A stretch of DNA of 64,000 bases, taken from assembly GCA_016178705.1 (NCBI GenBank), contig JACOST010000030.1:1-64000 (forward strand), written 5' to 3'. The translations under genes were made by a program, and so were the position numbers. The notes beneath the pieces were generated by a model. That model ran no database searches, was not told the DNA's origin, and saw nothing but the letters and a program-made list of their open reading frames with translations. The DNA comes from Deltaproteobacteria bacterium. Its GTDB lineage: Bacteria > Desulfobacterota > Binatia > HRBIN30 > JACQVA1. Shown here piece after piece: positions 1 to 64,000 of this stretch (the first letter of the stretch is position 1; each line of letters opens with the position of its first letter).

Positions 1-142
1 ACCCGGACGATCCGCAGCCAAGCACGACGCCACGTCGGAAACAGACCGACCGACCACAGCGAATGATTCACCCAATCCACGATCAGCGCCTCCCGAGACG
101 GAGGCCATGCGGCCAAATGGTTTTTCTACAAGCTCGTTAGTG

Positions 143-562
143 ATGACGAAGGCGGAGCGTGAAACGTTCCTGGCGCAAACGCGTCCGGGCATCTTGAGTG
201 TGGTCGAACTGGGGCGCGGGCCGCTCACCGTTCCCATCTGGTACAGCTACGAACCGGGTGGCGTCGTGCGCATGGTTACCGGCGGCTCGTCGAAGAAGGC
301 CGCGCTCTTGCGCACAGCAGGCCGCGCCAGCTTGTGCGTGCAGACCGAGACGCCGCCGTATCAATACGTCAGCGTCGAAGGTCCGATCACCATCGGCACG
401 CCGGACTTCGAGCGCGACGGTCGTCAAATGGCGATCCGCTACCTAGGCGAGCAGATGGGCGAGATGTATCTCGCCATGACCGCCGACGAGCGAACCGGCA
501 GCGTCCTGGTGTCGTTGAAGCCGGAGCGCTGGCTGTCGGTGGACTACAAGAAGATGGCGTAG
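143..562 (+). CDS. PPOX-class pyridoxamine-5'-phosphate-oxidase-like protein
   Basis: A 139-residue protein with the split-barrel flavin-binding fold typical of the pyridoxamine 5'-phosphate oxidase-like family, whose small members bind FMN, F420 or haem. Visible family features are the N-terminal segment TRPGILSVVELGRGPLTVPI, the central GGSSKKAALLRTAGRASLCVQ stretch split over residues 45-70, and YVSVEGPITI. The ATG at 143 is preferred because the family normally begins just before the FLAQTRPGIL segment; an in-frame ATG at 107 would add 12 unalignable residues. It lies alone before a repeat-bearing gap. Substrate and cofactor cannot be read from sequence; F420-dependent reduction is only one possibility. 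Confidence 0.8.
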   Translation: MTKAERETFLAQTRPGILSVVELGRGPLTVPIWYSYEPGGVVRMVTGGSSKKAALLRTAGRASLCVQTETPPYQYVSVEGPITIGTPDFERDGRQMAIRYLGEQMGEMYLAMTADERTGSVLVSLKPERWLSVDYKKMA

Positions 563-583
563 GGTGGCTTCGCACGAGGAGGA

Positions 584-699
584 GCCCCTCGATACGCAGC
601 CCTTCGATACGAAGCCTTCGGCTTCTACTCAGCACTGCTACTCGGGGAAACGGTTCTTTCTCGCACCATTTCGATAGCCGCTTGCCTGAGTATCCCTCT
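584..699 (+). repeat. Long-hairpin intergenic repeat, copy A (3' end degenerate)
   Basis: Begins CCCCTCGATACGCAGCCC, repeats TTCGATACGAAGCC, then CTACTCGGGGAAACGG. The right half is eroded (CCGCTTGCCTGAGTA) and the closing CGTATCGAGG is missing. Closely matches copies near 7365, 30192 and 52803. It fills most of the gap between the PPOX gene and the following operon; the rest (about 700-887) shows no gene. Confidence 0.8.
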
Positions 700-887
700 T
701 GACCCGACGCGGTCGCTCGGTATGTAGTGCCGTCATGCAACTCGTGGCGCGCGCGGTGCCTCTCCCCGCCGGATCGGGCTTCACCTGACACAGCCCGATC
801 GATCGCGTGCCGTATCGTCGCTAACTCCGCGCAACATGAACCGACAACACCCACGGGCGCGGACCCGTGGCAGGGGAGTGTAGTGCA

Positions 888-2057
888 ATGCCTCACATCT
901 ACGGTCTCGATGAGACCGCCAGCGAATTCGCATCGGCAGCCAGTCGCATTGCCGCGGACGTGGCCGCCTCGCACGCGGCGGAAGTCGACGCGCAGGCGAT
1001 TTTTCCCGCCGTGAGCATCACCGCGCTCGCCGAGCGTGGCTTCTTTGGCCTGTGCGTTGCGCCGGACTTTGGCGGCAAAGGGCAGGGGCCGCGCACCTTT
1101 GCCGCCGTGGTCGAAGAGCTCGCCGGCGCGTGCGCCTCAACCGCGATGATCTACGTGATGCACGTCACCGCCGCGCAAGCGATCGCGTCGTCGAGTACGT
1201 TGTCGTATCGCGACGACGTGCTGCGACAAATCGCCGCGGGTCGTCACCTCACGACGCTTGCGCTGTCGGAGAAGGGCTCGCGGTCACAGTTCTGGGCGCC
1301 GGTATCGCAACTCGTCGAGCAGAACGGCGGCTATGTCACCAGCGCGGCGAAGTCGTGGGTGACCGCGGCCGGGCGCGCCGACTCGTATGTAGCCAGCGCG
1401 CAGCGACCAGGCGCGGCCTCACCGCTCGAGTCGACGATCTATTTCGTGCGTCGCGGTGCGCCCGGAGTACGCGTGAGCGCGGGATTCGACGGGCTCGGGT
1501 TGCGCGGCAACGACTCGGCGCCCATCACCATCGACAACCTGCGCCTGGTCGCCGGCGATCTGGTGAGCGCGATGGGCGAAGGCGCAAAGACCATGCTCGA
1601 AGTCATCCTGCCGTGGTTCGCGATCGGCACTGCGGCGATGGCCAGCGGCCTGTGCCGCGCGGCGCTCGCCGCCACTAGCGCGCACTTGGTGGGCCAGGGC
1701 TTCGAGCACAGCGGCAGTCGCTTGCGCGATTTGCCGAATCTGCGCGCCAGGCTAGCGCAGATGAGCGTGCGCACCGAGCAGGTGCGGGCGCTGCTCGGCT
1801 ACACGTTGGGCGAAATGGAGCGGCCCTCGGCGACCACACCGCTGTATGTATTGCAGACGCGGCTAGCATCGCTCGAGGCCGCCATCGACGTCACCGACGC
1901 CGCGATGAAGGCGTGCGGCGGCGCCGCGTTCTCGAAGCACTTGCCGATCGAACGCCTGTTCCGCGACGCCCGTGCCGGATGGGTAATGGCGCCGACCGTC
2001 GATCATCTGCACGATTTCATCGGCCGAGCGTTGACGGGAATGGAGTTGTTCGGGTGA
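888..2057 (+). CDS. Acyl-CoA-dehydrogenase-family flavoprotein lacking the usual catalytic Glu
   Basis: A 389-residue protein with full acyl-CoA dehydrogenase architecture: N-terminal helical domain (GFFGLCVAPDFGGKGQG), central beta domain (LALSEKGSRS, with KSWVTAAGRADSYV) and C-terminal four-helix bundle (CGGAAFSKHLPIERLFRDAR). Classical enzymes carry a catalytic Glu in an IYEGT-type motif just after RDAR. Here that stretch reads VMAPTVDHLHDFIGR, so the Glu position is Ala. The start is ATG 888; the longer frame would need a GTG at 867. It is followed after about 120 bp by a PhnD-like gene and then a diiron fusion gene on the same strand. It may be a dehydrogenase using another base, or a flavin monooxygenase of the same fold; the sequence does not decide. 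Confidence 0.85.
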   Translation: MPHIYGLDETASEFASAASRIAADVAASHAAEVDAQAIFPAVSITALAERGFFGLCVAPDFGGKGQGPRTFAAVVEELAGACASTAMIYVMHVTAAQAIASSSTLSYRDDVLRQIAAGRHLTTLALSEKGSRSQFWAPVSQLVEQNGGYVTSAAKSWVTAAGRADSYVASAQRPGAASPLESTIYFVRRGAPGVRVSAGFDGLGLRGNDSAPITIDNLRLVAGDLVSAMGEGAKTMLEVILPWFAIGTAAMASGLCRAALAATSAHLVGQGFEHSGSRLRDLPNLRARLAQMSVRTEQVRALLGYTLGEMERPSATTPLYVLQTRLASLEAAIDVTDAAMKACGGAAFSKHLPIERLFRDARAGWVMAPTVDHLHDFIGRALTGMELFG

Positions 2058-2060
2058 AAG

Positions 2061-2152
2061 TGTGAGACGTGACGCGTGACTCGTGAGTCGTGACGTGCGA
2101 AAGCGTGCATCCGCCTCCGACCGATTCACGATTCACGATTCACGACTCACGC
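2061..2152. repeat. Degenerate heptad repeat, opposing arms (GTGACTC / ATTCACG type)
   Basis: The left run (2061-2095) repeats GTGACGC/GTGACTC/GTGAGTC units; the right run (2122-2151) repeats ATTCACG three times and ends CTCACG. The arms are roughly complementary, so transcribed RNA could fold into a hairpin just before the next gene. Related loci occur near 18580 and 35381. Confidence 0.75.
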
Positions 2153-2176
2153 GCTACGATCTAGAGGAGATGAACG

Positions 2177-2986
2177 ATGCCAGATTCAACCATTCTACTC
2201 GGCGCGGTTGCCTACGATCCGAAGGTCGTGACGATCTGGGAAGGCATTCGCGGACACTTCCAGGAGCAGGGCGTGGCGATGGATTTCGCGCTGTTCTCCA
2301 ACTACGAGCGCCAGGTGGCGTCGCTGCTGGCGGGACACATCGACGTAGCGTGGAACACACCGCTGGCGCACGTGCAGGTGCAGCGCCGCACGCACGGCCG
2401 TTCGTGCGCGCTCGGCATGCGCGACAGTGATCGCGACTTCCACGCCAAGGTGGTGGTGCGCAAGGACGCCGGCATCAGGTCGCTTGCCGATCTCGCCGGC
2501 AAGACACTCGCCGTCGGCAGCCGCGACTCCACGCAGGCGCGCATGCTGCCGCTGCACTTCTTGAAGGAAGACGGCGTCGATCTCGCGCGCGTAAAAATCC
2601 TCGCGTTTGATACCGACGTCGGCAAGCATGGCGACACCGGCCGCAGCGAGCTCGACGTGCTGGCCGCGCTCAACGACGGGCGCGCGCACGCCGGCACGGT
2701 CGGCGACTACATCTGGATCGTCGAGCAAGCGGCCGGTCGCGTCGATCCGGCGAAGCTCGAAGTGTTGTGGACCACGCCCGGCTTTGATCACTGCATGTTC
2801 GACGCGCATCCGAACATCGCGAGCGAAAAACTCGACGCGTTCAAACGTGCGCTGTTTGCGATGCAGTGGGAGAACCCGGCGCACCGCCGGTTGATGGAGT
2901 TGGAAGGTTTACGAAAGTGGATGCCGCCGCGGGAAGAAGGCTACGACAGCCTGCGCGCCGCGCTTGACGATCAGGGCGGGTGGTGA
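2177..2986 (+). CDS. PhnD-like periplasmic-binding-fold protein without signal peptide
   Basis: A 269-residue protein resembling the phosphate/phosphonate-binding PhnD family, which are type II periplasmic-binding-fold proteins. Family features include LLGAVAYDPKVVTIWEGI at the N-terminus, GHIDVAWNTPLAH, the hinge segment SLADLAGKTLAVGSRDSTQA and AGTVGDYIWIVEQ. It has no signal peptide or lipobox, since the fold begins within a few residues of the start, so it is predicted cytosolic. No ABC permease or ATPase is adjacent. An AGAGGAG ribosome site precedes ATG 2177. Its neighbours are an acyl-CoA-dehydrogenase-fold protein and a diiron fusion protein, so it may be a sensor or carrier for their substrate. 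The ligand is unknown. Confidence 0.8.
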   Translation: MPDSTILLGAVAYDPKVVTIWEGIRGHFQEQGVAMDFALFSNYERQVASLLAGHIDVAWNTPLAHVQVQRRTHGRSCALGMRDSDRDFHAKVVVRKDAGIRSLADLAGKTLAVGSRDSTQARMLPLHFLKEDGVDLARVKILAFDTDVGKHGDTGRSELDVLAALNDGRAHAGTVGDYIWIVEQAAGRVDPAKLEVLWTTPGFDHCMFDAHPNIASEKLDAFKRALFAMQWENPAHRRLMELEGLRKWMPPREEGYDSLRAALDDQGGW

Positions 2987-2997
2987 GCGGTGGCATG

Positions 2998-3138
2998 CAG
3001 ATGAAACCGCCGATTCACGCCGGTACGCCGTGCTCTTGCCGATGCATGGGCGACGCATGCATCGCCCCTACGCCGGAGTTTTGGGCGCCAGCCAAGAAAT
3101 CCCCTCTCCCGGATGGGAGAGGGCTAGGGTGAGGGCGA
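2998..3138. repeat. Cluster of three unrelated palindromic repeats
   Basis: This gap contains an AAACCGCCGATTCACGCCGG repeat (2998-3030, related to copies near 56216 and 56337), a GGGCGACGCATGCATCGCCC palindrome (about 3041-3072, GTAGGGGCGAC family) and a CTCTCCCGGATGGGAGAG palindrome followed by CTAGGGTGAGGG (3101-3138). No gene is seen. Confidence 0.75.
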
Positions 3139-3166
3139 TTCTACATTCACGCACGACGATGCCCAG

Positions 3167-4426
3167 ATGGAGACTTCTGCAATCCCACTAGCCTCGATCG
3201 CCATCGACGGCGGCGACCTACCGCTCGGCGGAGGATTGCTGGCGCTCGTGCGTCCTGCCCTCGACCGATTCGATCCGGGCGGCGTGCTGGCGGTGCTGTC
3301 GTCGTCGCGCGCAGTGCGCGAGGATCTGCCGTCGTGGTGTCGCGTCGAGAGGCATGAGTATCTCGGTTGCGAAGCTACAACCGATGGCCGTGATCGACAT
3401 TTGATCCAACGAGGGACGCATGGTGTCGCCGCCGGCGACCGCGAGCACGGCATCACGCTGCCGCAACGCGATGGCCGCCTGACCGCGGCGGACATGCTCG
3501 CCGCGGTACCGATGCCGCCGCACTCGCAGCCGACGAGTGGTTTCGCCCCGCGTGGCGCAGTGGTCGAACCGGGTGGGCCGGCGTATCCCTTCACGCTGCT
3601 CGAACGCGACCACGTCGCGCCGCCCGAAGTCGCGATGCTGTACGACCAAGCCGTTGCCGCGCAGTGGGACGCAACCCGCGACATCCCGTGGCACACCGTG
3701 CGTCCGCTGCCCGACGCGCTGGAAGCGGCCGTCGGCCAGGTGATGACGTTCCTCGCCGAGAACGAATTGGCGGCCCTCTACGTCCCGGCGAACTTCCTGC
3801 CGCGCATTCATCCGGCGTATGTCGAAGTGGCGATGTTCTTGGCGAGCCAGCTCGCCGACGAAGCGCGACACATCGACGTGTTCCTCAAGCGCGCGCGGGC
3901 CGGCGGTGGCGGTGTGGGAATGTCATCCGCGACGACTTCGCGGTCGTTGCACTCGCTGCTGACGCTCACCGACTTCAGCGGAGCGGCGTTCTTGCTCTCG
4001 GTGTTGGGCGAAGGAACGTTTCTCGACTTGCTGCGTTTTGTCGAAGAGCACGCACCCGACGACGCCACCGCAGAGCTGACGCGCCGCGCGCGCACCGACG
4101 AAGCTCGCCACGTCCACTTCGGCATCGCGCATGTGAGTCACGGGCTTGCGCACGATCCAACGTTGGCGGCGCGTCTCGAGGCCGCGGTGCGCCGCCGCGC
4201 CGCGACGTTGCACGACGCCGGCGGCGCGCCCGCCCCATTGATCGATGCGCTAACGATTCTCGCCGCGCGCGGCACCGACCCGCGCGCCATCGCGCGCGGT
4301 CACGAAGCCGTGCGCGAGTTACTCCACACCATGCACGAAGCCCGCACCCGGCGTTTGCAGAGCGCCGGCTTCACGGCAGAGCAAGCCGAGATTCTCTCCG
4401 AGTTGCACACGCCGAATTTCATGTGA
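3167..4426 (+). CDS. TusA-like domain fused to a diiron ferritin-like protein
   Basis: A 419-residue two-domain protein. Residues about 10-70 resemble TusA, including LVRPALDRFDPGGVLAVLSS and REDLPSWCRVERHEYLG, but the TusA active motif CPxP reads DLPLG, so the sulfur-carrying Cys is missing. After a linker, residues about 140-410 form a ferritin-like four-helix bundle with likely iron ligands E198 or E200, E232 and H235 (DEARHIDVF), E282 (GEGTF), and E312 and H315 (DEARHVHFG). Such bundles are oxidases or oxygenases. It follows the acyl-CoA-dehydrogenase-like and PhnD-like genes, and a three-gene oxidative pathway is inferred. The ATG at 3167 is used. Domain calls are by eye; the linker region (70-140) is unassigned. 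Confidence 0.75.
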   Translation: METSAIPLASIAIDGGDLPLGGGLLALVRPALDRFDPGGVLAVLSSSRAVREDLPSWCRVERHEYLGCEATTDGRDRHLIQRGTHGVAAGDREHGITLPQRDGRLTAADMLAAVPMPPHSQPTSGFAPRGAVVEPGGPAYPFTLLERDHVAPPEVAMLYDQAVAAQWDATRDIPWHTVRPLPDALEAAVGQVMTFLAENELAALYVPANFLPRIHPAYVEVAMFLASQLADEARHIDVFLKRARAGGGGVGMSSATTSRSLHSLLTLTDFSGAAFLLSVLGEGTFLDLLRFVEEHAPDDATAELTRRARTDEARHVHFGIAHVSHGLAHDPTLAARLEAAVRRRAATLHDAGGAPAPLIDALTILAARGTDPRAIARGHEAVRELLHTMHEARTRRLQSAGFTAEQAEILSELHTPNFM

Positions 4427-4584
4427 GCGTTGGTCCGACGGCTAGATCTCCTCACTCGACGCTCAGGTTGGCCGGAGAAAGCTTGAAGCACCGGTTGAAA
4501 TACCCGCGGACGGTCTGTTGTAGATGCGGATGGCGTGGGCTCAAGCGGTCGCCTCGATCCGCTGGCTTGGGCCTGCGACGTCGC

Positions 4585-6528
4585 TCACGCGTGCGCCCGG
4601 CCGCTTTCGCCGTATGAGCGAGGCCCAGCCAGTAGACTTTGGACAGCCACTTCAAGTGCTGCCCACGTCGGGTCGCGACTGTCGAGCGCGTTGACTTCGG
4701 CAGTAGGCGCCTTATCGCTCCGAAGTGCGTGGCTGGACTGGTTGCGGCGCCAGCGCGCAACGAGCGCCAGCACGGCCGGCAGGAGCAACGTCCACGGCCG
4801 GTCGCCACCGCCGCCCGTCTGACACCCGCCCGCAGCGTTCAGCGATGCCCCCGTGCTCGCTTCGCTGGTGTTCGGGATGCGAGAAGGCGGCACGACGATC
4901 GCTCCATCGGCGCCCATCGCTTTCAGTCTCTGTCCAAACTGATCTGAAGCCACGACGTTGGAGATGCGCAACGGGTACGTCCCGGCAGCGAGGTCGTCCG
5001 CAATTTTCACGTTGCAGGTGTAGAGGAGGGACCCGTCTGGAATCGGCGCGGCGTCGTCGAACGAGAACACCAGAATGCGAACGCTCGTACAATCCACTCC
5101 CGGGGTACATGTCGCGGGGACGAACGCGAATGCGGTGCCGGAGAGGCCGAGGTGCGCGTTCGGCTGGCAATCAGGCCGTCCGCCGGGATTAGCTGCGATC
5201 GATGCGCCGGCGCTGAACGTTAGGTCGTTCTGTGTGCCCGCGACGTCATTGCCAGCGTTTGTCAACGTCACCCCGACGCTCCGCGTCGCTCCCGGCGTCA
5301 CGGTAGCCGATCCAACCGCCAAGCAGATCGTGTTTGGCTCACACTCAGTTGTGGACGAGGGCACTGACGCGATCGCGATACGGCTCGGCCAGCAGTCAAC
5401 TGCGGAATCGCAGAGCGGGATGTTGCTGGTGATTGTATTGGTGGCCGTGTCGATGACGGCGAGCGACTGGCTGGCGCGGTTGGCCACGTAGGCGGAGCGA
5501 CCTTCCGGCGTGATCGCGATGCCCTCCGGAAAGCTGCCGTCGGGCAGAGTGATCGTCGCCGCAAGTGTTGCGGTTGCGGCATCGATCACAGCAACCCTAT
5601 CGGTGCCCACGTCCGGCCAGGTGAGGGTGACGTAGACGGAGCGACCGTCAGGCGTGACAGCAATGCCCGCTGGAAAGTCCGGCGCTGGTAGCGTCACGGT
5701 GGCCCTCACCGTGTTGGTTGCCGTGCTGATGATCGAGAGGCTTGCGCTGCAGCCCGAAGAGAAAGCGCACGAATAGCCAACGATGCTCGTCGCATACGCG
5801 AACGCCCCGTCCGGGCTCAGCGCAATCTCGCCCGGTCCGACGCCGCCGATGGTGGCCGCGAGTTGCTCGGTGGTCGTATCGAGCACGTACACTTCGCCGC
5901 CTGACAGATGGTCACAGTGATACTTGCAGGCCGGTACGTACGCACTGCGACCGTCAGACGTGATGGCAATCGCGTACGGCTCGTCGGCCACCGGGATGCT
6001 CGCGACGATGGTGTCGGTGGCCGTCTCCATGACCGAGACGACGTGGTGCTCCGGCCACCCCTCGTACCACGAGCTTGCCAAATACACGAAACGAGCGTCG
6101 GGGGTGATGGCCGCCCGCTTGGCTGCCCCGACGAAGGCCTCGTTGACGAAGGTGTTCGACCGGCCGTCGAGAAGCGACAACGCGCTGAGTTGGAGCACGT
6201 ACCCGAAGCGACCGCTGGGAGTAAACACAATGTCGTCGACACGCCACCAATCCTGCGGGATCGAGGCGACGACTGTGTTGGTGGCAACGTCGACGACCCG
6301 GATTTGGCCCTTCTGGCCATCCCGATTGTCGGCGACGTACGCGAACGGATTTGCCGACGCGGTTCGGCAGAGGCCGTGCAATGTTATCGAGAAGATTGCG
6401 GCCACGACAGCGGTTCGCGGCAAAGCGGGCAGCCAGATTGCTCGGCGCAGCACGCTGTTGAAGCTCTCATCCCGCTGCAGGCAAAGCAAGAAAAAAAACG
6501 CCTCACTCGGTAGTCCGTTACATTCCAT
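4585..6528 (-). CDS. YVTN beta-propeller surface protein with cohesin-like domain and C-terminal sorting-type tail
   Basis: A 647-residue exported protein. It has an N-terminal signal segment (AVVAAIFSITLHGLC, ending near TASANP). About seven YVTN-type propeller repeats follow (VVDVATNTVVASI, VMETATDTIVASI, VIDTATNTITSNI, each preceded by TPDGRSVYV-like strands). A Cys-rich, cohesin-like beta domain covers about 400-560 (VTPGATRSVGVTLTNAG). Near the C-terminus GGCQTGGGGDRPW is followed by a hydrophobic stretch and RWRR, resembling the Cys-plus-helix-plus-Arg tails (MYXO-CTERM type) processed by sorting proteases. Unusually, some 50 residues follow that tail. The ATG at 6528 overlaps the upstream stop (TGATG); a TTG at 6531 is possible. 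Likely a surface or adhesive protein. Confidence 0.8.
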   Translation of the reverse strand: MECNGLPSEAFFFLLCLQRDESFNSVLRRAIWLPALPRTAVVAAIFSITLHGLCRTASANPFAYVADNRDGQKGQIRVVDVATNTVVASIPQDWWRVDDIVFTPSGRFGYVLQLSALSLLDGRSNTFVNEAFVGAAKRAAITPDARFVYLASSWYEGWPEHHVVSVMETATDTIVASIPVADEPYAIAITSDGRSAYVPACKYHCDHLSGGEVYVLDTTTEQLAATIGGVGPGEIALSPDGAFAYATSIVGYSCAFSSGCSASLSIISTATNTVRATVTLPAPDFPAGIAVTPDGRSVYVTLTWPDVGTDRVAVIDAATATLAATITLPDGSFPEGIAITPEGRSAYVANRASQSLAVIDTATNTITSNIPLCDSAVDCWPSRIAIASVPSSTTECEPNTICLAVGSATVTPGATRSVGVTLTNAGNDVAGTQNDLTFSAGASIAANPGGRPDCQPNAHLGLSGTAFAFVPATCTPGVDCTSVRILVFSFDDAAPIPDGSLLYTCNVKIADDLAAGTYPLRISNVVASDQFGQRLKAMGADGAIVVPPSRIPNTSEASTGASLNAAGGCQTGGGGDRPWTLLLPAVLALVARWRRNQSSHALRSDKAPTAEVNALDSRDPTWAALEVAVQSLLAGPRSYGESGRAHA

Positions 6529-6860
6529 CAATAGAAGTCGTAGCGGTATCGATTCAGCTCGAAGTAGCGACAGAGGTGTCGGAGGACTTCCTCACGATCG
6601 GTTTGTGGCGGCATGTCGGTACCGACCTCGCGCACGGAGTCTCGATCGACAACGAAATCGAACGGACCAGTTACCATCATCTCGGTGAAGACAACATATC
6701 GACGCGATCCAACTCTTACTTCATGTTGGTCGCGCCCGCGTCGCCGAACCATTGTACCTTCAGCCACACGTGAGAATGAATGGAACAATCGCCAGAGTCT
6801 GTCCTTCCAGAGCATCGCTATCGAGCTGCTAACCGCCACGGTCGCCCGCAAGGCATTCAC
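6528..6860 (-). CDS. Small hypothetical protein (110 aa) in an overlapping chain
   Basis: An unrecognised ORF that starts at a GTG overlapping the stop of the SnoaL gene (GTGA) and ends overlapping the start of the YVTN propeller gene (TGATG). The C-terminal half (RRYVVFTEMMVTGPFDFVVD, then DREEVLRHLCRYFELNRYRY) has ordinary protein composition with alternating hydrophobics. There is no signal peptide or known motif. A later start at the internal ATG (MLWKDRLW) is possible. The double overlap argues for a real, translationally coupled gene, but it could be chance. Confidence 0.45.
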   Translation of the reverse strand: MNALRATVAVSSSIAMLWKDRLWRLFHSFSRVAEGTMVRRRGRDQHEVRVGSRRYVVFTEMMVTGPFDFVVDRDSVREVGTDMPPQTDREEVLRHLCRYFELNRYRYDFY

Positions 6861-7282
6861 GAGCTCGGCGGCGTCGGCACCACACCGAGCTGACGCAAGG
6901 CGTGGAGGTTGTCGACGAGGCCGCGCTGATGCACGACTTTGCCGTCGGTGAAGCGCAGGATCAAAATCTCCTCATAGCGGAGCTGCTTGCCGGTCGGCGG
7001 GATTGGTCCCCACGGTCCCTTCTGTGTGCCGGTGATCGTCAAGCGCACGACCACTTTGTCGTCTTCGGCGATCATCTCCTCCAGCGCCTCGTGGTAGTCG
7101 GGGAATGTGGCGCGCGCGTTCTGCACCATGGCCTTGATGGCGGCGTGACCGGTGCGCAACGGCGCGTAGGGCCGATAGTCGGACACGTAGTCCGGCGAGT
7201 AGAGTTCCTCGATCTGGTCGACATTGCCGGTGTTCCACATCTCGAACAAACGACGAACGATGGCTTTGTTGTCGATGGACAT
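6857..7282 (-). CDS. SnoaL-like polyketide-cyclase/ester-cyclase family protein
   Basis: A 141-residue SnoaL/NTF2-fold protein. It shows the family pattern of N-terminal helix (NKAIVRRLFEMWNTGNVDQI), LYSPDYVSD, a helix with FPDYHEALEEMIAEDDKVVVR, GTQKGPWGPIPPTGK and EEILILRFTDGKVV. The fold houses cyclases, dehydratases and hydrolases acting on small hydrophobic substrates; most genomic copies have no assigned role. ATG 7282 is chosen over a GTG at 7285. It heads a minus-strand chain with the small ORF and the YVTN propeller gene. Confidence 0.85.
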   Translation of the reverse strand: MSIDNKAIVRRLFEMWNTGNVDQIEELYSPDYVSDYRPYAPLRTGHAAIKAMVQNARATFPDYHEALEEMIAEDDKVVVRLTITGTQKGPWGPIPPTGKQLRYEEILILRFTDGKVVHQRGLVDNLHALRQLGVVPTPPSS

Positions 7283-7364
7283 CACAACCCTCCAACCCCG
7301 TGCTGGCTGCGCGATAGCGCAAATCGCTGTTCGCTACCATTCGGGCAGCGCTCCGCGCAAGGTG

Positions 7365-7504
7365 GCCCCTCGATACGCAGCCCTTCGATACGAAGCCTTC
7401 GGCTTCTACTCAGTGCGGCTACTCGGGGAAGCGGTTTGTTTTCACGATCTCTCCAAATCCGTTTGCCCGAGTAGATCGCGAAGCGATCGTATCGAGGGCC
7501 TTCT
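7365..7504 (+). repeat. Long-hairpin intergenic repeat, copy B (complete)
   Basis: The best-preserved copy. The outer ends GGCCCCTCGATACG and CGTATCGAGGGCC are inverted, as are the inner blocks CTACTCGGGGAAGCGG and CCGTTTGCCCGAGTAG. The left arm also carries a second TTCGATACGAAGCC unit. Both arms can pair as one long interrupted hairpin of about 135 bp. No ORF inside looks real, so it is a non-autonomous repeat of unknown mobilising agent. Confidence 0.85.
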
Positions 7505-7607
7505 TGTGCCAAGCCCCATTGGAGCAGATCTCGGCAGCGCTCTCGCTGTCCATGTCCTGGATGGCGGCAGCCGTCCCTGGCTGCCCGGCCCGTTCAGCCG
7601 TCGGCGG

Positions 7608-8078
7608 TCACAACGTGCGCACGTGCCACTCGGCAGTCACGGCGAAGTCGCGTTGCGCGAGGAACGCGCGCTTGCGCGCATCGAGATGTGCGCAGATGAC
7701 TATGCACGCACCGGCGCCGCGCTGTTTGCTGCGCGCTTCGATCTCGGCCAGCAGCGCGCGGCCGACGGTCGGCCAATCATCTTCCGACGTTACGCAGAAG
7801 TCGTCGATCAAACAACCCGGTCCGCCCGGTGCATACACGGGTGGCGCGGGCGTGAGCCGGCCGATCACGAAGCCGCGCAGCGATCCCTCTTCGTCATCGA
7901 CCAGCGCGATGGTGTCGTCGAGTCCAAGTAGAATCTCGAACCAGGTCACTTGCCGCGCGAAGGAATCCTCGGCCTTGCGCCAGAAGGTTGGCGAGTACGT
8001 GGTCAGACGCTGGCGAAACGCCTCGGAAAGCGTCACCATCGCTTCGATGTCGGCGGGAGTCGCGTCGCGAATCGCCAT
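7608..8078 (-). CDS. GNAT-family N-acetyltransferase
   Basis: A 156-residue GCN5-related acetyltransferase starting MAIRDATPADIEAMVTLSEA, a typical GNAT N-terminus. The acetyl-CoA region reads LIDDFCVTSEDDWPTVGRALLAEIEARSKQRGAGACIV in segments, and the C-terminus KRAFLAQRDFAVTAEWHVR matches the last GNAT strand. The usual Q/RxxGxG/A loop is not canonical (DDWPTVGRA). The ATG at 8078 is chosen since upstream sequence lies in the next gene's intergenic space. It starts 7 bp after the stop of the GIY-YIG gene, so the pair is probably one operon. Substrate unknown. Confidence 0.85.
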   Translation of the reverse strand: MAIRDATPADIEAMVTLSEAFRQRLTTYSPTFWRKAEDSFARQVTWFEILLGLDDTIALVDDEEGSLRGFVIGRLTPAPPVYAPGGPGCLIDDFCVTSEDDWPTVGRALLAEIEARSKQRGAGACIVICAHLDARKRAFLAQRDFAVTAEWHVRTL

Positions 8079-8085
8079 GGGTCGC

Positions 8086-8451
8086 CTAGCGGTCCGTTGT
8101 CGGCGGCGTGTTGTAGCCCGCGTCGCCGTAGGGCCGCAGCTTATCGAGCCACAGCGACTCCAGCGTGTTGAGATCCTCGCGGTAGTCGTGGCTCTTGTCT
8201 TCGACGGGAGGCAGTTCGTCCAGCACCTCGAAGGAAAAGCCGTCGGCGCCGTACGTGGTCCAGTCTTGCTGGAGCGCCGCGATCTTGTGGCTACCATGCT
8301 GCAACTGGAAGCGGGTGCGATTCAGACTGCCTGGCAGGTTCAGGCTAGCGCCGAGCAGAATCTTGCCGTTGGTGCGATTGCGAACGGCGAAGATGCCCAT
8401 CGGCGGTGTCGACTCTTTGTATTGGCGTTTGAGTTCGGCGCGGTTGTCCAT
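8086..8451 (-). CDS. GIY-YIG nuclease family protein (small, stand-alone)
   Basis: A 121-residue protein. MGIFAVRNRTNGKILLGASLNL corresponds to the GIY ... YIG strands, in degenerate form (GIF ... LLG). RFQLQHGSHKIAALQQDW, YGADGFSFEVLDEL and NTLESLWLDKLRPYGDAGYN follow, as in small GIY-YIG domain proteins that stand alone in many genomes. The Glu in LESLWLDKL is the likely metal-binding residue. Role unknown. It sits 7 bp upstream of a GNAT gene on the same strand. Confidence 0.75.
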   Translation of the reverse strand: MDNRAELKRQYKESTPPMGIFAVRNRTNGKILLGASLNLPGSLNRTRFQLQHGSHKIAALQQDWTTYGADGFSFEVLDELPPVEDKSHDYREDLNTLESLWLDKLRPYGDAGYNTPPTTDR

Positions 8452-8499
8452 CGGATCGACTTTCTATCATTTTCGCGTACGCGGAGGCCATGGTGCCGC

Positions 8500-9105
8500 C
8501 TACACGACTGTGAGTGTTCTGGTGACCTCCGCCACGTGCCTACCTTGGAAGCGGGCGATGATGAGTTCGTTCTCGCTCGGCTGCCGTTGGCCATCGCTGC
8601 CGGCCATGGTGCTGGCGCCGTAGGGCGTACCACCGGTGATCTCACTCATGTTGTTCAGTTCAGCGCAGGAGTAGGGCACGCCGACGATGATCATGCCGTG
8701 ATGGATCAGGGTCGGGTAGAAGGACAGGATCGTCGTCTCCTGTCCGCCGTGTTGCGTTGCGGTGCTGGTGAACACGCTGCCGACCTTTCCCACCAGCGCG
8801 CCTTGCACCCATAGCTTGCCGGTCTGATCGAGGAAGTTGCGCATCTGCGCGGCCATGTTTCCGAACCGCGTCGGTGTGCCGAAGATGATGGCGTCGTAGT
8901 CGGCCAACTCGCTCGGCTTGGCGAGCGGCGCGGATTGGTCAAGCTTCGCGCCGTGGTTGCGCGCGACATCTTCCGGCATCAAATCGGGCACCCGCTTGAT
9001 CGTGACATCCGTGCCCGCCACGCCGCGAGCGCCGTCGGCGATGGCGTGCGCCAACGTCTCCACGTGGCCGTACATGCTGTAGTAGAGAATCAGAACTTTG
9101 CTCAT
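8500..9105 (-). CDS. wrbA: NAD(P)H:quinone oxidoreductase, WrbA type
   Basis: A 201-residue flavodoxin-fold protein of the WrbA family, which reduces quinones by two electrons with FMN and NAD(P)H in the cytosol. Visible are the FMN phosphate loop ([15 protein letters not shown]), [20 protein letters not shown], the [20 protein letters not shown] segment and YGASTMAG near the C-terminus, all hallmarks of WrbA. Length is normal. Start ATG 9105 is preceded by a GGAGG-like sequence. It diverges from the SDR gene at 9278 across a heptad-repeat gap. Confidence 0.93.
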
Positions 9106-9138
9106 GATGCCTCCCGACCGCGTCCGTCCATAGCAACC

Positions 9139-9246
9139 ACAAACCAGGAACCACAAACGAAGGCTTCGGCATTGACAGGCGACCGCTGGATCGGCCAGAC
9201 ATGGGGCCAAGAAGTTGAAAGTCGAAAGCGGAAAGTCGAAAGCCAG
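9139..9246. repeat. Degenerate heptad repeats (ACCACAA and GTCGAAA types)
   Basis: Between the divergent wrbA and SDR genes there are near-tandem ACCACAAACCAGGAACCACAAACG (in two pieces, 9139-9161) and GTTGAAAGTCGAAAGCGGAAAGTCGAAAGC (in two pieces, 9213-9243). The unit length of about 7 bp matches other loci in this window. The divergent promoters must lie in or beside this stretch. Confidence 0.6.
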
Positions 9247-9277
9247 AGACCACACACTACCTCGAAAGGTTGATGCA

Positions 9278-10099
9278 ATGGGAAAGTTGAACGACAAGGT
9301 GGCAATCGTGACCGGCGGTGCGTTCGGCAACGGGCGCGGTATCGCGGTGCGGTTTGCGGCAGAGGGCGCGGATGTGGTCATCGCGGATGTCGACGAAGCT
9401 CGCATGGCGGAGACGGCGGAGCTGATCCGCGCGCAGGGCCGGCGCGCATTGGTTCAGCGCTGCGACGTATCCAAGAAAGTCGATATCGATCAGCTCATCA
9501 GTGCCGCGGTCGCGCAGTTCGGCCACGTCGACATCGCGGTGGCCAACGCGGGGGTGGTCGAGAAGGATACCGACTGCTTGCGGATGACCGAGGCGCAGTG
9601 GGACCGCACGATCAGTGTCAATCTCAAGGGCGTGTTCTTCACGCTGCAGGCCGCCGCGAATCAGATGATCGCGCAAGGCCGCGGCGGCCGGTTGATCGCC
9701 ACCGCGAGTGTGATGGCGGAGTGGGGCAGCGCCGGGAGCCCGGCGTACTGCGCCAGCAAAGGGGGGGTGAAGCAGTTGGTGAAATCGTTTGCGATCGCCT
9801 GCGGACGGTCCGGCATCACCTGCAACGCGATCGGTCCCGGCTTCATCGCCACGGGGATGACCCAAAACATCCTCGACAATCCGATGATGGCGAACGCTCT
9901 GGTGGACCGAACGCCGGTCGGCCGCATCGGTGAGCCCGGCGACGTGGCCAACGTCGCTGCCTTCCTCGCCGGCGACGCCGCCGGGTTCATGACCGGCACG
10001 ATTCTCTTTCCCGACGGCGGCATCACCGCCGGAATGTATTCTGCCACGGCGGCGCAGATGGCTGCGCAGATGGCCGCCCAGCAGAGCGCCGGGCGCTGA
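9278..10099 (+). CDS. SDR-family NAD(P)-dependent oxidoreductase
   Basis: A 273-residue classical short-chain dehydrogenase. The Rossmann glycine motif is [10 protein letters not shown], the acidic residue VIADVDEA suggests NAD(H), NAGV lies in the middle, the catalytic Ser is in [10 protein letters not shown] and Tyr/Lys in YCASK, followed by [12 protein letters not shown]. The start is ATG 9278, the family's normal N-terminus. The last 25 residues are Ala/Met/Gln-rich ([12 protein letters not shown]). A second SDR begins 4 bp after its stop, so the two are co-transcribed. Likely acts on a hydroxyl or carbonyl group of an unknown substrate. Confidence 0.9.
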
Positions 10100-10103
10100 C
10101 ACG

Positions 10104-10919
10104 ATGGATTTGTCACTCGCCGGCAAGGTGGCGTTGGTCACCGGCGCAGCGCGCGGAATCGGCCGCGCCATCGCGCTGGAGTTGGCGCACGCGGGTGCCG
10201 CGGTCGCCGTTGGCGATGTGCGCCTCGCGAAATATCAGGGCGAGCGCTACTACCGATTGTCACGCCGAGTGTCGGGTGCGGATGAAGACGTGCCGACGGT
10301 CGACGCGATCATTCAAGCTGGTAGCCGTGCCGTCGGGATCGAGTTCGATGTCGCCGATAGCGCGCAGGTACGCGACGCGGTCACGCGAGCGACTCAAGAG
10401 TTGGGGCCGATCGACATTCTCGTCAACAACGCCGGCATCGTGAACAACCTCGCCTCGGTCGCCGTGATGGCGCGCGACGCGTGGGATCGCGAGTTGGCGG
10501 TGAATCTCAGCGGCCAGTTCGCGTGCATTCAAACATGCGTGCCGGGGATGGCGGAGCGCGGGTGGGGGCGCATCATCAATATGTCCTCAGTGGCGGCCGA
10601 GCAGCCGCTGCCACTGCAGCCGGCGTACGCGGCGAGCAAGGCCGGCGTGATTGCGCTGACGAAAACCGTGGCGAAGGAGTACGCCGCGCGCGGCGTGACG
10701 TGCAATGCTGTGCTGCCCGGGCTCATCGCCACGCCGCTGGTGCTGTCGATGCCGGAGCCAGCCCGCGCCGCGGTGGTGCGACAAGTCCCGGCGCAGCGGC
10801 TCGGGCAGCCCAGCGAGATCGCCGCTGTCGTCGTGTTCCTCGCCTCGCGCGCAGCGGCCTTTGTGAACGGTGTGGCGATTCCGGTCGATGGTGGATTGTT
10901 GCTGGGGCCGATGTCGTAG
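10104..10919 (+). CDS. SDR-family NAD(P)-dependent oxidoreductase
   Basis: A 271-residue short-chain dehydrogenase. It has TGAARGIGRA for nucleotide binding, VGDVRL at the end of beta-2, NNAGIV, the catalytic Ser in NMSSVAAEQ and YAASK for Tyr/Lys, then CNAVLPGLIATPL and a final VDGGLLL. An insertion near residues 45-65 (RYYRLSRRVSGADEDVPT) lengthens the usual loop after beta-2. It lies 4 bp downstream of another SDR, so both probably serve one pathway. Substrate unknown. Confidence 0.9.
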   Translation: MDLSLAGKVALVTGAARGIGRAIALELAHAGAAVAVGDVRLAKYQGERYYRLSRRVSGADEDVPTVDAIIQAGSRAVGIEFDVADSAQVRDAVTRATQELGPIDILVNNAGIVNNLASVAVMARDAWDRELAVNLSGQFACIQTCVPGMAERGWGRIINMSSVAAEQPLPLQPAYAASKAGVIALTKTVAKEYAARGVTCNAVLPGLIATPLVLSMPEPARAAVVRQVPAQRLGQPSEIAAVVVFLASRAAAFVNGVAIPVDGGLLLGPMS

Positions 10920-10980
10920 ACGGCACGTCCGAAGCTAAGTACCTCGTTTCGGAATTACAGTAACGAATCGGACGAGGGTT

Positions 10981-11137
10981 CCTTCTCCCGGATGGGAGAA
11001 GGTCAGGATGAGGGGGATGAACTTGATCGGCGAAGCCTACATTCCAGTCTGCTCAGATTCGGCGGCACGTGGAACCTTGTGGCCTTCGGCATTGTCAAAT
11101 CGCCCTCACCTTGATCCTCTCCCATCCGGGAGAGGAG
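10981..11137. repeat. Inverted pair of CTCTCCCGGATGGGAGAG palindromes
   Basis: Copy one (10981-11017) reads CCTTCTCCCGGATGGGAG with AGGATGAGGG after it. Copy two (11101-11137) is in the other orientation, CCTCACC then CTCTCCCATCCGGGAGAG. A third copy lies at 3101. The 306-bp gap between the SDR and MetE-like genes otherwise shows nothing recognisable; no riboswitch was seen. Confidence 0.75.
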
Positions 11138-11224
11138 ACCCTTCACAATACGTCACTGCATTTGCGAGAGGCCGCCACTAAGCGCGGCGATAGCGCGTTC
11201 GGAAGGCGTATTGATGGAGGCAAG

Positions 11225-12385
11225 ATGGAGCGGAGCGACAAACGCATTCTGACCACTCACGCTGGCAGCCTGCCGCGGCCGGCGGCGTTGGTGGAGTTGA
11301 TGGTGAAGAAGAGCCGGCGCGAGCTGGTGGACGCCGCTGTGTTTGCGGAGACGGTCGAGCGGGCGACGCAGCATGTCGTTACGCGCCAGCTCGAAGTCGG
11401 CGTCGACGTTGGCAACAACGGCGAGCAGCCGCGCGAGAGTTTCTTCACCTACGTGCAGCATCGCCTAAGTGGCTTCGGCGGCCAGAGCCAACGGCCGATC
11501 ATGCGCGACATCGTTCGCTATCAGAGCTTTTTGAATCTCAAACTTCCCGACTTCTCGGGCACGATGGTAAGCCTGATGAACGCGCCGAAGGCCATCGGCG
11601 CCGTGCAGTACGTCGATCGCTCAGAGGTTGAACGGGAGTGCGCCAACTACCGGCGGATACTCGGCGACCAGGCAAGTGGCTTCGTCGAGTCGTTCATGAG
11701 CGCGGCGTCGCCGGGAATCGTCGCCAGCGCGATGTTGAACGAACACTACGCCAGCGACGACGACTATGTCATGGCGCTCGCCGACGCGCTGAAGGTGGAA
11801 TACGAGTACATTGTCGAGCAGGGCTTCGTGCTGCAGCTGGATTGCCCCGACTTGGCGATGGAGCGGCACACGTCGTTCGCCGACCGGCCGTTGGCGGACT
11901 TCCTGGCCTTCGTCGACCGCAACATCGTGGCCATCAACCGCGCGCTGGCGAACATCCCACGCGAGCGCGTGCGCTTGCACGTGTGCTGGGGCAACTACGA
12001 AGCGCCGCACGACCTCGACGTGCCGCTCGACGACATTCTCCCGCGCCTCTACCAGGCGCGCGTCGGTGCGTTGGTGTTGTCGATGGGCAATCCGCGCCAC
12101 GCGCACGAGCACCGCTGCTTCGCGCGCCATCCGCTGCCCGCCGACATGCTCTTGGTCGCCGGCGTGATCGACACAACCACCAACTACGTCGAGCATCCCG
12201 AAGTGGTGGCCGACCGCATCGAGCTGGCGGCGCGCGCCGTCGGCGATCCGCACCGCGTCCTCGCCGGCACCGACTGCGGCTTCGACACGGCAGCCGGCCT
12301 GGGCGAGGTGGCTGAAGAGGTGGTGTGGGAGAAGTTGCGCGCCCTGCGCGCCGGCGCGGATCTGGCGACGCGGCGGCTGCTCTGA
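11225..12385 (+). CDS. Cobalamin-independent methionine synthase (MetE C-terminal)-like protein
   Basis: A 386-residue protein of the methionine-synthase-II type, half the size of full MetE and equivalent to its C-terminal catalytic barrel. It begins LTTHAGSLPRP, as these proteins do. Likely zinc ligands are the His and Cys in RLHVCWGNYEAPH and the late Cys in GTDCGFDT, with Glu between. Such short forms transfer methyl or other C1 groups between unusual substrates, and some serve xenobiotic or ether metabolism, so methionine synthesis should not be assumed. The ATG at 11225 is 7 codons before the conserved N-terminus. An RNA regulator was looked for upstream but not found. Confidence 0.85.
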   Translation: MERSDKRILTTHAGSLPRPAALVELMVKKSRRELVDAAVFAETVERATQHVVTRQLEVGVDVGNNGEQPRESFFTYVQHRLSGFGGQSQRPIMRDIVRYQSFLNLKLPDFSGTMVSLMNAPKAIGAVQYVDRSEVERECANYRRILGDQASGFVESFMSAASPGIVASAMLNEHYASDDDYVMALADALKVEYEYIVEQGFVLQLDCPDLAMERHTSFADRPLADFLAFVDRNIVAINRALANIPRERVRLHVCWGNYEAPHDLDVPLDDILPRLYQARVGALVLSMGNPRHAHEHRCFARHPLPADMLLVAGVIDTTTNYVEHPEVVADRIELAARAVGDPHRVLAGTDCGFDTAAGLGEVAEEVVWEKLRALRAGADLATRRLL

Positions 12386-12409
12386 TGCGACTGTTTTGTT
12401 GATCATGCC

Positions 12410-14518
12410 ATGACGGGACGGCGTGCCGGCGGCCGACTGAAACAGTGGGCACATCTCGCGCTGCTGCTCGCCGCCGCGCATTGTAGTCCGCCGCCGCGTA
12501 GCGGTGCGCCGGTGGTGGCGAGCAACCACGTGCGCGGGCCGATCGCGATGCCGGAAGAACGCGCCACGGTCGAAGTCAACGCGGCGCTGCTGCGGTCGGC
12601 CGATCCCTGCCAGGACTTTTATCGCTTCGCCTGCGGTGGTTGGCTCAACAAGGTGGCGATGCCCTCGGACTATTCGATGTGGGGCCGTGGAATGATCGAG
12701 GTCCGCGAATTCCAGCTTCGGGAGTTGCGGCGGTTGTTGAGCGAGGATCCTGCCGATGATCCTGGGCTGAGCAGCGCGGAAGACTTCTTCCGCGCCTGTA
12801 GCGAGGCAGGCGATGCGGCAACCGCCGCGGCGAACCTTCAGCCGTTCGTCGACCTGATCGCAAGCGTAAACAACGCGGCGGCGCTGATGCACGCGGTTGG
12901 TGTCTTGCACATGATTGGTGTGCCGGTGCTGTTCACCATCACCACCGGCCCCGATTGGATGAATCCGGAGATGACCCTCGTAAGCCTCGACCAAGGGGGC
13001 CTCGGGTTGCACGTCCCGAGTTTCTATCTCGGCACAGATCTCGTCAGTCACACGGTGCGCGATCAGTACCGCGCGCACGTGGTGCGTATGCTGGCGTTGG
13101 TGGGTGAGTCCGACGCCGCTGCGGATGAGCAGGCGAACACCGTGATGGCTTTCGAGCACAGCCTCGCCGAGATCTTCCGCGCGCGCGATCCACAGCTTGA
13201 GCCCCAACGCCTGTATCGCAAGGCTGCCGTGACCGAGTTGCAGGAACTCACGCCGCATCTTCCATGGGAAGCCTACTTCACGGAGATTGGTCACTCGGGG
13301 AGCGGCGGGTTCAACGTCGCCGCTCCGGAATACCTGAGCGAGTTGGATCGCTTGATCGCCGCCTCCGACTTCCGCGTGGTGCGAGCCTACCTCCGCTGGC
13401 AGCTCGTCCACTACACTGCGGAGATGCTTGCGGACGCGGTCGCGGCAGAGCATTTTAGATTCTACCAATCGATCGTGGGCTCTAATGATGCGGAACCGCG
13501 GTGGCGACGGTGTGTGCAGTCCACCGATCAAGCGCTGGGCGATAGCCTGGCGCGCGCGTATCTCAATCGCCATCCCGTTGGCGAAAGCGAGCGCGGGGTT
13601 CACGACATGATTGGCTACGTGGCGCCAGCGGTTGAGGCGATGGTCTCCGAGGCGGCATGGATGGACGCGAACACGCGCGGCGCCGCCGCCGCAAAATTGC
13701 GCGGAGTCAAACTCCAAGTCGGCCACCCCACCCCATGGCCGGATCGAGATGAAGCGCCGGAGTCTTCCGGGGACTACTTTGCCAAGAGCGCAGCGATTCG
13801 GCGGACGGAGTTTGCGCGCGCGCTCAGTCGCGTTGGTACGCCCATCGATCGCTCGCGCTGGATCGCTCCAGCGTTGACGGTGAACGCGTTCTACAGCGCG
13901 CCGCTCAACCAGATCACGATTCCGGCTGGGATCATGCGCCCGCCCTTCTTCGATCCAGGGTTCCCGGCGGCCGTCAATTTCGGTGGATTGGGCACGATCA
14001 TCGCACATGAGTTCAGCCACGCCATCGACCGCGCCGGTCGCCACTTTGACGGAGCCGGACGATTGTCAGATTGGTGGGGGCAGGCGACGGTCGAGCAGTT
14101 CGTGCAACCCGCGCAATGCCTGCGGCGGGTGTATGGGTCAACGCCGGCGGTAAAGTTGCGCCCGACACTCGCGCCAATAAACGTCAACGGTGAGGTGACG
14201 CTGACTGAGAACATGGCCGACATCGCCGGCGTCAGGGCGGCGTACCGAGCCTACAAGCAGTGGACGGTCAGTCACGACGATCCCCCCTCACGAGTTACCG
14301 GACTCAACAACGATCAACTCTTCTTCGTGGCGTTCGCGCAAGCGTGGTGTACCCGAGCGAAGCCGGAGGCCGAACTGGCGTTGATGATGATCGACCGTCA
14401 CGCTCCACCGCATGTCCGTGTCAACGGCTCGCTGTCGCAGTCGCCGGACTTTGCCGAAGCGTTCGGATGCGAGATCGGTACCCGCATGCACCCCACCGAT
14501 GTGTGCTCGGTGTGGTGA
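12410..14518 (+). CDS. M13-family zinc metallopeptidase (neprilysin-like), predicted lipoprotein
   Basis: A 702-residue M13 peptidase of full length. The N-terminus (LALLLAAAHC) is a lipoprotein signal with Cys at the lipobox, so it is anchored in the envelope. The mature protein starts with DPCQDFYRFACGGW, typical of the family. VNAFYSAPLNQITIPAGI carries the substrate-binding NAFY motif, HEFSHAID (His about residue 533) gives two zinc ligands, and ENMADIAG gives the third (Glu). The C-terminal region ends with HAPPHVRVNGSLSQSPDFAEAFGC, also conserved. It probably degrades peptides in the periplasm or outer envelope. It is separated by only 24 bp from the MetE-like gene. Confidence 0.93.
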   Translation: MTGRRAGGRLKQWAHLALLLAAAHCSPPPRSGAPVVASNHVRGPIAMPEERATVEVNAALLRSADPCQDFYRFACGGWLNKVAMPSDYSMWGRGMIEVREFQLRELRRLLSEDPADDPGLSSAEDFFRACSEAGDAATAAANLQPFVDLIASVNNAAALMHAVGVLHMIGVPVLFTITTGPDWMNPEMTLVSLDQGGLGLHVPSFYLGTDLVSHTVRDQYRAHVVRMLALVGESDAAADEQANTVMAFEHSLAEIFRARDPQLEPQRLYRKAAVTELQELTPHLPWEAYFTEIGHSGSGGFNVAAPEYLSELDRLIAASDFRVVRAYLRWQLVHYTAEMLADAVAAEHFRFYQSIVGSNDAEPRWRRCVQSTDQALGDSLARAYLNRHPVGESERGVHDMIGYVAPAVEAMVSEAAWMDANTRGAAAAKLRGVKLQVGHPTPWPDRDEAPESSGDYFAKSAAIRRTEFARALSRVGTPIDRSRWIAPALTVNAFYSAPLNQITIPAGIMRPPFFDPGFPAAVNFGGLGTIIAHEFSHAIDRAGRHFDGAGRLSDWWGQATVEQFVQPAQCLRRVYGSTPAVKLRPTLAPINVNGEVTLTENMADIAGVRAAYRAYKQWTVSHDDPPSRVTGLNNDQLFFVAFAQAWCTRAKPEAELALMMIDRHAPPHVRVNGSLSQSPDFAEAFGCEIGTRMHPTDVCSVW

Positions 14519-14646
14519 GACGATCGCGGTCGACGAACTCGGGGGGCTTCCGCTCGTGCCTCCCCGGGCGCAGATCTAGCCAGACGCGACGCGCTCTGGT
14601 ATCCGGCGCATCTTTCCGTCTCTGACTCTGAGAAGGGCGCAACAGC

Positions 14647-15921
14647 ATGGAACGCTTCGGTCTCGACTTCGGCACGACCAACTCCTCGCTCACCTGGGCG
14701 CGCGGTGCGGGCGACGTCACGCTCTGCGACCTCGACTTGCCGGCGATCAATCCGCGCGTGTTGCGCAGCTTGATCTACTTCTCGCTCGACGCGCGCGACT
14801 TCGTGGTCGGCCAACGCGCGATCGCGGAGTATCTTGCCGAGGACATGCAAGGCACGCTGATCCAGTCGATCAAGACCTTCCTGGCCGATAACTCGTTCGA
14901 GCAAACCTGGATCAACGATCGTTACTACAAACTCGAAGACTTGATCGCGGTGATCTTCCGCCACGTGCGCGCGGTCATCGCGCGGCTCACCGACGAGGAC
15001 GTGTTCATGGTCATCGGCCGCCCCGCCGTCTTCGTCGAGCGCCCCGAGCGCGAGGCGATTGCGCAGGACCGTTTGCGCAAAGCCGCGCAGCTCGCCGGGT
15101 TCTTCGACGTGGAGTTTCAGTACGAACCGATCGCAGCGGGTCTGGCCTACGAGTCGTCGTTGACCAAACCGGAGTTGGCGCTGATCGCCGACCTCGGCGG
15201 CGGCACGTCGGATTTCACCGTCATGCGTCTCGGCGCCGGCACCGACGGCGATCGGCGTGACGACATCCTGGCGACCCGCGGTGTGCAGATCGCCGGCGAC
15301 TCGTTCAACGCGCGCATCATGGCGCAGAAGCTCGCCAAGTATTTCGGCGCCGGCACCACCTATCGCACGATGGAAGGGCGCCAGATGCCGTTTCCGAAGA
15401 TGCTGCTGGCGCAGCTCAGCCGCTGGCATCAAGTGACGTTTCTCCGCAGCCCGAAGACGCGCGAGTTGCTCGGCCACATCCGCTGGACCTCGAACGCACC
15501 GCGCACTGTGAAAGCGTTCGAAACCCTGCTCGACGGCAACTACGCGTTCTTTCTGTTTCAGGAAATCGAGCAGGCGAAGAGCCAGCTGTCCGATCGCGAG
15601 GAAGCGGTGATCCGCTTCCAGCGTGACGAGATCGATGTCGACGAACGCCTCACGCGTGCCGAGTTCGAACACCTGATCGCGCCCGATCAAGCGCAAGTGC
15701 GTCGCTGCATGGAGTCCGTACTGAGTGCGGCCGGCGTGACGGCTGGCGACATCGACGCCGTCTTCCTCACCGGCGGCTCGGCGCAAATCCCGGTGATCCG
15801 AAAAATGTTCGCCGATACGTTCGGCGCGGAGAAGCTCAAGGCCCAGGACTACCTCACCTCGGTGGCGTTTGGATTGGGAGTGAGCGCGCTGCGATCGCAA
15901 CCTAGTTCGACCGCGCAGTAG
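14647..15921 (+). CDS. Hsp70-family protein, YegD-like putative chaperone
   Basis: A 424-residue actin-fold ATPase close to E. coli YegD. It starts FGLDFGTTNSSL (phosphate 1 loop) and contains YEPIAAGLAYE, LIADLGGGTSDFTVMRLG (phosphate 2) and VFLTGGSAQIPVIRKMF (adenosine motif). It ends soon after the ATPase domain, so it lacks the canonical DnaK substrate-binding domain, as YegD does. The physiological role of this branch is not established. A gap of about 130 bp without clear signals precedes it, and no DnaJ or GrpE is adjacent. Confidence 0.9.
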   Translation: MERFGLDFGTTNSSLTWARGAGDVTLCDLDLPAINPRVLRSLIYFSLDARDFVVGQRAIAEYLAEDMQGTLIQSIKTFLADNSFEQTWINDRYYKLEDLIAVIFRHVRAVIARLTDEDVFMVIGRPAVFVERPEREAIAQDRLRKAAQLAGFFDVEFQYEPIAAGLAYESSLTKPELALIADLGGGTSDFTVMRLGAGTDGDRRDDILATRGVQIAGDSFNARIMAQKLAKYFGAGTTYRTMEGRQMPFPKMLLAQLSRWHQVTFLRSPKTRELLGHIRWTSNAPRTVKAFETLLDGNYAFFLFQEIEQAKSQLSDREEAVIRFQRDEIDVDERLTRAEFEHLIAPDQAQVRRCMESVLSAAGVTAGDIDAVFLTGGSAQIPVIRKMFADTFGAEKLKAQDYLTSVAFGLGVSALRSQPSSTAQ

Positions 15922-15957
15922 CTGCGGTGTTGGCGACCTGCATTCTTCTCTGAAGTG

Positions 15958-16036
15958 TAGGGGCGATGCATGCATCGCCCTCCGTCTTCTCAGCAACGAC
16001 ACGTGGATCGGAGGGCGACGCATGCGTCGCCCCTAC
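15958..16036. repeat. GTAGGGGCGAC palindrome pair
   Basis: Two palindromic units face each other: GTAGGGGCGATGCATGCATC at 15958 and its counterpart ending GCATGCGTCGCCCCTAC at 16036. They are joined by a spacer whose edges (CCCTCCG and CGGAGGG) are also inverted. It lies between the Hsp70 and ligase genes. Other copies are at about 3041, 19276, 52784 and 62438. Confidence 0.8.
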
Positions 16037-16119
16037 AAACACCCCTGCTGCGCAGCATACGCGCCGGTTTCTCCGCCGCGCGTTGCATGTTATCCCGTCA
16101 GTGTGAGGGTCGACGGGTC

Positions 16120-17517
16120 GTGAGTATCGAGCAGAGCAGCGGGGCAGGTGTGCGCACGGCAAGCACGGAGCACGACGAGGCGCTGCGCGGCGCGATCGCG
16201 CGCGCGCGCCGTAGCCCGTTCTACGCGCAACACTTGGCTGGCCACGAGTTGCGCACTCGCGCCGATCTGACGGCGTTACCGCTGACGTTCAAATCACACC
16301 TGCGCGACGCGAGTCCGTTCGGCATGCTCGCGGTGCCCGCCGCGAAAGCCTGGCACTACCACGAATCGAGCGGTACGACTGGCGAGCCGATCTCGACGTG
16401 GTGCGGCCTCGGCGAGCTACGCCTGATGGCCGCGGTGGTGCATCGCATGGTGCCGGAGCTGGCGCAGGACACGGTGTTGCTCAATCGCTTCCCCCTGTTC
16501 GCACCCGTGTCGTTCGTCTTTGAAGAAGCGCTGCGCATGGCGGGCGCCTGCCACATTGCCGCCGGCAACGTGAGCTGGGACGTGCCGTTCACCCGCGCGC
16601 TCGATTTCATGCGCCGGCTCAAGGTTACCGCCCTCAGTTGCCTGCCGCTCGAACCGATTCTGCTGCGTGAGTTGGCGCGCGAGCAAGGCGTCGACCTTAA
16701 AGAGTTCGCGTCGCTCAAGGTCATCTTTGCCGGCGGCGCCGTGCTGACGCCGGCGTTGCGCCGGGTGATCGAAACGGATTGGAGCGCGCGCGTCGTCGAG
16801 ATCTACGGCTCGAACGAAACTATGCTGATGGGCGTCGGCTGCACCGCGGGGCGGCTGCACTTGTGTACCAACCTGCTCGAGTTCGAGGTCCTCGATCCTG
16901 CTACGCACATCCCCGTCGCTGCGGGCCAGCCCGGCTTGCTGACGGTGACCAGCCTGGTTCACGAAGCCATGCCGCTGGTCCGCTACGTTACCGGCGACCT
17001 CGTGCGTGTGCGCACGGAGTTCTGTCGCTGCGGCCAGGCCGGTCAGGTGGCGGAAGTGTTTGGGCGCGCGGACGAAGTGGTCGAGATCGGCGGTGCGCGC
17101 GCGACCTCCTACGATATCATGGATGCGGCTTACGACTTCGCCGATGGCTTGGGCACGCGTGTGTTCTTCATGCTGATCCGCAAGCGCGGGCTGCACTTGC
17201 TGATCGAAGTGGCGGAGCCGCAGCGCGCGCGCGATGCGAGTGCGGAGCGCACGCTCGCCGAGCGTATCGGCTTGCCGGTGACGGTTGAGTACCTCGCGCA
17301 CAACGAGGTGATGGATCGCACCGCGTTGTTTCGGACGCCGAAGATCTACAAGCCGACGCAAATCAGCGATTGGCGCGGTGATGGACGCAAGACGATCACC
17401 ATCATGGAAGCGCTGCTCGAATGGCCGCAGTTCGACTGGCGCACGCTGATGCACATCGGCCTGCGCCAGCTCCGCAACGCCCGCCGCCGCCGCCGACTGC
17501 TGCGCGAAGACCGTTGA
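16120..17517 (+). CDS. Phenylacetate-CoA-ligase-like AMP-forming enzyme
   Basis: A 465-residue adenylate-forming enzyme of the PaaK branch (ANL superfamily). The ATP loop is YHESSGTTGEPIS, the adenine-binding region IYGSNETMLMG, and the hinge region carries VRYVTGDLVRV and GRADEVVEIGG. CRCGQAGQV is the Cys pair common in PaaK proteins. It would activate an aromatic or other carboxylic acid as an adenylate/thioester. The GTG at 16120 is used; an ATG at 16087 is an alternative. The basic C-terminus (RNARRRRRLLRE) is unusual. A lipid-type ketosynthase cluster begins 3.4 kb downstream and an ammonia-lyase 18 kb downstream; supplying an aryl starter is inference. Confidence 0.85.
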   Translation: MSIEQSSGAGVRTASTEHDEALRGAIARARRSPFYAQHLAGHELRTRADLTALPLTFKSHLRDASPFGMLAVPAAKAWHYHESSGTTGEPISTWCGLGELRLMAAVVHRMVPELAQDTVLLNRFPLFAPVSFVFEEALRMAGACHIAAGNVSWDVPFTRALDFMRRLKVTALSCLPLEPILLRELAREQGVDLKEFASLKVIFAGGAVLTPALRRVIETDWSARVVEIYGSNETMLMGVGCTAGRLHLCTNLLEFEVLDPATHIPVAAGQPGLLTVTSLVHEAMPLVRYVTGDLVRVRTEFCRCGQAGQVAEVFGRADEVVEIGGARATSYDIMDAAYDFADGLGTRVFFMLIRKRGLHLLIEVAEPQRARDASAERTLAERIGLPVTVEYLAHNEVMDRTALFRTPKIYKPTQISDWRGDGRKTITIMEALLEWPQFDWRTLMHIGLRQLRNARRRRRLLREDR

Positions 17518-17518
17518 T

Positions 17519-17640
17519 CGAATGCGGATTGCGGAATGTGGAGTGCGGAATCTACGGAATGCCGAATGCGGAATGGCGAATGCGGAATGAGGCGGTGAGG
17601 GATCTCCATTCCGCACTCCGCACTCCGCATTCCGCACTCG
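17519..17640. repeat. Degenerate heptad repeat, opposing arms (GGAATGC / CATTCCG type)
   Basis: The left run (17519-17590) carries many GCGGAATG/GCGGATTG/GTGGAGTG units, and the right run (17607-17639) carries CATTCCGCACTCCGCACTC and CCGCATTCCGCACTC. The arms are complementary and end 2 bp before the start of the next gene. The same unit family occurs at 40898-40977. Confidence 0.85.
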
Positions 17641-17642
17641 TC

Positions 17643-18635
17643 ATGAATCCCCGCGCCACCGCAGGTTCCAATGCGAAGCTGTGGCAGCGCGCGGCCAGCG
17701 AGGTGCGCCGCTGTGGCAATCTGTGCGGAGAGTTGGCGACGCGTGGCGATGGGGACGTCGCCGACATTACCCGGTTCGTGCGTGAGACACGGCCTGCAAT
17801 CGTCGTGGCGGCTGGTGGCGACGGCACCGTGAGCGAAGTGGTGCAGGCGATCATGGCGGCTGGAGTGAATCCGCAACCCGCGCTGGCGATCATGCCGCTC
17901 GGTACGGCCAACGACATCGCGCGATCGTTCGGTCTGTGGTCGTTCCGGCAACGTGGCGGGGCGGCGGTCGAGCGTGCGGTCACGGCGTGGCGCGACGGTC
18001 GCGATCACCGCATCGATCTCGGTCATGCATCTACGACCGATCGGCAGTGCTACTTCGCCGGTAGCTTCGCCCTCGGCATGGACGCCGACATCCTGGCGAT
18101 GCGTAACCGCTTGCGCCGTCGGTTTCATCTGGGACGAAGGCTGAGCGGCTACCCGCTCTACTTGTGGAGCTGTGGGGCCAACGTCCTGGCGCGCAGTCAC
18201 GGCGGCGACGTGCGCTTGCGCGTCGATGGAGCGGAGCAGTCGGCTCGCTTTTACAATCTGCTGGTGACCAACACGCCGCAATACGCGGGCGAGTTTCGCT
18301 TCGACGCCGACAACTCGGTCGATGATGGCCGCCTCGATCTCCATCTCTTCGCCGGTGGGCTCGACTATCTGCGCCGCTACCCCGCCGCGTGGCGGCGACA
18401 TGTTCACTACCACCGAGATGAGCCTGTTGCACCGCCCGGGTTGCAACGCGTGCGTGAACTCCAAATCGAATTGACGGCACCGCTCGCGGCGCAGCTCGAC
18501 GGCGAAGAATGGGGAACGGCGTCGTCGTTCACCATCAGGGCCGTTCCCAACGCGCTGGTGATTCGCGTGCCTCCCCCGAGTCACCAGTCACGAGTCACGA
18601 ATCACGATTCCGTGATCGGAATGCATCGCGGCTGA
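17643..18635 (+). CDS. Diacylglycerol-kinase-family lipid kinase
   Basis: A 330-residue protein with the DAGK catalytic domain. The nucleotide-binding motif GGDGTVSEVVQA, followed by MPLGTANDIARSFGL, is diagnostic for the DagK/YegS/sphingosine-kinase superfamily. FDADNSVDDGRLDLHLF and LTAPLAAQLDGEEWG match the C-terminal lobe. It probably phosphorylates a lipid hydroxyl. The start ATG follows the heptad repeat by 2 bp, so the repeat must form the 5' leader. The last 15-20 residues (PPSHQSRVTNHDS...) are translated from another heptad repeat and overlap the convergent GST gene by 34 bp. Confidence 0.88.
   Translation: MNPRATAGSNAKLWQRAASEVRRCGNLCGELATRGDGDVADITRFVRETRPAIVVAAGGDGTVSEVVQAIMAAGVNPQPALAIMPLGTANDIARSFGLWSFRQRGGAAVERAVTAWRDGRDHRIDLGHASTTDRQCYFAGSFALGMDADILAMRNRLRRRFHLGRRLSGYPLYLWSCGANVLARSHGGDVRLRVDGAEQSARFYNLLVTNTPQYAGEFRFDADNSVDDGRLDLHLFAGGLDYLRRYPAAWRRHVHYHRDEPVAPPGLQRVRELQIELTAPLAAQLDGEEWGTASSFTIRAVPNALVIRVPPPSHQSRVTNHDSVIGMHRG
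18580..18612. repeat. Heptad repeat (AGTCACG/AATCACG) at a convergent gene junction
   Basis: CGAGTCACCAGTCACGAGTC runs into ACGAATCACGATTCCG. It lies inside the 3' end of the DAGK-like gene and reaches the stop of the convergent GST gene. The same unit occurs at 2061-2152 and 35381-35475. Confidence 0.7.
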
Positions 18636-19204
18636 AGGCACACACGCTCCAACCAAGTGCGCACCGCAGGGTAGGGCGCCAGATCAAATCCGCCTTCATT
18701 GGCGACGTGGGTGTAGGCATACAGCGCGATGTCGGCGATCGAGTAGCGCTCGCCGACGAAGAATGTGCGCGTCGTTAGGTGCTGCTCCATCACGCCGAGC
18801 GCGGCGTAGCCGAGTTGTCGCTTCGCCGGGATCAGGGCGGCGCGCTCGGGCGTCAGCTCCGAGTGCATCCAAAAACGCACCGTCGCGATGTTGGGCTCGT
18901 GGCTGTATTGCTCGAAGCACATCCACTGCAAAACTTGCGCGCGCTCCAGCCGGTCAGTGGGGAAGAACGCCGTCCCCTCGGCGAGATAGAACAGGATTGC
19001 GTTGGACTCGGGCAGGAATACGCCGTTCTCCGGTTCGAGCGTCGGGATGCGGCCATTCGGGTTCTTCTGGAGAAACTCGGCCGTGCGGGTCTCGCCCTTG
19101 TTGATGTCGAGATCGATTCGCTCGAACGGAATACCCAGTTGCGCCAGCAGCAGTCGCACCTTGTAGCCATTGCCCGATGGCAAGTAGTCGTAGAGTCGCA
19201 GCAT
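18602..19204 (-). CDS. Glutathione S-transferase family protein
   Basis: A 200-residue GST. The N-terminal thioredoxin-like domain shows LRLYDYLPSGNGYKVRLLL, IDLDINKGETRTAEFLQKNPNGRIPTLE and the SNAI segment that binds the glutathione gamma-glutamyl group (ESNAILFYLA). The C-terminal helical domain has SIADIALYAYTHVANEGGFDL, which includes the conserved N-capping Asp. The likely catalytic residue is in the SGNGYK region. Substrate class cannot be assigned. Its 3' end overlaps the convergent DAGK-like gene. Confidence 0.92.
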   Translation of the reverse strand: MLRLYDYLPSGNGYKVRLLLAQLGIPFERIDLDINKGETRTAEFLQKNPNGRIPTLEPENGVFLPESNAILFYLAEGTAFFPTDRLERAQVLQWMCFEQYSHEPNIATVRFWMHSELTPERAALIPAKRQLGYAALGVMEQHLTTRTFFVGERYSIADIALYAYTHVANEGGFDLAPYPAVRTWLERVCLQPRCIPITES

Positions 19205-19275
19205 GCCGTCTCCTCTCGGCCGCAGGTTGTAGCACGCGCGCGTGTTGCCGACGCGTGCTCCGTTCCGACGCCCGT

Positions 19276-19300
19276 GTAGGGGCGACGCATACGTCGCCCG
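19276..19300. repeat. GTAGGGGCGAC palindrome, single copy
   Basis: GTAGGGGCGACGCATACGTC followed by GCCCG, between the GST and methionine aminopeptidase genes. It is a single hairpin rather than a pair. Confidence 0.7.
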
Positions 19301-19311
19301 CTTTGAAGATG

Positions 19312-20055
19312 TCAGATCGCCGTTAGCAGGATCGGACGACCGCGAGTGACAACGAGCGAGTGCTCGTAGTGGGCGCTGAAGCTTCCGTCGGTGGTCTTCA
19401 TCGTCCAGCCGTCATCGGCTTCAAAGACGGTGCCCGCGCCCGCGGCGATGATCGGCTCGACGGCGATCACCAGTCCGTCGGTGAGCACGCGCCGATCACG
19501 CGTCTCGACGTAGTTGGGGATCGTCGGCTCTTCGTGAATGGCGCGGCCGACACCGTGGCCGCCAAGTTCGCGGATGACGCTGAAGCCGCTGCGCCGCACC
19601 TCCGATTCGATGGCGCGGCTGACGTCTTGGATACGGCGGCCGGCTTGGATCACTTCGAGCGCGCGTTCGAAGGCGCGCCGCGCGCACTTCGCCAGCGCGC
19701 GATGCCGTTCCGACACCGGCGGCACGGCGACGGTGATGGCCGCGTCGGCGATGTAGCCGTCTTGCTCGACGACGAGATCGAGCTTGACGAGGTCGCCGGC
19801 GCGAATGACGCGATCACTCGGCACGCCGTGGACGGCTTCGTCGTTGACGCTGATGCAGATCGATCCTGGAAAGTCATAGAAGAGGCGCGGCGCCGAGCGC
19901 GCGCTTCGAGCGGCGAGCAACTCGGCGCAACGGCGGTCGACGTCGGCCGTGCTCATTCCCGGACGCAGCTCGCTCTTGAGCTGCTCCAATACCGCCGCGA
20001 CTATGCGGCCGACGCGGCGGAGATGATCGAGGTCGTGTGGCGATTGGATGCTCAT
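19312..20055 (-). CDS. map: Type I methionyl aminopeptidase
   Basis: A 247-residue MetAP of normal length for the bacterial type Ia enzyme, which removes N-terminal Met from nascent proteins in the cytosol. Conserved stretches include FPGSICISVNDEAVHGVPSD, LDLVVEQDGYIADAAIT with the two metal-binding Asp, GGHGVGRAIHEEPTIPNY with the metal His, VIAVEPII with Glu, and HYEHSLVVT with the last Glu. It is not next to secY or infA, so it may be a second paralogue. Start ATG 20055. Confidence 0.95.
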   Translation of the reverse strand: MSIQSPHDLDHLRRVGRIVAAVLEQLKSELRPGMSTADVDRRCAELLAARSARSAPRLFYDFPGSICISVNDEAVHGVPSDRVIRAGDLVKLDLVVEQDGYIADAAITVAVPPVSERHRALAKCARRAFERALEVIQAGRRIQDVSRAIESEVRRSGFSVIRELGGHGVGRAIHEEPTIPNYVETRDRRVLTDGLVIAVEPIIAAGAGTVFEADDGWTMKTTDGSFSAHYEHSLVVTRGRPILLTAI

Positions 20056-20101
20056 CGTTGTTTCAGCCTAGAGGAATGCTTCGCTTGATGCACGCCCGGT
20101 T

Positions 20102-20701
20102 TCACTCGTCGGACAACAGTCGTTGTCCAGCGCGCATCGCGACGCCCCATGTGGGGAGGAGTTGCGCGGCATGGAGGTCGACCGGTGGGGTCGGGGCGCT
20201 GACCAGCGGCTGCAATGCCGATTGCCACCAGCCGACGTCGTGCCACGCACCGAACTTGAAGCCGACGTGCTGATAGACACCGACGGGAGTGAAGCCGAGC
20301 GACTCGTGCAGGCCGACGCTGCCCGCGTTGGGCAAGGTAATCCCGGCATAGGCACGATAAAAGCCCTGCACCACCAGGAGCCGGAACAGCGACGTGTACA
20401 GCGCCCGCCCGACGCCCATGCGGCGTGCGTGCTCGTGGATGTAGACGGTGACGTCGGCCGACCACTGGTACGCGGCGCGTACGCTGTGTTGGCTGGCGTA
20501 GACGTAGCCGAGCACGTCGCCACCGCGATCACATACCAACCACGGCCAGTGCTCGAGCGTCTTCACGATGCGCTGCCGCATCTCTTCCACGCTCGGTACC
20601 TCGATTTCGAAGGAGATCGCCGTGTCGCGCACGATCGGCGCGTAGATCGCCTGGATCTGGGCCGCGTCGGAAACGGTGGCGAGGCGGATGGTGGAGGGCA
20701 T
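20102..20701 (-). CDS. GNAT acetyltransferase, phosphinothricin-acetyltransferase-like
   Basis: A 199-residue GNAT related to the Pat/Bar group. It starts TIRLATVSDAAQIQAIYAPIV and continues ISFEIEVPSVEEMRQRI, both typical of that group. GGDVLGYVYASQHSVRAAYQW, VYIHEHARRMGVGRALY (acetyl-CoA loop RRMGVGRA), GITLPNAGSVGLHESLGF and VGVYQHVGFKFGAWHDVGWW follow. These enzymes acetylate phosphinothricin or, more often, methionine derivatives and similar amines. ATG 20701 is chosen; an ATG at 20713 adds 4 residues. Confidence 0.9.
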   Translation of the reverse strand: MPSTIRLATVSDAAQIQAIYAPIVRDTAISFEIEVPSVEEMRQRIVKTLEHWPWLVCDRGGDVLGYVYASQHSVRAAYQWSADVTVYIHEHARRMGVGRALYTSLFRLLVVQGFYRAYAGITLPNAGSVGLHESLGFTPVGVYQHVGFKFGAWHDVGWWQSALQPLVSAPTPPVDLHAAQLLPTWGVAMRAGQRLLSDE

Positions 20702-20760
20702 TGGTGTGCACACATAGCGCGTGCGCGCCGATCAAGCCAAGAGAAGCACGAGGAGTGACT

Positions 20761-20816
20761 TTGCACGAAGATGGAAGGGCCTGCCCACCGGCGCTCTATT
20801 GCCGGCTTCGTGCAAA
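20761..20816. repeat. Inverted repeat TTGCACGAAG ... CTTCGTGCAA
   Basis: Perfect 10-bp arms separated by 36 bp in the 184-bp gap upstream of the first ketosynthase gene. It could be a regulator site or a small mobile-element end; no strong promoter was recognised. The rest of the gap shows nothing. Confidence 0.45.
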
Positions 20817-20885
20817 ATCCGGCAACGTTGTCGGGCGCGCCTTGCCGCGAAGAAGCGACGCAGATAAGAACGGGCGCATCGAGTC

Positions 20886-22094
20886 ATGAGTGTTTCCCCA
20901 CAGCGAGCAGTAGTCACCGGATGCGGCGCGTTATCGCCGCTCGGCTGTGGGGTGCCGGCGTTCTGGAGCGGGCTGCTCGCTGGGCGCAGCGGCTTGGCGC
21001 CGACAGTGGGCGCCGACGATGTTCAGGTGCTTGTCGGTGCCGTGAAGGACTTCGCGCCCGAGCGTGATCTCGCGGCGGATGAAGTTCAGCGCCTCGATCG
21101 CATCACGCAGTACGCACTGATTGCGGCGCGTGAGGCGTTGCGCGACGCTGTGCTTGATTTGACGGCTGTCAATCGCACGCGAGTCGGCGTGATCTTGGCC
21201 ACGACGATTGGCGGCATGCTGATCGGTGAAGCATATCAGCACGCCAAACACGACGGCCGATCGTTTGATGCGCGGCAACTGCTGCACCATCCGTACTACG
21301 CCGTCGCCATGCGGCTCGCGCGCGCGCTCGATGTGCGGGGGCCGGTGGTGAGCCCGTCGATCGCCTGCGCATCGGGAACACAGGCGGTCGGGCTCGCGCT
21401 CGAATTCATCCGGCTCGGGCACGGTGACGTGTTCATCGTCGGCGGGGCGGAGACGATCTGCGCGTTCGTGACCGATGGATTCAATTGCCTGCGGGCGACC
21501 ACCAGCGACGTGGTGCGACCGTTCGATGCCCGGCGCGATGGTCTCGCCCTCGGCGAAGGCGCGGCGGTGTTGGTGATCGAGTCGTTGGCGCATGCGCAGG
21601 CGCGCGGCGCCCGGGTCGACGTTGAAGTCGCCGGTACGGGTTTGTCGAGCGATGCGACGCATATGACCGCGCCCGCTCGCGACGGTTCGGGAGCGGCGCG
21701 TGCGATGCGGGCCGCCCTCGCCGATGCGGAGATCGAGCCGAGCGCGGTCGACTGCATCAGCGCCCACGGCACTGGCACGGTCTACAACGACGCGATGGAG
21801 ATCGCGGCGATCACTGCGGTGTTCGGTGACAACGCGGCGCGCATTCCGATCAACGGAATCAAAGGGGCGATCGGCCACACGTTGGGTGCTGCGGGCAGCT
21901 TCGAGGCGATCATGAGTGCGCAGATCCTACGCACCGGGGTCATCCCGCCTACTGCCAACTGCGAGCAACTCGATCCTGGATGTCCGCTCGACATCGTGCG
22001 CGGCGCGCCGCGACGTCGCGCAGTGCGCATCGTACTCTCGACCTCGTCGGCGTTTGCCGGCAACAACGCGTCGATTGTGCTGCGGCGAGCCTGA
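20886..22094 (+). CDS. Beta-ketoacyl-ACP synthase (FabF-type), catalytic
   Basis: A 402-residue condensing enzyme of the FabF/KS-alpha family that would elongate an ACP-bound acyl chain by decarboxylative Claisen condensation. The thiolase-fold N-terminus is VVTGCGALSPLGCG. The catalytic Cys is C161 (SIACASGTQA), the His residues H294 (HGTGT) and H331 (GHTLGAAG), so the triad is intact. It ends with SSAFAGNNASIVL. It leads a run of six same-strand genes: KS, KS-like, B12 radical SAM, SDR, KS, KS-like. The next gene is a KS-like protein 7 bp away without the triad, suggesting a KS-alpha/KS-beta heterodimer. No ACP, malonyl transferase or dehydratase is adjacent. Confidence 0.92.
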   Translation: MSVSPQRAVVTGCGALSPLGCGVPAFWSGLLAGRSGLAPTVGADDVQVLVGAVKDFAPERDLAADEVQRLDRITQYALIAAREALRDAVLDLTAVNRTRVGVILATTIGGMLIGEAYQHAKHDGRSFDARQLLHHPYYAVAMRLARALDVRGPVVSPSIACASGTQAVGLALEFIRLGHGDVFIVGGAETICAFVTDGFNCLRATTSDVVRPFDARRDGLALGEGAAVLVIESLAHAQARGARVDVEVAGTGLSSDATHMTAPARDGSGAARAMRAALADAEIEPSAVDCISAHGTGTVYNDAMEIAAITAVFGDNAARIPINGIKGAIGHTLGAAGSFEAIMSAQILRTGVIPPTANCEQLDPGCPLDIVRGAPRRRAVRIVLSTSSAFAGNNASIVLRRA

Positions 22095-22101
22095 TGTCGT
22101 G

Positions 22102-23388
22102 ATGCAGCCCGTCGTCATCACTGGCATCGGCGTGGTCTCGCCGCTCGGCTGTTCGGTCGCCGAGCTGACGCGCAACTACGCCGCGTTCGAGCGAGTGCCG
22201 CGCGCGGGCGAACTCGCGCAGATCCCGCTCGAAGTCATCCCCGCCGACAAGCGCACCCGCATCGGACGCCTCGATCGTTTGTGCCGGATGTTCTTGGCTA
22301 CCTCGTATCTCGCGGTCGAGGACGCGGGCCTCGGTGTTCCTGTGGACGATGCGGAGCGCGTCGGCCTGTCGTTCGGCACCGGCTTCGGCTGCCTACTGAC
22401 CAACGCGGAGTATCATCAGAAGATCGTCGACAACGGCGCCGCAGCGGCGAGTCCGCGGCTGTTTGCGTACACCGTGTCGAGCGCTGCTGCGGGCGAGGTG
22501 TCGATTGCGTTCGGCATCAAAGGCCCCAATGTCACCACGCACATGGGGTTCGCGGCCGGCCTGGGCGCGATCGGCTACGGCTTCGATTTGATTCAGATGG
22601 GCAAGGCCGATGTTGTGCTCGCCGGCGGTGCCGATGCGATCGGCCCCGCCCTGATAGACGGGCTGCGCGAAATGGGACTGCTCAAGGCAGCCGAGCAGTC
22701 GCGTCCGTTCGAAGATGCGGTTGCCGGCGTCTGTCCGTCGGAAGCGGCGGCGGTGCTCGTGCTCGAGCGTGCGGATCGCGCGGCGCAGCGTGGGGCGCGC
22801 GTGTGGGGACGAATCGCCGGCTATGCCGCCGGCTTCGAGCCGACGCTGACGCATCCGGCTCGCGAAGGGACCGGTGTCGTCGGCACCATGCAGCGCGCTC
22901 TTTCGCTCAGCGGCCAGCCGGCGAACGCTGTCGGGTTGGTGCTGAGCAGCGCACACGGCACGCCGATCGATGCGATCGAGCGCGCCGCGATCACACAAGT
23001 GTTCGGCGCGCAGCCACGCGTGCTGGCACCGAAGGCTGCCCTGGGCGAGACCTTCGGCGCCAGCGGCGCGTTGGCGCTGGCACTCGCAGCCGGGCTAGCT
23101 CACGCCAACCCTCTTCCAGAGGAGGCCGTCGATCTTCTCGCGAACACGCCCTTCGAGACGCCGCCAAAAGAAGGCGGCTCCTCAGGGCGAACGGAAAAGC
23201 TTGTTCAGATCAATTCGAGTACCGTTCGGGCTGAGGAGGACCCATCTTCTCAGGGGCCGTCTCGAAGCCCTGCTCACGATTTATCGACACTCCCAGGGGG
23301 AGAGGCAGAAAGCACCTCGTTGGTTATGGTCAACTCCCTATGCTATTCGGGCAACGTCGTTAGCCTTCTGTTTCACCCTGAACGATGA
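22102..23388 (+). CDS. Ketosynthase-like chain-length-factor-type protein, triad lost, with repeat-derived insert
   Basis: A 428-residue KS homologue that lacks the active site. The Cys position is Phe (F150, in THMGFAAG), the first His remains (H285, AHGTP), and the second His is Glu (E316, GETFGASG). Loss of Cys in a KS next to an intact KS is the pattern of chain-length factors in type II polyketide systems. Residues about 352-405 are an insertion of low-complexity sequence before the last KS strand (MVNSLCYSGNVVSLL), and the DNA beneath it contains an inverted repeat. The start ATG 22102 is 7 bp after the KS gene; its stop overlaps the radical SAM start (ATGA). Confidence 0.85.
   Translation: MQPVVITGIGVVSPLGCSVAELTRNYAAFERVPRAGELAQIPLEVIPADKRTRIGRLDRLCRMFLATSYLAVEDAGLGVPVDDAERVGLSFGTGFGCLLTNAEYHQKIVDNGAAAASPRLFAYTVSSAAAGEVSIAFGIKGPNVTTHMGFAAGLGAIGYGFDLIQMGKADVVLAGGADAIGPALIDGLREMGLLKAAEQSRPFEDAVAGVCPSEAAAVLVLERADRAAQRGARVWGRIAGYAAGFEPTLTHPAREGTGVVGTMQRALSLSGQPANAVGLVLSSAHGTPIDAIERAAITQVFGAQPRVLAPKAALGETFGASGALALALAAGLAHANPLPEEAVDLLANTPFETPPKEGGSSGRTEKLVQINSSTVRAEEDPSSQGPSRSPAHDLSTLPGGEAESTSLVMVNSLCYSGNVVSLLFHPER
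23173..23240. repeat. Palindromic repeat inserted in frame within the KS-like gene
   Basis: The arms CTCCTCAGGGCGAACGG (23178-23194) and CCGTTCGGGCTGAGGAG (23222-23238) are inverted with 15 of 17 positions complementary. They lie inside the anomalous insertion of the KS-like ORF. The unit resembles the intergenic CCGTTCACCCTGAGCC repeat at 58111. Confidence 0.7.
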
Positions 23389-24779
23389 CCATGGCCAGCC
23401 CGTCGCTGCGTGTCCTGCTGATCTCCGCCAACACGGAGAAGCTGCCCGACCCGGTGTTCCCGATCGGCGCCGCGTACATGGCCGCGGTGGCGGAGCAGCA
23501 TGGACATGCCGTCGACACGCTCGATCTCTGCTTTCTCGACGCACCACGGCCCGCGCTCGATGAGAAGATCCGGGCCTGCGATCCGCAAGTCGTCGGCATC
23601 TCGCTGCGCAACCTCGACTCGTCGTCGTATCCGCAGAACACGTCGTACATCGACGACTATCAGCGACTCATAGCCGCCGTGCGGGAGTTGACCGGTGCGC
23701 CGATTGTGCTCGGCGGCGCCGGCTTCACCATCACCCCGCAGACGATCCTCGAATACCTGGGTGCCGACGTTGGTGTGGTCGGCGAAGGCGAGATGGCGTT
23801 CCCGTGGATATTGCAGCAGCTCGCCGGAGGACAACCACTCGCCTCGACTCCGGAGTTCATCTGCGAGCCGGTGAATGGCGGCGTGTGCGTCAGCTCGGTC
23901 GCGCGCATCAAGCAGCTCGACGTCACCGGCATCCCCATGCGCCAGCGCTTCGACATGCAACGCTACTACGAGCGCGGCGGCGCGCTGAACATCCAGACCA
24001 AGCGCGGGTGCTACTTCGAATGCGTGTTTTGCAGCTACCCGCTGATTGAAGGCTCGAAGGTGCGGATGCGGACGGCGACCACCGTGGTCGACGAGATGCA
24101 GGCCATGCGCGCGGAGTTCGGCATCCGCCATTGGTTCTTCGTCGACAACATCTTCAATATGCCGATCCGGCACGCCAAGGACGTCTGCGCCGAGATCATC
24201 GCGCGCGAACTCGACGTCGAGTGGTCGGCCTATCTCAACCCGAAGTTCATGGACGCGGAGTTGTGCGACTTGATGGCGCGCTCGGGCTGCAAGGCGATCG
24301 AGTTCGGCACCGATTCGGGCGCGCCGGCGATGATCGAGAATCTCAAGAAGGAATTTAGCGTCGACGACCTGCGTCACGCGTCCGCCCTGTGTCATCAGTA
24401 TCGCCTGAAGTTCTGCCACAGCTTGATCTTCGGCGGGCCGGGCGAAACCTCGCAGACGGTGACGCAGACCCTTGACCTGATGGACGAGCTCAAGCCGACG
24501 GCGGTGATCGCCTTCACCGGTATCCGCGTGCTGCCGGGCACCGGTATGGTCGACATCGCGCTGCGCGACGGCCAGATCGATCCCGACGACAACTTGCTCT
24601 ATCCGAAGTTCTACATCTCGCCCAATCTTCGCGACGAGCTGATCGATCGCATCGAAGCGTACGCGCACACGCACACCAACTGGATCGTGCCGGGCAAGGG
24701 TATCAAGACCAACATCCAGGTGTTGCAGAAGCTGCGCGAGCGCAAGATCAAAGGACAACTGTGGCGACTGCTGCGGTGA
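23385..24779 (+). CDS. B12-binding-domain radical SAM protein, lipid-cluster type
   Basis: A 464-residue cobalamin-type radical SAM enzyme. Residues about 8-150 form the B12-binding-like Rossmann domain ([44 protein letters not shown]). The radical SAM barrel starts near 200 with C209, C213 and C216 (GCYFECVFC), followed by [17 protein letters not shown] and [14 protein letters not shown] overlap with the KS-like gene and an 18-bp overlap with the SDR gene place it firmly in the operon. Radical SAM enzymes of this type were noted in clusters proposed for ladderane lipids of anammox bacteria; the reaction is unknown. Methylation or ring formation on an acyl chain is inference. Confidence 0.88.
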
Positions 24780-25537
24780 GTGCCGACCCGCTGCGCCTCG
24801 ACGGCAAACGCGCACTGGTGACCGGCGCGTCGCGTGGAATTGGGCGAGCCGCCGCCGAAGCACTCGCATCCGCGGGCGCGGCCGTCGCGATCAACTACGC
24901 GCGCTCGGCGAGCGAAGCCGAGGAAGTCGCCGCTGGCATCTGCGCGCGGGGTGGTGACGTGGAGGTGATTCAGGGCGACGTTGCCGATGCCGATGCGGTC
25001 ACGGCACTGTTTCAGCGGGTCATCGAGCGCTTCGGTGGCGTCGACATCGTGGTCAACAACGCAGCGGTGATTCACGATGGCTATGTGATGATGATGACGC
25101 CGGCGGCGTGGGATGAGGTGATCGCGGTGAATTTGCGCGGCGCATTCCTGTGTGCGCGGCAAGCGCTGCGGCCGATGATCCGGCAGAAGTGGGGCCGCAT
25201 CATCAATGTGATCTCGCCGGCCGCGCTGCTGGGGAAGAGCGGTGCCGCCAACTACGCGGCGGCGAAGGGCGGGCTGCTCGGCTTCGGCAAGTCGCTTGCG
25301 CGCGAGGTTGGGCGCTACGGCGTCACCGTCAACGCGGTGTGCCCCGGGTTGATCGAGACGCGTTTGATCGCCAACCTGCCGGCGGCGGAGCGCGAACGCT
25401 TTCATGAACAGATCGCGCTCGGCCGTTTCGGCGAGCCTGCCGAAGTGGCGCAGGCGATTCGGTTTCTCGCCAGTCCCGCTGCGAGCTACATCACCGGCGC
25501 CACGCTCACGGTCGATGGCGGCCTGACGATGGCGTGA
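24761..25537 (+). CDS. 3-oxoacyl-ACP reductase FabG-like SDR
   Basis: A 258-residue short-chain dehydrogenase of FabG type. It has [11 protein letters not shown] for [13 protein letters not shown], Ser in [10 protein letters not shown] (13 residues before the Tyr), YAAAK with Tyr/Lys, and [12 protein letters not shown]. It would reduce the 3-keto group made by the neighbouring ketosynthases. The start is a GTG at 24761 that overlaps the end of the radical SAM gene by 18 bp, indicating translational coupling. ATG starts downstream are absent before the Rossmann motif. Confidence 0.9.
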
Positions 25538-25544
25538 GGACTTC

Positions 25545-25632
25545 ACCACGAAGACGCGAGGACCACGAAGAACGGGCCTCGGGATCCTTCAGGCCTGACT
25601 TTGGACATTCGACTTTGGACTTTGGACTCTGA
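25545..25632. repeat. Short tandem repeats inside the ketosynthase operon
   Basis: ACCACGAAGACGCGAGGACC with ACGAAGA after it (25545-25571) is followed by a heptad run, GACTTTGGACATTCGACTTT then GGACTTTGGACTCTG (25597-25631). This fills the only real gap in the operon, directly before the second KS gene. Confidence 0.65.
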
Positions 25633-25635
25633 TCG

Positions 25636-26847
25636 GTGAAACGAATTGCCATCACAGGGATGGGCAGCATCAACGCGCTCGGTGCGGGCGTCGCCGCGTT
25701 CGTCGATGGGCTGCGGGCGGGACGTTGCGGCATCGGAGCGTTGTCGCTGTTCGATAGCGCAGGGTTCCGCAGCTCGCGCGCCGCCGAAGTCAAGGAGCTG
25801 CCTGCGCCAGCGTTCGCGCCGCGCGCAATCAAGCGGCGCGCGTCGCGTACGACAATGCTCGCTCTGATTGCGGCGCATGAAGCTTGGCGGATGGCGGGTA
25901 TCGAGGCGGCGGTGGCTGCGCAAGCCGGCGTGGTGCTGGGCACAACCACCGGCGGCATGGCCACCGGCGAAGAGGCATTTCGCCGCACGTTGTGCAGTGC
26001 GAAGCCGTCGCCGCGTTTGTCGGAGTGGTTGGAGACGCCCGTCTCGGCGCCGGTGGACACGCTGGCGCATGCATTCGAATGTGGTGGGCCGCGCCTGACG
26101 GTATCGACTGCCTGTTCATCGAGCGCCAACGCGCTCGGCATCGCCGCCGATTGGATCCGCGGCGGCCGCGCTGACACCGTGTTGTGTGGCGGTACCGATT
26201 CGCTGTGCCGCATGACGTACTCGGGGTTCAATGTGCTGCAGGCGCTCGATCGCGAGCCGTGCCGCCCATTCGACAAGGATCGTGCAGGGTTGACGCTCGG
26301 CGAGGGCGCGGCGGTGTTTGTCTTCGAAGCGTGGGAGAGCGCATGGCAGCGTGGTGCGCGCATACTCGGCGAGTTTGTCAGCTACGGCGTCAGCGCCGAC
26401 GCGCATCATCTCACCCAGCCGCGTCCGGACGGCGAGGGGGCGATGATGGCCATGCGGCGCGCGTTGGCAGAGGGTGACGTGGCGGCCGAGGCGATCGACT
26501 ACGTCAACGCGCACGGCACCGGCACGCCGCTCAACGATGTGGTCGAAACCCGCGCGATCAAGGCGGTGCTCGGCGGGCGCGCGTATCGGGTGCCCGTGAG
26601 TTCGACCAAATCAATGATTGGACACTGCCTCGGCGCCGCCGGTGCGATCGAAGCGCTGGCCTGTTTGCTCGCGCTGCAGTTTCGCTTCATCCCGCCGACG
26701 GTGAATCTCACCCACCCGGACCCGGAGTGCGATCTCGACTACGTGCCGAGTCGAAGCCGCGCGGCTGAATTGCGTACGGTGTTGTCGAACTCGTACGGCT
26801 TCGGCGGCAACAACACCAGCCTGATTCTGCGCGGCTACGATGGGTGA
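25636..26847 (+). CDS. Beta-ketoacyl-ACP synthase (FabF-type), catalytic, second copy
   Basis: A 403-residue condensing enzyme with an intact triad: C160 (TVSTACSSSANA), H293 (AHGTGTP) and H330 (GHCLGAAGA), ending NSYGFGGNNTSLIL. The start GTG at 25636 gives the family's normal N-terminus (IAITGMGSINALG). The next KS-like gene overlaps its end by 8 bp. The two pairs in this operon are different from each other in sequence, so they are not a recent tandem duplication; they may act at different chain lengths or on different starters. Confidence 0.92.
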   Translation: MKRIAITGMGSINALGAGVAAFVDGLRAGRCGIGALSLFDSAGFRSSRAAEVKELPAPAFAPRAIKRRASRTTMLALIAAHEAWRMAGIEAAVAAQAGVVLGTTTGGMATGEEAFRRTLCSAKPSPRLSEWLETPVSAPVDTLAHAFECGGPRLTVSTACSSSANALGIAADWIRGGRADTVLCGGTDSLCRMTYSGFNVLQALDREPCRPFDKDRAGLTLGEGAAVFVFEAWESAWQRGARILGEFVSYGVSADAHHLTQPRPDGEGAMMAMRRALAEGDVAAEAIDYVNAHGTGTPLNDVVETRAIKAVLGGRAYRVPVSSTKSMIGHCLGAAGAIEALACLLALQFRFIPPTVNLTHPDPECDLDYVPSRSRAAELRTVLSNSYGFGGNNTSLILRGYDG

Positions 26848-28078
26848 ACGATCCCTCCGTGCCGAGGCGGTGGCGGTCACCGGTATCGGCATCGTCAGCG
26901 CGCTTGGATTCGGTCGCGAGCAGTTCTGGACCGCGTTGGTAGAGGGACGCTCAGGCATCGCGCCGATCGAGAGTCTCCCGCCCGCCAACGGACCGCCGAC
27001 TGTGGCAGCGGAAGTGCGCGGCTTCGTCGCGCGCGAGTACATCACCTCGAGCCATCTACGACGGATGGACCGATTCTCGCGCATGATCGTGGCCGCCGCG
27101 CGCATGGCGTTACTCGATGATGCGCGAGGTGTGCTCGATGGCGTGCCCCTCGAACGCGTTGGGGTCGTCGTCGGCTCAGCGTTAGGCGAGATCGCCGACT
27201 CCGTCACGCACTTGGGGAAGGTGTTTACCAAGGGCGCCGCCGCCGCCAGTCCGATGGTGTTTCCCAATCTCGTCCTGAACGCGGCAGCGAGCTACGCCGC
27301 GATGGAGTTGGGCGCCACCGGGATCAACCTCACCGCGGCGCAGAATGAGATTTCGGGGGAGCAGGCGATCATCGTTGGTTGCGATGCCATCAGGGCGGGG
27401 CGGGCCGACGTCGTCATTGCCGGCGGTGGTGACGAGTTGGCGGCGATCGTCGTCGACGTCCATCGCCGCATCGGCGCGCTCTCGGGGCAACATGGTGGGT
27501 CCGAATGGAGCAGCCCGTACGATGCGCAGCGCAACGGCGTCGTGTTAGGCGAAGGCGCGGCGATGCTGGTGCTCGAATCGGTCGCGCGGTCGCGGTCGCG
27601 CGGCGCGACTGTCTATGCAGAGATCGCGGGTGATCTCATCTTCAGTGTGCCGGCGCCGTCGTATGATTGGCCGCCGCACGCGACGGCAGCCGTTCAACCG
27701 TTGCGCCGCTTGATCGGCGACCAGCCGCTCGATCTGATCTGCGGCGGCGCGAATTCCACGCGTCGGTTGGATGCGTGCGAGTTGGATCTCCACGCGCGCC
27801 TGTTGGGCGAACGGGCAACCGCGGCGCAACTCACATCAATCAAAGGAGCGATCGGCGAGTTCGGCGCGGCCGGCGCGACCACTGTTGCGGCCGCTTGCTT
27901 GGCGTTGCACGAGCAGGTGGTACCGCCGCTCTGCCATTTGCGACAGCCCGAACCCGGCTCACCCCTCCGATTCGCCGGGAGACAAGGAGCCCCGTTCGCG
28001 ATGGAGCGCGCCCTAGTGTGCGGTCTGGCACGAGGCGGAGCCGGCGCCGCGCTGTTGCTGCGCCGCGCGACGGCCTAG
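26840..28078 (+). CDS. Ketosynthase-like chain-length-factor-type protein, all triad residues replaced
   Basis: A 412-residue KS homologue with none of the triad: Cys replaced by E170 (AAQNEISGEQA), the first His by N305 (GGANSTRR) and the second by E340 (GAIGEFGAAG). The remaining fold is well kept (VAVTGIGIVSALGFG, VVIAGGGDEL, GVVLGEGAAMLVLES). By analogy with chain-length factors it would form a heterodimer with the preceding KS and shape the acyl pocket. It overlaps the KS gene by 8 bp. It is the last gene of the six-gene run. Confidence 0.87.
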   Translation: MGERSLRAEAVAVTGIGIVSALGFGREQFWTALVEGRSGIAPIESLPPANGPPTVAAEVRGFVAREYITSSHLRRMDRFSRMIVAAARMALLDDARGVLDGVPLERVGVVVGSALGEIADSVTHLGKVFTKGAAAASPMVFPNLVLNAAASYAAMELGATGINLTAAQNEISGEQAIIVGCDAIRAGRADVVIAGGGDELAAIVVDVHRRIGALSGQHGGSEWSSPYDAQRNGVVLGEGAAMLVLESVARSRSRGATVYAEIAGDLIFSVPAPSYDWPPHATAAVQPLRRLIGDQPLDLICGGANSTRRLDACELDLHARLLGERATAAQLTSIKGAIGEFGAAGATTVAAACLALHEQVVPPLCHLRQPEPGSPLRFAGRQGAPFAMERALVCGLARGGAGAALLLRRATA

Positions 28079-28213
28079 TTCGACCGTCCTTTTTGGGCAT
28101 TAGTATTCTTGACTGGGCCGTCGCGACTGCGCTAGTCGAGTGGCTAGGTACACTCTCATCCAATTGGCTCAATCCCGACGGCACGCTATACGAGATTCGG
28201 AGGAACGCCACCA

Positions 28214-28528
28214 ATGCGACCGAATCATAGACATGCGATCGTCCTGGACGCTTTCACCCAAGAGATTGCTGACCCTTGGATCAGCATAGCGGTGGCCTTC
28301 GGACCAACTGGAGAGCAGTTCATCGCAGTCGGGTCCGCGGCTGGCGCGTTCAAGGCGCGGCGCAACGCCAGATCAAAAGCTCAAGAGTGGGCTGACCATC
28401 AGTACAGCATTGCGCGGCATCAACTTATTTCAAAGCGGTCCTTCAAGGATGCAGTATCGGGAGTGATGAAGCGACGCGCCCGATCTGCGAAGTCGCTCGC
28501 GTCGCCCCCGACACAATCACCAAAGTAG
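28214..28528 (+). CDS. Small hypothetical protein (104 aa)
   Basis: Unrecognised basic protein. The first half (ISIAVAFGPTGEQFIAVGSA) looks like a beta hairpin, and the second half is rich in Arg/Lys/Ala (ARSKAQEWADHQYSIARHQL). CGGAGGAA lies 9 bp before the ATG, a good ribosome site, which supports a real gene. It is followed 10 bp later by another small ORF; the two may form a small two-gene unit. Base composition appears somewhat less GC-biased than the ketosynthase genes. Confidence 0.5.
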   Translation: MRPNHRHAIVLDAFTQEIADPWISIAVAFGPTGEQFIAVGSAAGAFKARRNARSKAQEWADHQYSIARHQLISKRSFKDAVSGVMKRRARSAKSLASPPTQSPK

Positions 28529-28538
28529 CCAAGCGGCT

Positions 28539-28847
28539 ATGCATATCCCGTTTGCGCCTGGCTCTGGGTTTTTGGGGGATTGTGAATCTGCGATCCAACG
28601 CGACGCGAGCGTTCTCCGCAGCGGAAGGCCGATCCATATACAGCTCGCCAAAGGTGGAGGGTACGCGGCTCGGATCAAAGTGATCATTCACCCGAGCAGC
28701 GCGAGTTTCTTCGGCGCAGAATGGTCCGGAACTCGATTTCCAGCGCGAATCAAGGCCGCCGCTACGGCGCTGCGCAACGCAGGTCTGCGCGGACGGTTTT
28801 CCATCTCACATCTCGACGGAACCATCGAAATCACGAAGCTCTCCTAG
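28539..28847 (+). CDS. Small hypothetical protein (102 aa)
   Basis: Unrecognised. The C-terminal half (ARIKVIIHPSSASFFGAEW, TRFPARIKAAATALRNAGL, FSISHLDGTIEI) has a clear strand-helix-strand pattern and looks like a genuine folded domain. There is no signal peptide. It starts 10 bp after the preceding small ORF without an obvious ribosome site, so coupling is likely if it is translated. Function unknown; a toxin-antitoxin or mobile-element origin was considered but no motif supports it. Confidence 0.5.
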   Translation: MHIPFAPGSGFLGDCESAIQRDASVLRSGRPIHIQLAKGGGYAARIKVIIHPSSASFFGAEWSGTRFPARIKAAATALRNAGLRGRFSISHLDGTIEITKLS

Positions 28848-28901
28848 GGTCGCGCGGCGTCTCTGATACTCGGCTAGCTTTGCTTGGGGTAGCGCGCGTG
28901 C

Positions 28902-30074
28902 CTACAGCGTAGGTTCCGCGCCTGGCGGATCGAAATTCATGATCGTCCCACGCTCTGGGAGATGCTCCCGCAAGATGTCCTCGAACGGGCGTTGGTCGAT
29001 CACTTCGAACTGGCTCGTCTCGAGCGGGAACCGCGCACCCGACTCGGTGTACGGCGTCACTGCGGCTGAGCCGGCGGAGAGCACGGTGACGATCGGCACC
29101 AGCTTGTGCTGGATCGTTGCGTCTTCACGCGTGGTGACGACAAGCTTGCAGGTTGGGAGACCGATCGAGAGTAACGCGACGAGGCGAATGAAGTCGCTGT
29201 CGCTGACGCCGCCTTGGCTGCGCCCGCCGGCGATCTGCCGCAGTCGCGGCACCGAGAGATACACCTCCATGCCCAGGTCGAGCAGATGTTGCGCGTGTAG
29301 GGCGAGTGCGGTGAGCTCGAAGGCGAGGTCGGGATTGAGACCGACGAGAATCCCGGGATTGGCGACACGCAAGCCAGCGCGAAAGCTGCGGTCGAAGTTA
29401 GTCAGCCGCCGCTCGAAGTCGGCGCGCGGATTGTCGGGATCGGCGCCCATGAACTTGACGTAGTGCGAGCGCGAGTAGGTTTCCTGGAACGTACACATGG
29501 TGAGTTTGGGCACCACGCTACCGTCGTCGTGGCGGGCGATGCCGGCGAGCAGCGTGTCGAATTCCTCGGCATCGATCGAACCGACGTTGATGAGCGTGTG
29601 TCCGAACCGCAGCGCCTGGGTCACGCGCAACGCCTGATTCACATAGTCCAGCGCCCACGGTCGATTGGCGCGGCGATACTCACCGGTGAGCAACGCCACC
29701 GCGTGCATCCCCCGTTGGCTCAAGACGCGGAGCTGCGCTTCCACGTTCGCCAAGTCGGCGGTCTCGCGCCGCAGTGCCTGGTTGTCGCGCCGCATGCCGC
29801 ACATGCGACACTCGGCGTCGCAGGTGTTGGTCATGTACAACGGCGAGAAGGTCTCTAGGCGCGTGGGATGGCGTTGACGCACGGCCAGCGCGAGGTCATA
29901 CATCGCGTCGCTGTCGAGTGCCGGAGCGAACCACAGTACTGCGATCTCGTCCGAGGTCAGCCCGGCACCGTAGCGAGCGCGCTCGATCAGCGCGGTGACG
30001 CCGCGGCGTGCGGTCGTGCAGGCGCGCCGGAGGCGGTGGTCGAGGTCGGTGGGATCAAGTGCGAAATCCATCAT
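28902..30074 (-). CDS. Radical SAM protein, ThiH/HydG-like (BATS domain)
   Basis: A protein of about 390 residues resembling 2-iminoacetate synthase ThiH and related tyrosine- or biotin-type radical SAM enzymes. The cluster motif is TNTCDAECRMCGMRRDN (CxxxCxxC). PLYMTNTC before it, the middle segment FGHTLINVGSIDAEEF, FQETYSRSHYVKFMG and the C-terminal VSVPRLRQIAGG/VSDSDFIRLV match this group's barrel and BATS region. ThiH cleaves tyrosine to dehydroglycine for thiazole synthesis, but no thi genes are nearby, so a divergent function is likely. ATG 30074 (MMDFALDP) is chosen over an ATG at 30116. It is divergent from the next operon. Confidence 0.85.
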   Translation of the reverse strand: MMDFALDPTDLDHRLRRACTTARRGVTALIERARYGAGLTSDEIAVLWFAPALDSDAMYDLALAVRQRHPTRLETFSPLYMTNTCDAECRMCGMRRDNQALRRETADLANVEAQLRVLSQRGMHAVALLTGEYRRANRPWALDYVNQALRVTQALRFGHTLINVGSIDAEEFDTLLAGIARHDDGSVVPKLTMCTFQETYSRSHYVKFMGADPDNPRADFERRLTNFDRSFRAGLRVANPGILVGLNPDLAFELTALALHAQHLLDLGMEVYLSVPRLRQIAGGRSQGGVSDSDFIRLVALLSIGLPTCKLVVTTREDATIQHKLVPIVTVLSAGSAAVTPYTESGARFPLETSQFEVIDQRPFEDILREHLPERGTIMNFDPPGAEPTL

Positions 30075-30191
30075 TGACACGCCGCGTGTGTAGCGTAGCG
30101 CAGCCGGCATCGTCAATCTGATCCTTGACGCTGAACGAACTATCGCAACTTCTTGCCAGCGCGCTTGCGTGAGACCTTGCCCAAGACGGGC

Positions 30192-30345
30192 GACCCCTCG
30201 ATACGCAGTCCCTCGATGCGAAGCCTCCGGCTTCTACTCGGGGCTGCTACTCGGGGAAGCGGTGGATTCTATTCCACGAACATCCAAGTCCGTTTGCCCG
30301 AGTAGGTCGCGTAGCGATCGTATTGAGGGCCTCCTCGTGCAAGGC
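30192..30345 (+). repeat. Long-hairpin intergenic repeat, copy C
   Basis: ACCCCTCGATACGCAGTCCC, then CTACTCGGGGAAGCGG, CCGTTTGCCCGAGTAG and CGTATTGAGGGCC. Same order and inverted symmetry as copy B at 7365. It fills much of the gap upstream of the polysaccharide deacetylase gene. Confidence 0.85.
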
Positions 30346-30405
30346 CCCTGCGTGGAGTCCTTGCGTTGACCCTGTGGGGCGGCTGGGTTACCAGCACAGC
30401 CAACC

Positions 30406-31251
30406 GTGCCGATTGAACCGCTCACGCCTTCCGCGATCCGTCATGCGCTCAGCGTCGATGTCGAAGACTGGTACCACGATGCCGCGTCTAATGTGCGCGC
30501 TCCCTACGAGCAGCGGGTTGAAGCCAATACCTTGCGCTTGCTCGACCTCTTTGCCGAGCACGACGCGCGCGCCACGTTTTTTGTGCTCGGCGAGGTCGCC
30601 GCGCAGTATCCCGGGTTGATCCGCCGCATCGCCGCTGCCGGCCACGAGATCGGCAGCCACGGGTATCGACACTGCCGAGTACCACAGCTGCTGCGACGCG
30701 AGTTTCGCGATGATGTCGCGCACTCGCTGCGAGTGCTCGAAGACCTGACCGGGCGCCGCGTCGGCGGATATCGTGCGCCCTACTTTTCGATCAAAGCCGA
30801 TGTCCAGTGGCCGATCGACACGCTGCGAGAACTCGGGATCGCCTACGATTCGAGTATTCTGGCCATCGATCGGCCGCCCGGGTTGGAGCTGGTGTGTCCG
30901 CGCACGCCGTTTCGACATCGCAACGGACTGTGGGAAGTGCCGGTCGGAGTGTTGCGGATGCTGTACTTCTGGCACTTGCCGCTGGCCAGCGGCGCGGGGT
31001 TGCGGATGGTGCCGACCCGTTTGCTATGGCGCTGTGTGGAGCGCTTCGAACGCGATGTCGGAGCGGGGGTGTTCTATCTGCACCCGTGGGAGCTCGATCC
31101 GGCATCGCCCGCGTCGCCCGGCGCAGCCGGCTGGTTTCTGCGCGCCGGACGCCGTCGGCTGCCGGAGCGTTTGCGCGCGCTGTTGCGCGCGCGTGCGTTC
31201 GCGCCGATCGGCGAGGTCTTCCCCGATTGCAACGCGGCGGTGACGGCATGA
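30406..31251 (+). CDS. Polysaccharide deacetylase family protein
   Basis: A 281-residue NodB-fold carbohydrate esterase of the type often linked to exopolysaccharide loci. Motif 1 is ALSVDVEDWYHDA (catalytic-base and metal Asp), motif 2 GHEIGSHGYRHCR with the metal His pair, motif 3 GYRAPYFSI, and the late His is in FYLHPWELD. It has no signal peptide, so it would act in the cytosol on a lipid-linked or precursor sugar. The start is GTG 30406; no in-frame ATG precedes the conserved VDVEDW. Its stop overlaps the flippase-like gene start (ATGA), and a third gene overlaps likewise. Confidence 0.9.
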   Translation: MPIEPLTPSAIRHALSVDVEDWYHDAASNVRAPYEQRVEANTLRLLDLFAEHDARATFFVLGEVAAQYPGLIRRIAAAGHEIGSHGYRHCRVPQLLRREFRDDVAHSLRVLEDLTGRRVGGYRAPYFSIKADVQWPIDTLRELGIAYDSSILAIDRPPGLELVCPRTPFRHRNGLWEVPVGVLRMLYFWHLPLASGAGLRMVPTRLLWRCVERFERDVGAGVFYLHPWELDPASPASPGAAGWFLRAGRRRLPERLRALLRARAFAPIGEVFPDCNAAVTA

Positions 31252-32267
31252 CCCAACGGCTCGGATCTGTCGTCCCGGTCATTGTCGGAGTCGGAGTTCT
31301 CGCGTGGCTATGTTGGCACTTTGGTCTGAGCGATTTTGCGACTGCGCTTGGTCGATTGTCGCCCGCCACCCTCGTGCTCTACTTCCTCTGCGGTGTCGCG
31401 GTGCGGGTGGGGCAGGGTATGCGCTGGCGCATGGTCGCCAACGCGGTGGGTACGCCCTTACCGCTGCCGCGATTGATCGCCGTGCGCTTGGCCGGCGACG
31501 CGGTCGGGTCACTCGTCCCGTCGGCCAAGCTCGCCGGCGAGCCGCTGCGCATTGCGTTGCTGTACGCCGGAGGCGTGGCCGGTGCGCCGGCGAGCGCCGG
31601 GGTGTCGATCGATCGGATTCTCGAAGTGATCAGCAACATGCTGTGCTTCATCGTCTTCGTCGCGGTGTTCGCGTGGGCGCACGCCTTCGGTGCGCTCCAC
31701 CGCACGGCGCTCGCGCTCATTCTGATGATGGCGGGTCTGCTGTTGATCTTGTCGATCCCGTTGCTGATGCTGCGGCGCGGAATCCCGCCGCTGGCGCCCT
31801 TCTACGGCTCGCGCGCGCAGCGCTGGTTTGCGCCATTGGTTCGATGGATGCCGGTGCTCCAGCGCGTCGAAGCGCACCTGCTGCAATTCTTTCGCGATCG
31901 TCCGGTCACCTTGGTGTGGGGCGTGCTGGCGTCGCTGTTCATCGAGTTGCTGACGGTATGCGAGTACCACTTCTTGTTGGCCAGCTTCGCGGTCGATCTC
32001 GATCTGCCGACGCTGCTGCTGGCGCTGGTGGGAACCGGAGTCGCTCGCACGGTGCCGGCGCCGGGAGGGCTCGGTGCGCTGGAGGCGAGTCAGGTGGGAG
32101 TGCTGGCTCTCGCCAGCGGCCGGCCGGCGATCGGGTTTGTCGTTGGGGTTGTGATGCGGCTGCACGAGACACTGTGGATGGCCATCGGGTTGTTGGCGCT
32201 GACGTGGCAGGGCCGCGTGCTGGCGCGTTTGCGATCGGTCACTCCGGAATCAAAACTAGTGGCATGA
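31248..32267 (+). CDS. Flippase-like / lysylphosphatidylglycerol-synthase-type membrane protein
   Basis: A 339-residue integral membrane protein with about eight hydrophobic segments. Family signatures are LRIALLYAGGV with SIDRILEVISN near residues 95-125 and VGTGVARTVPAPGGLGALEASQVGVL near the C-terminus. It belongs to the UPF0104/LPG-synthase transmembrane family, whose members move or modify lipids. ATGA overlaps at both ends tie it to the deacetylase and the methyltransferase-like genes, so a role in handling a glycosylated or prenylated lipid is likely. No aminoacyl-transferase domain is fused. Confidence 0.88.
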   Translation: MTQRLGSVVPVIVGVGVLAWLCWHFGLSDFATALGRLSPATLVLYFLCGVAVRVGQGMRWRMVANAVGTPLPLPRLIAVRLAGDAVGSLVPSAKLAGEPLRIALLYAGGVAGAPASAGVSIDRILEVISNMLCFIVFVAVFAWAHAFGALHRTALALILMMAGLLLILSIPLLMLRRGIPPLAPFYGSRAQRWFAPLVRWMPVLQRVEAHLLQFFRDRPVTLVWGVLASLFIELLTVCEYHFLLASFAVDLDLPTLLLALVGTGVARTVPAPGGLGALEASQVGVLALASGRPAIGFVVGVVMRLHETLWMAIGLLALTWQGRVLARLRSVTPESKLVA

Positions 32268-32821
32268 CACTCGGGTTGGTGCTGGCGTTCGTGTTCGCGC
32301 TCGGCTGGGTGCCGCTGTACCTCTTTCGCGCGGAGACCCTGAGTGACGCGTTGCCGTTCTATCAACGCGTCGAGCAACGATGGGCGCGTGTGGCGGCGAT
32401 CGTCATGGGAGTGCATGTCGGCGCGGCCTGCGCGCTGGTGAGTGTGGCGCAGGCGGTCCCGCTGTGGCGCGCCAGCACAGGGCTTGGCCTCTTTGCGTTG
32501 GCGCTGGCCTTTTGGCTGTGGGCGCGAGTCATGATCGGCCCGTTGCGGCGCACTCGCTTGCCGGACGAACCGCCGCACAGTTTGCGGCAGGACGGAGCGT
32601 TCGGGATCGTCCGCAATCCGCTCTACCTGAGCATGCTGATGGCGGCCGCGGCGCCCGCGTTGGTGGCTGGCCACGCGGTACTCGCGCTGACCTACACTGG
32701 CTGTGTCGTGGCGCTCGCCGTGCGCGCGGTGCAAGAGGAGCGCCGCCTGCATGCGCAACTCGGCGCCCAATACGATGCGTACGCGCGTCAGGTGAAGCGG
32801 CTGGTGCCCTTCGTATGGTGA
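32264..32821 (+). CDS. Isoprenylcysteine carboxyl methyltransferase-family membrane protein
   Basis: A 185-residue membrane protein with four to five hydrophobic segments. The C-terminal motif GAFGIVRNPLYLSMLM, followed by EERRLHAQLGAQYDAYARQVKRLVPF, is typical of the ICMT/phospholipid methyltransferase superfamily: RNPxY and the late Glu/Tyr/Arg bind SAM. Bacterial members methylate lipids or other membrane substrates. Overlap ATGA with the flippase-like gene indicates co-translation. The substrate is unknown, but a lipid made or carried by this locus is a reasonable guess. Confidence 0.87.
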   Translation: MTLGLVLAFVFALGWVPLYLFRAETLSDALPFYQRVEQRWARVAAIVMGVHVGAACALVSVAQAVPLWRASTGLGLFALALAFWLWARVMIGPLRRTRLPDEPPHSLRQDGAFGIVRNPLYLSMLMAAAAPALVAGHAVLALTYTGCVVALAVRAVQEERRLHAQLGAQYDAYARQVKRLVPFVW

Positions 32822-32823
32822 AT

Positions 32824-32880
32824 GGGGCTGGGGGTTGGGGGCTAGGGTCTGGTCGGACCCCCAATCCCTGACCCCGTTCC
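32824..32880. repeat. Heptad repeat with opposing arms (GGGGTTG / CCCCAAT type)
   Basis: GGGGCTGGGGGTTGGGGGCT then AGGGTCTGGTC, facing GACCCCCAATCCCTGACCCC. The arms are complementary with almost no loop. It lies between the methyltransferase-like and radical SAM genes and could act as a terminator-like hairpin. Confidence 0.7.
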
Positions 32881-32924
32881 CAAACTCTTGCCGTCGCCCA
32901 CCGTCGTGATGTAGCTTCGCGCGC

Positions 32925-34442
32925 ATGCTGACGGTGAGCGAGCGCGACGTGAGCGCGACGAAGACGCTGGTGTTGTGCGAACCGCCCTACGTCTTCTGGG
33001 ATCGCAGCATGGATCGGCTGCGACAAGGCGAGGAAACGATCCCCGGCATGGGCGTGCTGATCCTTGCCGCGGTCGCCCGTCAACGCGGCTACCGTGTCCA
33101 TCTGATCGACGCGAAGGAACAAGGCACACCGCTCGACGAGGTGAGTCGGCAGATTGTCGCGCTGCGCCCCGACTACCTCGGCCTCTCCGCAACTACGATC
33201 TCCGTAACCAACGCGGCACGCATTGCCGACCGCGTGAAGCAACTCGCGCCGGGGGTGACGACGATCCTCGGCGGTTCGCACGTGAGTGCCATTCCAGAAC
33301 GTACCTTGGATGCCTTTCCGAGCATCGACTTCGGCGTCGTCGGCGAGGGCGAAGTATCGCTGTTCGAGTTGCTCGCGCGCTTGGAGAGCGGCCGGGCGAT
33401 CGACGACGTGCCTGGGCTTGCGTATCGCCGCGACGGACAGGTGCACAGCAATCTGCGCGCGCCGTATATTGACGATCTCGACGCGTTGCCGATGCCGGCG
33501 TGGGATCTGCTGCCGGATTTTCCGCACCGCTTTCAGCCGTCGCTGTTCAGCTATCCGCGCACGCCGGTTGCCACGCTGATCACGTCGCGCGGCTGTCCGT
33601 TCTCCTGTTCGTTCTGCGATCGCTCGACCTCCGGGAAGCGCGGCCGCATGCACGGCGTCGAGTACGTGATCGGCTTGTGCCGTCACCTGGTAGGACTCGG
33701 TGTGCGCCACATCATCTTCGTCGACGACCTGTTCACCGTGCGCAAACAGCGCGTGGTCGAGCTGTGCCAGGCGCTGCTCGATCACCGGCTCGATCTCACG
33801 TGGAGCTGCAACAGCCATCCCAATCTGCTCGACCTCGACACGCTCAAGTTGATGCGGCGTGCCGGCTGCTGGCAGATCGCCTACGGCATCGAATCGGGAT
33901 CGCAGCGCGTTCTCGATATGGTGAAGCGCGAAGTGAGCATTCCGAAGATGCGCGAGACGCTGCGCATGACGCAGGCGGCCGGGATTCGCAGCAAGGGCTA
34001 CCTGATGATCGGCCACCCGACCGAAGGGCTCGACAGCCTGGCCGAGGATGTCGCGTTTCTCAAGGAAGTCGAACTCGATCTCTGCCAGATCACCAAGTTC
34101 ACGCCGTACCCCGGTACGCCCGCCTATCCGACGATTCGCGATCACGGGACGTTCGACGAAGACTGGGAGCGGATGAACGCGATGAACTTCATGTTCGTCC
34201 CGCGCGGGCTCAGCGAAGACGTGCTCGAAACCTACTTCGATCACCTCTACAGCACGTTCTACAGCCGGCCAGACGTGCTGTGGGGACTGGCGCGGCTGCT
34301 GATGCAGGAGCCGCGCTACATCAAACGCCTCGCCGCGTCGGCGGTCGTCTATCTGCGCAGCAAGTTCGCCGCCGGCCGCTATCTGGTCGGCCGGCTCCCG
34401 CAGCGTTACCGCGTCGCGCTTGATGCGCCGACACAACAGTGA
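32925..34442 (+). CDS. B12-binding-domain radical SAM protein
   Basis: A 505-residue cobalamin-type radical SAM enzyme. The N-terminal Rossmann-like domain (about 15-150) includes PGMGVLILAAVARQRGYRV, DYLGLSATTISV, ILGGSHVSAIPE and FGVVGEGE. The cluster Cys are C224, C228 and C231 (RGCPFSCSFCDRS). FVDDLFTVRK, AYGIESGSQRVL and GYLMIGHPTEG follow in the barrel. The C-terminal about 100 residues are helical and lack a known domain. The family includes methylases and enzymes of hopanoid, lipid and natural product pathways. Separate from the first B12 radical SAM at 23385 in sequence. Confidence 0.9.
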   Translation: MLTVSERDVSATKTLVLCEPPYVFWDRSMDRLRQGEETIPGMGVLILAAVARQRGYRVHLIDAKEQGTPLDEVSRQIVALRPDYLGLSATTISVTNAARIADRVKQLAPGVTTILGGSHVSAIPERTLDAFPSIDFGVVGEGEVSLFELLARLESGRAIDDVPGLAYRRDGQVHSNLRAPYIDDLDALPMPAWDLLPDFPHRFQPSLFSYPRTPVATLITSRGCPFSCSFCDRSTSGKRGRMHGVEYVIGLCRHLVGLGVRHIIFVDDLFTVRKQRVVELCQALLDHRLDLTWSCNSHPNLLDLDTLKLMRRAGCWQIAYGIESGSQRVLDMVKREVSIPKMRETLRMTQAAGIRSKGYLMIGHPTEGLDSLAEDVAFLKEVELDLCQITKFTPYPGTPAYPTIRDHGTFDEDWERMNAMNFMFVPRGLSEDVLETYFDHLYSTFYSRPDVLWGLARLLMQEPRYIKRLAASAVVYLRSKFAAGRYLVGRLPQRYRVALDAPTQQ

Positions 34443-34448
34443 GGGGCT

Positions 34449-34919
34449 ATGCGCATGGATCGTCTTGCCCGCTGCGGCCTGGTTGTCTTCGGGCTGGTGC
34501 TGTCCGGCTGCGCGATGGCGCGCGTTTATCGCGACCACCCGCTCGACGAGCAGAAAATCGCAACGATTCAGCGCGGCGTGACGACGAAGCGAGAAGTCCT
34601 CGATCGTCTTGGCCCACCACAAGAGATTGACGCCCGCGAACTGACGGCCGTGGGCGTCTCACTCGAAGCGGTGATTCCCCGTCCGGGCGAAAAGCCGCCG
34701 ACCGAGCGCATCATCGCGGCGCGCTACTTCCGCTACACCTACGAACGCGGCAATGGCTTGGCGACGATCCTGATCCTGTTCAACTACTTCGAGTACGATC
34801 AGAAGAACGATGACTTGCTGATCTTCTTCAACGGCGACGATAAGGTTGAAGACTTCGCATTTCGCAAGGGCACGGACGAGCTGCCGCGCTTCGGCTTCTG
34901 GTCGCGGACATCGAAGTGA
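34449..34919 (+). CDS. Lipoprotein with BamE/SmpA-like domain
   Basis: A 156-residue predicted lipoprotein: the signal VVFGLVLSGC ends in a lipobox Cys. IATIQRGVTTKREVLDRLGPPQEI is the N-terminal helix pair of the SmpA/OmlA (BamE-like) fold, and FRYTYERG plus LLIFFNGDDKVEDFAFRKG are its strands. BamE-like domains occur in envelope assembly proteins and other lipoproteins. It begins 6 bp after the radical SAM gene and is followed within 4 bp by another BamE-like lipoprotein. Likely located at the inner face of the outer membrane; partner unknown. Confidence 0.8.
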   Translation: MRMDRLARCGLVVFGLVLSGCAMARVYRDHPLDEQKIATIQRGVTTKREVLDRLGPPQEIDARELTAVGVSLEAVIPRPGEKPPTERIIAARYFRYTYERGNGLATILILFNYFEYDQKNDDLLIFFNGDDKVEDFAFRKGTDELPRFGFWSRTSK

Positions 34920-34923
34920 AGCG

Positions 34924-35379
34924 ATGGCCTCGGTAGAGGGTGTGCGCATCAGATCCGGTGGTTCGGTGCCACCGCATCGAGTTCGAGGTCGGCCGATCCA
35001 GCCACTGGTTGTGATGCTCGTCGGCGTGCTGGTGATCGTTGCCGGCGGCTGCACCATCGGCCGCTACTACACCGGCGCGCCGCTGCACGGCGAGCCGTCG
35101 GTGTTAGTCGATGGGCAGTCGACCAGGAGCGACGTGCTGCAGATCTTCGGCCCGCCGACTGTGATCACGCATCAAACCGACGGCGATGCGTTCGTCTACT
35201 CGTACCAACAGGAGAACACTTCGGAGCTTCGCCTGCAGGACCCAATCACCGGGGTCAATTGGTTTACCTATAACCGAGACCTCAACCAGCGCGACCGCTT
35301 GGTGGTGATCTTCGACTTCACCGGCGTGGTGCGTGGGCATGCCGTCGAACATCACGTGGAAGAGCTGCCGGCGCTGTAG
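34924..35379 (+). CDS. Lipoprotein with BamE/SmpA-like domain, second copy
   Basis: A 151-residue protein with a long N-terminal segment before a hydrophobic stretch and lipobox (VLVIVAGGC). GQSTRSDVLQIFGPPTVITHQTDGDAF is split over the BamE-like helices, and VIFDFTGVVRGHAVEHHVEEL gives the final strand. ATG 34924 leaves about 40 residues before the lipobox Cys; a shorter start at an internal ATG (MLVGVLVIVAGGC) or GTG would make a conventional signal. It is separated from the preceding lipoprotein by 4 bp, so both form one unit with the upstream radical SAM gene. Confidence 0.75.
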   Translation: MASVEGVRIRSGGSVPPHRVRGRPIQPLVVMLVGVLVIVAGGCTIGRYYTGAPLHGEPSVLVDGQSTRSDVLQIFGPPTVITHQTDGDAFVYSYQQENTSELRLQDPITGVNWFTYNRDLNQRDRLVVIFDFTGVVRGHAVEHHVEELPAL

Positions 35380-35380
35380 A

Positions 35381-35475
35381 ACGTGCCTCGTGCTCGTGGT
35401 TCGTGTTCGTTGAAGAGTGTGTCCGGATGGACCCTTCCGATCACGAGTCACGAATCACGAACACGAGTCACGAAC
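35381..35475. repeat. Heptad repeat with opposing arms at convergent genes
   Basis: CGTGCCTCGTGCTCGTGGTT plus CGTGTTCG (35381-35409) faces GATCACGAGTCACGAATCAC plus GAACACGAGTCACGAAC (35440-35475). It lies between convergent lipoprotein and ammonia-lyase genes and runs into the last codons of the ammonia-lyase, so it may help terminate both transcripts. Confidence 0.75.
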
Positions 35476-36988
35476 CCAGTCCGCCACCGTCGATCAGTGC
35501 GCACACGGCGTCGACATCCTCCGATATCGGACGGTCTTCGATGAGCGGTGCTACGTGGTCGCGAATGAGTGCGTGCGCGGAGCGCGTGCCGGCGCCGGCA
35601 TGGACCGGGCCGCGGATGTCGAGTGCTTGCGCGGCACACAGCAGCTCGATGGCGATCATGCGCTCGACGTTGTCGATAACGCGAGCGGCTTGTCGCGCGA
35701 CGACCATGCCCATGCTGACGACATCCTGATTGTTGGCGTTGGTCGGTACCGAGTGTACGCTCGCTGGCGCGGCGAGCACGGCGTTGTCGGCGGCCATCGA
35801 GCTGGCGCAATACTGCAACCCCATGAAACCGCTCTGCAGCCCGGCGCCGTTGCGAATGAGGAACGGCGGCAGTCCGGCGTTCAGCGAGACGTCAAGCACG
35901 CGCGCGATTCGCCGCTCGGCCATCACGCCGAGCTCCACCATCGCGACCTTCAATTGATCGAGCGCCATGGCGACCGGCTGGCCGTGGAAATTGCCGCCGT
36001 GCACGACGCGGCCTTCGTCGACGAGGAACAGCGGGTTATCGCTGACCGAATTGAGTTCGATCTCGAGCACTGCGGCCGTGCTTTCGATCGCGTCGACCAC
36101 GGGGCCGAGCACTTGCGGAATGCAGCGCAGCGAATAGGCATCCTGCCGCTCCGCGGCCGACTCACGTCCGCGCACGAGCGCGCTGTCGCGCAGAAAGTGG
36201 GTGATCCGTTCAGCTACCATGCGCTGCCCGTGGTGCGGGCGCGTACGCTGCAACTCGGGCGCAAACGCCTCGAGGTTGCCGCGCAGCGCGTCGAAGATCA
36301 TGGCGGCGGCAATCTGTGCGGCCGCCATCAGGCGCCGGGCCTGCGCCACCAACACGGCGCCGGTGCCGGTGTGGAATGAGGTGCCGTTCATCAGCGCGAG
36401 TCCTTCGCGATAGCGCGGAACCAGTGCCGTGAGCCCGGCTTCGTGCAGCGCCGCGTCGGCTCGCATCACTGCGCCTCGAAACTCGACCGACCCTTCGCCA
36501 AGCAGCGCGAGCGCCATCTGCGCCAGTTCGACGAGATCGCCGCTGGCGCCGACGCCACCGACCTCGCGCACGAGCGGATGAATGCCGGCGTTGAGCATCG
36601 CCACCAGCAAGTCGACGGTCCCCGGCTCGACGCCGGAATATCCCTGCGCGAACACTTGCGCGCGCACGGCCATCGCGGCGCGCACGAATGCCGTCGAGTG
36701 TGGCGCACCGAGCGTCACCGCATGGCTGCGGACAAGATTGCGTTGAAATTGCTCGCGCGCCGGCGGCGGGATCGCCTGCGATGCGAGCGGCCCGCAGCCG
36801 GTGGTCAGACCGTAGACGGGTGTGTCCGTGGTCGCCAGGCGCTTGACGAAGTCGTACGCGCGCTGCACGCGGAGCACCGCACTGCGGTCGATCTCGACGA
36901 CGGCGTGCCGGCGCGCCACCGCATCGACCATGTCGATGGTGAGATGCGCTCCGCCGATCGCAACTTTCGCTCCTGCTTCCGTTGTCAC
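35468..36988 (-). CDS. Histidine/aromatic amino acid ammonia-lyase
   Basis: A 506-residue protein of the HAL/PAL/TAL family, of normal HAL length. The MIO cofactor forms from ASG at about 148-150 (GGVGASGDLVELAQ). YGLTTGCG carries the catalytic Tyr (about Y59), QRNLVRSHA has the Ser-His pair more typical of histidine lyases than of tyrosine or phenylalanine lyases, and SDNPLFL and GGNFHGQPVA are conserved. It would deaminate His to urocanate or an aromatic amino acid to a cinnamate. The start is GTG 36988; the long upstream frame is not plausible. No other hut genes are near. In aryl-polyene and flexirubin loci a member of this family makes the aryl starter, which fits the ketosynthases nearby only loosely. 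Confidence 0.9.
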   Translation of the reverse strand: MTTEAGAKVAIGGAHLTIDMVDAVARRHAVVEIDRSAVLRVQRAYDFVKRLATTDTPVYGLTTGCGPLASQAIPPPAREQFQRNLVRSHAVTLGAPHSTAFVRAAMAVRAQVFAQGYSGVEPGTVDLLVAMLNAGIHPLVREVGGVGASGDLVELAQMALALLGEGSVEFRGAVMRADAALHEAGLTALVPRYREGLALMNGTSFHTGTGAVLVAQARRLMAAAQIAAAMIFDALRGNLEAFAPELQRTRPHHGQRMVAERITHFLRDSALVRGRESAAERQDAYSLRCIPQVLGPVVDAIESTAAVLEIELNSVSDNPLFLVDEGRVVHGGNFHGQPVAMALDQLKVAMVELGVMAERRIARVLDVSLNAGLPPFLIRNGAGLQSGFMGLQYCASSMAADNAVLAAPASVHSVPTNANNQDVVSMGMVVARQAARVIDNVERMIAIELLCAAQALDIRGPVHAGAGTRSAHALIRDHVAPLIEDRPISEDVDAVCALIDGGGLGS

Positions 36989-37087
36989 TTGAGAACCTTC
37001 CTGGTAGTGGCGTCGGTGCCCATTACCGGGTGCAGGTAGTGGGGTCAAGAATGATCTCACGTTGAGCGTGGCAAAGGAGAGACACGT

Positions 37088-37744
37088 ATGAAGCGAACCA
37101 TGTGTGCCGTGGTGGTCACCGCGTTGGCTGCGGTGAGCGGATGCCACAAAGGTCCGTCGCCGGAGTTGATGAGCCGATATCAGGGACGCGGTCTGTTCAC
37201 CTGTTGCAACCTGCACTACGAGACCGATCAGATCAACGACGCCAACTACTACGTGGGAACGACTCTCGCGTTCGGAACGCCGGTTGCCATCGAGAGTGTG
37301 AGCAGCGATTCCGTGACGTTCACCGGCGACGGCAAGAAGCTTACGCTCGAGCATCGCTATGGCCGCGACCAAGAGTCGATGCAGCAATATCTCGACAAGG
37401 TGCTGGTCACGGCGGACCCGAAGCCACGCGTCGCCAGCTTCTCCCACTCGGCGCAAGCCGCGATCAAAGAGGGGCGCGTCGAACGCGGCATGACCCGCGA
37501 GCAGGTCTTGCTCGCCGTGGGCTATCCGGCGACGCACAAGACCCCGTCGACCGCGGCTTCGGAGTGGACGTACTGGTACAATCGCTGGGTCACGTACAAG
37601 GTCGTGTTCGACGACGCCGGCAAGGTTTCCACCGTCGTCGGCCGGCCGGCACCGACGTACGACCAGCCGATTCAAGAGGACGCGCCGCCACCACCACCAC
37701 CGAAAGCGTCAAAGCCCGCTGCGAAGAGCAAGGGCAAGAAGTAG
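37088..37744 (+). CDS. Lipoprotein with C-terminal BamE-like repeat
   Basis: A 218-residue lipoprotein (VVVTALAAVSGC lipobox). Cys residues in GLFTCCNLHYETDQIND are unusual for a mature envelope protein. Residues about 140-190 (VERGMTREQVLLAVGYPATHKTP, split, with WTYWYNRWVTYKVVFDDAG) are BamE/SmpA-like. The C-terminus is a Pro- and Lys-rich tail. AAGGAG lies upstream of ATG 37088. It is divergent from the ammonia-lyase across a 100-bp gap, and a further lipoprotein gene follows. Confidence 0.8.
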   Translation: MKRTMCAVVVTALAAVSGCHKGPSPELMSRYQGRGLFTCCNLHYETDQINDANYYVGTTLAFGTPVAIESVSSDSVTFTGDGKKLTLEHRYGRDQESMQQYLDKVLVTADPKPRVASFSHSAQAAIKEGRVERGMTREQVLLAVGYPATHKTPSTAASEWTYWYNRWVTYKVVFDDAGKVSTVVGRPAPTYDQPIQEDAPPPPPPKASKPAAKSKGKK

Positions 37745-37860
37745 ACGGGAGCGCACCAATGGACACCGTCGATCTTGACCACGGCGTTGGGATTTGCCAG
37801 GTAGCGCACGCCGCGCACATCGGCACGCTGAATTTGTAGACTCATTATCGGAGGGAAGTC

Positions 37861-38451
37861 ATGAAGAAGCACACGCACGTCATCACCTTGGGCGCACTCG
37901 CCGTCGGCCTTGTGTTCCTGGCAGGCTGCGGCACCACAAAGATTGCCTACAAACCAAAGGCGACGTCAGCACCGGCGGCGACTGCTAGCGTTGCGCTCAA
38001 AGTCGTTGATGAGCGCCCCGCCGACAAAGGCGGCTCGACCAAAGACCAAGTCGGCCAGATTCGCGGCAGCTACGGCATCCCGAGTTCCGTGAAAGACAGT
38101 AGTCCCGATGTTGCCACCGTGGCGGTGTCAGATGCGACGATCGATGCCTTGCGCCAAGCCGGTATCGGGATGCAAGCCGGCGGTGGGAAGACATTGGTCG
38201 CCACGGTGAAACATTTCTGGATGGACGGCATGATGGGATACAAGGCGACGGTCGCGGTCCAGTACACCTTGCAAGATAGCAGTGGCAAAACGCTGTGGAC
38301 CGCCGAGGTCAAGGGCGGCGCAGGCGGGACCAACCTGTTCCGCGGCGCGGAGTCCTTTACCCAAGACATGTTCGAGAACGCGCTGAGCGACTTGGCGAAC
38401 AAGGCGCTCGAACAGTTCAAGTCCGACGCCTTCAAGAAGGCGCTGGGCTAG
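37861..38451 (+). CDS. YajG-like lipoprotein
   Basis: A 196-residue lipoprotein with an ideal ribosome site (CGGAGGGAAGTC before ATG) and signal (LGALAVGLVFLAGC). ATASVALKVVDERPADKGG, VSDATIDALRQAGI, LVATVKHFWMDGMMGYKATVAVQYTLQD and GKTLWTAEVKGG resemble YajG-type lipoproteins, of unknown function. It is the fourth small lipoprotein gene between 34.4 and 38.5 kb. The preceding 116-bp gap holds no convincing gene. Confidence 0.75.
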   Translation: MKKHTHVITLGALAVGLVFLAGCGTTKIAYKPKATSAPAATASVALKVVDERPADKGGSTKDQVGQIRGSYGIPSSVKDSSPDVATVAVSDATIDALRQAGIGMQAGGGKTLVATVKHFWMDGMMGYKATVAVQYTLQDSSGKTLWTAEVKGGAGGTNLFRGAESFTQDMFENALSDLANKALEQFKSDAFKKALG

Positions 38452-38546
38452 GTCCCTCGTGTCGTTGGCTGCGCTCTGGATCGTGGGGGCGCAGCCGAGC
38501 GCGCCGGCTTTTCTTCCGCCGCGACCCGTGATTTAAGCCGGCGCGG

Positions 38547-39476
38547 ATGTCGACCGACATTGGCAGCGACGCGAAGACTGTCGATGCGGCTCCGTTCCAG
38601 AAGCGGCTGCCCAACGCCGCGCCCGATTCGCCCGACAACTGGACCCTCTACGATCAGTTCCTCGATATCTGCGAGGGGCATCGCTGGAAAATGGCGGAGG
38701 TGCGGAAGGAGATCGAGTCTGTCGACCCCGCGGTGCTCACCGACAACGACCGCCAGGTGATCGACTGCGCCGGCGAGATCGCGGTGGTCGAAGGCAACGC
38801 GCCGTCGATCGTGGTCAACCAACTTGCCCTCATGCTCTATGACGCCGAGTTTGCCGCGTGGGCGACGTACCAGGTGGGCGAGGAGGCGAAGCACTTCCAC
38901 GTCATGCGTCATTATTGCCGGCGCGTCGGACATCCGATCGCGGCGCAACACGGCGAAGCGTACGTTGTCGCGCAGCAAAAGGGGTTCGACCCGAACGATT
39001 TCCAAGACGAGTACGGCGTCGTGTTGATCAACCTGTTCGGCGAGACGCTCAATGTTCACCTCTATCAAGTCCTGGCCGGCGCCGCGGACGAACCGGTGCT
39101 GAAGAGCCTCCTCCAACGCATCGCGCGCGACGAGCGGCGCCACCAGCAATGGTTCGCGGCGTATTTTCGCAAGCGTGCGGCGGCGGACGCGGCCTACATC
39201 GGGCACGCCCTCGTGTCGCTGCGCCGCCTCATCAAAATCGATGAGCCGCCCGAGCGCGGCGCGCAGCGACATCAGGGCACCGGCGCGGCCAACTACCTGC
39301 AAGCGACGGAGAAGGTGTTGCGCTACGGTTATTCGCTGCCGATCATCGCCCGCACGGTGCGTGAACAGTGGGAAGTGCTCGAACGCTGCTTCGGCGATCG
39401 GCTCGATATCGACCGGCGCCAGTTCATCGTTCGCCAAACGGCGCGGCCCAGTACGATTGCCGCCGCCGTGCGATGA
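38547..39476 (+). CDS. Diiron ferritin-like protein resembling acyl-ACP desaturase
   Basis: A 309-residue protein with the four-helix diiron pattern of the acyl-ACP (stearoyl-ACP) desaturase group. Likely ligands are Glu in EIAVVEGNAP, Glu and His in VGEEAKHFHVMRHY, Glu in LFGETLNVHLYQVLAG and Glu/His in RIARDERRHQQWF. The AKHFH/DERRH pair fits the ExxH motifs. Such proteins oxidise an acyl chain bound to a carrier, using ferredoxin and O2, though some members are oxygenases on other substrates. A ketosynthase cluster lies upstream and a halogenase-like gene immediately downstream. Confidence 0.75.
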   Translation: MSTDIGSDAKTVDAAPFQKRLPNAAPDSPDNWTLYDQFLDICEGHRWKMAEVRKEIESVDPAVLTDNDRQVIDCAGEIAVVEGNAPSIVVNQLALMLYDAEFAAWATYQVGEEAKHFHVMRHYCRRVGHPIAAQHGEAYVVAQQKGFDPNDFQDEYGVVLINLFGETLNVHLYQVLAGAADEPVLKSLLQRIARDERRHQQWFAAYFRKRAAADAAYIGHALVSLRRLIKIDEPPERGAQRHQGTGAANYLQATEKVLRYGYSLPIIARTVREQWEVLERCFGDRLDIDRRQFIVRQTARPSTIAAAVR

Positions 39477-39548
39477 GCGCCTGTGCACCGCGGCCGATGC
39501 GCCCAATTGCTAGCAAACTGTGACCGGCGCACACTCGGCAAGTAGATC

Positions 39549-40892
39549 ATGACGAAGTCGTTTGATGTCGTTGTCATCGGCGGCGGGCCTGCGGGCTCAT
39601 CGGCGGCCGGGTTTCTCGCGCAGTCGGGTTTACGCGTTCGTCTGTTCGAGCGAGAGCGGTTCCCGCGCTACCACATCGGCGAGTCGTTGCTGTCGGCGAC
39701 GTTGCCGATCCTCGACGCGCTGGGTGTCAGCCCCGCGATCGAGGAAGCTGGGTTCATCCGCAAACCAGGTGGTACGCTGGTGTGGGGCAGTAGCTCGGAG
39801 CCGTGGAGCTTCTTCTTTCGCGAAGATCCCGGCGGCCGACCCTATGCGTTCCACGTGCTGCGTTCGCAGTTCGATCACATCTTGCTGAAGCACGCCGCCA
39901 GTTTGGGCGTCGACATTCGCGAAGCGCATCGAGTGCAGGAGCTGCGCTACAACGAGGAGACGCAGCGTACGCATGTCGTCGCCCTCGATGAACGCAATGC
40001 GACCGTCGAAGCCGACGCCGCGTGGGTGATCGATGCCAGCGGCCAGCAGGCGCTGCTCGGCCATCGTGATCACCTGCGTGAGTTCAATCCGTTCTTCAAG
40101 AATCTGGCCGTGTTCGGATACTACGAGAATGCCGAGCGGCTCGACGGTCCGGTGGCCGGCAACATTCTCTCCGCGGCGTTCAGTGACGGCTGGTTCTGGT
40201 TCATTCCGCTGCACGACGGCACGACGAGCATCGGTGCGGTCGTGGATGCGCGTCGTTTCGCCGGCGAAGCGGCCGGGGATACGTTGGCGCTCTACTTGCG
40301 CTTGGTTGCTGCGTGCGAGCCGGTCGCGCGACGCGTTCGTAACGCCACGCTGGTGTCGCCGATCCGGGTGATCCGCGACTACTCGTATTGCAGCCAGCGC
40401 TTCCACGGACCGGGCTATCTCCTGGCTGGCGACGCGGCGTGCTTCATCGATCCGGTGTTCTCCACCGGCGTGCACCTCGCGTGTTTGTCGGGGTATCTCG
40501 CTTCACAAGCCGTCGGCGCCATTCTCATCGGTGCGTCGGTGCAGCCGCAACTCGATCAGTACGATGCCCGTTACCGCGCGGCCTTCGAGCGCTATCTCAA
40601 CTTTCTCTATTTCTTCTACGACCACCACCGCGATCCCGATTCGTACTTCTGGACCGCGCGTAAAATTCTCAGCTCCGACGATTCGCTCGACACGCGCACG
40701 GCGTTCGTGCGGCTGATGTCCGGCGGCGGCGATCTTCTCAACGACGACGCCGCGCTGCGCAAGGAATTGGACGCGCGTCACGCGCGGCTGACCAAAGCGG
40801 TCCGCGAAGGCCGCTTCGCAGCCGCACCCGACGCCGGACTGTTCCGCGTGCGCAGTACGCTGGTGGAGATGGAGCGGGGGAAGAAAGAGTAG
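39549..40892 (+). CDS. Flavin-dependent halogenase-like FAD oxidoreductase
   Basis: A 447-residue FAD protein. The dinucleotide-binding motif is IGGGPAGSSAA (11-20) with FERERFPRYHIGESLL. The motif WFWFIP at 215-220 matches the WxWxIP signature of flavin-dependent halogenases, and K72 in FIRKPGGTLVWG is a candidate for the halogenase lysine that carries the halogenating species. GYLLAGDAACFIDPVFSTGVH closes the FAD site. It resembles the carrier-bound or phenolic substrate halogenases and also geranylgeranyl-reductase-like proteins, so a reductase role is possible. It lies 73 bp after the desaturase-like gene. Confidence 0.8.
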   Translation: MTKSFDVVVIGGGPAGSSAAGFLAQSGLRVRLFERERFPRYHIGESLLSATLPILDALGVSPAIEEAGFIRKPGGTLVWGSSSEPWSFFFREDPGGRPYAFHVLRSQFDHILLKHAASLGVDIREAHRVQELRYNEETQRTHVVALDERNATVEADAAWVIDASGQQALLGHRDHLREFNPFFKNLAVFGYYENAERLDGPVAGNILSAAFSDGWFWFIPLHDGTTSIGAVVDARRFAGEAAGDTLALYLRLVAACEPVARRVRNATLVSPIRVIRDYSYCSQRFHGPGYLLAGDAACFIDPVFSTGVHLACLSGYLASQAVGAILIGASVQPQLDQYDARYRAAFERYLNFLYFFYDHHRDPDSYFWTARKILSSDDSLDTRTAFVRLMSGGGDLLNDDAALRKELDARHARLTKAVREGRFAAAPDAGLFRVRSTLVEMERGKKE

Positions 40893-40897
40893 GACCA

Positions 40898-40977
40898 ATG
40901 CGGAGCGCGGAATTCGGAATGCGGAATGTACCAAACCCTTCTCCATTCCGCATTCCACATTCTCCATTCCGCATTCA
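40898..40977. repeat. Heptad repeat with opposing arms (GGAATGC / CATTCCG type)
   Basis: GCGGAGCGCGGAATTCGGAA plus TGCGGAATG (40898-40928) faces CATTCCGCATTCCACATTCT plus CCATTCCGCATTC (40944-40976). Located at the convergent junction of the halogenase-like and radical SAM genes; the last bases include the radical SAM stop codon. It is the same family as 17519-17640. Confidence 0.85.
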
Positions 40978-42327
40978 AGAGATCGTTGCCCAAGCGTTCT
41001 CGTGTGAGCGCAGGTAACGGTTTACTTTGAGGTTCGCCACCAAGTAGGCGAGGGTCTCGATGTAGTTGCCGGCTGGCGGAGGTAGGAGCCGCTTGGCGAT
41101 GGCCCGCGTAGTGTAGAATCCCTCGTAGACGTATTTGAAGCCCTCCATCATCTCGTCGCCGGTCATGTTCGTCGGCGTGATCAGCGGGCTGCCGTAGTCG
41201 TAGCGACCCCAGTCCTGCTCGACGATACGGCCGGCCTTCATCATGTCGTCGTAATACTTCGTGCCGGGGTAGGGGCACGGCGTGAACAGCTTCAAGAAGG
41301 TAATCTTGTTGTCGATCAGGAACTGCAGCGAGCGTTGGAAGGTGTCGACGGTGTCGCCGTCGAGCCCGACCATCAACAGGGCGATCACCTGGATGCCTTT
41401 GGCGCGAATCGCGGCAAGGTCTCCGCGGAATCGCTGCGGCAGGTTGAAACCCTTCTTGATCGACTCGAGGCTGGCTTCGTTGATGCTCTCAAGACCGATG
41501 GACAGGCTAACGCAGCCGCTCCGCGCGGCGAGGTCGAGCAGCTCGGGATCGCGCGCGATGTTGATGGTCGATTGGCTGGCCCACTTCAGCTTCAGTGGAA
41601 TCATCGCGCGAAACAATTCCTTCGCGGCTTCGGGATGCGCGATCGGATTGTCGTCGAGAAACAGGATGCGGTTGGCGCCGAGCGACTTGATGGTCTGCAA
41701 GTCTTCGATGACCTCGCCGACCGGCCGCGTGCGGAAACTGCGCTGGTAGTAGGTTTGCACCGCGCAATACTCACACGGATGCGGACAGCCGCGTGAAAAT
41801 ACCACGGGCCAGTGGAAGTACATGCGATACAGCCAACTGGTTTTGAACGCGTCGTACTTGAGCAGCGGCAGCCGCGTGTAGTCGACGCGCGGCAGATCGA
41901 CGAGGTTGTGCCAACGCTCGGCGCGGTAGACGCGGCGATTCAGCCCTTCGGAGAAGTCGGCAAGCAGTTGCGGCCATACGCCCTCCGCCTCGCCGGCCAC
42001 GACCGCATCAGCGTGCTTGAGCGATTCATCGACGGTCAGCGTGACCCATGTCCCGCCGAGCACGACCCGCACGCCGCGTGCCCGAAAGTGGTCGGCGAGA
42101 TCGTACGCGCGCTTGATCTGCGGCCCCATCGCGGTAATGCCGACGAGATCATAGTCGCCCTGCAGATCGACGTCGTAGAACAGCTCGTCGACCATCGACA
42201 CTTCGTACCCGGGCGGCGTCAGCGCCCTGAGGTACGGCAACGTCAGCCCGCTGGTCCAGTAGCGCGTGGTCTTATGCAGCGAGCCGTCCGGGTTGTAGTG
42301 AGTCGGCGAGATTAACAGGATACGCAC
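40975..42327 (-). CDS. B12-binding-domain radical SAM protein
   Basis: A 450-residue cobalamin-type radical SAM enzyme, the third in the window. The Rossmann-like domain spans 1-130 (RILLISPTHYNPDGSLHKT, YDLVGITAMGPQI, VVLGGTWVTLTVDE, ADAVVAGEAEG). The cluster is C181, C185 and C188 (RGCPHPCEYCAV), followed by ILFLDDNPI and SIGLESINEAS. The C-terminal domain (KRLLPPPAGNYIETLAYL) resembles that of hopanoid-methylase-like and related enzymes. The start is GTG 42327 at the conserved N-terminus; the long upstream frame is not part of the gene. Convergent with the halogenase-like gene. Confidence 0.88.
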   Translation of the reverse strand: MRILLISPTHYNPDGSLHKTTRYWTSGLTLPYLRALTPPGYEVSMVDELFYDVDLQGDYDLVGITAMGPQIKRAYDLADHFRARGVRVVLGGTWVTLTVDESLKHADAVVAGEAEGVWPQLLADFSEGLNRRVYRAERWHNLVDLPRVDYTRLPLLKYDAFKTSWLYRMYFHWPVVFSRGCPHPCEYCAVQTYYQRSFRTRPVGEVIEDLQTIKSLGANRILFLDDNPIAHPEAAKELFRAMIPLKLKWASQSTINIARDPELLDLAARSGCVSLSIGLESINEASLESIKKGFNLPQRFRGDLAAIRAKGIQVIALLMVGLDGDTVDTFQRSLQFLIDNKITFLKLFTPCPYPGTKYYDDMMKAGRIVEQDWGRYDYGSPLITPTNMTGDEMMEGFKYVYEGFYTTRAIAKRLLPPPAGNYIETLAYLVANLKVNRYLRSHENAWATIS

Positions 42328-42427
42328 CGGCGGAATGTGCGCAGTTTTGGCGGGTATGTCAACGTGTCGCGCCGCTATACCGAAACCACCTTCGACTTCC
42401 TCGCCGCCTATGCTAGCTTGCCGCGCC

Positions 42428-43168
42428 ATGATGGGTCCGACTGAAAGCCAAGTTCTCGCTGCGGTGCCGGCGACGCGCGCGCGCGTGGTGCTCAACCGCA
42501 TCATCTTTCGCGGCATGCTGTTCACAATGGGCGCGATCGCGGTGGCGATGTATCGCTTGGTTCGGAACAAGAACGTCACCTGGGCATTCGCCAAGGTGCA
42601 GGCGCGCAACCTCAGCCGACTGTGCGGCGTGCGCGTGCGGGTGCGCGGCCTCGAACACCTGGGTGCCGGGCCGTATATGTTCACGCCGAATCATACCAGC
42701 CATTTCGACATCGCCGCCTTGCTCGGCTACCTGCCCGGCAACAATCGCTTTGCGGCGAAGAAGGAAATGTTCAGCCAGCCGATTCTCGGCGCGGTGTTGC
42801 GCACGATGGGCATGATCCCTATCGATCGCGACAATCCGCTCGAGGCCATCGAGCTGCTCAATCAACTCAAACTCGATCAGTTCTCCACGATCATCTTTCC
42901 CGAAGGCACGCGCAGCCGCGACGGCAATCTGCTGCCGTTCAAGAAGGGGCCGTTCGTCGCCGCGATCCACCTCGGCGTGCCGATCGTCCCGGTCGTCTGC
43001 AAAGGCACCACCGAGGTCATGCCCAAGGGCAAGTATCTGTCGATTCTTCCCGGCGATGTGGAACTCGTGGTGTTGCCGCCGATCGCGACCAGCGGTCTAA
43101 CCTACGATGACCGCGACCGCTTGCGCGAAATGGTCCGCGAGCAGATCGCGGCCGAACTCAAGCGCTGA
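42428..43168 (+). CDS. 1-acyl-sn-glycerol-3-phosphate acyltransferase (PlsC-like)
   Basis: A 246-residue acyltransferase with an N-terminal hydrophobic helix (GMLFTMGAIAVAM). The catalytic NHTSHFD (HxxxxD) and FPEGTRSRDGNLLPFKKG motifs define the LPLAT family, which transfers an acyl group from acyl-ACP or CoA to a glycerolipid or other lipid on the inner membrane. VPIVPVV matches motif IV. Start ATG 42428. Divergent from the radical SAM gene and convergent with the di-haem cytochrome gene. A second PlsC is at 48783. Confidence 0.93.
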   Translation: MMGPTESQVLAAVPATRARVVLNRIIFRGMLFTMGAIAVAMYRLVRNKNVTWAFAKVQARNLSRLCGVRVRVRGLEHLGAGPYMFTPNHTSHFDIAALLGYLPGNNRFAAKKEMFSQPILGAVLRTMGMIPIDRDNPLEAIELLNQLKLDQFSTIIFPEGTRSRDGNLLPFKKGPFVAAIHLGVPIVPVVCKGTTEVMPKGKYLSILPGDVELVVLPPIATSGLTYDDRDRLREMVREQIAAELKR

Positions 43169-43175
43169 GGGCGGG

Positions 43176-44660
43176 TCAGAGACACCGCAGGTAGGCGACG
43201 AGATCCTGCTTCTCGTCGGCGTTGAGTTGCGTGCCCAGGACGATGTTGAAGAACTCGACCGTGTCTTCCAAGGTCAACAAGCGCCCGTCGTGCAAGTAGG
43301 GCGGCGAGTCCTTGATGCCGCGCAGCGGGAAGGTTTTGATCGGCCCTTCCGGTCGACCGGCGTAGAAACGTTCGACGCGCAAGTCGTGCATGGTGTTGTC
43401 GGTGAACTGAGTCGCCGCCCGGTGACAACTCGCGCACTGCGCCTTGCCTTGGAAGAGCGCTTCACCGCGTAACTCCTGCGGCGTTGCCTGAGCCGGCATC
43501 AGGCGATTCAGCACGTCGAGCTTCGGTGCCGGCGGGAAGTCGATGATGGCGTTGAAGTCGCCCATGTGATTGGTCTGCGCCTTCTGCAGGTCGCGGCCGC
43601 CAATCGCGGCCAGCATCGTCGTATCGCCATCGAAGTACTCTTCGACCTCGGCGAAGTGGTCCATCGTGCGGATCGAGCGCTTGGACGAGAAAATGAGTTG
43701 AGCGTAGTTGCCGCGCATGGTCGGCGTGTCGACGCGCAGACGAGCGTAGTTCGGCCGCGCGTCGGGCGCGAGTTCCATCGCCCCGTTGGTGTGTCCGTTG
43801 ACGTGACACGAGAAGCAAGCGACGCCCTGCGACGGCTCGGCGGTGACGCGATGATGAGTGACGTTGAACCAGGTAGTTTGAAATGGCGTGACGAGCAGCC
43901 GCAGGCCGTCGAGTTGTTCGGGCGTCACCAGTCCGTTGAACATGTCGAAGTAGTTCGCGTACGTGATCTCCACGCCGCGCGTCACGTCACCAAGCTCACG
44001 ATGCGTGGTGAGATAGAGCGCCGGTGGAAACTCGGGCAGGTAGCACTCGGGAATGTCGAACCGGACGTCGAACCGCTCATGTTCCAGGTGCACGCGCGTC
44101 CACGTTGGCGGGAAGACCATGTGCGCGGTCGACTGCAACGGATGATCGAGCGGCTTCCACGGAAACGCGTCTTGTGTGCGAATCTCGTCCGGCGACTTGG
44201 CGGCGTACTGCTCCCAGCTCGTGACGCCCTTGGGTAGGCGACCGGTCGGCCCCACCGGCTGCGGCTTGCCGCGCGACATGGTCGCGGCCTTGTCGGTCTT
44301 GCAATCGAGGTGAAAGCGCGACTCGAGCACTGCGTGCGCCGCTTTGTCGACGGCCGGGCGTTGCGCCTCCATCTTCTTTTTCCACTCGACGAAGGGCATG
44401 CCAAGATCCGGACTGCCGAACGATGACGATGCGCTGCCACCGAACTGCGACAGCCCGCCGGCGGGGTTGGTGGTGCCCGGTGGCGCCGCGGGGTACGGCT
44501 TGAGCGCACCGGGTTGCTCGTCTTTGCGCCACTCATCGATATCGCGCGGCTGGTTGTAGCCGGGGCTCTGCAGCAAGAAGCCTTGCGCCGGATCGGCGGC
44601 CCGTGCGCCCACGCTCGCCACCATCGTGAATGCCAGCACTGCTCGCCACGCTCGCTTCAT
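43176..44660 (-). CDS. Di-haem cytochrome c peroxidase/MauG-like protein
   Basis: A 494-residue exported c-type cytochrome. The signal peptide is AVLAFTMVASVGARA. Two haem-binding motifs are seen: CFSCH in the middle and CASCH in the C-terminal domain, which then shows LRGIKDSPPYLHDGRLLTLEDTVEFF (split) as in MauG/cytochrome c peroxidase proteins. The N-terminal 250 residues lack haem motifs and are unassigned. Its ATG overlaps the stop of the CRTAC1 C-terminal ORF (ATGA), so they are co-translated. It probably works in periplasmic electron transfer or oxidation. Confidence 0.88.
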   Translation of the reverse strand: MKRAWRAVLAFTMVASVGARAADPAQGFLLQSPGYNQPRDIDEWRKDEQPGALKPYPAAPPGTTNPAGGLSQFGGSASSSFGSPDLGMPFVEWKKKMEAQRPAVDKAAHAVLESRFHLDCKTDKAATMSRGKPQPVGPTGRLPKGVTSWEQYAAKSPDEIRTQDAFPWKPLDHPLQSTAHMVFPPTWTRVHLEHERFDVRFDIPECYLPEFPPALYLTTHRELGDVTRGVEITYANYFDMFNGLVTPEQLDGLRLLVTPFQTTWFNVTHHRVTAEPSQGVACFSCHVNGHTNGAMELAPDARPNYARLRVDTPTMRGNYAQLIFSSKRSIRTMDHFAEVEEYFDGDTTMLAAIGGRDLQKAQTNHMGDFNAIIDFPPAPKLDVLNRLMPAQATPQELRGEALFQGKAQCASCHRAATQFTDNTMHDLRVERFYAGRPEGPIKTFPLRGIKDSPPYLHDGRLLTLEDTVEFFNIVLGTQLNADEKQDLVAYLRCL

Positions 44661-45235
44661 CTGTTCTCCCCGCGAAGATTGACGACTTGCGACTCGCCCT
44701 CGCGCAGCATGAGCCGCTGATCCGCCGACACATCGAGGAGCGTAGTCTCCTCGCCCGACGGCCATCGCACGTCAATCGAATCGACATGTGTGCGCGGTCC
44801 GAGCCCAAAGTGCTGGACCAGCGACGACCCCGACAAGTACGCCGACCCCGCGTGCACTTCGCGGATCTGGCGCTGGCCGTCGGTCGTCACGGCTATGCGC
44901 GCACCCACTGCGTCGCGGTTACTGCGCGTGCCAGTCAGCTTGAGTTCGAGCCAGTGGCCAGGACCGCCGACGTTGTGCAGCACCTGCGCGGGTTGGTGGT
45001 AGTTGCGCAGGATTACGTCGAGTTGCCCGTCGCGGTCATAGTCGACGATGGAGACGCCGCGGCCATCTTCGATACGATCGGCCTGATCCACATAGCCGAC
45101 ATCGGTAAACGTCCCGTCGCCATTGTTGCGAAACAGGCAGTTGCGCTCGCGGCCGTTCAGACTGTGTTCGCCGATGTTCACCAGGGTTCCTGAGCTTTGA
45201 TCGCGGCGCCGACCGACGCCGTCAAACATGTCCAT
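44657..45235 (-). CDS. CRTAC1 family protein, C-terminal part (ASPIC/UnbV domain), split by in-frame TGA
   Basis: A 192-residue ORF that continues the preceding ORF in the same frame after a single TGA. It holds a last VCBS/FG-GAP repeat (LFRNNGDGTFTDVGYVDQ, VSIVDYDRDGQLDVIL) and then the ASPIC/UnbV domain (LTGTRSNRDAVGARIAVTTD, VHAGSAYLSGSSLVQHFGLG, VDSIDVRWPSGEE). It has no signal peptide of its own, so alone it would stay in the cytosol, which argues that the two ORFs were one exported protein. ATG follows the TGA directly. Probably a recently broken gene, a sequencing error, or a reinitiated second chain. Confidence 0.75.
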   Translation of the reverse strand: MDMFDGVGRRRDQSSGTLVNIGEHSLNGRERNCLFRNNGDGTFTDVGYVDQADRIEDGRGVSIVDYDRDGQLDVILRNYHQPAQVLHNVGGPGHWLELKLTGTRSNRDAVGARIAVTTDGQRQIREVHAGSAYLSGSSLVQHFGLGPRTHVDSIDVRWPSGEETTLLDVSADQRLMLREGESQVVNLRGENR

Positions 45236-46915
45236 TCAGACATCGTCAAGCAACGGGCCCGAGATGAATCCGTTAGCAGCATAGATGTCGAGCCGGCCGT
45301 CGTTGTTGTAGTCGAAGAACTCGGCGCCCCACCCCCACTGTCCGTCGCGCACGCCCGCCTTGTCGCTGACATCGGTGAAGGTGCCGTCTCCGTTGTTGTG
45401 CAGCAAGGTGCTACCGCGGGTAAGCTCGTTGATGACGGAATGGATGTCGGAGCGCGGCACCCAACTCAGATACCAGGGCACCGGGGGTGGGTACTCGGGA
45501 TGAAACATGACCCAGCGCGAGTTGGCGTACATGTTTGAGATGAACAAATCGAGATAGCCATCGTTGTCGTAGTCTCCCCACGTGATGCCCATCGCCGCGC
45601 CACGGTCGAGTGCGCCGGCGGCCGCGGCCACGTTGGTGAAGGTGCCGTCGCCGTTGTTGCGATAGAGCGATTTGGTGCCGAACTCGTTGCCGACAAAGAT
45701 GTCCGGGTAGCCGTCGTTGTTGTAGTCGCCCCAGGCGCCCGCCAAACCCCAGCCGGACTCGTGAATGCCGGCTGCTGCGGTGACGTCGCTGAAGGTGCCG
45801 TCGCCGTTGTTGCGATAGAGCGTGTGCGGTACGCCGTTGTGCGCGTCCCAGCTAGGGCTCGGCGCGGTCTTTTCGTGGTCGCCCATGCGGACGACGTAGA
45901 CGTCGAGGAACCCGTCCCGATCGTAATCGGCGACGATCGGCATGCTCCCCCATCGGCTGGGCTGCAGGCCGGCGGTGGCGGTGGCGTCGACGAACAGTCC
46001 GCAGCCGTCGTTGCGGTAGAAGCGATCGCCGCGGATGCCGCAGACCCAGAGATCGGCGTCGCCGTCGTTGTCGGCATCGAAGAAGACCAGTCCGGTCGCT
46101 GCGATATCGAAGTCGTCGCCAAAGCCGGCGCTCACGGTCACGTCGGAGAACGTCCCGTTGCCACTGTTGCGGTACATCTTCAGATGGTTCGTGCTCAACA
46201 GCGCGACATCTTCGAAGCCGTCGCAATCAATATCGCCGACGGCGACGCCGGAGCTGGCCGCCATGTCGCCGATCAGGCGAAACGGCGGCGAGCCGGAGAT
46301 GTCGTGCGTGTCCTGTACCCCGGCGGCTTCTGTCGCCAGCTCGAAGCGAGGTTGCGAGCTGGCGAGCAGGTCGCGCGACGTCACCTCTTCGCTGGTCAGG
46401 ACCCAATCGTTGCCTCGCTGCGCGATGGTCACGCGCGCGCGCTGATCGAGCAGGCGGTACTCACGATTCGGTCCGATGCCGCGCACCAATAGGTGCACAT
46501 CGGCGGGGTAGCCGCGTGCATCGCGCTGATCCCAGTAGACGCGGTGAATGCGCACTTCCGCCTTGTCGATCACCTCGAACAAGTCGAAGAGATGCTGATA
46601 GCGATCGCGCATTGGCTCCGTCGCTGCGGGGCCCATCCAGCGCACTCGTCGTTCGCTGAAACTGTCGGCTACGGGAACGGGCTCGTTCCAGGGGAGGCCG
46701 TTGCCGCTGTCGGTTGCGTAGATTTGGAGAATGGCGTCGAGATCTTTGGCTTTGATGTTCTGCGGGAGATGGCGGTGTACGGTCGAATTGATCGGTTCGA
46801 TCTCTAACTTGCGCGCGTCTTCCCAGTGCCGGCCGGCAAACAATAGGCAGCCCGACGCCGGCAACAGCAAGACGAGCGTCAAGAACTTCTGTAGGTTGGG
46901 AAGACGGCTTCGCAT
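45236..46915 (-). CDS. CRTAC1 family lipoprotein, N-terminal part (FG-GAP/VCBS propeller), ends at in-frame TGA
   Basis: A 559-residue ORF with a lipoprotein signal (LVLLLPASGC). An N-terminal domain of about 230 residues has an unassigned cystatin/NTF2-like look. A run of calcium-binding-like propeller repeats follows (YRNSGNGTFSDV, DNDGDADLWV, YRNNGDGTFSDVTAAAG, GDYNNDGYPDIFVGNEF, GDYDNDGYLDLFISN). The ORF ends ANGFISGPLLDDV then TGA. In this family the chain normally continues into another repeat and an ASPIC/UnbV domain, and those are encoded in frame just downstream. Likely surface-exposed. Confidence 0.82.
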   Translation of the reverse strand: MRSRLPNLQKFLTLVLLLPASGCLLFAGRHWEDARKLEIEPINSTVHRHLPQNIKAKDLDAILQIYATDSGNGLPWNEPVPVADSFSERRVRWMGPAATEPMRDRYQHLFDLFEVIDKAEVRIHRVYWDQRDARGYPADVHLLVRGIGPNREYRLLDQRARVTIAQRGNDWVLTSEEVTSRDLLASSQPRFELATEAAGVQDTHDISGSPPFRLIGDMAASSGVAVGDIDCDGFEDVALLSTNHLKMYRNSGNGTFSDVTVSAGFGDDFDIAATGLVFFDADNDGDADLWVCGIRGDRFYRNDGCGLFVDATATAGLQPSRWGSMPIVADYDRDGFLDVYVVRMGDHEKTAPSPSWDAHNGVPHTLYRNNGDGTFSDVTAAAGIHESGWGLAGAWGDYNNDGYPDIFVGNEFGTKSLYRNNGDGTFTNVAAAAGALDRGAAMGITWGDYDNDGYLDLFISNMYANSRWVMFHPEYPPPVPWYLSWVPRSDIHSVINELTRGSTLLHNNGDGTFTDVSDKAGVRDGQWGWGAEFFDYNNDGRLDIYAANGFISGPLLDDV

Positions 46916-46973
46916 GCGAGCGCAGCGTCAGATAGCACGTCGAAAACCAAATGCTCAAGTGAGATTCAACACG

Positions 46974-47960
46974 TTATGATCGAACTTGACGCGGTAGACT
47001 GTCCTGGGCCTGGTCCGTAGTCGTGTGCGCACTGGTCGTGGCCGGGGCGTCGGCCGGCCAAAATGGACCGAACTGGAACCATTGCGTCGGGAACTCGCGC
47101 ACGATCGCTTCGAACTCGCCGACCACTTCGGCCATGACGCGGTCGAGCGCGTGACTATCACGGGCTTCGCGAGCGAGCCGGAAGCGCCCGCCGACTCGAA
47201 TCTCGTAGTGACGAGTGCCGAGCCGCGGAATGAAGACGGGGACCACCGGCGCCCGGGCGAGCCGTGCCAGCACGAACGGCCCCGACGGAAATGGCGCCAG
47301 CGCGCCAAAGAACGGCACCAGCCGCGCACCGCCGGGGCCGAGCATGCGGTCAAGCTGGATGGCGACGATCTCGTTTTGGCGCAGCGCGCGGATCATGTTG
47401 AGCGACGAGAACACCGAGCTGTCGCTGAACAGCACCCGGACGCCCGCCCGTTCGCGGGCGGCGCGCACGTACTCTTGGGTCGTGGCGTTCATCTCGCGAG
47501 CCATGACCACGTTGATCGGCCGCTGATAGTCGCGCAGGGTCTTGGCGGCGATGTCCCAATTGCCAAAGTGGCCGGTGACGACGACGGCTCCGTGCCCGTC
47601 GCGCAGCGCTTCGGCGAGCGGATCGTGCGCCGGTAACTCGAGTCGAATCGGATGCGGGCGCGGGCCGTAGTACTCCATCGTTTCGGTGAAACAGTGCGCG
47701 AATTGCGCGAACATCTGGAGCGCCATCAACCCGGCGGATCGCGGGTCGCTCTCATTCAGGATGCGCCGCAGGTTGGCAGTCGCACCGCGGCGATTGCTGC
47801 CGACCAGTGTGAAGATGATCGCGGCGATCGCCGGTGGCGAATAGTGCTTCCACCATTCGGGGCCATAGACGCATCCGAGGTAGGCAAACTTCCGCCACCA
47901 CAGCCCATCGAAACGAAGTGCTTGCCCCAGGCGCGCGAGTGAAGGTGAGGCGACACTCAT
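46974..47960 (-). CDS. LpxL/HtrB-like lipid acyltransferase
   Basis: A 328-residue member of the lauroyl/myristoyl acyltransferase family. The catalytic HxxxxD is in VVVTGHFGNWDIAAKTL; VAIQLDRMLGPGG, FPSGPFVLARLARAPVVPVF and the C-terminal FPTQWFQFGPFWP are all typical. Family members acylate Kdo2-lipid IVA, but relatives in aryl-polyene and flexirubin loci are often paired or fused with a GT2 glycosyltransferase. Here a GT2 gene lies 120 bp away, divergently. It stands upstream of the CRTAC1 and cytochrome genes on the same strand. Confidence 0.9.
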   Translation of the reverse strand: MSVASPSLARLGQALRFDGLWWRKFAYLGCVYGPEWWKHYSPPAIAAIIFTLVGSNRRGATANLRRILNESDPRSAGLMALQMFAQFAHCFTETMEYYGPRPHPIRLELPAHDPLAEALRDGHGAVVVTGHFGNWDIAAKTLRDYQRPINVVMAREMNATTQEYVRAARERAGVRVLFSDSSVFSSLNMIRALRQNEIVAIQLDRMLGPGGARLVPFFGALAPFPSGPFVLARLARAPVVPVFIPRLGTRHYEIRVGGRFRLAREARDSHALDRVMAEVVGEFEAIVREFPTQWFQFGPFWPADAPATTSAHTTTDQAQDSLPRQVRS

Positions 47961-48080
47961 CGCGGTTCAGCTAACACAGAGCGCCGGAGAGGGGAATGCC
48001 GCGCATGTCGAGAAATGCGGGCAGAGAAGCAAGACCGCCGCGCGTTGACATGTCCGCCGCTGCGGCACAGGGTACCTCCG

Positions 48081-48761
48081 ATGCCAGACGTCGCGGTGCT
48101 GATTCCGGCGCTCAATTGCGAGCGTACGATAGCTGACGTAGTAACTGGCGCGCGCCGATTCATTGCCACGGTGCTGGTGGTCGACGATGGTTCGCGGGAC
48201 GCGACCGGCGAACGCGCCGCCGGCGCCGGCGCTGAGGTCGTGACCCATCCGCGCAATCGCGGCAAAGGCGCCGCGCTGCAGACCGGCCTGCAACTACTCG
48301 CCCGCCGCGGCTTCGACCGCGTGCTCACCATGGATGGTGACGGGCAACACCTCAGCGCCGAGATCCCCGTGCTGCTGCGCGCTTCAGACGCGGCGCCCGC
48401 GGCCATCGCAATTGGCGCACGCCAGTTCGAAGCGGTGGCGATTGCTCCGCTGAAGTTGTTTGGCAACCGGTTCGCCAATCGCTGGGTCGAGATCGCCTGC
48501 GGTCAGCGGCTGCCGGATACGCAATCGGGGTTCCGCGTCTATCCGTTGCGCCGGACGCTGGCGCTCGGCGCGCGCGCAGAGCATTTCGCCTTCGAGACCG
48601 AAGTGCTCATTCGGGCGGCGCGCGCCGGCCTCACGATCCGTTCGGCGCCGGTCGATGTGTACTATCCACCAGCGGATGAGCGCGTGAGTCACTTCCGCCC
48701 GTTCCTCGATACGGTGCGCATCATCTTCGTGGTCTTGGGATTGATCTTTCGGATACGGTGA
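48081..48761 (+). CDS. Family 2 glycosyltransferase
   Basis: A 226-residue GT-A fold glycosyltransferase of the dolichol-phosphate-mannose-synthase-like branch. VLIPALNCERTIADVV, VVDDGSRDAT, HPRNRGKGAALQTGL and MDGDGQHLSAEIP (DxD-like metal site) form the nucleotide-sugar site, and DTQSGFRVYPL and FAFETEVLIRAARAGL bind acceptor. VDTVRIIFVV-like hydrophobic C-terminus may bind membrane. Probably transfers a sugar to a polyprenyl phosphate or lipid. Start ATG 48081. It diverges from the LpxL-like acyltransferase. Confidence 0.92.
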   Translation: MPDVAVLIPALNCERTIADVVTGARRFIATVLVVDDGSRDATGERAAGAGAEVVTHPRNRGKGAALQTGLQLLARRGFDRVLTMDGDGQHLSAEIPVLLRASDAAPAAIAIGARQFEAVAIAPLKLFGNRFANRWVEIACGQRLPDTQSGFRVYPLRRTLALGARAEHFAFETEVLIRAARAGLTIRSAPVDVYYPPADERVSHFRPFLDTVRIIFVVLGLIFRIR

Positions 48762-48782
48762 CGCGCGTTTCGATCAGGCCGC

Positions 48783-49529
48783 CTACGCGGCTGATGCGGT
48801 GGTGCGGTCGCCGAGTTCGCTGGCGATCACCTCGCGGACTTCTTGCATGAGCTGATTGACCTCTTTGTGCGCGAAGCTGGCCGCGGGGATTTCCGGCAGC
48901 ACGCGGATGCGGATCGCGTGCCGGCCTTGCAACACGAAGCCACGCTTCGGTAGCGCGCGCGATGTCCCCCACACCACGATCGGGAGGATCGGCGCCGCGG
49001 TTTGCAAAGCCAGTTCGAAGGCGCCCGGTTTGAAGGCACGCATGTGGCCGTCGGGCGAGCGCGTGCCTTCGGGGAACATCATGATCGAGCTGCCCTGCGC
49101 GATCGCGTCGCGACACGCGCGCATCATCCGCTCGATGCTCTTACGATCGCCACGCCGCAGCTTGATGTAGCGGTTGAGCGCCATGTTCCAGCCGATGGCC
49201 GGCACCCGGAAGTTCTCGACCTTCGACACCCACTTGAAGTGCTTGAACAGCCGAAAGAGCACCAGAATATCGAGCAGCGATTGGTGATTGGCCACCATGA
49301 CATAGGCCACGCCGGCGCGAATCCGTTCGCGCCCTTCGATGCGCACGCGCCACACCGGATTGAGCCAGGTGTAGAGCGAGGCCCAGAAGCAAGTGAATTG
49401 GTGGAGGAGCGCCAGTCTGCGATCGAACAGCACGGTTGTCGCCCAGATCACTAGGGCGAATGGAAACAGCAGGAGCGAACTCACAACCAGAAAAAGCCAG
49501 AACAGGAGCGAGAGCGCGCGCGCTAGCAT
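48783..49529 (-). CDS. 1-acyl-sn-glycerol-3-phosphate acyltransferase (PlsC-like), second copy
   Basis: A 248-residue LPLAT with an N-terminal membrane segment (LLFWLFLVVSSLLLFPFALVIW). Motif I is VANHQSLLDILV, motif III is MMFPEGTRSPDGHMRAFKPG, and PILPIVVWGTS corresponds to motif IV. Substrate is probably a lysophospholipid on the inner membrane. Convergent with the GT2 gene and clearly distinct in sequence from the PlsC-like protein at 42428. Confidence 0.93.
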   Translation of the reverse strand: MLARALSLLFWLFLVVSSLLLFPFALVIWATTVLFDRRLALLHQFTCFWASLYTWLNPVWRVRIEGRERIRAGVAYVMVANHQSLLDILVLFRLFKHFKWVSKVENFRVPAIGWNMALNRYIKLRRGDRKSIERMMRACRDAIAQGSSIMMFPEGTRSPDGHMRAFKPGAFELALQTAAPILPIVVWGTSRALPKRGFVLQGRHAIRIRVLPEIPAASFAHKEVNQLMQEVREVIASELGDRTTASAA

Positions 49530-49668
49530 CGCCGCCTTCTACACTGCCCGGTCGGCGGAGGCCAGCGGCAAGAGGAGTAAGGTGCCAAGATGAAGGTTGC
49601 GAAGGCCGGACAAAACTCGAACGTGATGTCTTGAGGCTGCCCTTCGTGTGCGGAGCGGCGCCAGCGGT

Positions 49669-50766
49669 CTACGCCTGCTGACGTGGTTGCGTCTTCTCCG
49701 CGAAGTCGCGCGCTTGCAACTCGAAGTCGGCTGGGTTGCGACAGTGTGCCAGCGCTTCCACATAGGTGATGTGGCCCTCGCGAAACAGTGCTGTCACGGA
49801 CTGATCGAACGTCTGCATGCCGTAGGTGTTGTGCCCCTGTGCGATCACTTCGGGTAGATCGCGCCCACGCTGCTTCTCGATGTACTCGCGTACCCGGGCG
49901 CTGCCGACCAACACTTCGACCGACGGGACCAAGCCCTTGCCATCGGCGCGCTGGATCAAACGCTGACTGACCACGCCGCGCAGCACGCTCGCCAACACGA
50001 GGCGAATCTGCTCGCGTTGATGTTCGGGAAAGGCGCTGATCGTGCGCAGCACCGTCTCCGATGCATCGACGGTGTGCAGCGTGCTCAGCACCAAGTGGCC
50101 GGTCTCCGCCGCGATGATCGCGGTCTCGATGGTTTCGAGATCGCGCATCTCCCCGACCATGATGACGTCCGGGTTCTGGCGCAACGCCGAGCGCAAGGCG
50201 GACGGGAAATCGCCGACGTCTTCACCGATCTCGCGCTGACTGATGATCGACAGGCGCTCATTGTGGACGTACTCGATCGGATCCTCGATGGTGATCACGT
50301 GGCGGGCGCTGACTTGGTTGATGTGTTCGATGATGGCGGCGAGCGTAGTGCTCTTGCCACTGCCGGTCGGGCCGGTCACCAGCACCAGCCCGCGCCGCTC
50401 GCTCGCCAAGCGCTCGACCACGGGGGGCAGGTTGAGTCCGGCGATGGTGCGAATTTCACGCGGGATGATGCGCAAGACGATGCCGATCTTCCCACGTTGG
50501 CGAAAGACGTTGACGCGGAACCGGCCGAGGCCGACGTGGTCGAAGGCGAGGTCTGCGTGCCGTTCGGTGGCGAAACGCATGCGATGGGCGTCGTCGACCA
50601 GAATCTCATTCGCCGCCTCACGCACTTCTTCAGCCGAGAGAGGCTCGGCGTCTTCCATCGGGCCGAGATTGCCGCCGGCGCGAAACATCGGGCGCATCCC
50701 GTCCTTGAGGATAACGTCGGATGCTTCCCGTGTGAGCGCAGCATCGAGAATGTCTGTCAGCGTCAT
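49669..50766 (-). CDS. Type IV pilus retraction-type ATPase (PilT/PilU family)
   Basis: A 365-residue hexameric secretion ATPase. Walker A is GPTGSGKST, the Asp box is IEDPIEYVH, Walker B is NPDVIMVGEMRDLETI and the His box is LSTLHTVDASET. The C-terminal AQGHNTYGMQTFDQSVTALF matches PilT/PilU. It powers pilus disassembly and twitching. No other pilus gene is within the window. Length and the lack of an AIRNLIRE-type motif suggest PilU rather than PilT, but this is not certain. Confidence 0.92.
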   Translation of the reverse strand: MTLTDILDAALTREASDVILKDGMRPMFRAGGNLGPMEDAEPLSAEEVREAANEILVDDAHRMRFATERHADLAFDHVGLGRFRVNVFRQRGKIGIVLRIIPREIRTIAGLNLPPVVERLASERRGLVLVTGPTGSGKSTTLAAIIEHINQVSARHVITIEDPIEYVHNERLSIISQREIGEDVGDFPSALRSALRQNPDVIMVGEMRDLETIETAIIAAETGHLVLSTLHTVDASETVLRTISAFPEHQREQIRLVLASVLRGVVSQRLIQRADGKGLVPSVEVLVGSARVREYIEKQRGRDLPEVIAQGHNTYGMQTFDQSVTALFREGHITYVEALAHCRNPADFELQARDFAEKTQPRQQA

Positions 50767-50882
50767 GGTGGCGTCTCCGTCTTGCGTCCAGATTATCGCG
50801 CTGGCTGAGAAATACCAGTGCTAAGTCGCAAAGTCGTATGCCGCGGCTTTCGCATTTGCTGCCAGCCCGATAGGCTCGACCC

Positions 50883-51782
50883 ATGCTTGATCGAGATGAA
50901 ATCCAGCATCAGTTCGTGGCGGCCAACGGCCTGCGCTTCCACGTGGCGTCATGCGGCACCGGCGATCGCCTCGCGCTGTGTCTGCATGGATTTCCCGAGT
51001 GTTGGTATTCGTGGCGCCATCAACTGCCGCTGTTGGCGCGGCTGGGGTACCGCGCTTGGGCGCCCGACCTGCGCGGGTATGGCGAAAGCGATCGGCCACT
51101 CCACCGCGAGGACTACGCGGTCGAGCGCTTACTCGACGATGTCGCGGGTCTGATCGACGCGGCGCAGGCGCGCTCCACGATCATCCTCGCGCACGACTGG
51201 GGCGCGATCATCGCGTGGTACTTCGCGCTGCGCCAACTGCGACCGCTCGATCGCCTGGTGATCATGAACGTGCCGCATCCGGCCGTCATGGATCGTGCGA
51301 TCCGCCGCCCGCGTCAGATGTTGCGCTCGTGGTACGTGTTGTTGTTCCAGATTCCGCGCCTACCCGAGGCGCTGCTGCGCGCGCGGAACCATCGCGCGAT
51401 CGGCGATGCGTTCCGCAACTCAGCCGTCGACAAGTCTCGCTTTCCCGACGACGTGCTGCGGGTCTACCGCGATCACGCGGCACGACCCGGCGCGCTCACC
51501 GCGATGATGAACTACTACCGCGCGCTGGTGCGTGGCGGCGGTGCGGAGCGCCAACGCCAACTCGGCTATCCGCCGATCGAGATTCCGACGCTGATGATCT
51601 GGGGCGAACGCGACGTGGCACTCGGGAAGGAAACCACCTACGGCACCGACGCCTTCGTGCCGAACCTGACGCTGCGCTACCTACCCAACGTGTCGCACTG
51701 GGTCCAGCAAGAGGCACCCGAGACCGTCAACGCGATGCTCGAAGCGTGGCTGTCCGGGCAGACCGTGCCTGAAGCCGCGTGA
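50883..51782 (+). CDS. Alpha/beta hydrolase, epoxide hydrolase/haloalkane dehalogenase-like
   Basis: A 299-residue alpha/beta hydrolase. The oxyanion motif is LHGFPECWYSWRHQL, the nucleophile is Asp in LAHDWGAIIAWYF (HDWG is typical of epoxide hydrolases), DLRGYGESDRP is conserved, and the late acid and His are in WGERDVALG and NVSHWVQQEAPETV. Cap tyrosines (YYRALVRG) suit epoxide opening. The nucleophile rules out a serine esterase. It lies upstream of ispH by 49 bp on the same strand. Confidence 0.9.
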   Translation: MLDRDEIQHQFVAANGLRFHVASCGTGDRLALCLHGFPECWYSWRHQLPLLARLGYRAWAPDLRGYGESDRPLHREDYAVERLLDDVAGLIDAAQARSTIILAHDWGAIIAWYFALRQLRPLDRLVIMNVPHPAVMDRAIRRPRQMLRSWYVLLFQIPRLPEALLRARNHRAIGDAFRNSAVDKSRFPDDVLRVYRDHAARPGALTAMMNYYRALVRGGGAERQRQLGYPPIEIPTLMIWGERDVALGKETTYGTDAFVPNLTLRYLPNVSHWVQQEAPETVNAMLEAWLSGQTVPEAA

Positions 51783-51830
51783 AGGAGATCGGCGCTTGTC
51801 GCTGACGGTGGCCCGTGGCAGAGTCGGGGC

Positions 51831-52787
51831 GTGACCGCTCCACCGATTGTACTCGCGAGTCCGCGCGGATTCTGCGCCGGGGTGTCGTACGCCATCGACA
51901 TCGTCGACCTCGTCTTGGAGCGCTACGGGCCGCCGGTCTATGTACGCCACGAGATCGTCCACAATCGCTACGTCGTCGAGAAGCTGCGCAGCCAAGGGGC
52001 GCGGTTTGTGGAAGAGCTGGCCGACGTTCCCGACGGCGCCCTGCTCATCTTCAGCGCCCACGGTGTGGCGCCGGCTGTCCGCGACGAGGCGCGCACGCGC
52101 AATCTCCGCGTGGTCGACGCGACGTGTCCGCTGGTGACGAAGGTCCATGTTGAAGTCCTGCGCTACGCGCGCGACGGCTACGACATCCTGCTGATCGGTC
52201 ATCGCGGCCACGTCGAGGTCATCGGCACCTTGGGCCACGCGCCGGAACGCATGCAGTTGATCGAATCGGTGGTCGATGTCGAGCGGGTGAACGTGCGCGA
52301 TCCCGAACGCGTGGCCGTGGTGACGCAGACCACACTGTCGGTCGACGACACGCGCGCGATCATCGAGGCAATCCGGCAGCGCTTCCCGCACGCGCACACG
52401 CCGCGCAAGGACGACATCTGCTACGCCACGCAAAATCGCCAAACGGCGGTGAAGGAACTGGCGCGCCAAAGCGATCTGGTGTTGGTGATCGGCTCACCCG
52501 CCTCCAGCAACGCCAACCGCCTGGTCGAGGTCGCGCGCAACGAAGGCACCCCTGCGCGCTTGATCGAAGCCGCCGGCGACATTGATGCGGCGTGGCTGCG
52601 CGATGTGCGCGCCGTCGGCCTCACCGCCGGCGCCTCGACTCCCGAAGCCTTGGTCGAAGCCACCATCGCGTGTTTGCAATCGCTCGGCTGTGGCGCGGTG
52701 CGCGATCTGACTACCGCGATCGAGAACGTGACCTTTCCCCTCCCGCGCGAGTTGCGCGAACCGGCTGCGCGAGATGTCCCGTTGTAG
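51831..52787 (+). CDS. ispH: 4-hydroxy-3-methylbut-2-enyl diphosphate reductase
   Basis: A 318-residue IspH, last enzyme of the MEP isoprenoid pathway, which makes IPP and DMAPP from HMBPP with a 4Fe-4S cluster. The three cluster Cys are in GFCAGV, ATCPLVTKVH and ICYATQNRQTAV; FSAHGVAP and VTQTTLSVDDT are conserved. The start is a GTG at 51831, directly before VTAPPIVLASPRGFCAGV. The stop codon TAG is part of a GTAGGGGCG palindrome that follows the gene. Confidence 0.96.
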   Translation: MTAPPIVLASPRGFCAGVSYAIDIVDLVLERYGPPVYVRHEIVHNRYVVEKLRSQGARFVEELADVPDGALLIFSAHGVAPAVRDEARTRNLRVVDATCPLVTKVHVEVLRYARDGYDILLIGHRGHVEVIGTLGHAPERMQLIESVVDVERVNVRDPERVAVVTQTTLSVDDTRAIIEAIRQRFPHAHTPRKDDICYATQNRQTAVKELARQSDLVLVIGSPASSNANRLVEVARNEGTPARLIEAAGDIDAAWLRDVRAVGLTAGASTPEALVEATIACLQSLGCGAVRDLTTAIENVTFPLPRELREPAARDVPL

Positions 52788-52935
52788 GGGCGCACGGCGT
52801 GCGCCCTCGATACGATTGCTGCGCGATCTACTCGGGCAAACGGACCTGGAATCGATAGGAAGAAACCGCTTCCCCGAGTAACCGCACCGAGGAGCGGCCG
52901 AAGGCTGCGTATCGAGGGGCGGCGTATCGAGGGGC
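52784..52935 (-). repeat. GTAGGGGCG palindrome joined to long-hairpin repeat, copy D (reverse orientation)
   Basis: GTAGGGGCGCACGGCGTGCG (from 52784, overlapping the ispH stop) runs into GCCCTCGATACG (52803). CTACTCGGGCAAACGG, CCGCTTCCCCGAGTAACCG and CGTATCGAGGGGC twice follow (to 52935). It is the reverse of copies at 584, 7365 and 30192. It occupies the gap between convergent ispH and helicase genes. Confidence 0.85.
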
Positions 52936-52997
52936 GAGTGCGAAACCGCTTACGGACGCAGGCTGAAGCCTGTGGCTACGGGAGAAGTGACGAAACA

Positions 52998-55073
52998 TCA
53001 TGGGTCGTGACGCACGACCCCGGACGGTGTGCCTACGCTGGTGAGCCACAATTGGTGAACGGCGCGGGTTGCGCCGACGTGGAGTAGGCGGCGCGCGGCC
53101 GGCGTGTCAGGAAAGTTCGTATTGCTCACTTCGATCAGGATAACGTAGTCAAACTCCAATCCCTTCACCTGCTCGATCTCGGTGACCTCGATGCCGGGGG
53201 CGAAGGTGAAGTCCTGATTCTCCACTTGCCGCACACGCGGCACTTCGCTGTTCGCCAGGCCCCGGTAGTAGATCGCACTGAGTTCGCGCGACGGAGTCAG
53301 CAAGGCAACCGATGCCAGCCGTTCGCTTTCGGCGAGGTGCTTCAGCGCGTCGGCCAGGAACGCGACGCAGGCGCCGTGATCGGTGAAGCGAAACAGTTCC
53401 ACCGGCGGGCCGGCGCGCGTGGTCAGCGGCGGCTGGTCATCCTCACGTAGGTCGCCGAGCAGTCCGACGGCAAACGTCATGATCTCGCGCGTGCAGCGGT
53501 AGCTGATCTGCAATGTGCTGACTTCGGTACCTGGCAAGCCGAGATGCATGAAGAACTCGGCCCACGAGGTGAAGCCCGAGTCTTTGACGACATGCTGCTG
53601 GGTGTCGCCGGCGAGCGTAATGCTGCGATGCGCGTCGAGGCAATCGAGCAGAACGCGGACCTCGACCGGCGAAAAATCCTGCACCTCGTCGATCGCGATG
53701 TGTCGATAGCGCAGGGTCGAAGTCGTGCGCCCGGGCAATGCCCCAATGCGCAACTGCCACGCGCGCAGCAGCAGCGCGTGGTCTTCGTCGTCCAACTCGG
53801 CGTGAGTCTTGGCCTCGCCGGCGAGCCACGCACTCAGTTCGTCGTAGCGCAGGCGATTCCAGTCGGTGGCGCGCTGAAGCGCCTCGGTACTGAAGGCGGT
53901 GGGGTCACGCTCGGCGAAGATCGGTTGCAGGAATCCGGGCTGGCACAAGACACTCACCCAGTCGTCAATGACTTGTTCGGGCGTCGGCGGTCCGTCGACG
54001 CGCGCGACTTGGCGTTCGAGCGCGACCAACACCGCCGGGTGCAGCTTGAGGCGCTGGACTACGGCGGGCGTATCGTCGCGCGTCGCGCGCGGCAGCATGG
54101 GAAAGAGCCGGCGCACTTGGTCGGCGGCCCACTCGTGAAACGTGCGCACCGGCACGCGCTGGACGCCCAGCGCCGGCAGCACGTGGCTGACGTAGTCGCG
54201 CAGCGCGGGCGAAAACACGATGACCACGGTGTCCGTCGAATCGACTGTGGGATCGTCGAAGGCGAGATAGGCGATGCGGTGTAGGGCAACGGTGGTCTTG
54301 CCCGACCCCGCGGTGCCGCGGATCACCACAAATCCCGACGACGGCTTGGTGATCAACTCGAACTGCTCCGGATCGAGCAACCCGGCGATGTCGGGAAGGT
54401 GCTTGTCGTGGCGCAACTGCGATCCGTGCGGGTCGGTACCGAGGCGGCGATGGTCGGCATCGCCGCTGGCATGGGCGCGCAACGCGGCGCCCTCGCCGCC
54501 GGCGAGTCGCGGTGGTTCACTAGCGCGCTGGTGCCAGCCGGTCGGCGCACTCGGCTCCACCGAGAAGACGCCTTCGGGGGCTTCGACGCGCTGCAGCGTT
54601 TGCTCGCGAATGGTCACCGTGCGGCGCGCCAGCACGGTGCCGCTGCGCTCGCGTCCGGCGATGGTTTCCTCGTACTCGTCACCTTGCTGATAGCGATAGA
54701 AGATGAGCGAGACCGGCGCGTGGCGCCAATCGACGATGTGCACGCCGCGTTGCAGATGGGTTGCGGTGCCGAGCAGAATGTCCTGCTCGCCGCTGTCGTC
54801 GCGCACGCGCAGGTGCGCGAAGTACGGCGAGCTGCGGTTGACCCGCGGCGCTTGGCGCGAAGTCCGCACCTGATCCAGCAGCGCCGATTGCCGATGCCAC
54901 TGCTGCTGCAGCGCGGGTTGATCCTCCGTCTTCTCCCCGCGCAGCATCTCGCGCAGCCGTTCGAGATCCGCAACCAGCGCGGCTTCCGACGGTCCCGTCG
55001 CCTCGGGCTCCTTGAGCACCGCGACGACGCGCGCGAGCACGTCGAGTTCTTCGTTGACGATCGGATGAGGCAC
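52998..55073 (-). CDS. UvrD/REP-family helicase, HelD-like
   Basis: A 691-residue superfamily 1 helicase. N-terminal about 170 residues contain a charged helical segment (VADLERLREMLRGE) and the QQGDEYEETIAGRERSG region seen in helicase-IV/HelD-type proteins. Walker A is VIRGTAGSGKTTVALHRIAYL, in two overlapping pieces, the DE box is IAIDEVQDFSPVE, motif III is ITLAGDTQQH and motif IV/V includes LQISYRCTREI and IEQVKGLEFDYVIL, with the final HVGATRAVHQLWL. HelD proteins recycle stalled RNA polymerase; others unwind DNA. Which applies here is uncertain. Confidence 0.88.
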   Translation of the reverse strand: MPHPIVNEELDVLARVVAVLKEPEATGPSEAALVADLERLREMLRGEKTEDQPALQQQWHRQSALLDQVRTSRQAPRVNRSSPYFAHLRVRDDSGEQDILLGTATHLQRGVHIVDWRHAPVSLIFYRYQQGDEYEETIAGRERSGTVLARRTVTIREQTLQRVEAPEGVFSVEPSAPTGWHQRASEPPRLAGGEGAALRAHASGDADHRRLGTDPHGSQLRHDKHLPDIAGLLDPEQFELITKPSSGFVVIRGTAGSGKTTVALHRIAYLAFDDPTVDSTDTVVIVFSPALRDYVSHVLPALGVQRVPVRTFHEWAADQVRRLFPMLPRATRDDTPAVVQRLKLHPAVLVALERQVARVDGPPTPEQVIDDWVSVLCQPGFLQPIFAERDPTAFSTEALQRATDWNRLRYDELSAWLAGEAKTHAELDDEDHALLLRAWQLRIGALPGRTTSTLRYRHIAIDEVQDFSPVEVRVLLDCLDAHRSITLAGDTQQHVVKDSGFTSWAEFFMHLGLPGTEVSTLQISYRCTREIMTFAVGLLGDLREDDQPPLTTRAGPPVELFRFTDHGACVAFLADALKHLAESERLASVALLTPSRELSAIYYRGLANSEVPRVRQVENQDFTFAPGIEVTEIEQVKGLEFDYVILIEVSNTNFPDTPAARRLLHVGATRAVHQLWLTSVGTPSGVVRHDP

Positions 55074-55204
55074 AGGGCCGCGATGCTACCGGGTTCGCGG
55101 CGGCGGGTACAGTGGCCGGGCGGAGCGCTCTTCGTTCGTGCGTGCGTGGCATGTAGGAATCCGCCGCGCGCTGGTCTAGCATCGCCGGCCACTGGTGCCC
55201 GCGA

Positions 55205-56200
55205 ATGGATTTGCGAACGCTCGGTCGAACGAATCTCACGGTGTCGCGCCTCGGCGTCGGCTTGGCGGCGCTGGGCCGCCCGGGCTACGCTAACCTCGGC
55301 CACGGCGCCGATCTCGCGTACGACTACGACGTGAACGCGATGGCGGCGCGCACACACGCGGTGCTCGATGCCGCGTGGGACGCCGGGGTGCGCTACTTCG
55401 ACACCGCGCGCTCGTACGGCCGCGGCGAGGAATTTCTCGCGACGTGGCTGAGCACGCGACGCATTGCACCCGCCGCAGTCACGGTCGGTTCGAAGTGGGG
55501 GTACACGTACACCGCGGAGTGGCGTGTCGAGGCGGCGCAGCACGAAGTGAAGGATCACTCGCTTGGTGTGTTGCGCCGGCAGATCGGCGAGAGCCGCGCG
55601 CTGTTGGGCGCGCAGCTCGATCTCTACCAGATCCACTCGGCGACGCTCGACAGCGGTGTCCTCGACAACCATGCGGTGCTCGACGAACTCGCGCGACTGC
55701 GCGCGGAGGGCGTGGCGATTGGGCTGACGCTCAGCGGTCCACGCCAAGCGGATACGCTGCGCCGGGCGATGGCGATACGGATCGGCGGGGCTCCGCTGTT
55801 CGACTGCGTGCAAGCGACGTGGAACCTACTCGAAGGCTCCGCCGCGCCCGCGCTGCGCGCGGCGCACGCCGCCGGCCTCGGCGTCATCATCAAAGAGCCG
55901 CTCGCCAACGGCCGCTTGACCGATCGCAACATCGACGCGTCGTTCGCGGCGCAGCGGCGCGCGCTCGAACGCGTGGCGTCGCGGCTGCACACCACGCTCG
56001 ATGCGCTCGCGTTGGCGGCCGTGCTGGCGCAGCCTTGGGTGGACGTGGTGCTCAGTGGCGCCGCGACCGTGCCGCACCTGCAATCAAACGTGACGGCCCT
56101 CACGGTGGCGTGGGACGAAGCGACGGCGGACAGTCTGATGGCGGTCGGCGAAACGCCAGAGCACTACTGGGCGACCCGCAGCCGGTTCCCGTGGAACTAG
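55205..56200 (+). CDS. Aldo/keto reductase
   Basis: A 331-residue AKR barrel. It starts MDLRTLGRTNLTVSRLGVGL. The tetrad is Asp in VRYFDTARSYG, Tyr in the same motif, Lys in TVGSKWGYTY and His in LYQIHSAT. KEPLANGRLTDRN and VVLSGAATVPHLQSNV form the NADPH pocket. Long loops after beta-3 are typical of the galactose/pyridoxal-type branch. Located after a short gap from the divergent helicase gene. Substrate unknown. Confidence 0.92.
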   Translation: MDLRTLGRTNLTVSRLGVGLAALGRPGYANLGHGADLAYDYDVNAMAARTHAVLDAAWDAGVRYFDTARSYGRGEEFLATWLSTRRIAPAAVTVGSKWGYTYTAEWRVEAAQHEVKDHSLGVLRRQIGESRALLGAQLDLYQIHSATLDSGVLDNHAVLDELARLRAEGVAIGLTLSGPRQADTLRRAMAIRIGGAPLFDCVQATWNLLEGSAAPALRAAHAAGLGVIIKEPLANGRLTDRNIDASFAAQRRALERVASRLHTTLDALALAAVLAQPWVDVVLSGAATVPHLQSNVTALTVAWDEATADSLMAVGETPEHYWATRSRFPWN

Positions 56201-56215
56201 TCGCAAGGCGAAAAA

Positions 56216-56370
56216 GGATGAAACCGCCGATGCACGCCGATCAACGCCGATGCTGACTCCAGAGCGTATTGATGACCTCCCTACAATTTTGATTCCGATG
56301 AGGGGCGCGATTCCCATGCTTCCCTTCCTAAGGTCTTCGTCGGCGTGCATCGGCGTCCGCCGGCGGTTCC
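56216..56370. repeat. Inverted pair of CCGCCGATGCACGCCGAT repeats
   Basis: The left copy ATGAAACCGCCGATGCACGC plus CGATCAACGCCGATG (56216-56253) and the right copy in reverse, GGCGTGCATCGGCGTCCGCC plus GGCGGTTCC (about 56340-56370), flank about 85 bp without a gene. A third relative is at 2998. They sit between the aldo/keto reductase and SDR genes. Confidence 0.7.
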
Positions 56371-56415
56371 ATGTTTCTTGGGAACGAGGCTCATGAGCAC
56401 AGGAGGCGAGAGCGA

Positions 56416-57279
56416 ATGGCGGAAACAGATCAAGTCATGAACGGGCGAACCTGCCTGATCACCGGTGCGACCTCCGGCATTGGCCGCGCGACGGCGATCG
56501 AATTGGCACGCCGTGGCGCCACGCTGGTGTTGGTGGCCCGCGATCGTGGCCGCGGCGAAGATACGATGCGCGAGATTCGCGAACGCACCGACAACCGCCA
56601 GGTGACGCTGCTGCTCGCCGATCTCTCGTCGCAGCAATCGATCCGAGAGTTGGCACGCGCGTTCCTGGCGACCAACCGGCCGTTGCACGTGCTGCTGAAC
56701 AATGCGGGCGTGGTCAACCTCGGGCGCAGCGTCACCGTCGACGGCATCGAGACGGTCTTCGCGGTCAACCATCTCGGGTACTTCCTGCTCACCAACCTCC
56801 TGCTCGATCGGCTCAAGCAGAGTGCGCCGGCGCGCATCGTCAACGTCGCTTCCGAAGTGCACAAGATTGGCGGGCTGAACTTCGACGACCTGCAGAACGA
56901 GCGGCGCTTCCGCAGCATGGGCGTCTACGGCCAGTCGAAGCTGGCGAACATTCTGTTCACCTACGAACTCGCGCGCCGTTTGGCGGGCAGTGGTGTCACG
57001 GTGAACTGTCTGCATCCAGGCGCGGTGGCCACCGGGTTGGGAAAGAACAACGGGGCGTGGGCGCAGGTGCTGATCCGTATTCTTGGAACGTTCTTCCGTA
57101 CGCCGGAGCAGGGCGCGGCGACTTCGATCTACTTGGCGTCTTCGCCGGCTGTCGCCGGCGTCAGCGGCAAGTACTTCATGAATAGCAAAGAGCGGCGATC
57201 CTCAAAGGCCTCGTACGATGAAGCCGCGGCGAGGCGCCTGTGGGAGATCAGTGCGCAGATGACGGGGCTCGGTGCGTAG
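56416..57279 (+). CDS. SDR-family oxidoreductase, retinol-dehydrogenase-like
   Basis: A 287-residue short-chain dehydrogenase of the retinol-dehydrogenase-like subgroup. Glycine motif TGATSGIGRA, VLVARDRGRGE (Arg suggests NADPH), LLADLSSQQSIREL, NNAGVVNLG, FAVNHLGYFLLTNLLL, Ser in NVASEVHKIGG and Tyr/Lys in YGQSKLAN. Start ATG 56416 after an AGGAGG-like site; an ATG at 56371 adds 15 unalignable residues that come partly from the repeat. Substrates in this subgroup are often lipophilic alcohols or ketones. Confidence 0.9.
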   Translation: MAETDQVMNGRTCLITGATSGIGRATAIELARRGATLVLVARDRGRGEDTMREIRERTDNRQVTLLLADLSSQQSIRELARAFLATNRPLHVLLNNAGVVNLGRSVTVDGIETVFAVNHLGYFLLTNLLLDRLKQSAPARIVNVASEVHKIGGLNFDDLQNERRFRSMGVYGQSKLANILFTYELARRLAGSGVTVNCLHPGAVATGLGKNNGAWAQVLIRILGTFFRTPEQGAATSIYLASSPAVAGVSGKYFMNSKERRSSKASYDEAAARRLWEISAQMTGLGA

Positions 57280-57356
57280 TCAGGCAGAAGGGGTGAGGCT
57301 TGAGTATTGACTATCCGCCGCATTCGGGTCGGCAGGGTGAAGGATTGAGCTAGGAG

Positions 57357-58067
57357 ATGCATAAGCGGACGTCAGAGTGGAAGATGCGAGTGACCGCGAC
57401 GGGCGTGTTGCTGCTCGCGTGCCTGCGCGCCGATGCGCCGGCGCAGGGTCCCGCACCATCACCACATACCGTTGACTTTAGTCAGAGCGACAATCTCAAG
57501 GCCGTGTTCGACGCGGGTCTACGTCCGTGGCGATTGGCGGGGCTTGAGAAGCGCAATTGCGATCTCGGGGAGGAGAATCTCAACATCACCCTTCCCAATG
57601 GCCGGCAGTTTGCGATCGATATTGTGAGTGCCTCCATCCGCGTACTCGATGGTAACGCATTGAGTTCTGTGGCTCTCTTCGGAACCACAGAGCCGGTGCC
57701 AAAGGCGGTTCAGCGCGTGAGAGAAATTTGTAGAGCGGCGGGGTTATCCGACAAGGATCTTGACCGGGTTGCCAATGACCTCGGTACAATGCCCGATCCT
57801 GCGAAGACTTGGTTTCAAGACGGCACGGTGAATGCGATCGGTGTGTCGGTGACCTTTCATCCAATGTACTACTTCCCGGACCGGGTCGAGGCGCAGGTTT
57901 GGGTGGAGTTGCAGTGGCGACGCCCTCAGGAGTCCGTAGAGTTCCTAAAGGGGCCGATTCAACCCCCACCGGGTTACGAGGGGGTGTCGATGGACTCACC
58001 GACAATGACCATACCAAGAACACCGACTGGTGAGCGTGCGCATTCCGCAACCGAGGCATCCGAGTAG
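57357..58067 (+). CDS. Secreted hypothetical protein (236 aa)
   Basis: Not recognised. The N-terminus (MRVTATGVLLLACLRADAPAQG) looks like a signal peptide after a charged start, so it is probably periplasmic. A single pair of Cys (NCDLGEENLNI and REICRAAGL) might form a disulfide. The segment PDPAKTWFQDGTVNAIGVSV and FHPMYYFPDRVEAQVWVELQWR has strand-like alternation. The C-terminus is Pro/Thr-rich. ATG 57384 is an alternative start. No operon partner: the next gene is on the other strand. Confidence 0.65.
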   Translation: MHKRTSEWKMRVTATGVLLLACLRADAPAQGPAPSPHTVDFSQSDNLKAVFDAGLRPWRLAGLEKRNCDLGEENLNITLPNGRQFAIDIVSASIRVLDGNALSSVALFGTTEPVPKAVQRVREICRAAGLSDKDLDRVANDLGTMPDPAKTWFQDGTVNAIGVSVTFHPMYYFPDRVEAQVWVELQWRRPQESVEFLKGPIQPPPGYEGVSMDSPTMTIPRTPTGERAHSATEASE

Positions 58068-58110
58068 CGCAGCGGAAGCAGATGTTCGAACGCTGTTGAA
58101 TGACTTCATC

Positions 58111-58138
58111 CGTTCACCCTGAGCCTGTCGAAGGGTGT
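58111..58138. repeat. CCGTTCACCCTGAGCC-type repeat
   Basis: CCGTTCACCCTGAGCCTGTC then GAAGGGTG, with near-complementary ends (CACCCT and AGGGTG). Single copy in the gap after the secreted hypothetical protein; related to the arm sequences inside the KS-like gene at 23173. Confidence 0.55.
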
Positions 58139-58208
58139 CTTCGCGTTCATCGACAGTCTCGCTCGCCGAAGGTGGCTGCGCCGTGGGTGCGTGCGCCGCG
58201 CCAGTAGC

Positions 58209-58538
58209 TCAGTGGAGGGTTTTCGCGCGGCGGCGTAGCAAGCGCAATGACGGGAACCCGAGCAGGAAAGTTTGCACTACCCAACCGATAGCGGAGTCGC
58301 GCAAGTCGAGCCGCTGCGTCAAGCGCAGCGCGTAGATCGCTTCGGCGAGATGCGTCAGCACGGCGCCGATGAAGATGAGTTGGATGATCGGTTGCGATAG
58401 CAGTGTGGTGACGTGACCGTGCCACAGTGCGTAAGCTTCGTCGCTGAACCCGAGCACGGCTGTCAGGCCGACGCCGCCGACGATGGTCACCCACCAGTGC
58501 AATTCGGGTCGCTCGATAGTGTCGCGGGCGGTTGGCAT
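58209..58538 (-). CDS. Small integral membrane protein (109 aa)
   Basis: A 109-residue protein with three hydrophobic segments (WWVTIVGGVGLTAVLGF, LIFIGAVLTHLAEAIYAL, IGWVVQTFLLGFPSL). The pattern of His/Glu in the second helix and LLGFPSLRLL near the end resembles the TMEM254/DUF4499-type family, but this is a tentative match. Function unknown. Starts at ATG 58538 and is divergent from the TrpF-like gene across a 428-bp gap. Confidence 0.65.
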   Translation of the reverse strand: MPTARDTIERPELHWWVTIVGGVGLTAVLGFSDEAYALWHGHVTTLLSQPIIQLIFIGAVLTHLAEAIYALRLTQRLDLRDSAIGWVVQTFLLGFPSLRLLRRRAKTLH

Positions 58539-58740
58539 TGAGGTCTCTTACGATCAGCGTGGCGGTCGCGTCAACCTTGACGCGACTAGAGATGGTCCGC
58601 TGCAGCGAACCCTACGAAGACCGACACCTGCATTGGCCACGATGCGACAGAATACAGGCGCTGGGGTCATGGTTTGCCCGCACCAGTTGCGCGGTTAGAA
58701 AAGGTCTCAACGTGCCAATCCCAACGTCATTGAGAATTCG

Positions 58741-58820
58741 GTTTGGGAGGGCGAGGCTTCCGCCGAGCCGCCGCACCATCACCGCGTCGGCGGCTCGCCG
58801 GAAGGCTCGCCCTCCCAGAT
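58741..58820. repeat. Large palindrome in a 428-bp gap
   Basis: Arms of about 33 bp (TTTGGGAGGGCGAGGCTTCC onward at 58741-58773 and its near reverse complement at 58788-58820) with a 14-bp loop. It would give a very stable hairpin. The remainder of 58539-58966 shows no gene, promoter or RNA that I can recognise. Confidence 0.8.
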
Positions 58821-58966
58821 TCGCCCACGGATCGATTGTCACATCGGGGTTGGTATAGGGTCCGTTGCGCGGACCTCGCCTCGATATCAATTGCACCGAC
58901 GCTGCGCGCCGGATTCATCGGCGCACGGTTTTCTCCCGCATCCGAACCTGGTAGCAGTCGCGCACG

Positions 58967-59626
58967 ATGCCGGTGCGGGTGCAGATCGCGGGGGTGTCGA
59001 GCCTCGACGAGTGCTTGGCGGCCGAACGCGCCGGGGCCGACGCGCTCGGCTTCACCGTCCGCTTGCCCACCGGTGTGCATGACGACCTCACCGAAGCGAA
59101 GGCGCGCAGCATCATCGCCGCGTTGCCGCCGTTCGTCAGCACTGTGTGCATCACGTATGTCGGCACGGCGCGCGAGGCGGTCGACCTCTGCCGCTACCTG
59201 GGCGTGAGCGCGCTGCAATTGCACGGAGCTTTCCCTACGCACGAACTACCGCTCATTCGCGCGGCGCTGCCGCACCTCAAATTGATCCGCGCGGTACACG
59301 TGACTGATGAATCGGCCATCGCGCAGGCCCGCTCGCTCGATCGCCAAGTCGACGGCATCATTCTCGACACCTTCGACCCCGCCACCGGCCGCGGCGGCGC
59401 GACAGGCAAGACGCACGACTGGACCATCAGCCGCCGCATCGTCGAGACCGTGCGCTCACCGGTGATCCTCGCCGGTGGTTTGACGCCCGACAACGTGGCC
59501 AACGCGATCCGGCAGGTCGCGCCGTGGGGCGTGGACGTCCACACCGGAATCGAAGACGCCGACGGCAGCCGCAATCTGACCAAGCTGCGCGCGTTCGTGG
59601 AACGGGCGAAGTCGGTCGACGGATGA
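58967..59626 (+). CDS. Phosphoribosylanthranilate isomerase-like protein lacking the catalytic Cys
   Basis: A 219-residue TIM barrel like TrpF, which isomerises phosphoribosylanthranilate in tryptophan synthesis. AAERAGADALGF, VSALQLHG, GIILDTFDPATGRGGATGKTHDW, VILAGGLTPDNV and VDVHTGIEDADGSRN are recognisable. TrpF normally begins KICG with the general-base Cys; here it reads VQIAGV, with Ala at residue 8. The acid Asp (D134, ILDTFD) is kept. The usual SxR segment after GF is also altered (VRLPTG). No other trp gene is adjacent. It could be a divergent isomerase or a relative with another reaction. Confidence 0.8.
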   Translation: MPVRVQIAGVSSLDECLAAERAGADALGFTVRLPTGVHDDLTEAKARSIIAALPPFVSTVCITYVGTAREAVDLCRYLGVSALQLHGAFPTHELPLIRAALPHLKLIRAVHVTDESAIAQARSLDRQVDGIILDTFDPATGRGGATGKTHDWTISRRIVETVRSPVILAGGLTPDNVANAIRQVAPWGVDVHTGIEDADGSRNLTKLRAFVERAKSVDG

Positions 59627-59662
59627 CACGCTTTGCACAAGAATGGAGCGGACTCGCCACTC

Positions 59663-59738
59663 GTCATTCCGGCGCAAGCCGGAATCCAGGCTCGACCCCG
59701 CTAGCCCCGCCTGGATACCGGCTTTCGCCGGTATGACG
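59663..59738. repeat. dRS3-like palindromic repeats, inverted pair
   Basis: GTCATTCCGGCGCAAGCCGG plus AATCCAGG (59663-59690) faces CTGGATACCGGCTTTCGCCG plus GTATGACG (59711-59738). This is the ATTCCGGC-loop-GCCGGAAT type also known as dRS3-like in other genomes. A third copy lies at 60130, on the other side of a GIY-YIG gene. Confidence 0.85.
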
Positions 59739-59817
59739 AAGCCGCGGGATGGGCTTTGTGCAAGTAGTGGCACTGCGGATGTCGTCGCAAGCCGGAACCA
59801 CGAAACGCCATCACCCA

Positions 59818-60104
59818 TGAAACAACCCTGCGTGTATCTGTTGACCAGCGGTCGCAATGGGACACTGTATGCGGGGGTTACATCGGATATCGTCAAGCGC
59901 GTCTGGGAGCACAAGGAGAATCTCGCCGACGGATTTACGAAACGATACGCGGTCCACACGCTCGTCTGGTACGAGCTTCACGCCACCATGGAATCCGCCA
60001 TTCGACGCGAAAAGGCGATCAAGGAATGGAAGCGGTTGTGGAAGATCGAGCTTATCGAGAAGGAAAACCCACAGTGGCGAGACTTGTACGAGGACTTGCC
60101 GTGA
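59818..60104 (+). CDS. Small GIY-YIG nuclease family protein between palindromic repeats
   Basis: A 95-residue stand-alone GIY-YIG domain: VYLLTSGRNGTLYAGVTSD gives the GIY/YIG strands, then IVKRVWEHKENLADGFTKRY with the conserved Arg, LVWYELHATMESAIRREKAIKEW with the conserved metal Glu, and the C-terminal IELIEKENPQWRDLYEDL. Close in form to the UPF0213-type proteins. Stand-alone domains of this kind have no agreed function. It is bracketed by dRS3-like palindromes 80 bp upstream and 26 bp downstream. The ATG at 59818 is clear. Confidence 0.9.
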
Positions 60105-60129
60105 CGGCCATGCCCGACGTGGAGGAAGA

Positions 60130-60158
60130 CTGGATTCCGGCGTTCGCCGGAATGACGG
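60130..60158. repeat. dRS3-like palindromic repeat supplying a possible start codon
   Basis: CTGGATTCCGGCGTTCGCCG plus GAATGACGG. The ATG inside GGAATGACGG (60152) is in frame with the ABC transporter fusion gene and is the last ATG before its signal peptide. Confidence 0.8.
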
Positions 60159-61663
60159 CGGGAGAGTGCCGTACTGCCTCAGTATGCAGGGGTGCGTTTC
60201 ACATTCTACCGATCATTGCCCTGTTGCTCTTGGGTACCTCAGCGATGAGCCGCGCGGCCGACGACAGCCTGGCGTCGGTGCGCGCGCGCGGTACGCTGCG
60301 TTGGGGCGGCGACATTCAAGGCGGCGAGCCGTACGCGTTTCAAGATCCGTCCGACTCGTCTCGACTAGTCGGCTTCGAAGTTGAGATCGCCGACGCGATC
60401 GCGCGCCGGCTCGGCGTACGGGCTGAGTTCGTGCAAAACGACTGGCAGAATCTCATTCCCTCGCTCGAACGCGGCGACTTCGACATGGCGATGAATGGCA
60501 TCGAGGTCACGCCCGCGCGTGCGGCACGCGTGAGCTTCACCCGTTCGTACTACGCGTTCACCGAAACGTTGGTGGTGCGGCGTGACAACTCGACGGTGCG
60601 CGGTCTCGCCGATCTCCGGGGGCAACGGGTGGGCACCTTGAACGGCTCGTTCGGTCTCGATCTCATCAAGCAAGCGCCCGGCGTCGAGGCGGTGTTGTAC
60701 GAAGGGGTCGAGGAGCCGTACATCGATCTCGAACAAGGCCGCCTCAGCGGCGTGGTGCTCGACAACATTATCGCTAATCGCTACGGCCTGGTGCGCGCGA
60801 GTCTGCGCGCCGCCGCCACCGTCGGCGAGGGCGTGTACGCGATCGCCGTGCGGCCGGCAGACCGCACGCTGCGGCAGGCGTTGGACGACGCGCTTGCCGC
60901 GATGGCTCGCGAGGGCGAGTTGCAGGCGATTCTCACGCACTGGCAGTTGTGGGACGCGCGCCAAGCGGCGCTGGCGACCGCCGAGACAGCGCCGGCGTTG
61001 CCGAGCACGACGGTGAATGCGACGCTGACTGGTGCGCACGTGGTCCTGTTTCTCCGTGGCGCCGGCTTCACCATCATCATCTCGTTGTTGGCGATGGCGT
61101 TGGCAGTGGCCGGCGGCCTGATCCTCAGCATCACCCGCCGGTACGGTGGCGTGGTCGTTCGCTCGGTTGCCGGTGTCTACGTCGAAGTGCTGCGCGGCAC
61201 GCCGGTGCTGTTGCAACTCTACGTACTCTATTACGGCCTCGCACCGGTGCTACGGCTCAATGCGTTCACCGCGGCGGTGGTTGGACTCGGCATGAACTAC
61301 GCGGCGTACGAATCGGAACTGTATCGCGCCGGGCTCGACGCGGTGCCGATCGGGCAGACCGAAGCGGCGTTGTCGCTGGGGATGTCGCGCGGGCTGACGC
61401 TGCGTCGCATCGTGCTGCCGCAGGCCTTGCGCGTCGCGCTCCCGGGGATCGCGAACGACTTCATCGCGCTGCTCAAGGACTCGTCGTTGGTCTCCGTCAT
61501 CACCGTGGTCGAATTGACCAAGCAGATGACGATCACCGCCGTCGATGTGCGCGGCTGGTTCGCCCCGGGGCTGTTGTGTGCGGCGTTGTATCTCGCGTTG
61601 AGCTATCCGCTCTCGCGTCTGGCACGCCGCCTCGAGCGGCGCTTGCTGCCGGTGCCGACATGA
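60152..61663 (+). CDS. Amino-acid-type ABC transporter: substrate-binding protein fused to permease
   Basis: A 503-residue fusion. A signal segment (FHILPIIALLLLGTSAMSRA) precedes a family-3 solute-binding domain (SLASVRARGTLRWGGDIQGG, GFEVEIADAIARRLGV, GDFDMAMNGIEVTPARA, LADLRGQRVGTLNGS). From about residue 280 follows a HisM/GlnP-type permease (VVLFLRGAGFTIIISLLAMAL, VYVEVLRGTPVLLQLYVLYYG and the EAA loop EAALSLGMSRGLTLRRIVLPQA). Such fusions import polar amino acids. Start ATG 60152 lies within a palindromic repeat; ATG 60110 or GTG 60101 are alternatives. Its stop overlaps the ATPase gene (ATGA). Confidence 0.9.
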   Translation: MTAGECRTASVCRGAFHILPIIALLLLGTSAMSRAADDSLASVRARGTLRWGGDIQGGEPYAFQDPSDSSRLVGFEVEIADAIARRLGVRAEFVQNDWQNLIPSLERGDFDMAMNGIEVTPARAARVSFTRSYYAFTETLVVRRDNSTVRGLADLRGQRVGTLNGSFGLDLIKQAPGVEAVLYEGVEEPYIDLEQGRLSGVVLDNIIANRYGLVRASLRAAATVGEGVYAIAVRPADRTLRQALDDALAAMAREGELQAILTHWQLWDARQAALATAETAPALPSTTVNATLTGAHVVLFLRGAGFTIIISLLAMALAVAGGLILSITRRYGGVVVRSVAGVYVEVLRGTPVLLQLYVLYYGLAPVLRLNAFTAAVVGLGMNYAAYESELYRAGLDAVPIGQTEAALSLGMSRGLTLRRIVLPQALRVALPGIANDFIALLKDSSLVSVITVVELTKQMTITAVDVRGWFAPGLLCAALYLALSYPLSRLARRLERRLLPVPT

Positions 61664-62415
61664 GCGGCGCATCGGTTCTCAGCGTGCGCGCGCTGCACGC
61701 GCAGCGCGGTGATCGTGAAGTCTTGTGCGGCGTCGATCTATCGATCGATCGTGGCGAAGTGGTGGCACTGATCGGTCCGTCGGGCAGCGGCAAGACGACG
61801 CTGCTGCGCGCGCTCAACTATCTGACGCCGTTCAGCGCGGGCGAGGTCGACATCGCCGGTCATCGTCTGCGGCCGGCGATGAGCGAACGCAGCGACGCCG
61901 CCGCGCTGCGCGCGGTGCGCACGCGCGTCGGCATGGTGTTTCAAGCCTTCAACCTGTTTCCGCACCTGAGTGTACTCGACAACGTGATAGAAGCGCCGCG
62001 CCGAGTGCTGCATCTCGATGCCGGTGCCGCGCGCACACGAGCGCAGACATTGCTGGCTCGCGTGGGACTCGCCGATCGCGCCGACGCGTACCCAGCGGCG
62101 TTGTCCGGCGGGCAGCAGCAACGCGTGGCGATCGCCCGCGCATTGGCGATGGAGCCCGACGTGTTGTTGCTCGACGAACCGACGTCGGCGTTGGATCCAC
62201 GGCTGGCCGGCGAAGTGCTAACCGTCATCGCTGACCTCGCGGCGGCCGGACAAACCATGGTGTTGGTCACGCACCAGATCGCCTTTGTGCGCCGGATCGC
62301 GCATCGCGTGTTGGTGCTGGCCGACGGAATGATCGTCGACAGCGGCGCGCCCGCCGACGTGCTCGACCCGCCCCGCACCGCGGCGACGCGTGAGTTGCTC
62401 GGGGTGGGCGTGTAG
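61660..62415 (+). CDS. Amino-acid-type ABC transporter ATP-binding protein
   Basis: A 251-residue ABC ATPase of the GlnQ/HisP type. Walker A is GPSGSGKTT, Q-loop VFQAFNLFPHLSVLDNV, signature LSGGQQQRVAIARAL, Walker B VLLLDEPTSALDP and H-loop LVTHQI. Overlap of ATG 61660 with the permease stop shows tight coupling, so the two genes make a complete importer: binding protein and permease in one chain plus this ATPase. Ligand type is likely a polar amino acid. Confidence 0.94.
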   Translation: MSGASVLSVRALHAQRGDREVLCGVDLSIDRGEVVALIGPSGSGKTTLLRALNYLTPFSAGEVDIAGHRLRPAMSERSDAAALRAVRTRVGMVFQAFNLFPHLSVLDNVIEAPRRVLHLDAGAARTRAQTLLARVGLADRADAYPAALSGGQQQRVAIARALAMEPDVLLLDEPTSALDPRLAGEVLTVIADLAAAGQTMVLVTHQIAFVRRIAHRVLVLADGMIVDSGAPADVLDPPRTAATRELLGVGV

Positions 62416-62437
62416 CGAGAAGTTCGAGCAGATCGGC

Positions 62438-62513
62438 GTAGGGGCGACGCATGCGCCGCCCTCCGGATTGCCGGCGTACGATCAGAAGAGGGCGACGCAT
62501 GCGTCGCCCCTAC
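62438..62513. repeat. GTAGGGGCGAC palindrome pair
   Basis: GTAGGGGCGACGCATGCGCC plus GCCCTCC (62438-62464) faces GAGGGCGACGCATGCGTCGC plus CCCTAC (62488-62513). Same paired arrangement as at 15958-16036. It lies between the ABC transporter and ilvD genes. Confidence 0.85.
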
Positions 62514-62592
62514 GCCTCAGCGCAAGAACCCGTAAGTTCTGACCCATGGCCTTCGATTGGCACCCGCGGCGCGCGCGTGTACACTACGCTGC

Positions 62593-64000
62593 ATGAACTT
62601 CTATCGCAGCCGCATCACGACCCATGGCCGCAACATGGCCGGTGCGCGCGCGCTGTGGCGCGCCACCGGGATGACCGACGCGGACTTCGACAAGCCGATC
62701 ATCGCCATCGCCAATAGCTTCACCCAGTTCGTGCCCGGGCACGTGCATCTGCACGATGTCGGACAACGGGTGAAGAAGGCGATCGATGCCGCCGGTGGCG
62801 TCGGCGTCGAGTTCAACACCATCGCTGTCGACGACGGCATCGCGATGGGACACGGTGGCATGCTGTACTCGCTGCCGAGCCGCGACCTGATTGCCGACAG
62901 CGTCGAGTACATGGTGCAGGCCCACGTCGCCGACGCGCTGCTGTGTATCTCCAACTGCGATAAGATCACTCCCGGCATGTTGATGGCCGCGATGCGGCTC
63001 AACATCCCTACCATCTTCGTGTCCGGTGGCCCGATGGAAGCTGGTACCTCCGCGGGCACGCACGATGCGCAGGGGAAGCCGCTGCCACAGAAGATTGATC
63101 TGATCGACGCGATGGTCGCGGCGGGCGATGACGCCATTAGCGACGCGGCCCTGCTCGAATTGGAACGCTCGGCGTGTCCGACCTGCGGGTCGTGCTCCGG
63201 TATGTTCACCGCCAACAGCATGAACTGTCTCAACGAGGCACTCGGCCTAGCGTTGCCCGGCAACGGAACGATCGTGGCGACGCACGCCGCGCGCTGGCAG
63301 TTGTTCGCCGACGCGGCGCGGCAGATCGTCGCGCTCGCCAAGCGCTACTACGTCGACAACGATCAGCGTGTGCTGCCGCGCAGCATTGCGACGTTCGAGG
63401 CTTTCGAGAACGCGATGACGCTCGACATCGCGATGGGCGGCTCGACCAACACCGTTCTTCACTTGCTGGCCATCGCGCACGAGGCTGGCGTGAAGTTCAC
63501 GATGGCCGACATCGATCGTCTTTCTCATCGCGTGCCGAACGTTTGCAAAGTCGCGCCGTCGTCCTCGTACCACGTGGAGGATGTCAACCGCGCGGGCGGG
63601 ATCTTTACGATTCTTGGCGCGCTCGATCGGGGAGGCTTGCTCCATCGCGAGGTCGGCACAGTCCACACACCGACGATGGGCGCCGCGATTGATGCAAACG
63701 ATGTCCGGCGGCCGACGACGAACGAGGCCGCGCGCCGGCGCAGTCTGGCGGCACCGGGTGGCGTGCGGACAATCGTCGCGTTCTCGCAAGACAAGTACTA
63801 CTCGGAACTCGATAGCGATGCGCGCGCGGGCTGCATTCGCGAGGTCGAGCATGCATACAGCCAGGACGGCGGCCTCGCGGTGCTGCACGGCAACCTGGCC
63901 GAAGACGGGTGTATCGTGAAGACCGCCGGCGTCGACAAATCGATTTGGAACTTCGAAGGTCCGGCGCGCATCTTCCACTCGCAGGATGATGCCTGCGCCG
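62593..64000 (+). CDS. ilvD: Dihydroxy-acid dehydratase, 3' part cut by window end
   Basis: The first about 469 residues of IlvD, which dehydrates dihydroxy acids in valine, isoleucine and leucine synthesis. It begins [20 protein letters not shown]. Iron-sulfur cluster Cys appear in [11 protein letters not shown] and [17 protein letters not shown], and [12 protein letters not shown] and [17 protein letters not shown] are conserved. The full enzyme has about 560-620 residues, so about 100-150 are beyond the window. The start ATG 62593 sits 80 bp after a palindrome pair. No other ilv gene is in the window. Confidence 0.96.

Follow-up and report, generated by a model that had tools for sequence, protein, structure and literature searches.

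The gene at positions 3167 to 4426 of the window (the whole stretch of DNA that was analysed, 64,000 nucleotides from a Deltaproteobacteria bacterium) encodes the third component of a three-gene cassette whose link to selenium is strong, as judged by genome co-occurrence and gene neighbourhood. Its product joins a TusA-like domain devoid of the carrier cysteine to a ferritin-like bundle of diiron type, and we propose, with about an even chance of being right, that it is the diiron component of a cassette that would supply selenium to SelD when oxygen is present. The original prediction, made from the sequence alone, was supported in part: the fold, the missing cysteine and the attached diiron-type protein all stood, and what it had missed was the selenium-tied three-gene cassette. 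The features referred to below are as follows.

867 to 2057, plus strand: acyl-CoA-dehydrogenase-like flavoprotein, first gene of the cassette, with Ala or Gly at the catalytic-base position (57 of 57 proteins)
2177 to 2986, plus strand: PhnD/PtxB-like substrate-binding protein, second gene, with an invariant D204-H205-C206 and no signal peptide
3167 to 4426, plus strand: TusA-like/ferritin-like diiron fusion protein of 419 amino acids, third gene
3197 to 3415, plus strand: TusA-like domain, residues 11 to 83, with Leu20 at the carrier Cys site (Pfam, alignment, model and profile-profile comparison)
3710 to 4423, plus strand: ferritin-like bundle, residues about 182 to 419 (alignment, model and structural matches)

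The fusion open reading frame reads from ATG to stop over 419 codons. Taken as a single sequence, the window protein gives only a suggestive TusA assignment, since the Pfam TusA model (PF01206) matched residues 29 to 81 with an E value of 6e-5 and 23.2 bits, under the curated cut-off of 28.6, and the TusA chains of the PDB matched with an E value of 0.016. The assignment becomes firm at the profile level once relatives are added. Thus, 16 of 18 N-terminal domains of the family matched the TusA profile at E values up to 0.01 (the best being 9.4e-9), and a profile-profile comparison of the family N-terminus with ten ordinary TusA sequences gave a probability of 98.4% and an E value of 7.9e-15 over 70 columns. 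In that comparison the carrier Cys of ordinary TusA aligned with Leu20 of the DLPLG motif, where the loss of the cysteine had been predicted. The order of secondary-structure elements in TusA is beta-alpha-beta-alpha-beta-beta, and residues 11 to 81 of the predicted model of the fusion protein (mean pLDDT of 91.1) followed this same order. The fusion claim depended on an N-terminus that folds like TusA, and on this point the model and the profile-profile comparison were in agreement. In Foldseek and VIA-align, matches to the ferritin part took up the whole of the lists, which bear on that part only.

The C-terminal part contains the two expected DEARH motifs (residues 231 to 235 and 311 to 315) and was modelled as a ferritin-like bundle. 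Alignment, model and structural matches place it in the four-helix dimetal type, with two ExxH pairs and further Glu ligands. Its best structural matches were VlmB (Z of 22.3), R2lox (Z of about 21) and aldehyde-deformylating oxygenase (Z of about 20); named ferritin-like family models matched it weakly, below cut-off, with several families lying within about 2 Z units. The named matches in BFVD (E values up to 0.001) were ribonucleotide reductases.

The fusion protein is a member of a conserved family encoded in a conserved operon, and no lone oddity. When a genome collection was searched with a three-sequence alignment (the window protein plus two of its relatives), at least 279 relatives were detected among 595 candidate stretches, and the best 80 of these were kept as loci; their record titles include Actinomycetota, Pseudomonadota, Planctomycetota, Acidobacteriota, Myxococcota and Chloroflexota. 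After exclusion of 14 loci with uncertain starts or truncation, the window protein and the proteins of the 66 remaining loci were aligned (67 members). The carrier site was occupied by Phe in 38 members, Leu in 28 and Ile in one, and Cys was present in none. G23, W57 and H63 of the TusA domain were invariant in all 67, as were E198, E200, E232, H235, E282, E312 and H315 of the C-terminal part, of which E200, E232/H235, E282 and E312/H315 are the predicted metal ligands, the fold making it probable that a metal is held there. Given these invariant residues and the best alignment with VlmB, R2lox and aldehyde-deformylating oxygenase, the enzyme part of the fusion looks active. Viral contigs yielded no relative with a single-protein query, which reaches close relatives only. 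Ferritin-like relatives with no TusA match (L011 to L037), common in the class of the window genome and occurring as adjacent pairs in several genomes, were set aside.

Since no carrier Cys is present, persulfide transfer by the TusA-like domain appears unlikely, and the invariance of G23, W57 and H63 while the cysteine is missing indicates that the domain has probably been retained for some purpose other than carrying persulfide; docking or binding would be consistent with these observations. It could be argued that the domain still moves sulfur or selenium through a second cysteine, C58, present in 59 of the 67 members. However, the other eight carry Ala or Ser at this site, which varies in ordinary TusA also (WA in 7 of 24 sequences), and we consider such a transfer hardly credible.

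The cassette begins with the flavoprotein gene, continues with the gene for the PhnD-like binder and ends with the fusion gene. In the window the three genes are separated by gaps of 119 and 180 bp, with no overlap; among 59 loci in which both junctions could be measured, 4-bp overlaps were found 22 times at one junction and 21 times at the other. Among the best 80 of the at least 279 relatives, the PhnD-like gene was on the same strand and ended within 1.3 kb of the fusion start in 77 loci (two of the three exceptions lie where a contig ends), and the flavoprotein gene started within 3.3 kb upstream of the fusion in 66. Two neighbours in the window fall outside the cassette: a PNPOx gene at 107 to 562, which had no match at an E value of 1e-6 in the 80 loci, and, adjoining the cassette on the opposite strand (4588 to 6531, minus strand), a gene for a 648-amino-acid protein with matches of beta-propeller type (Lactonase).

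The nearest NCBIfam models were Rv1679 (FadE16) for the flavoprotein and Rv1680 for the PhnD-like protein, both below cut-off. At the position of the Glu of the YEGT motif, which we take to be the catalytic base of acyl-CoA dehydrogenases, the flavoprotein has Ala in 53 and Gly in 4 of 57 sequences, this site opposite the YEGT Glu being the only one compared. Such a replacement in all 57 suggests that the flavoprotein would be an oxygenase rather than a dehydrogenase. It also bears on a reading in which the three genes form an ordinary operon for fatty-acid or sulfonate oxidation and the TusA piece is a decayed remnant. The FadE16 match and the weak score of the sulfonate-binding SsuA model on the PhnD-like protein are in its favor, but neither the loss of the base Glu nor the invariant G23, W57 and H63, which speak against decay, is in agreement with it, and it leaves the association with selenium unexplained. 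We regard it as very improbable.

The model of the PhnD-like protein (pLDDT of 96) showed a type II periplasmic-binding fold and matched binders of phosphite, phosphonate and arsenic. In the window its first possible start is at 2177 and the first strand of the model begins at residue 6, so that there is no room for a signal peptide; strand-first N-termini were likewise seen in the 11 displayed of the 55 PhnD-like proteins. D204, H205 and C206 were invariant in all 55. Selenocysteine at the Cys206 position was considered and rejected, since the tblastn matches from the 80 loci contained no in-frame TGA at that codon. Against TIGR04553, named for a putative selenate ABC transporter binding protein (a hypothetical function name), the window protein scored 97 bits, below the cut-off of 250. 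A separate PhnD-like protein that exceeds this cut-off is encoded beside SelD and close to the cassette in one locus (L190:1419-2432, minus strand). With crude gene calling, no conserved cluster of transporter genes accompanied the cassette apart from an ABC ATPase (6 of the 80 loci).

The link with selenium was evident in the gene content of the genomes. The genomes compared comprised the four cassette genomes of the order to which the window belongs and those of the first 50 of the 80 loci (54 in total). SelD exceeded its curated cut-off in 53 of them and SelA also in 53; the misses fell in different genomes (G445 and G454), so both were found in 52. Among 14 control genomes, SelD was over the cut-off in two and SelA in one.

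Comparisons within lineages pointed in the same direction. The family of Hydrogenophaga flava (299 genomes) contained SelA in 77 and a fusion match in 13. SelA was present in all 13 fusion genomes versus 64 of the 286 without the fusion (Fisher P of 1e-8, ignoring kinship), and it lay within 5 kb of the cassette in five of the 13. Two of the fusion matches were partial (G705, residues 77 to 401; G970, residues 162 to 355); leaving out these two, the centre genome and one genome of the alignment, SelA accompanied the fusion in nine of nine (P of 2e-6, ignoring kinship). In Streptomyces (199 genomes, with SelD in 39 and a fusion match in nine), SelD was found in seven of the nine fusion genomes versus 32 of the 190 others (P of 2e-4, ignoring kinship), or in six of eight when the centre genome was left out (P of 7e-4). 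SelD and the cassette are no more than 15 kb apart in five of the seven SelD-bearing fusion genomes. The two Streptomyces fusion genomes lacking SelD have only partial matches: in G682 the match is cut by a contig end, and G555 (L184) retains fragments of the fusion (residues 40 to 401), the PhnD-like protein (88 to 276) and the flavoprotein (335 to 398) and has no SelD match at 1e-60; here cassette and SelD seem to have decayed together.

In the window's own order, SelA was present in four of four cassette genomes and in 6 of 11 without the cassette (P of 0.23, ignoring kinship); one match there, in G011, is partial and at a contig end. In genus g4, SelA is present in the three genomes with the cassette and missing from the single genome without it. 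The cassette was missing from 32 of the 39 SelD-bearing Streptomyces and from 64 of the 77 SelA-bearing genomes of the Hydrogenophaga flava family. Being missing from most selenium users, it is accessory.

Queries for selenium genes and formate dehydrogenase matched nothing in the window itself (64 kb). SelA is encoded elsewhere on this contig, at a distance of about 460 kb, and the SelD gene of this genome (G000:C14:751984-752913, L186) contains one in-frame TGA; accordingly, the window genome probably decodes selenocysteine, and its SelD is probably itself a selenoprotein.

Selenium genes were also found beside the cassette. When the neighbours in the fetched flanks of the 80 loci (up to 8 kb per side, less at contig ends; the best 80 of at least 279 relatives) were clustered, SelA, SelB, SelD, formate dehydrogenase, SenA and SenB emerged. 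Matches to SelA, SelB, SelD, SenA or SenB were located in the flanks of 19 loci (P of about 6e-21, assuming a chance rate of 1% per locus), or in 21 when the formate dehydrogenase alpha subunit was added; the other 61 had no SelA, SelB, SelD, SenA or SenB match within the fetched flanks. Representatives of selA, selB, selD, SenA, SenB and the formate dehydrogenase beta subunit exceeded their NCBIfam cut-offs, and the pieces of the alpha subunit were under theirs. In four loci (L128, L157, L190 and L191) the cassette is placed between selA and selB. Thus, selA, flavoprotein, PhnD-like protein, fusion and selB follow one another on one strand in L191, L190 repeats this order, and L128 and L157 have selA upstream and selB downstream of the cassette. 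The selB match of L191 begins at 10344, and a stop in that frame at 10353 to 10355 places the start of the gene after this point.

The alpha-subunit matches, which flank 13 of the 80 loci and include in L122 a gene split by an in-frame TGA, could be taken to mean that the cassette directly serves formate dehydrogenase or another selenocysteine enzyme, as a factor that matures or protects it under oxygen. However, in five loci the neighbours are SenA/SenB and the fetched flanks contain no formate dehydrogenase (one of the five, L110, also lacks both partner genes), which makes selenium, and not formate, the shared factor; in addition, SelA and SelD go together with the cassette in different phyla. 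We therefore consider a direct service to such enzymes decidedly improbable.

The main rival explanation is a biosynthetic one, in which the ligand of the PhnD-like protein would be selenophosphate, a compound similar to a phosphonate, and a selenium metabolite would be built or tailored by the flavoprotein together with the diiron enzyme. The presence of SelD over cut-off in 53 of the 54 cassette genomes is in concordance with it, as are the PhnD/PtxB fold, shared with phosphonate and phosphite binders, and the nearest structure to the diiron part, VlmB, which is an azoxy synthase; the making of a product from selenophosphate fits the same facts as a supply function. Nevertheless, the position between selA and selB in four loci and the location beside two different selenium sinks suit supply better than a separate product, and, once the genes for selenium use and formate dehydrogenase and an antisense shadow frame are set aside, the remaining neighbour clusters occurred in at most 7 of the 80 loci (with crude gene calling). 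On balance, we judge a biosynthetic cassette rather unlikely.

The chemistry that we infer for selenium supply is the following. Two probable O2-using enzymes, a cytosolic anion binder and two selenium sinks together suggest supply from oxidised or organic selenium. As an accessory module, the cassette would provide selenium for selenophosphate synthesis by SelD when O2 is present. The PhnD-like protein would hold a small selenium anion or an alkyl-selenium acid in the cytosol, its invariant Cys being perhaps involved, and the flavoprotein and the diiron enzyme would use O2 either to oxidise the selenium compound or to cleave its C-Se bond. The Cys-less TusA domain would carry no chalcogen and would dock the diiron enzyme onto the PhnD-like protein, SelD or a cysteine desulfurase. 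The complete pathway, with capture by the PhnD-like protein, O2-dependent release for SelD by the flavoprotein and the diiron enzyme, and a docking domain that decides the destination of the selenium, is put forward tentatively, as a reading that may well prove wrong. If true, such an O2-dependent selenium pathway would be undescribed. To our knowledge, how bacteria living with oxygen acquire selenium and steer it to SelD is poorly known, and a cassette that tracks selenium use across phyla, with two probable O2-using enzymes and a cytosolic binder, makes the question of selenium supply testable. The fusion family is, in addition, a clear example from nature in which a sulfur-carrier fold has persisted although its carrier residue was lost.

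Compared with known systems, the N-terminus of the fusion shares fold and profile with TusA/SirA (PF01206), but the family lacks the carrier Cys throughout and is fused to a ferritin-like diiron domain. The bundle has in common with VlmB azoxy synthase, R2lox and aldehyde-deformylating oxygenase the ferritin-like dimetal fold and the carboxylate and His ligands, whereas its identity to them is only 12 to 21%; these three enzymes, as far as we know, have no TusA domain and occur in other gene contexts. Similar TusA domains fused to MetE-like (L039 to L044 and L057) or OsmC-like proteins (L038 and L058) were found through their match to the window N-terminus. In contrast to the present family, the nine domains examined keep the Cys, in GGDLDCGxGLL and similar motifs, and have other partner domains. 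Pfam verified L041 (MetE) and L038 (OsmC), the remaining ones being judged by eye; the L041 gene lies near genes that we presume to resemble MetY and MetX. The cassette PhnD-like protein resembles PhnD/PtxB, the arsenic binders AioX/ArrX and TIGR04553 in fold and in weak profile matches, and differs from them in having no room for a signal peptide and in its invariant D-H-C (55 of 55).

No paper on TusA with ferritin, on selenium with such a gene content, or on Rv1679/Rv1680 was found in the open-access literature, and the cassette is undescribed in the literature searched. The selenium accessory genes named in the available parts of Lin et al. 2015 (PMC5322559) and of a 2022 review (PMC9312934) are YedE, YedF, DUF3343 and a LysR-like gene, and those same parts are silent on acyl-CoA dehydrogenase, ferritin and phosphonate. 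As described in the available part of PMC5322559, the YedF/YedE/DUF3343 system resembles the cassette in having a TusA-like (SirA-like) domain and a tie to selenium through genome context. YedF, however, combines its SirA-like domain with a DsrE-like one and keeps the CPxP and CGxC motifs, whereas the fusion protein joins a Cys-less TusA domain to a diiron bundle and belongs to a different gene set.
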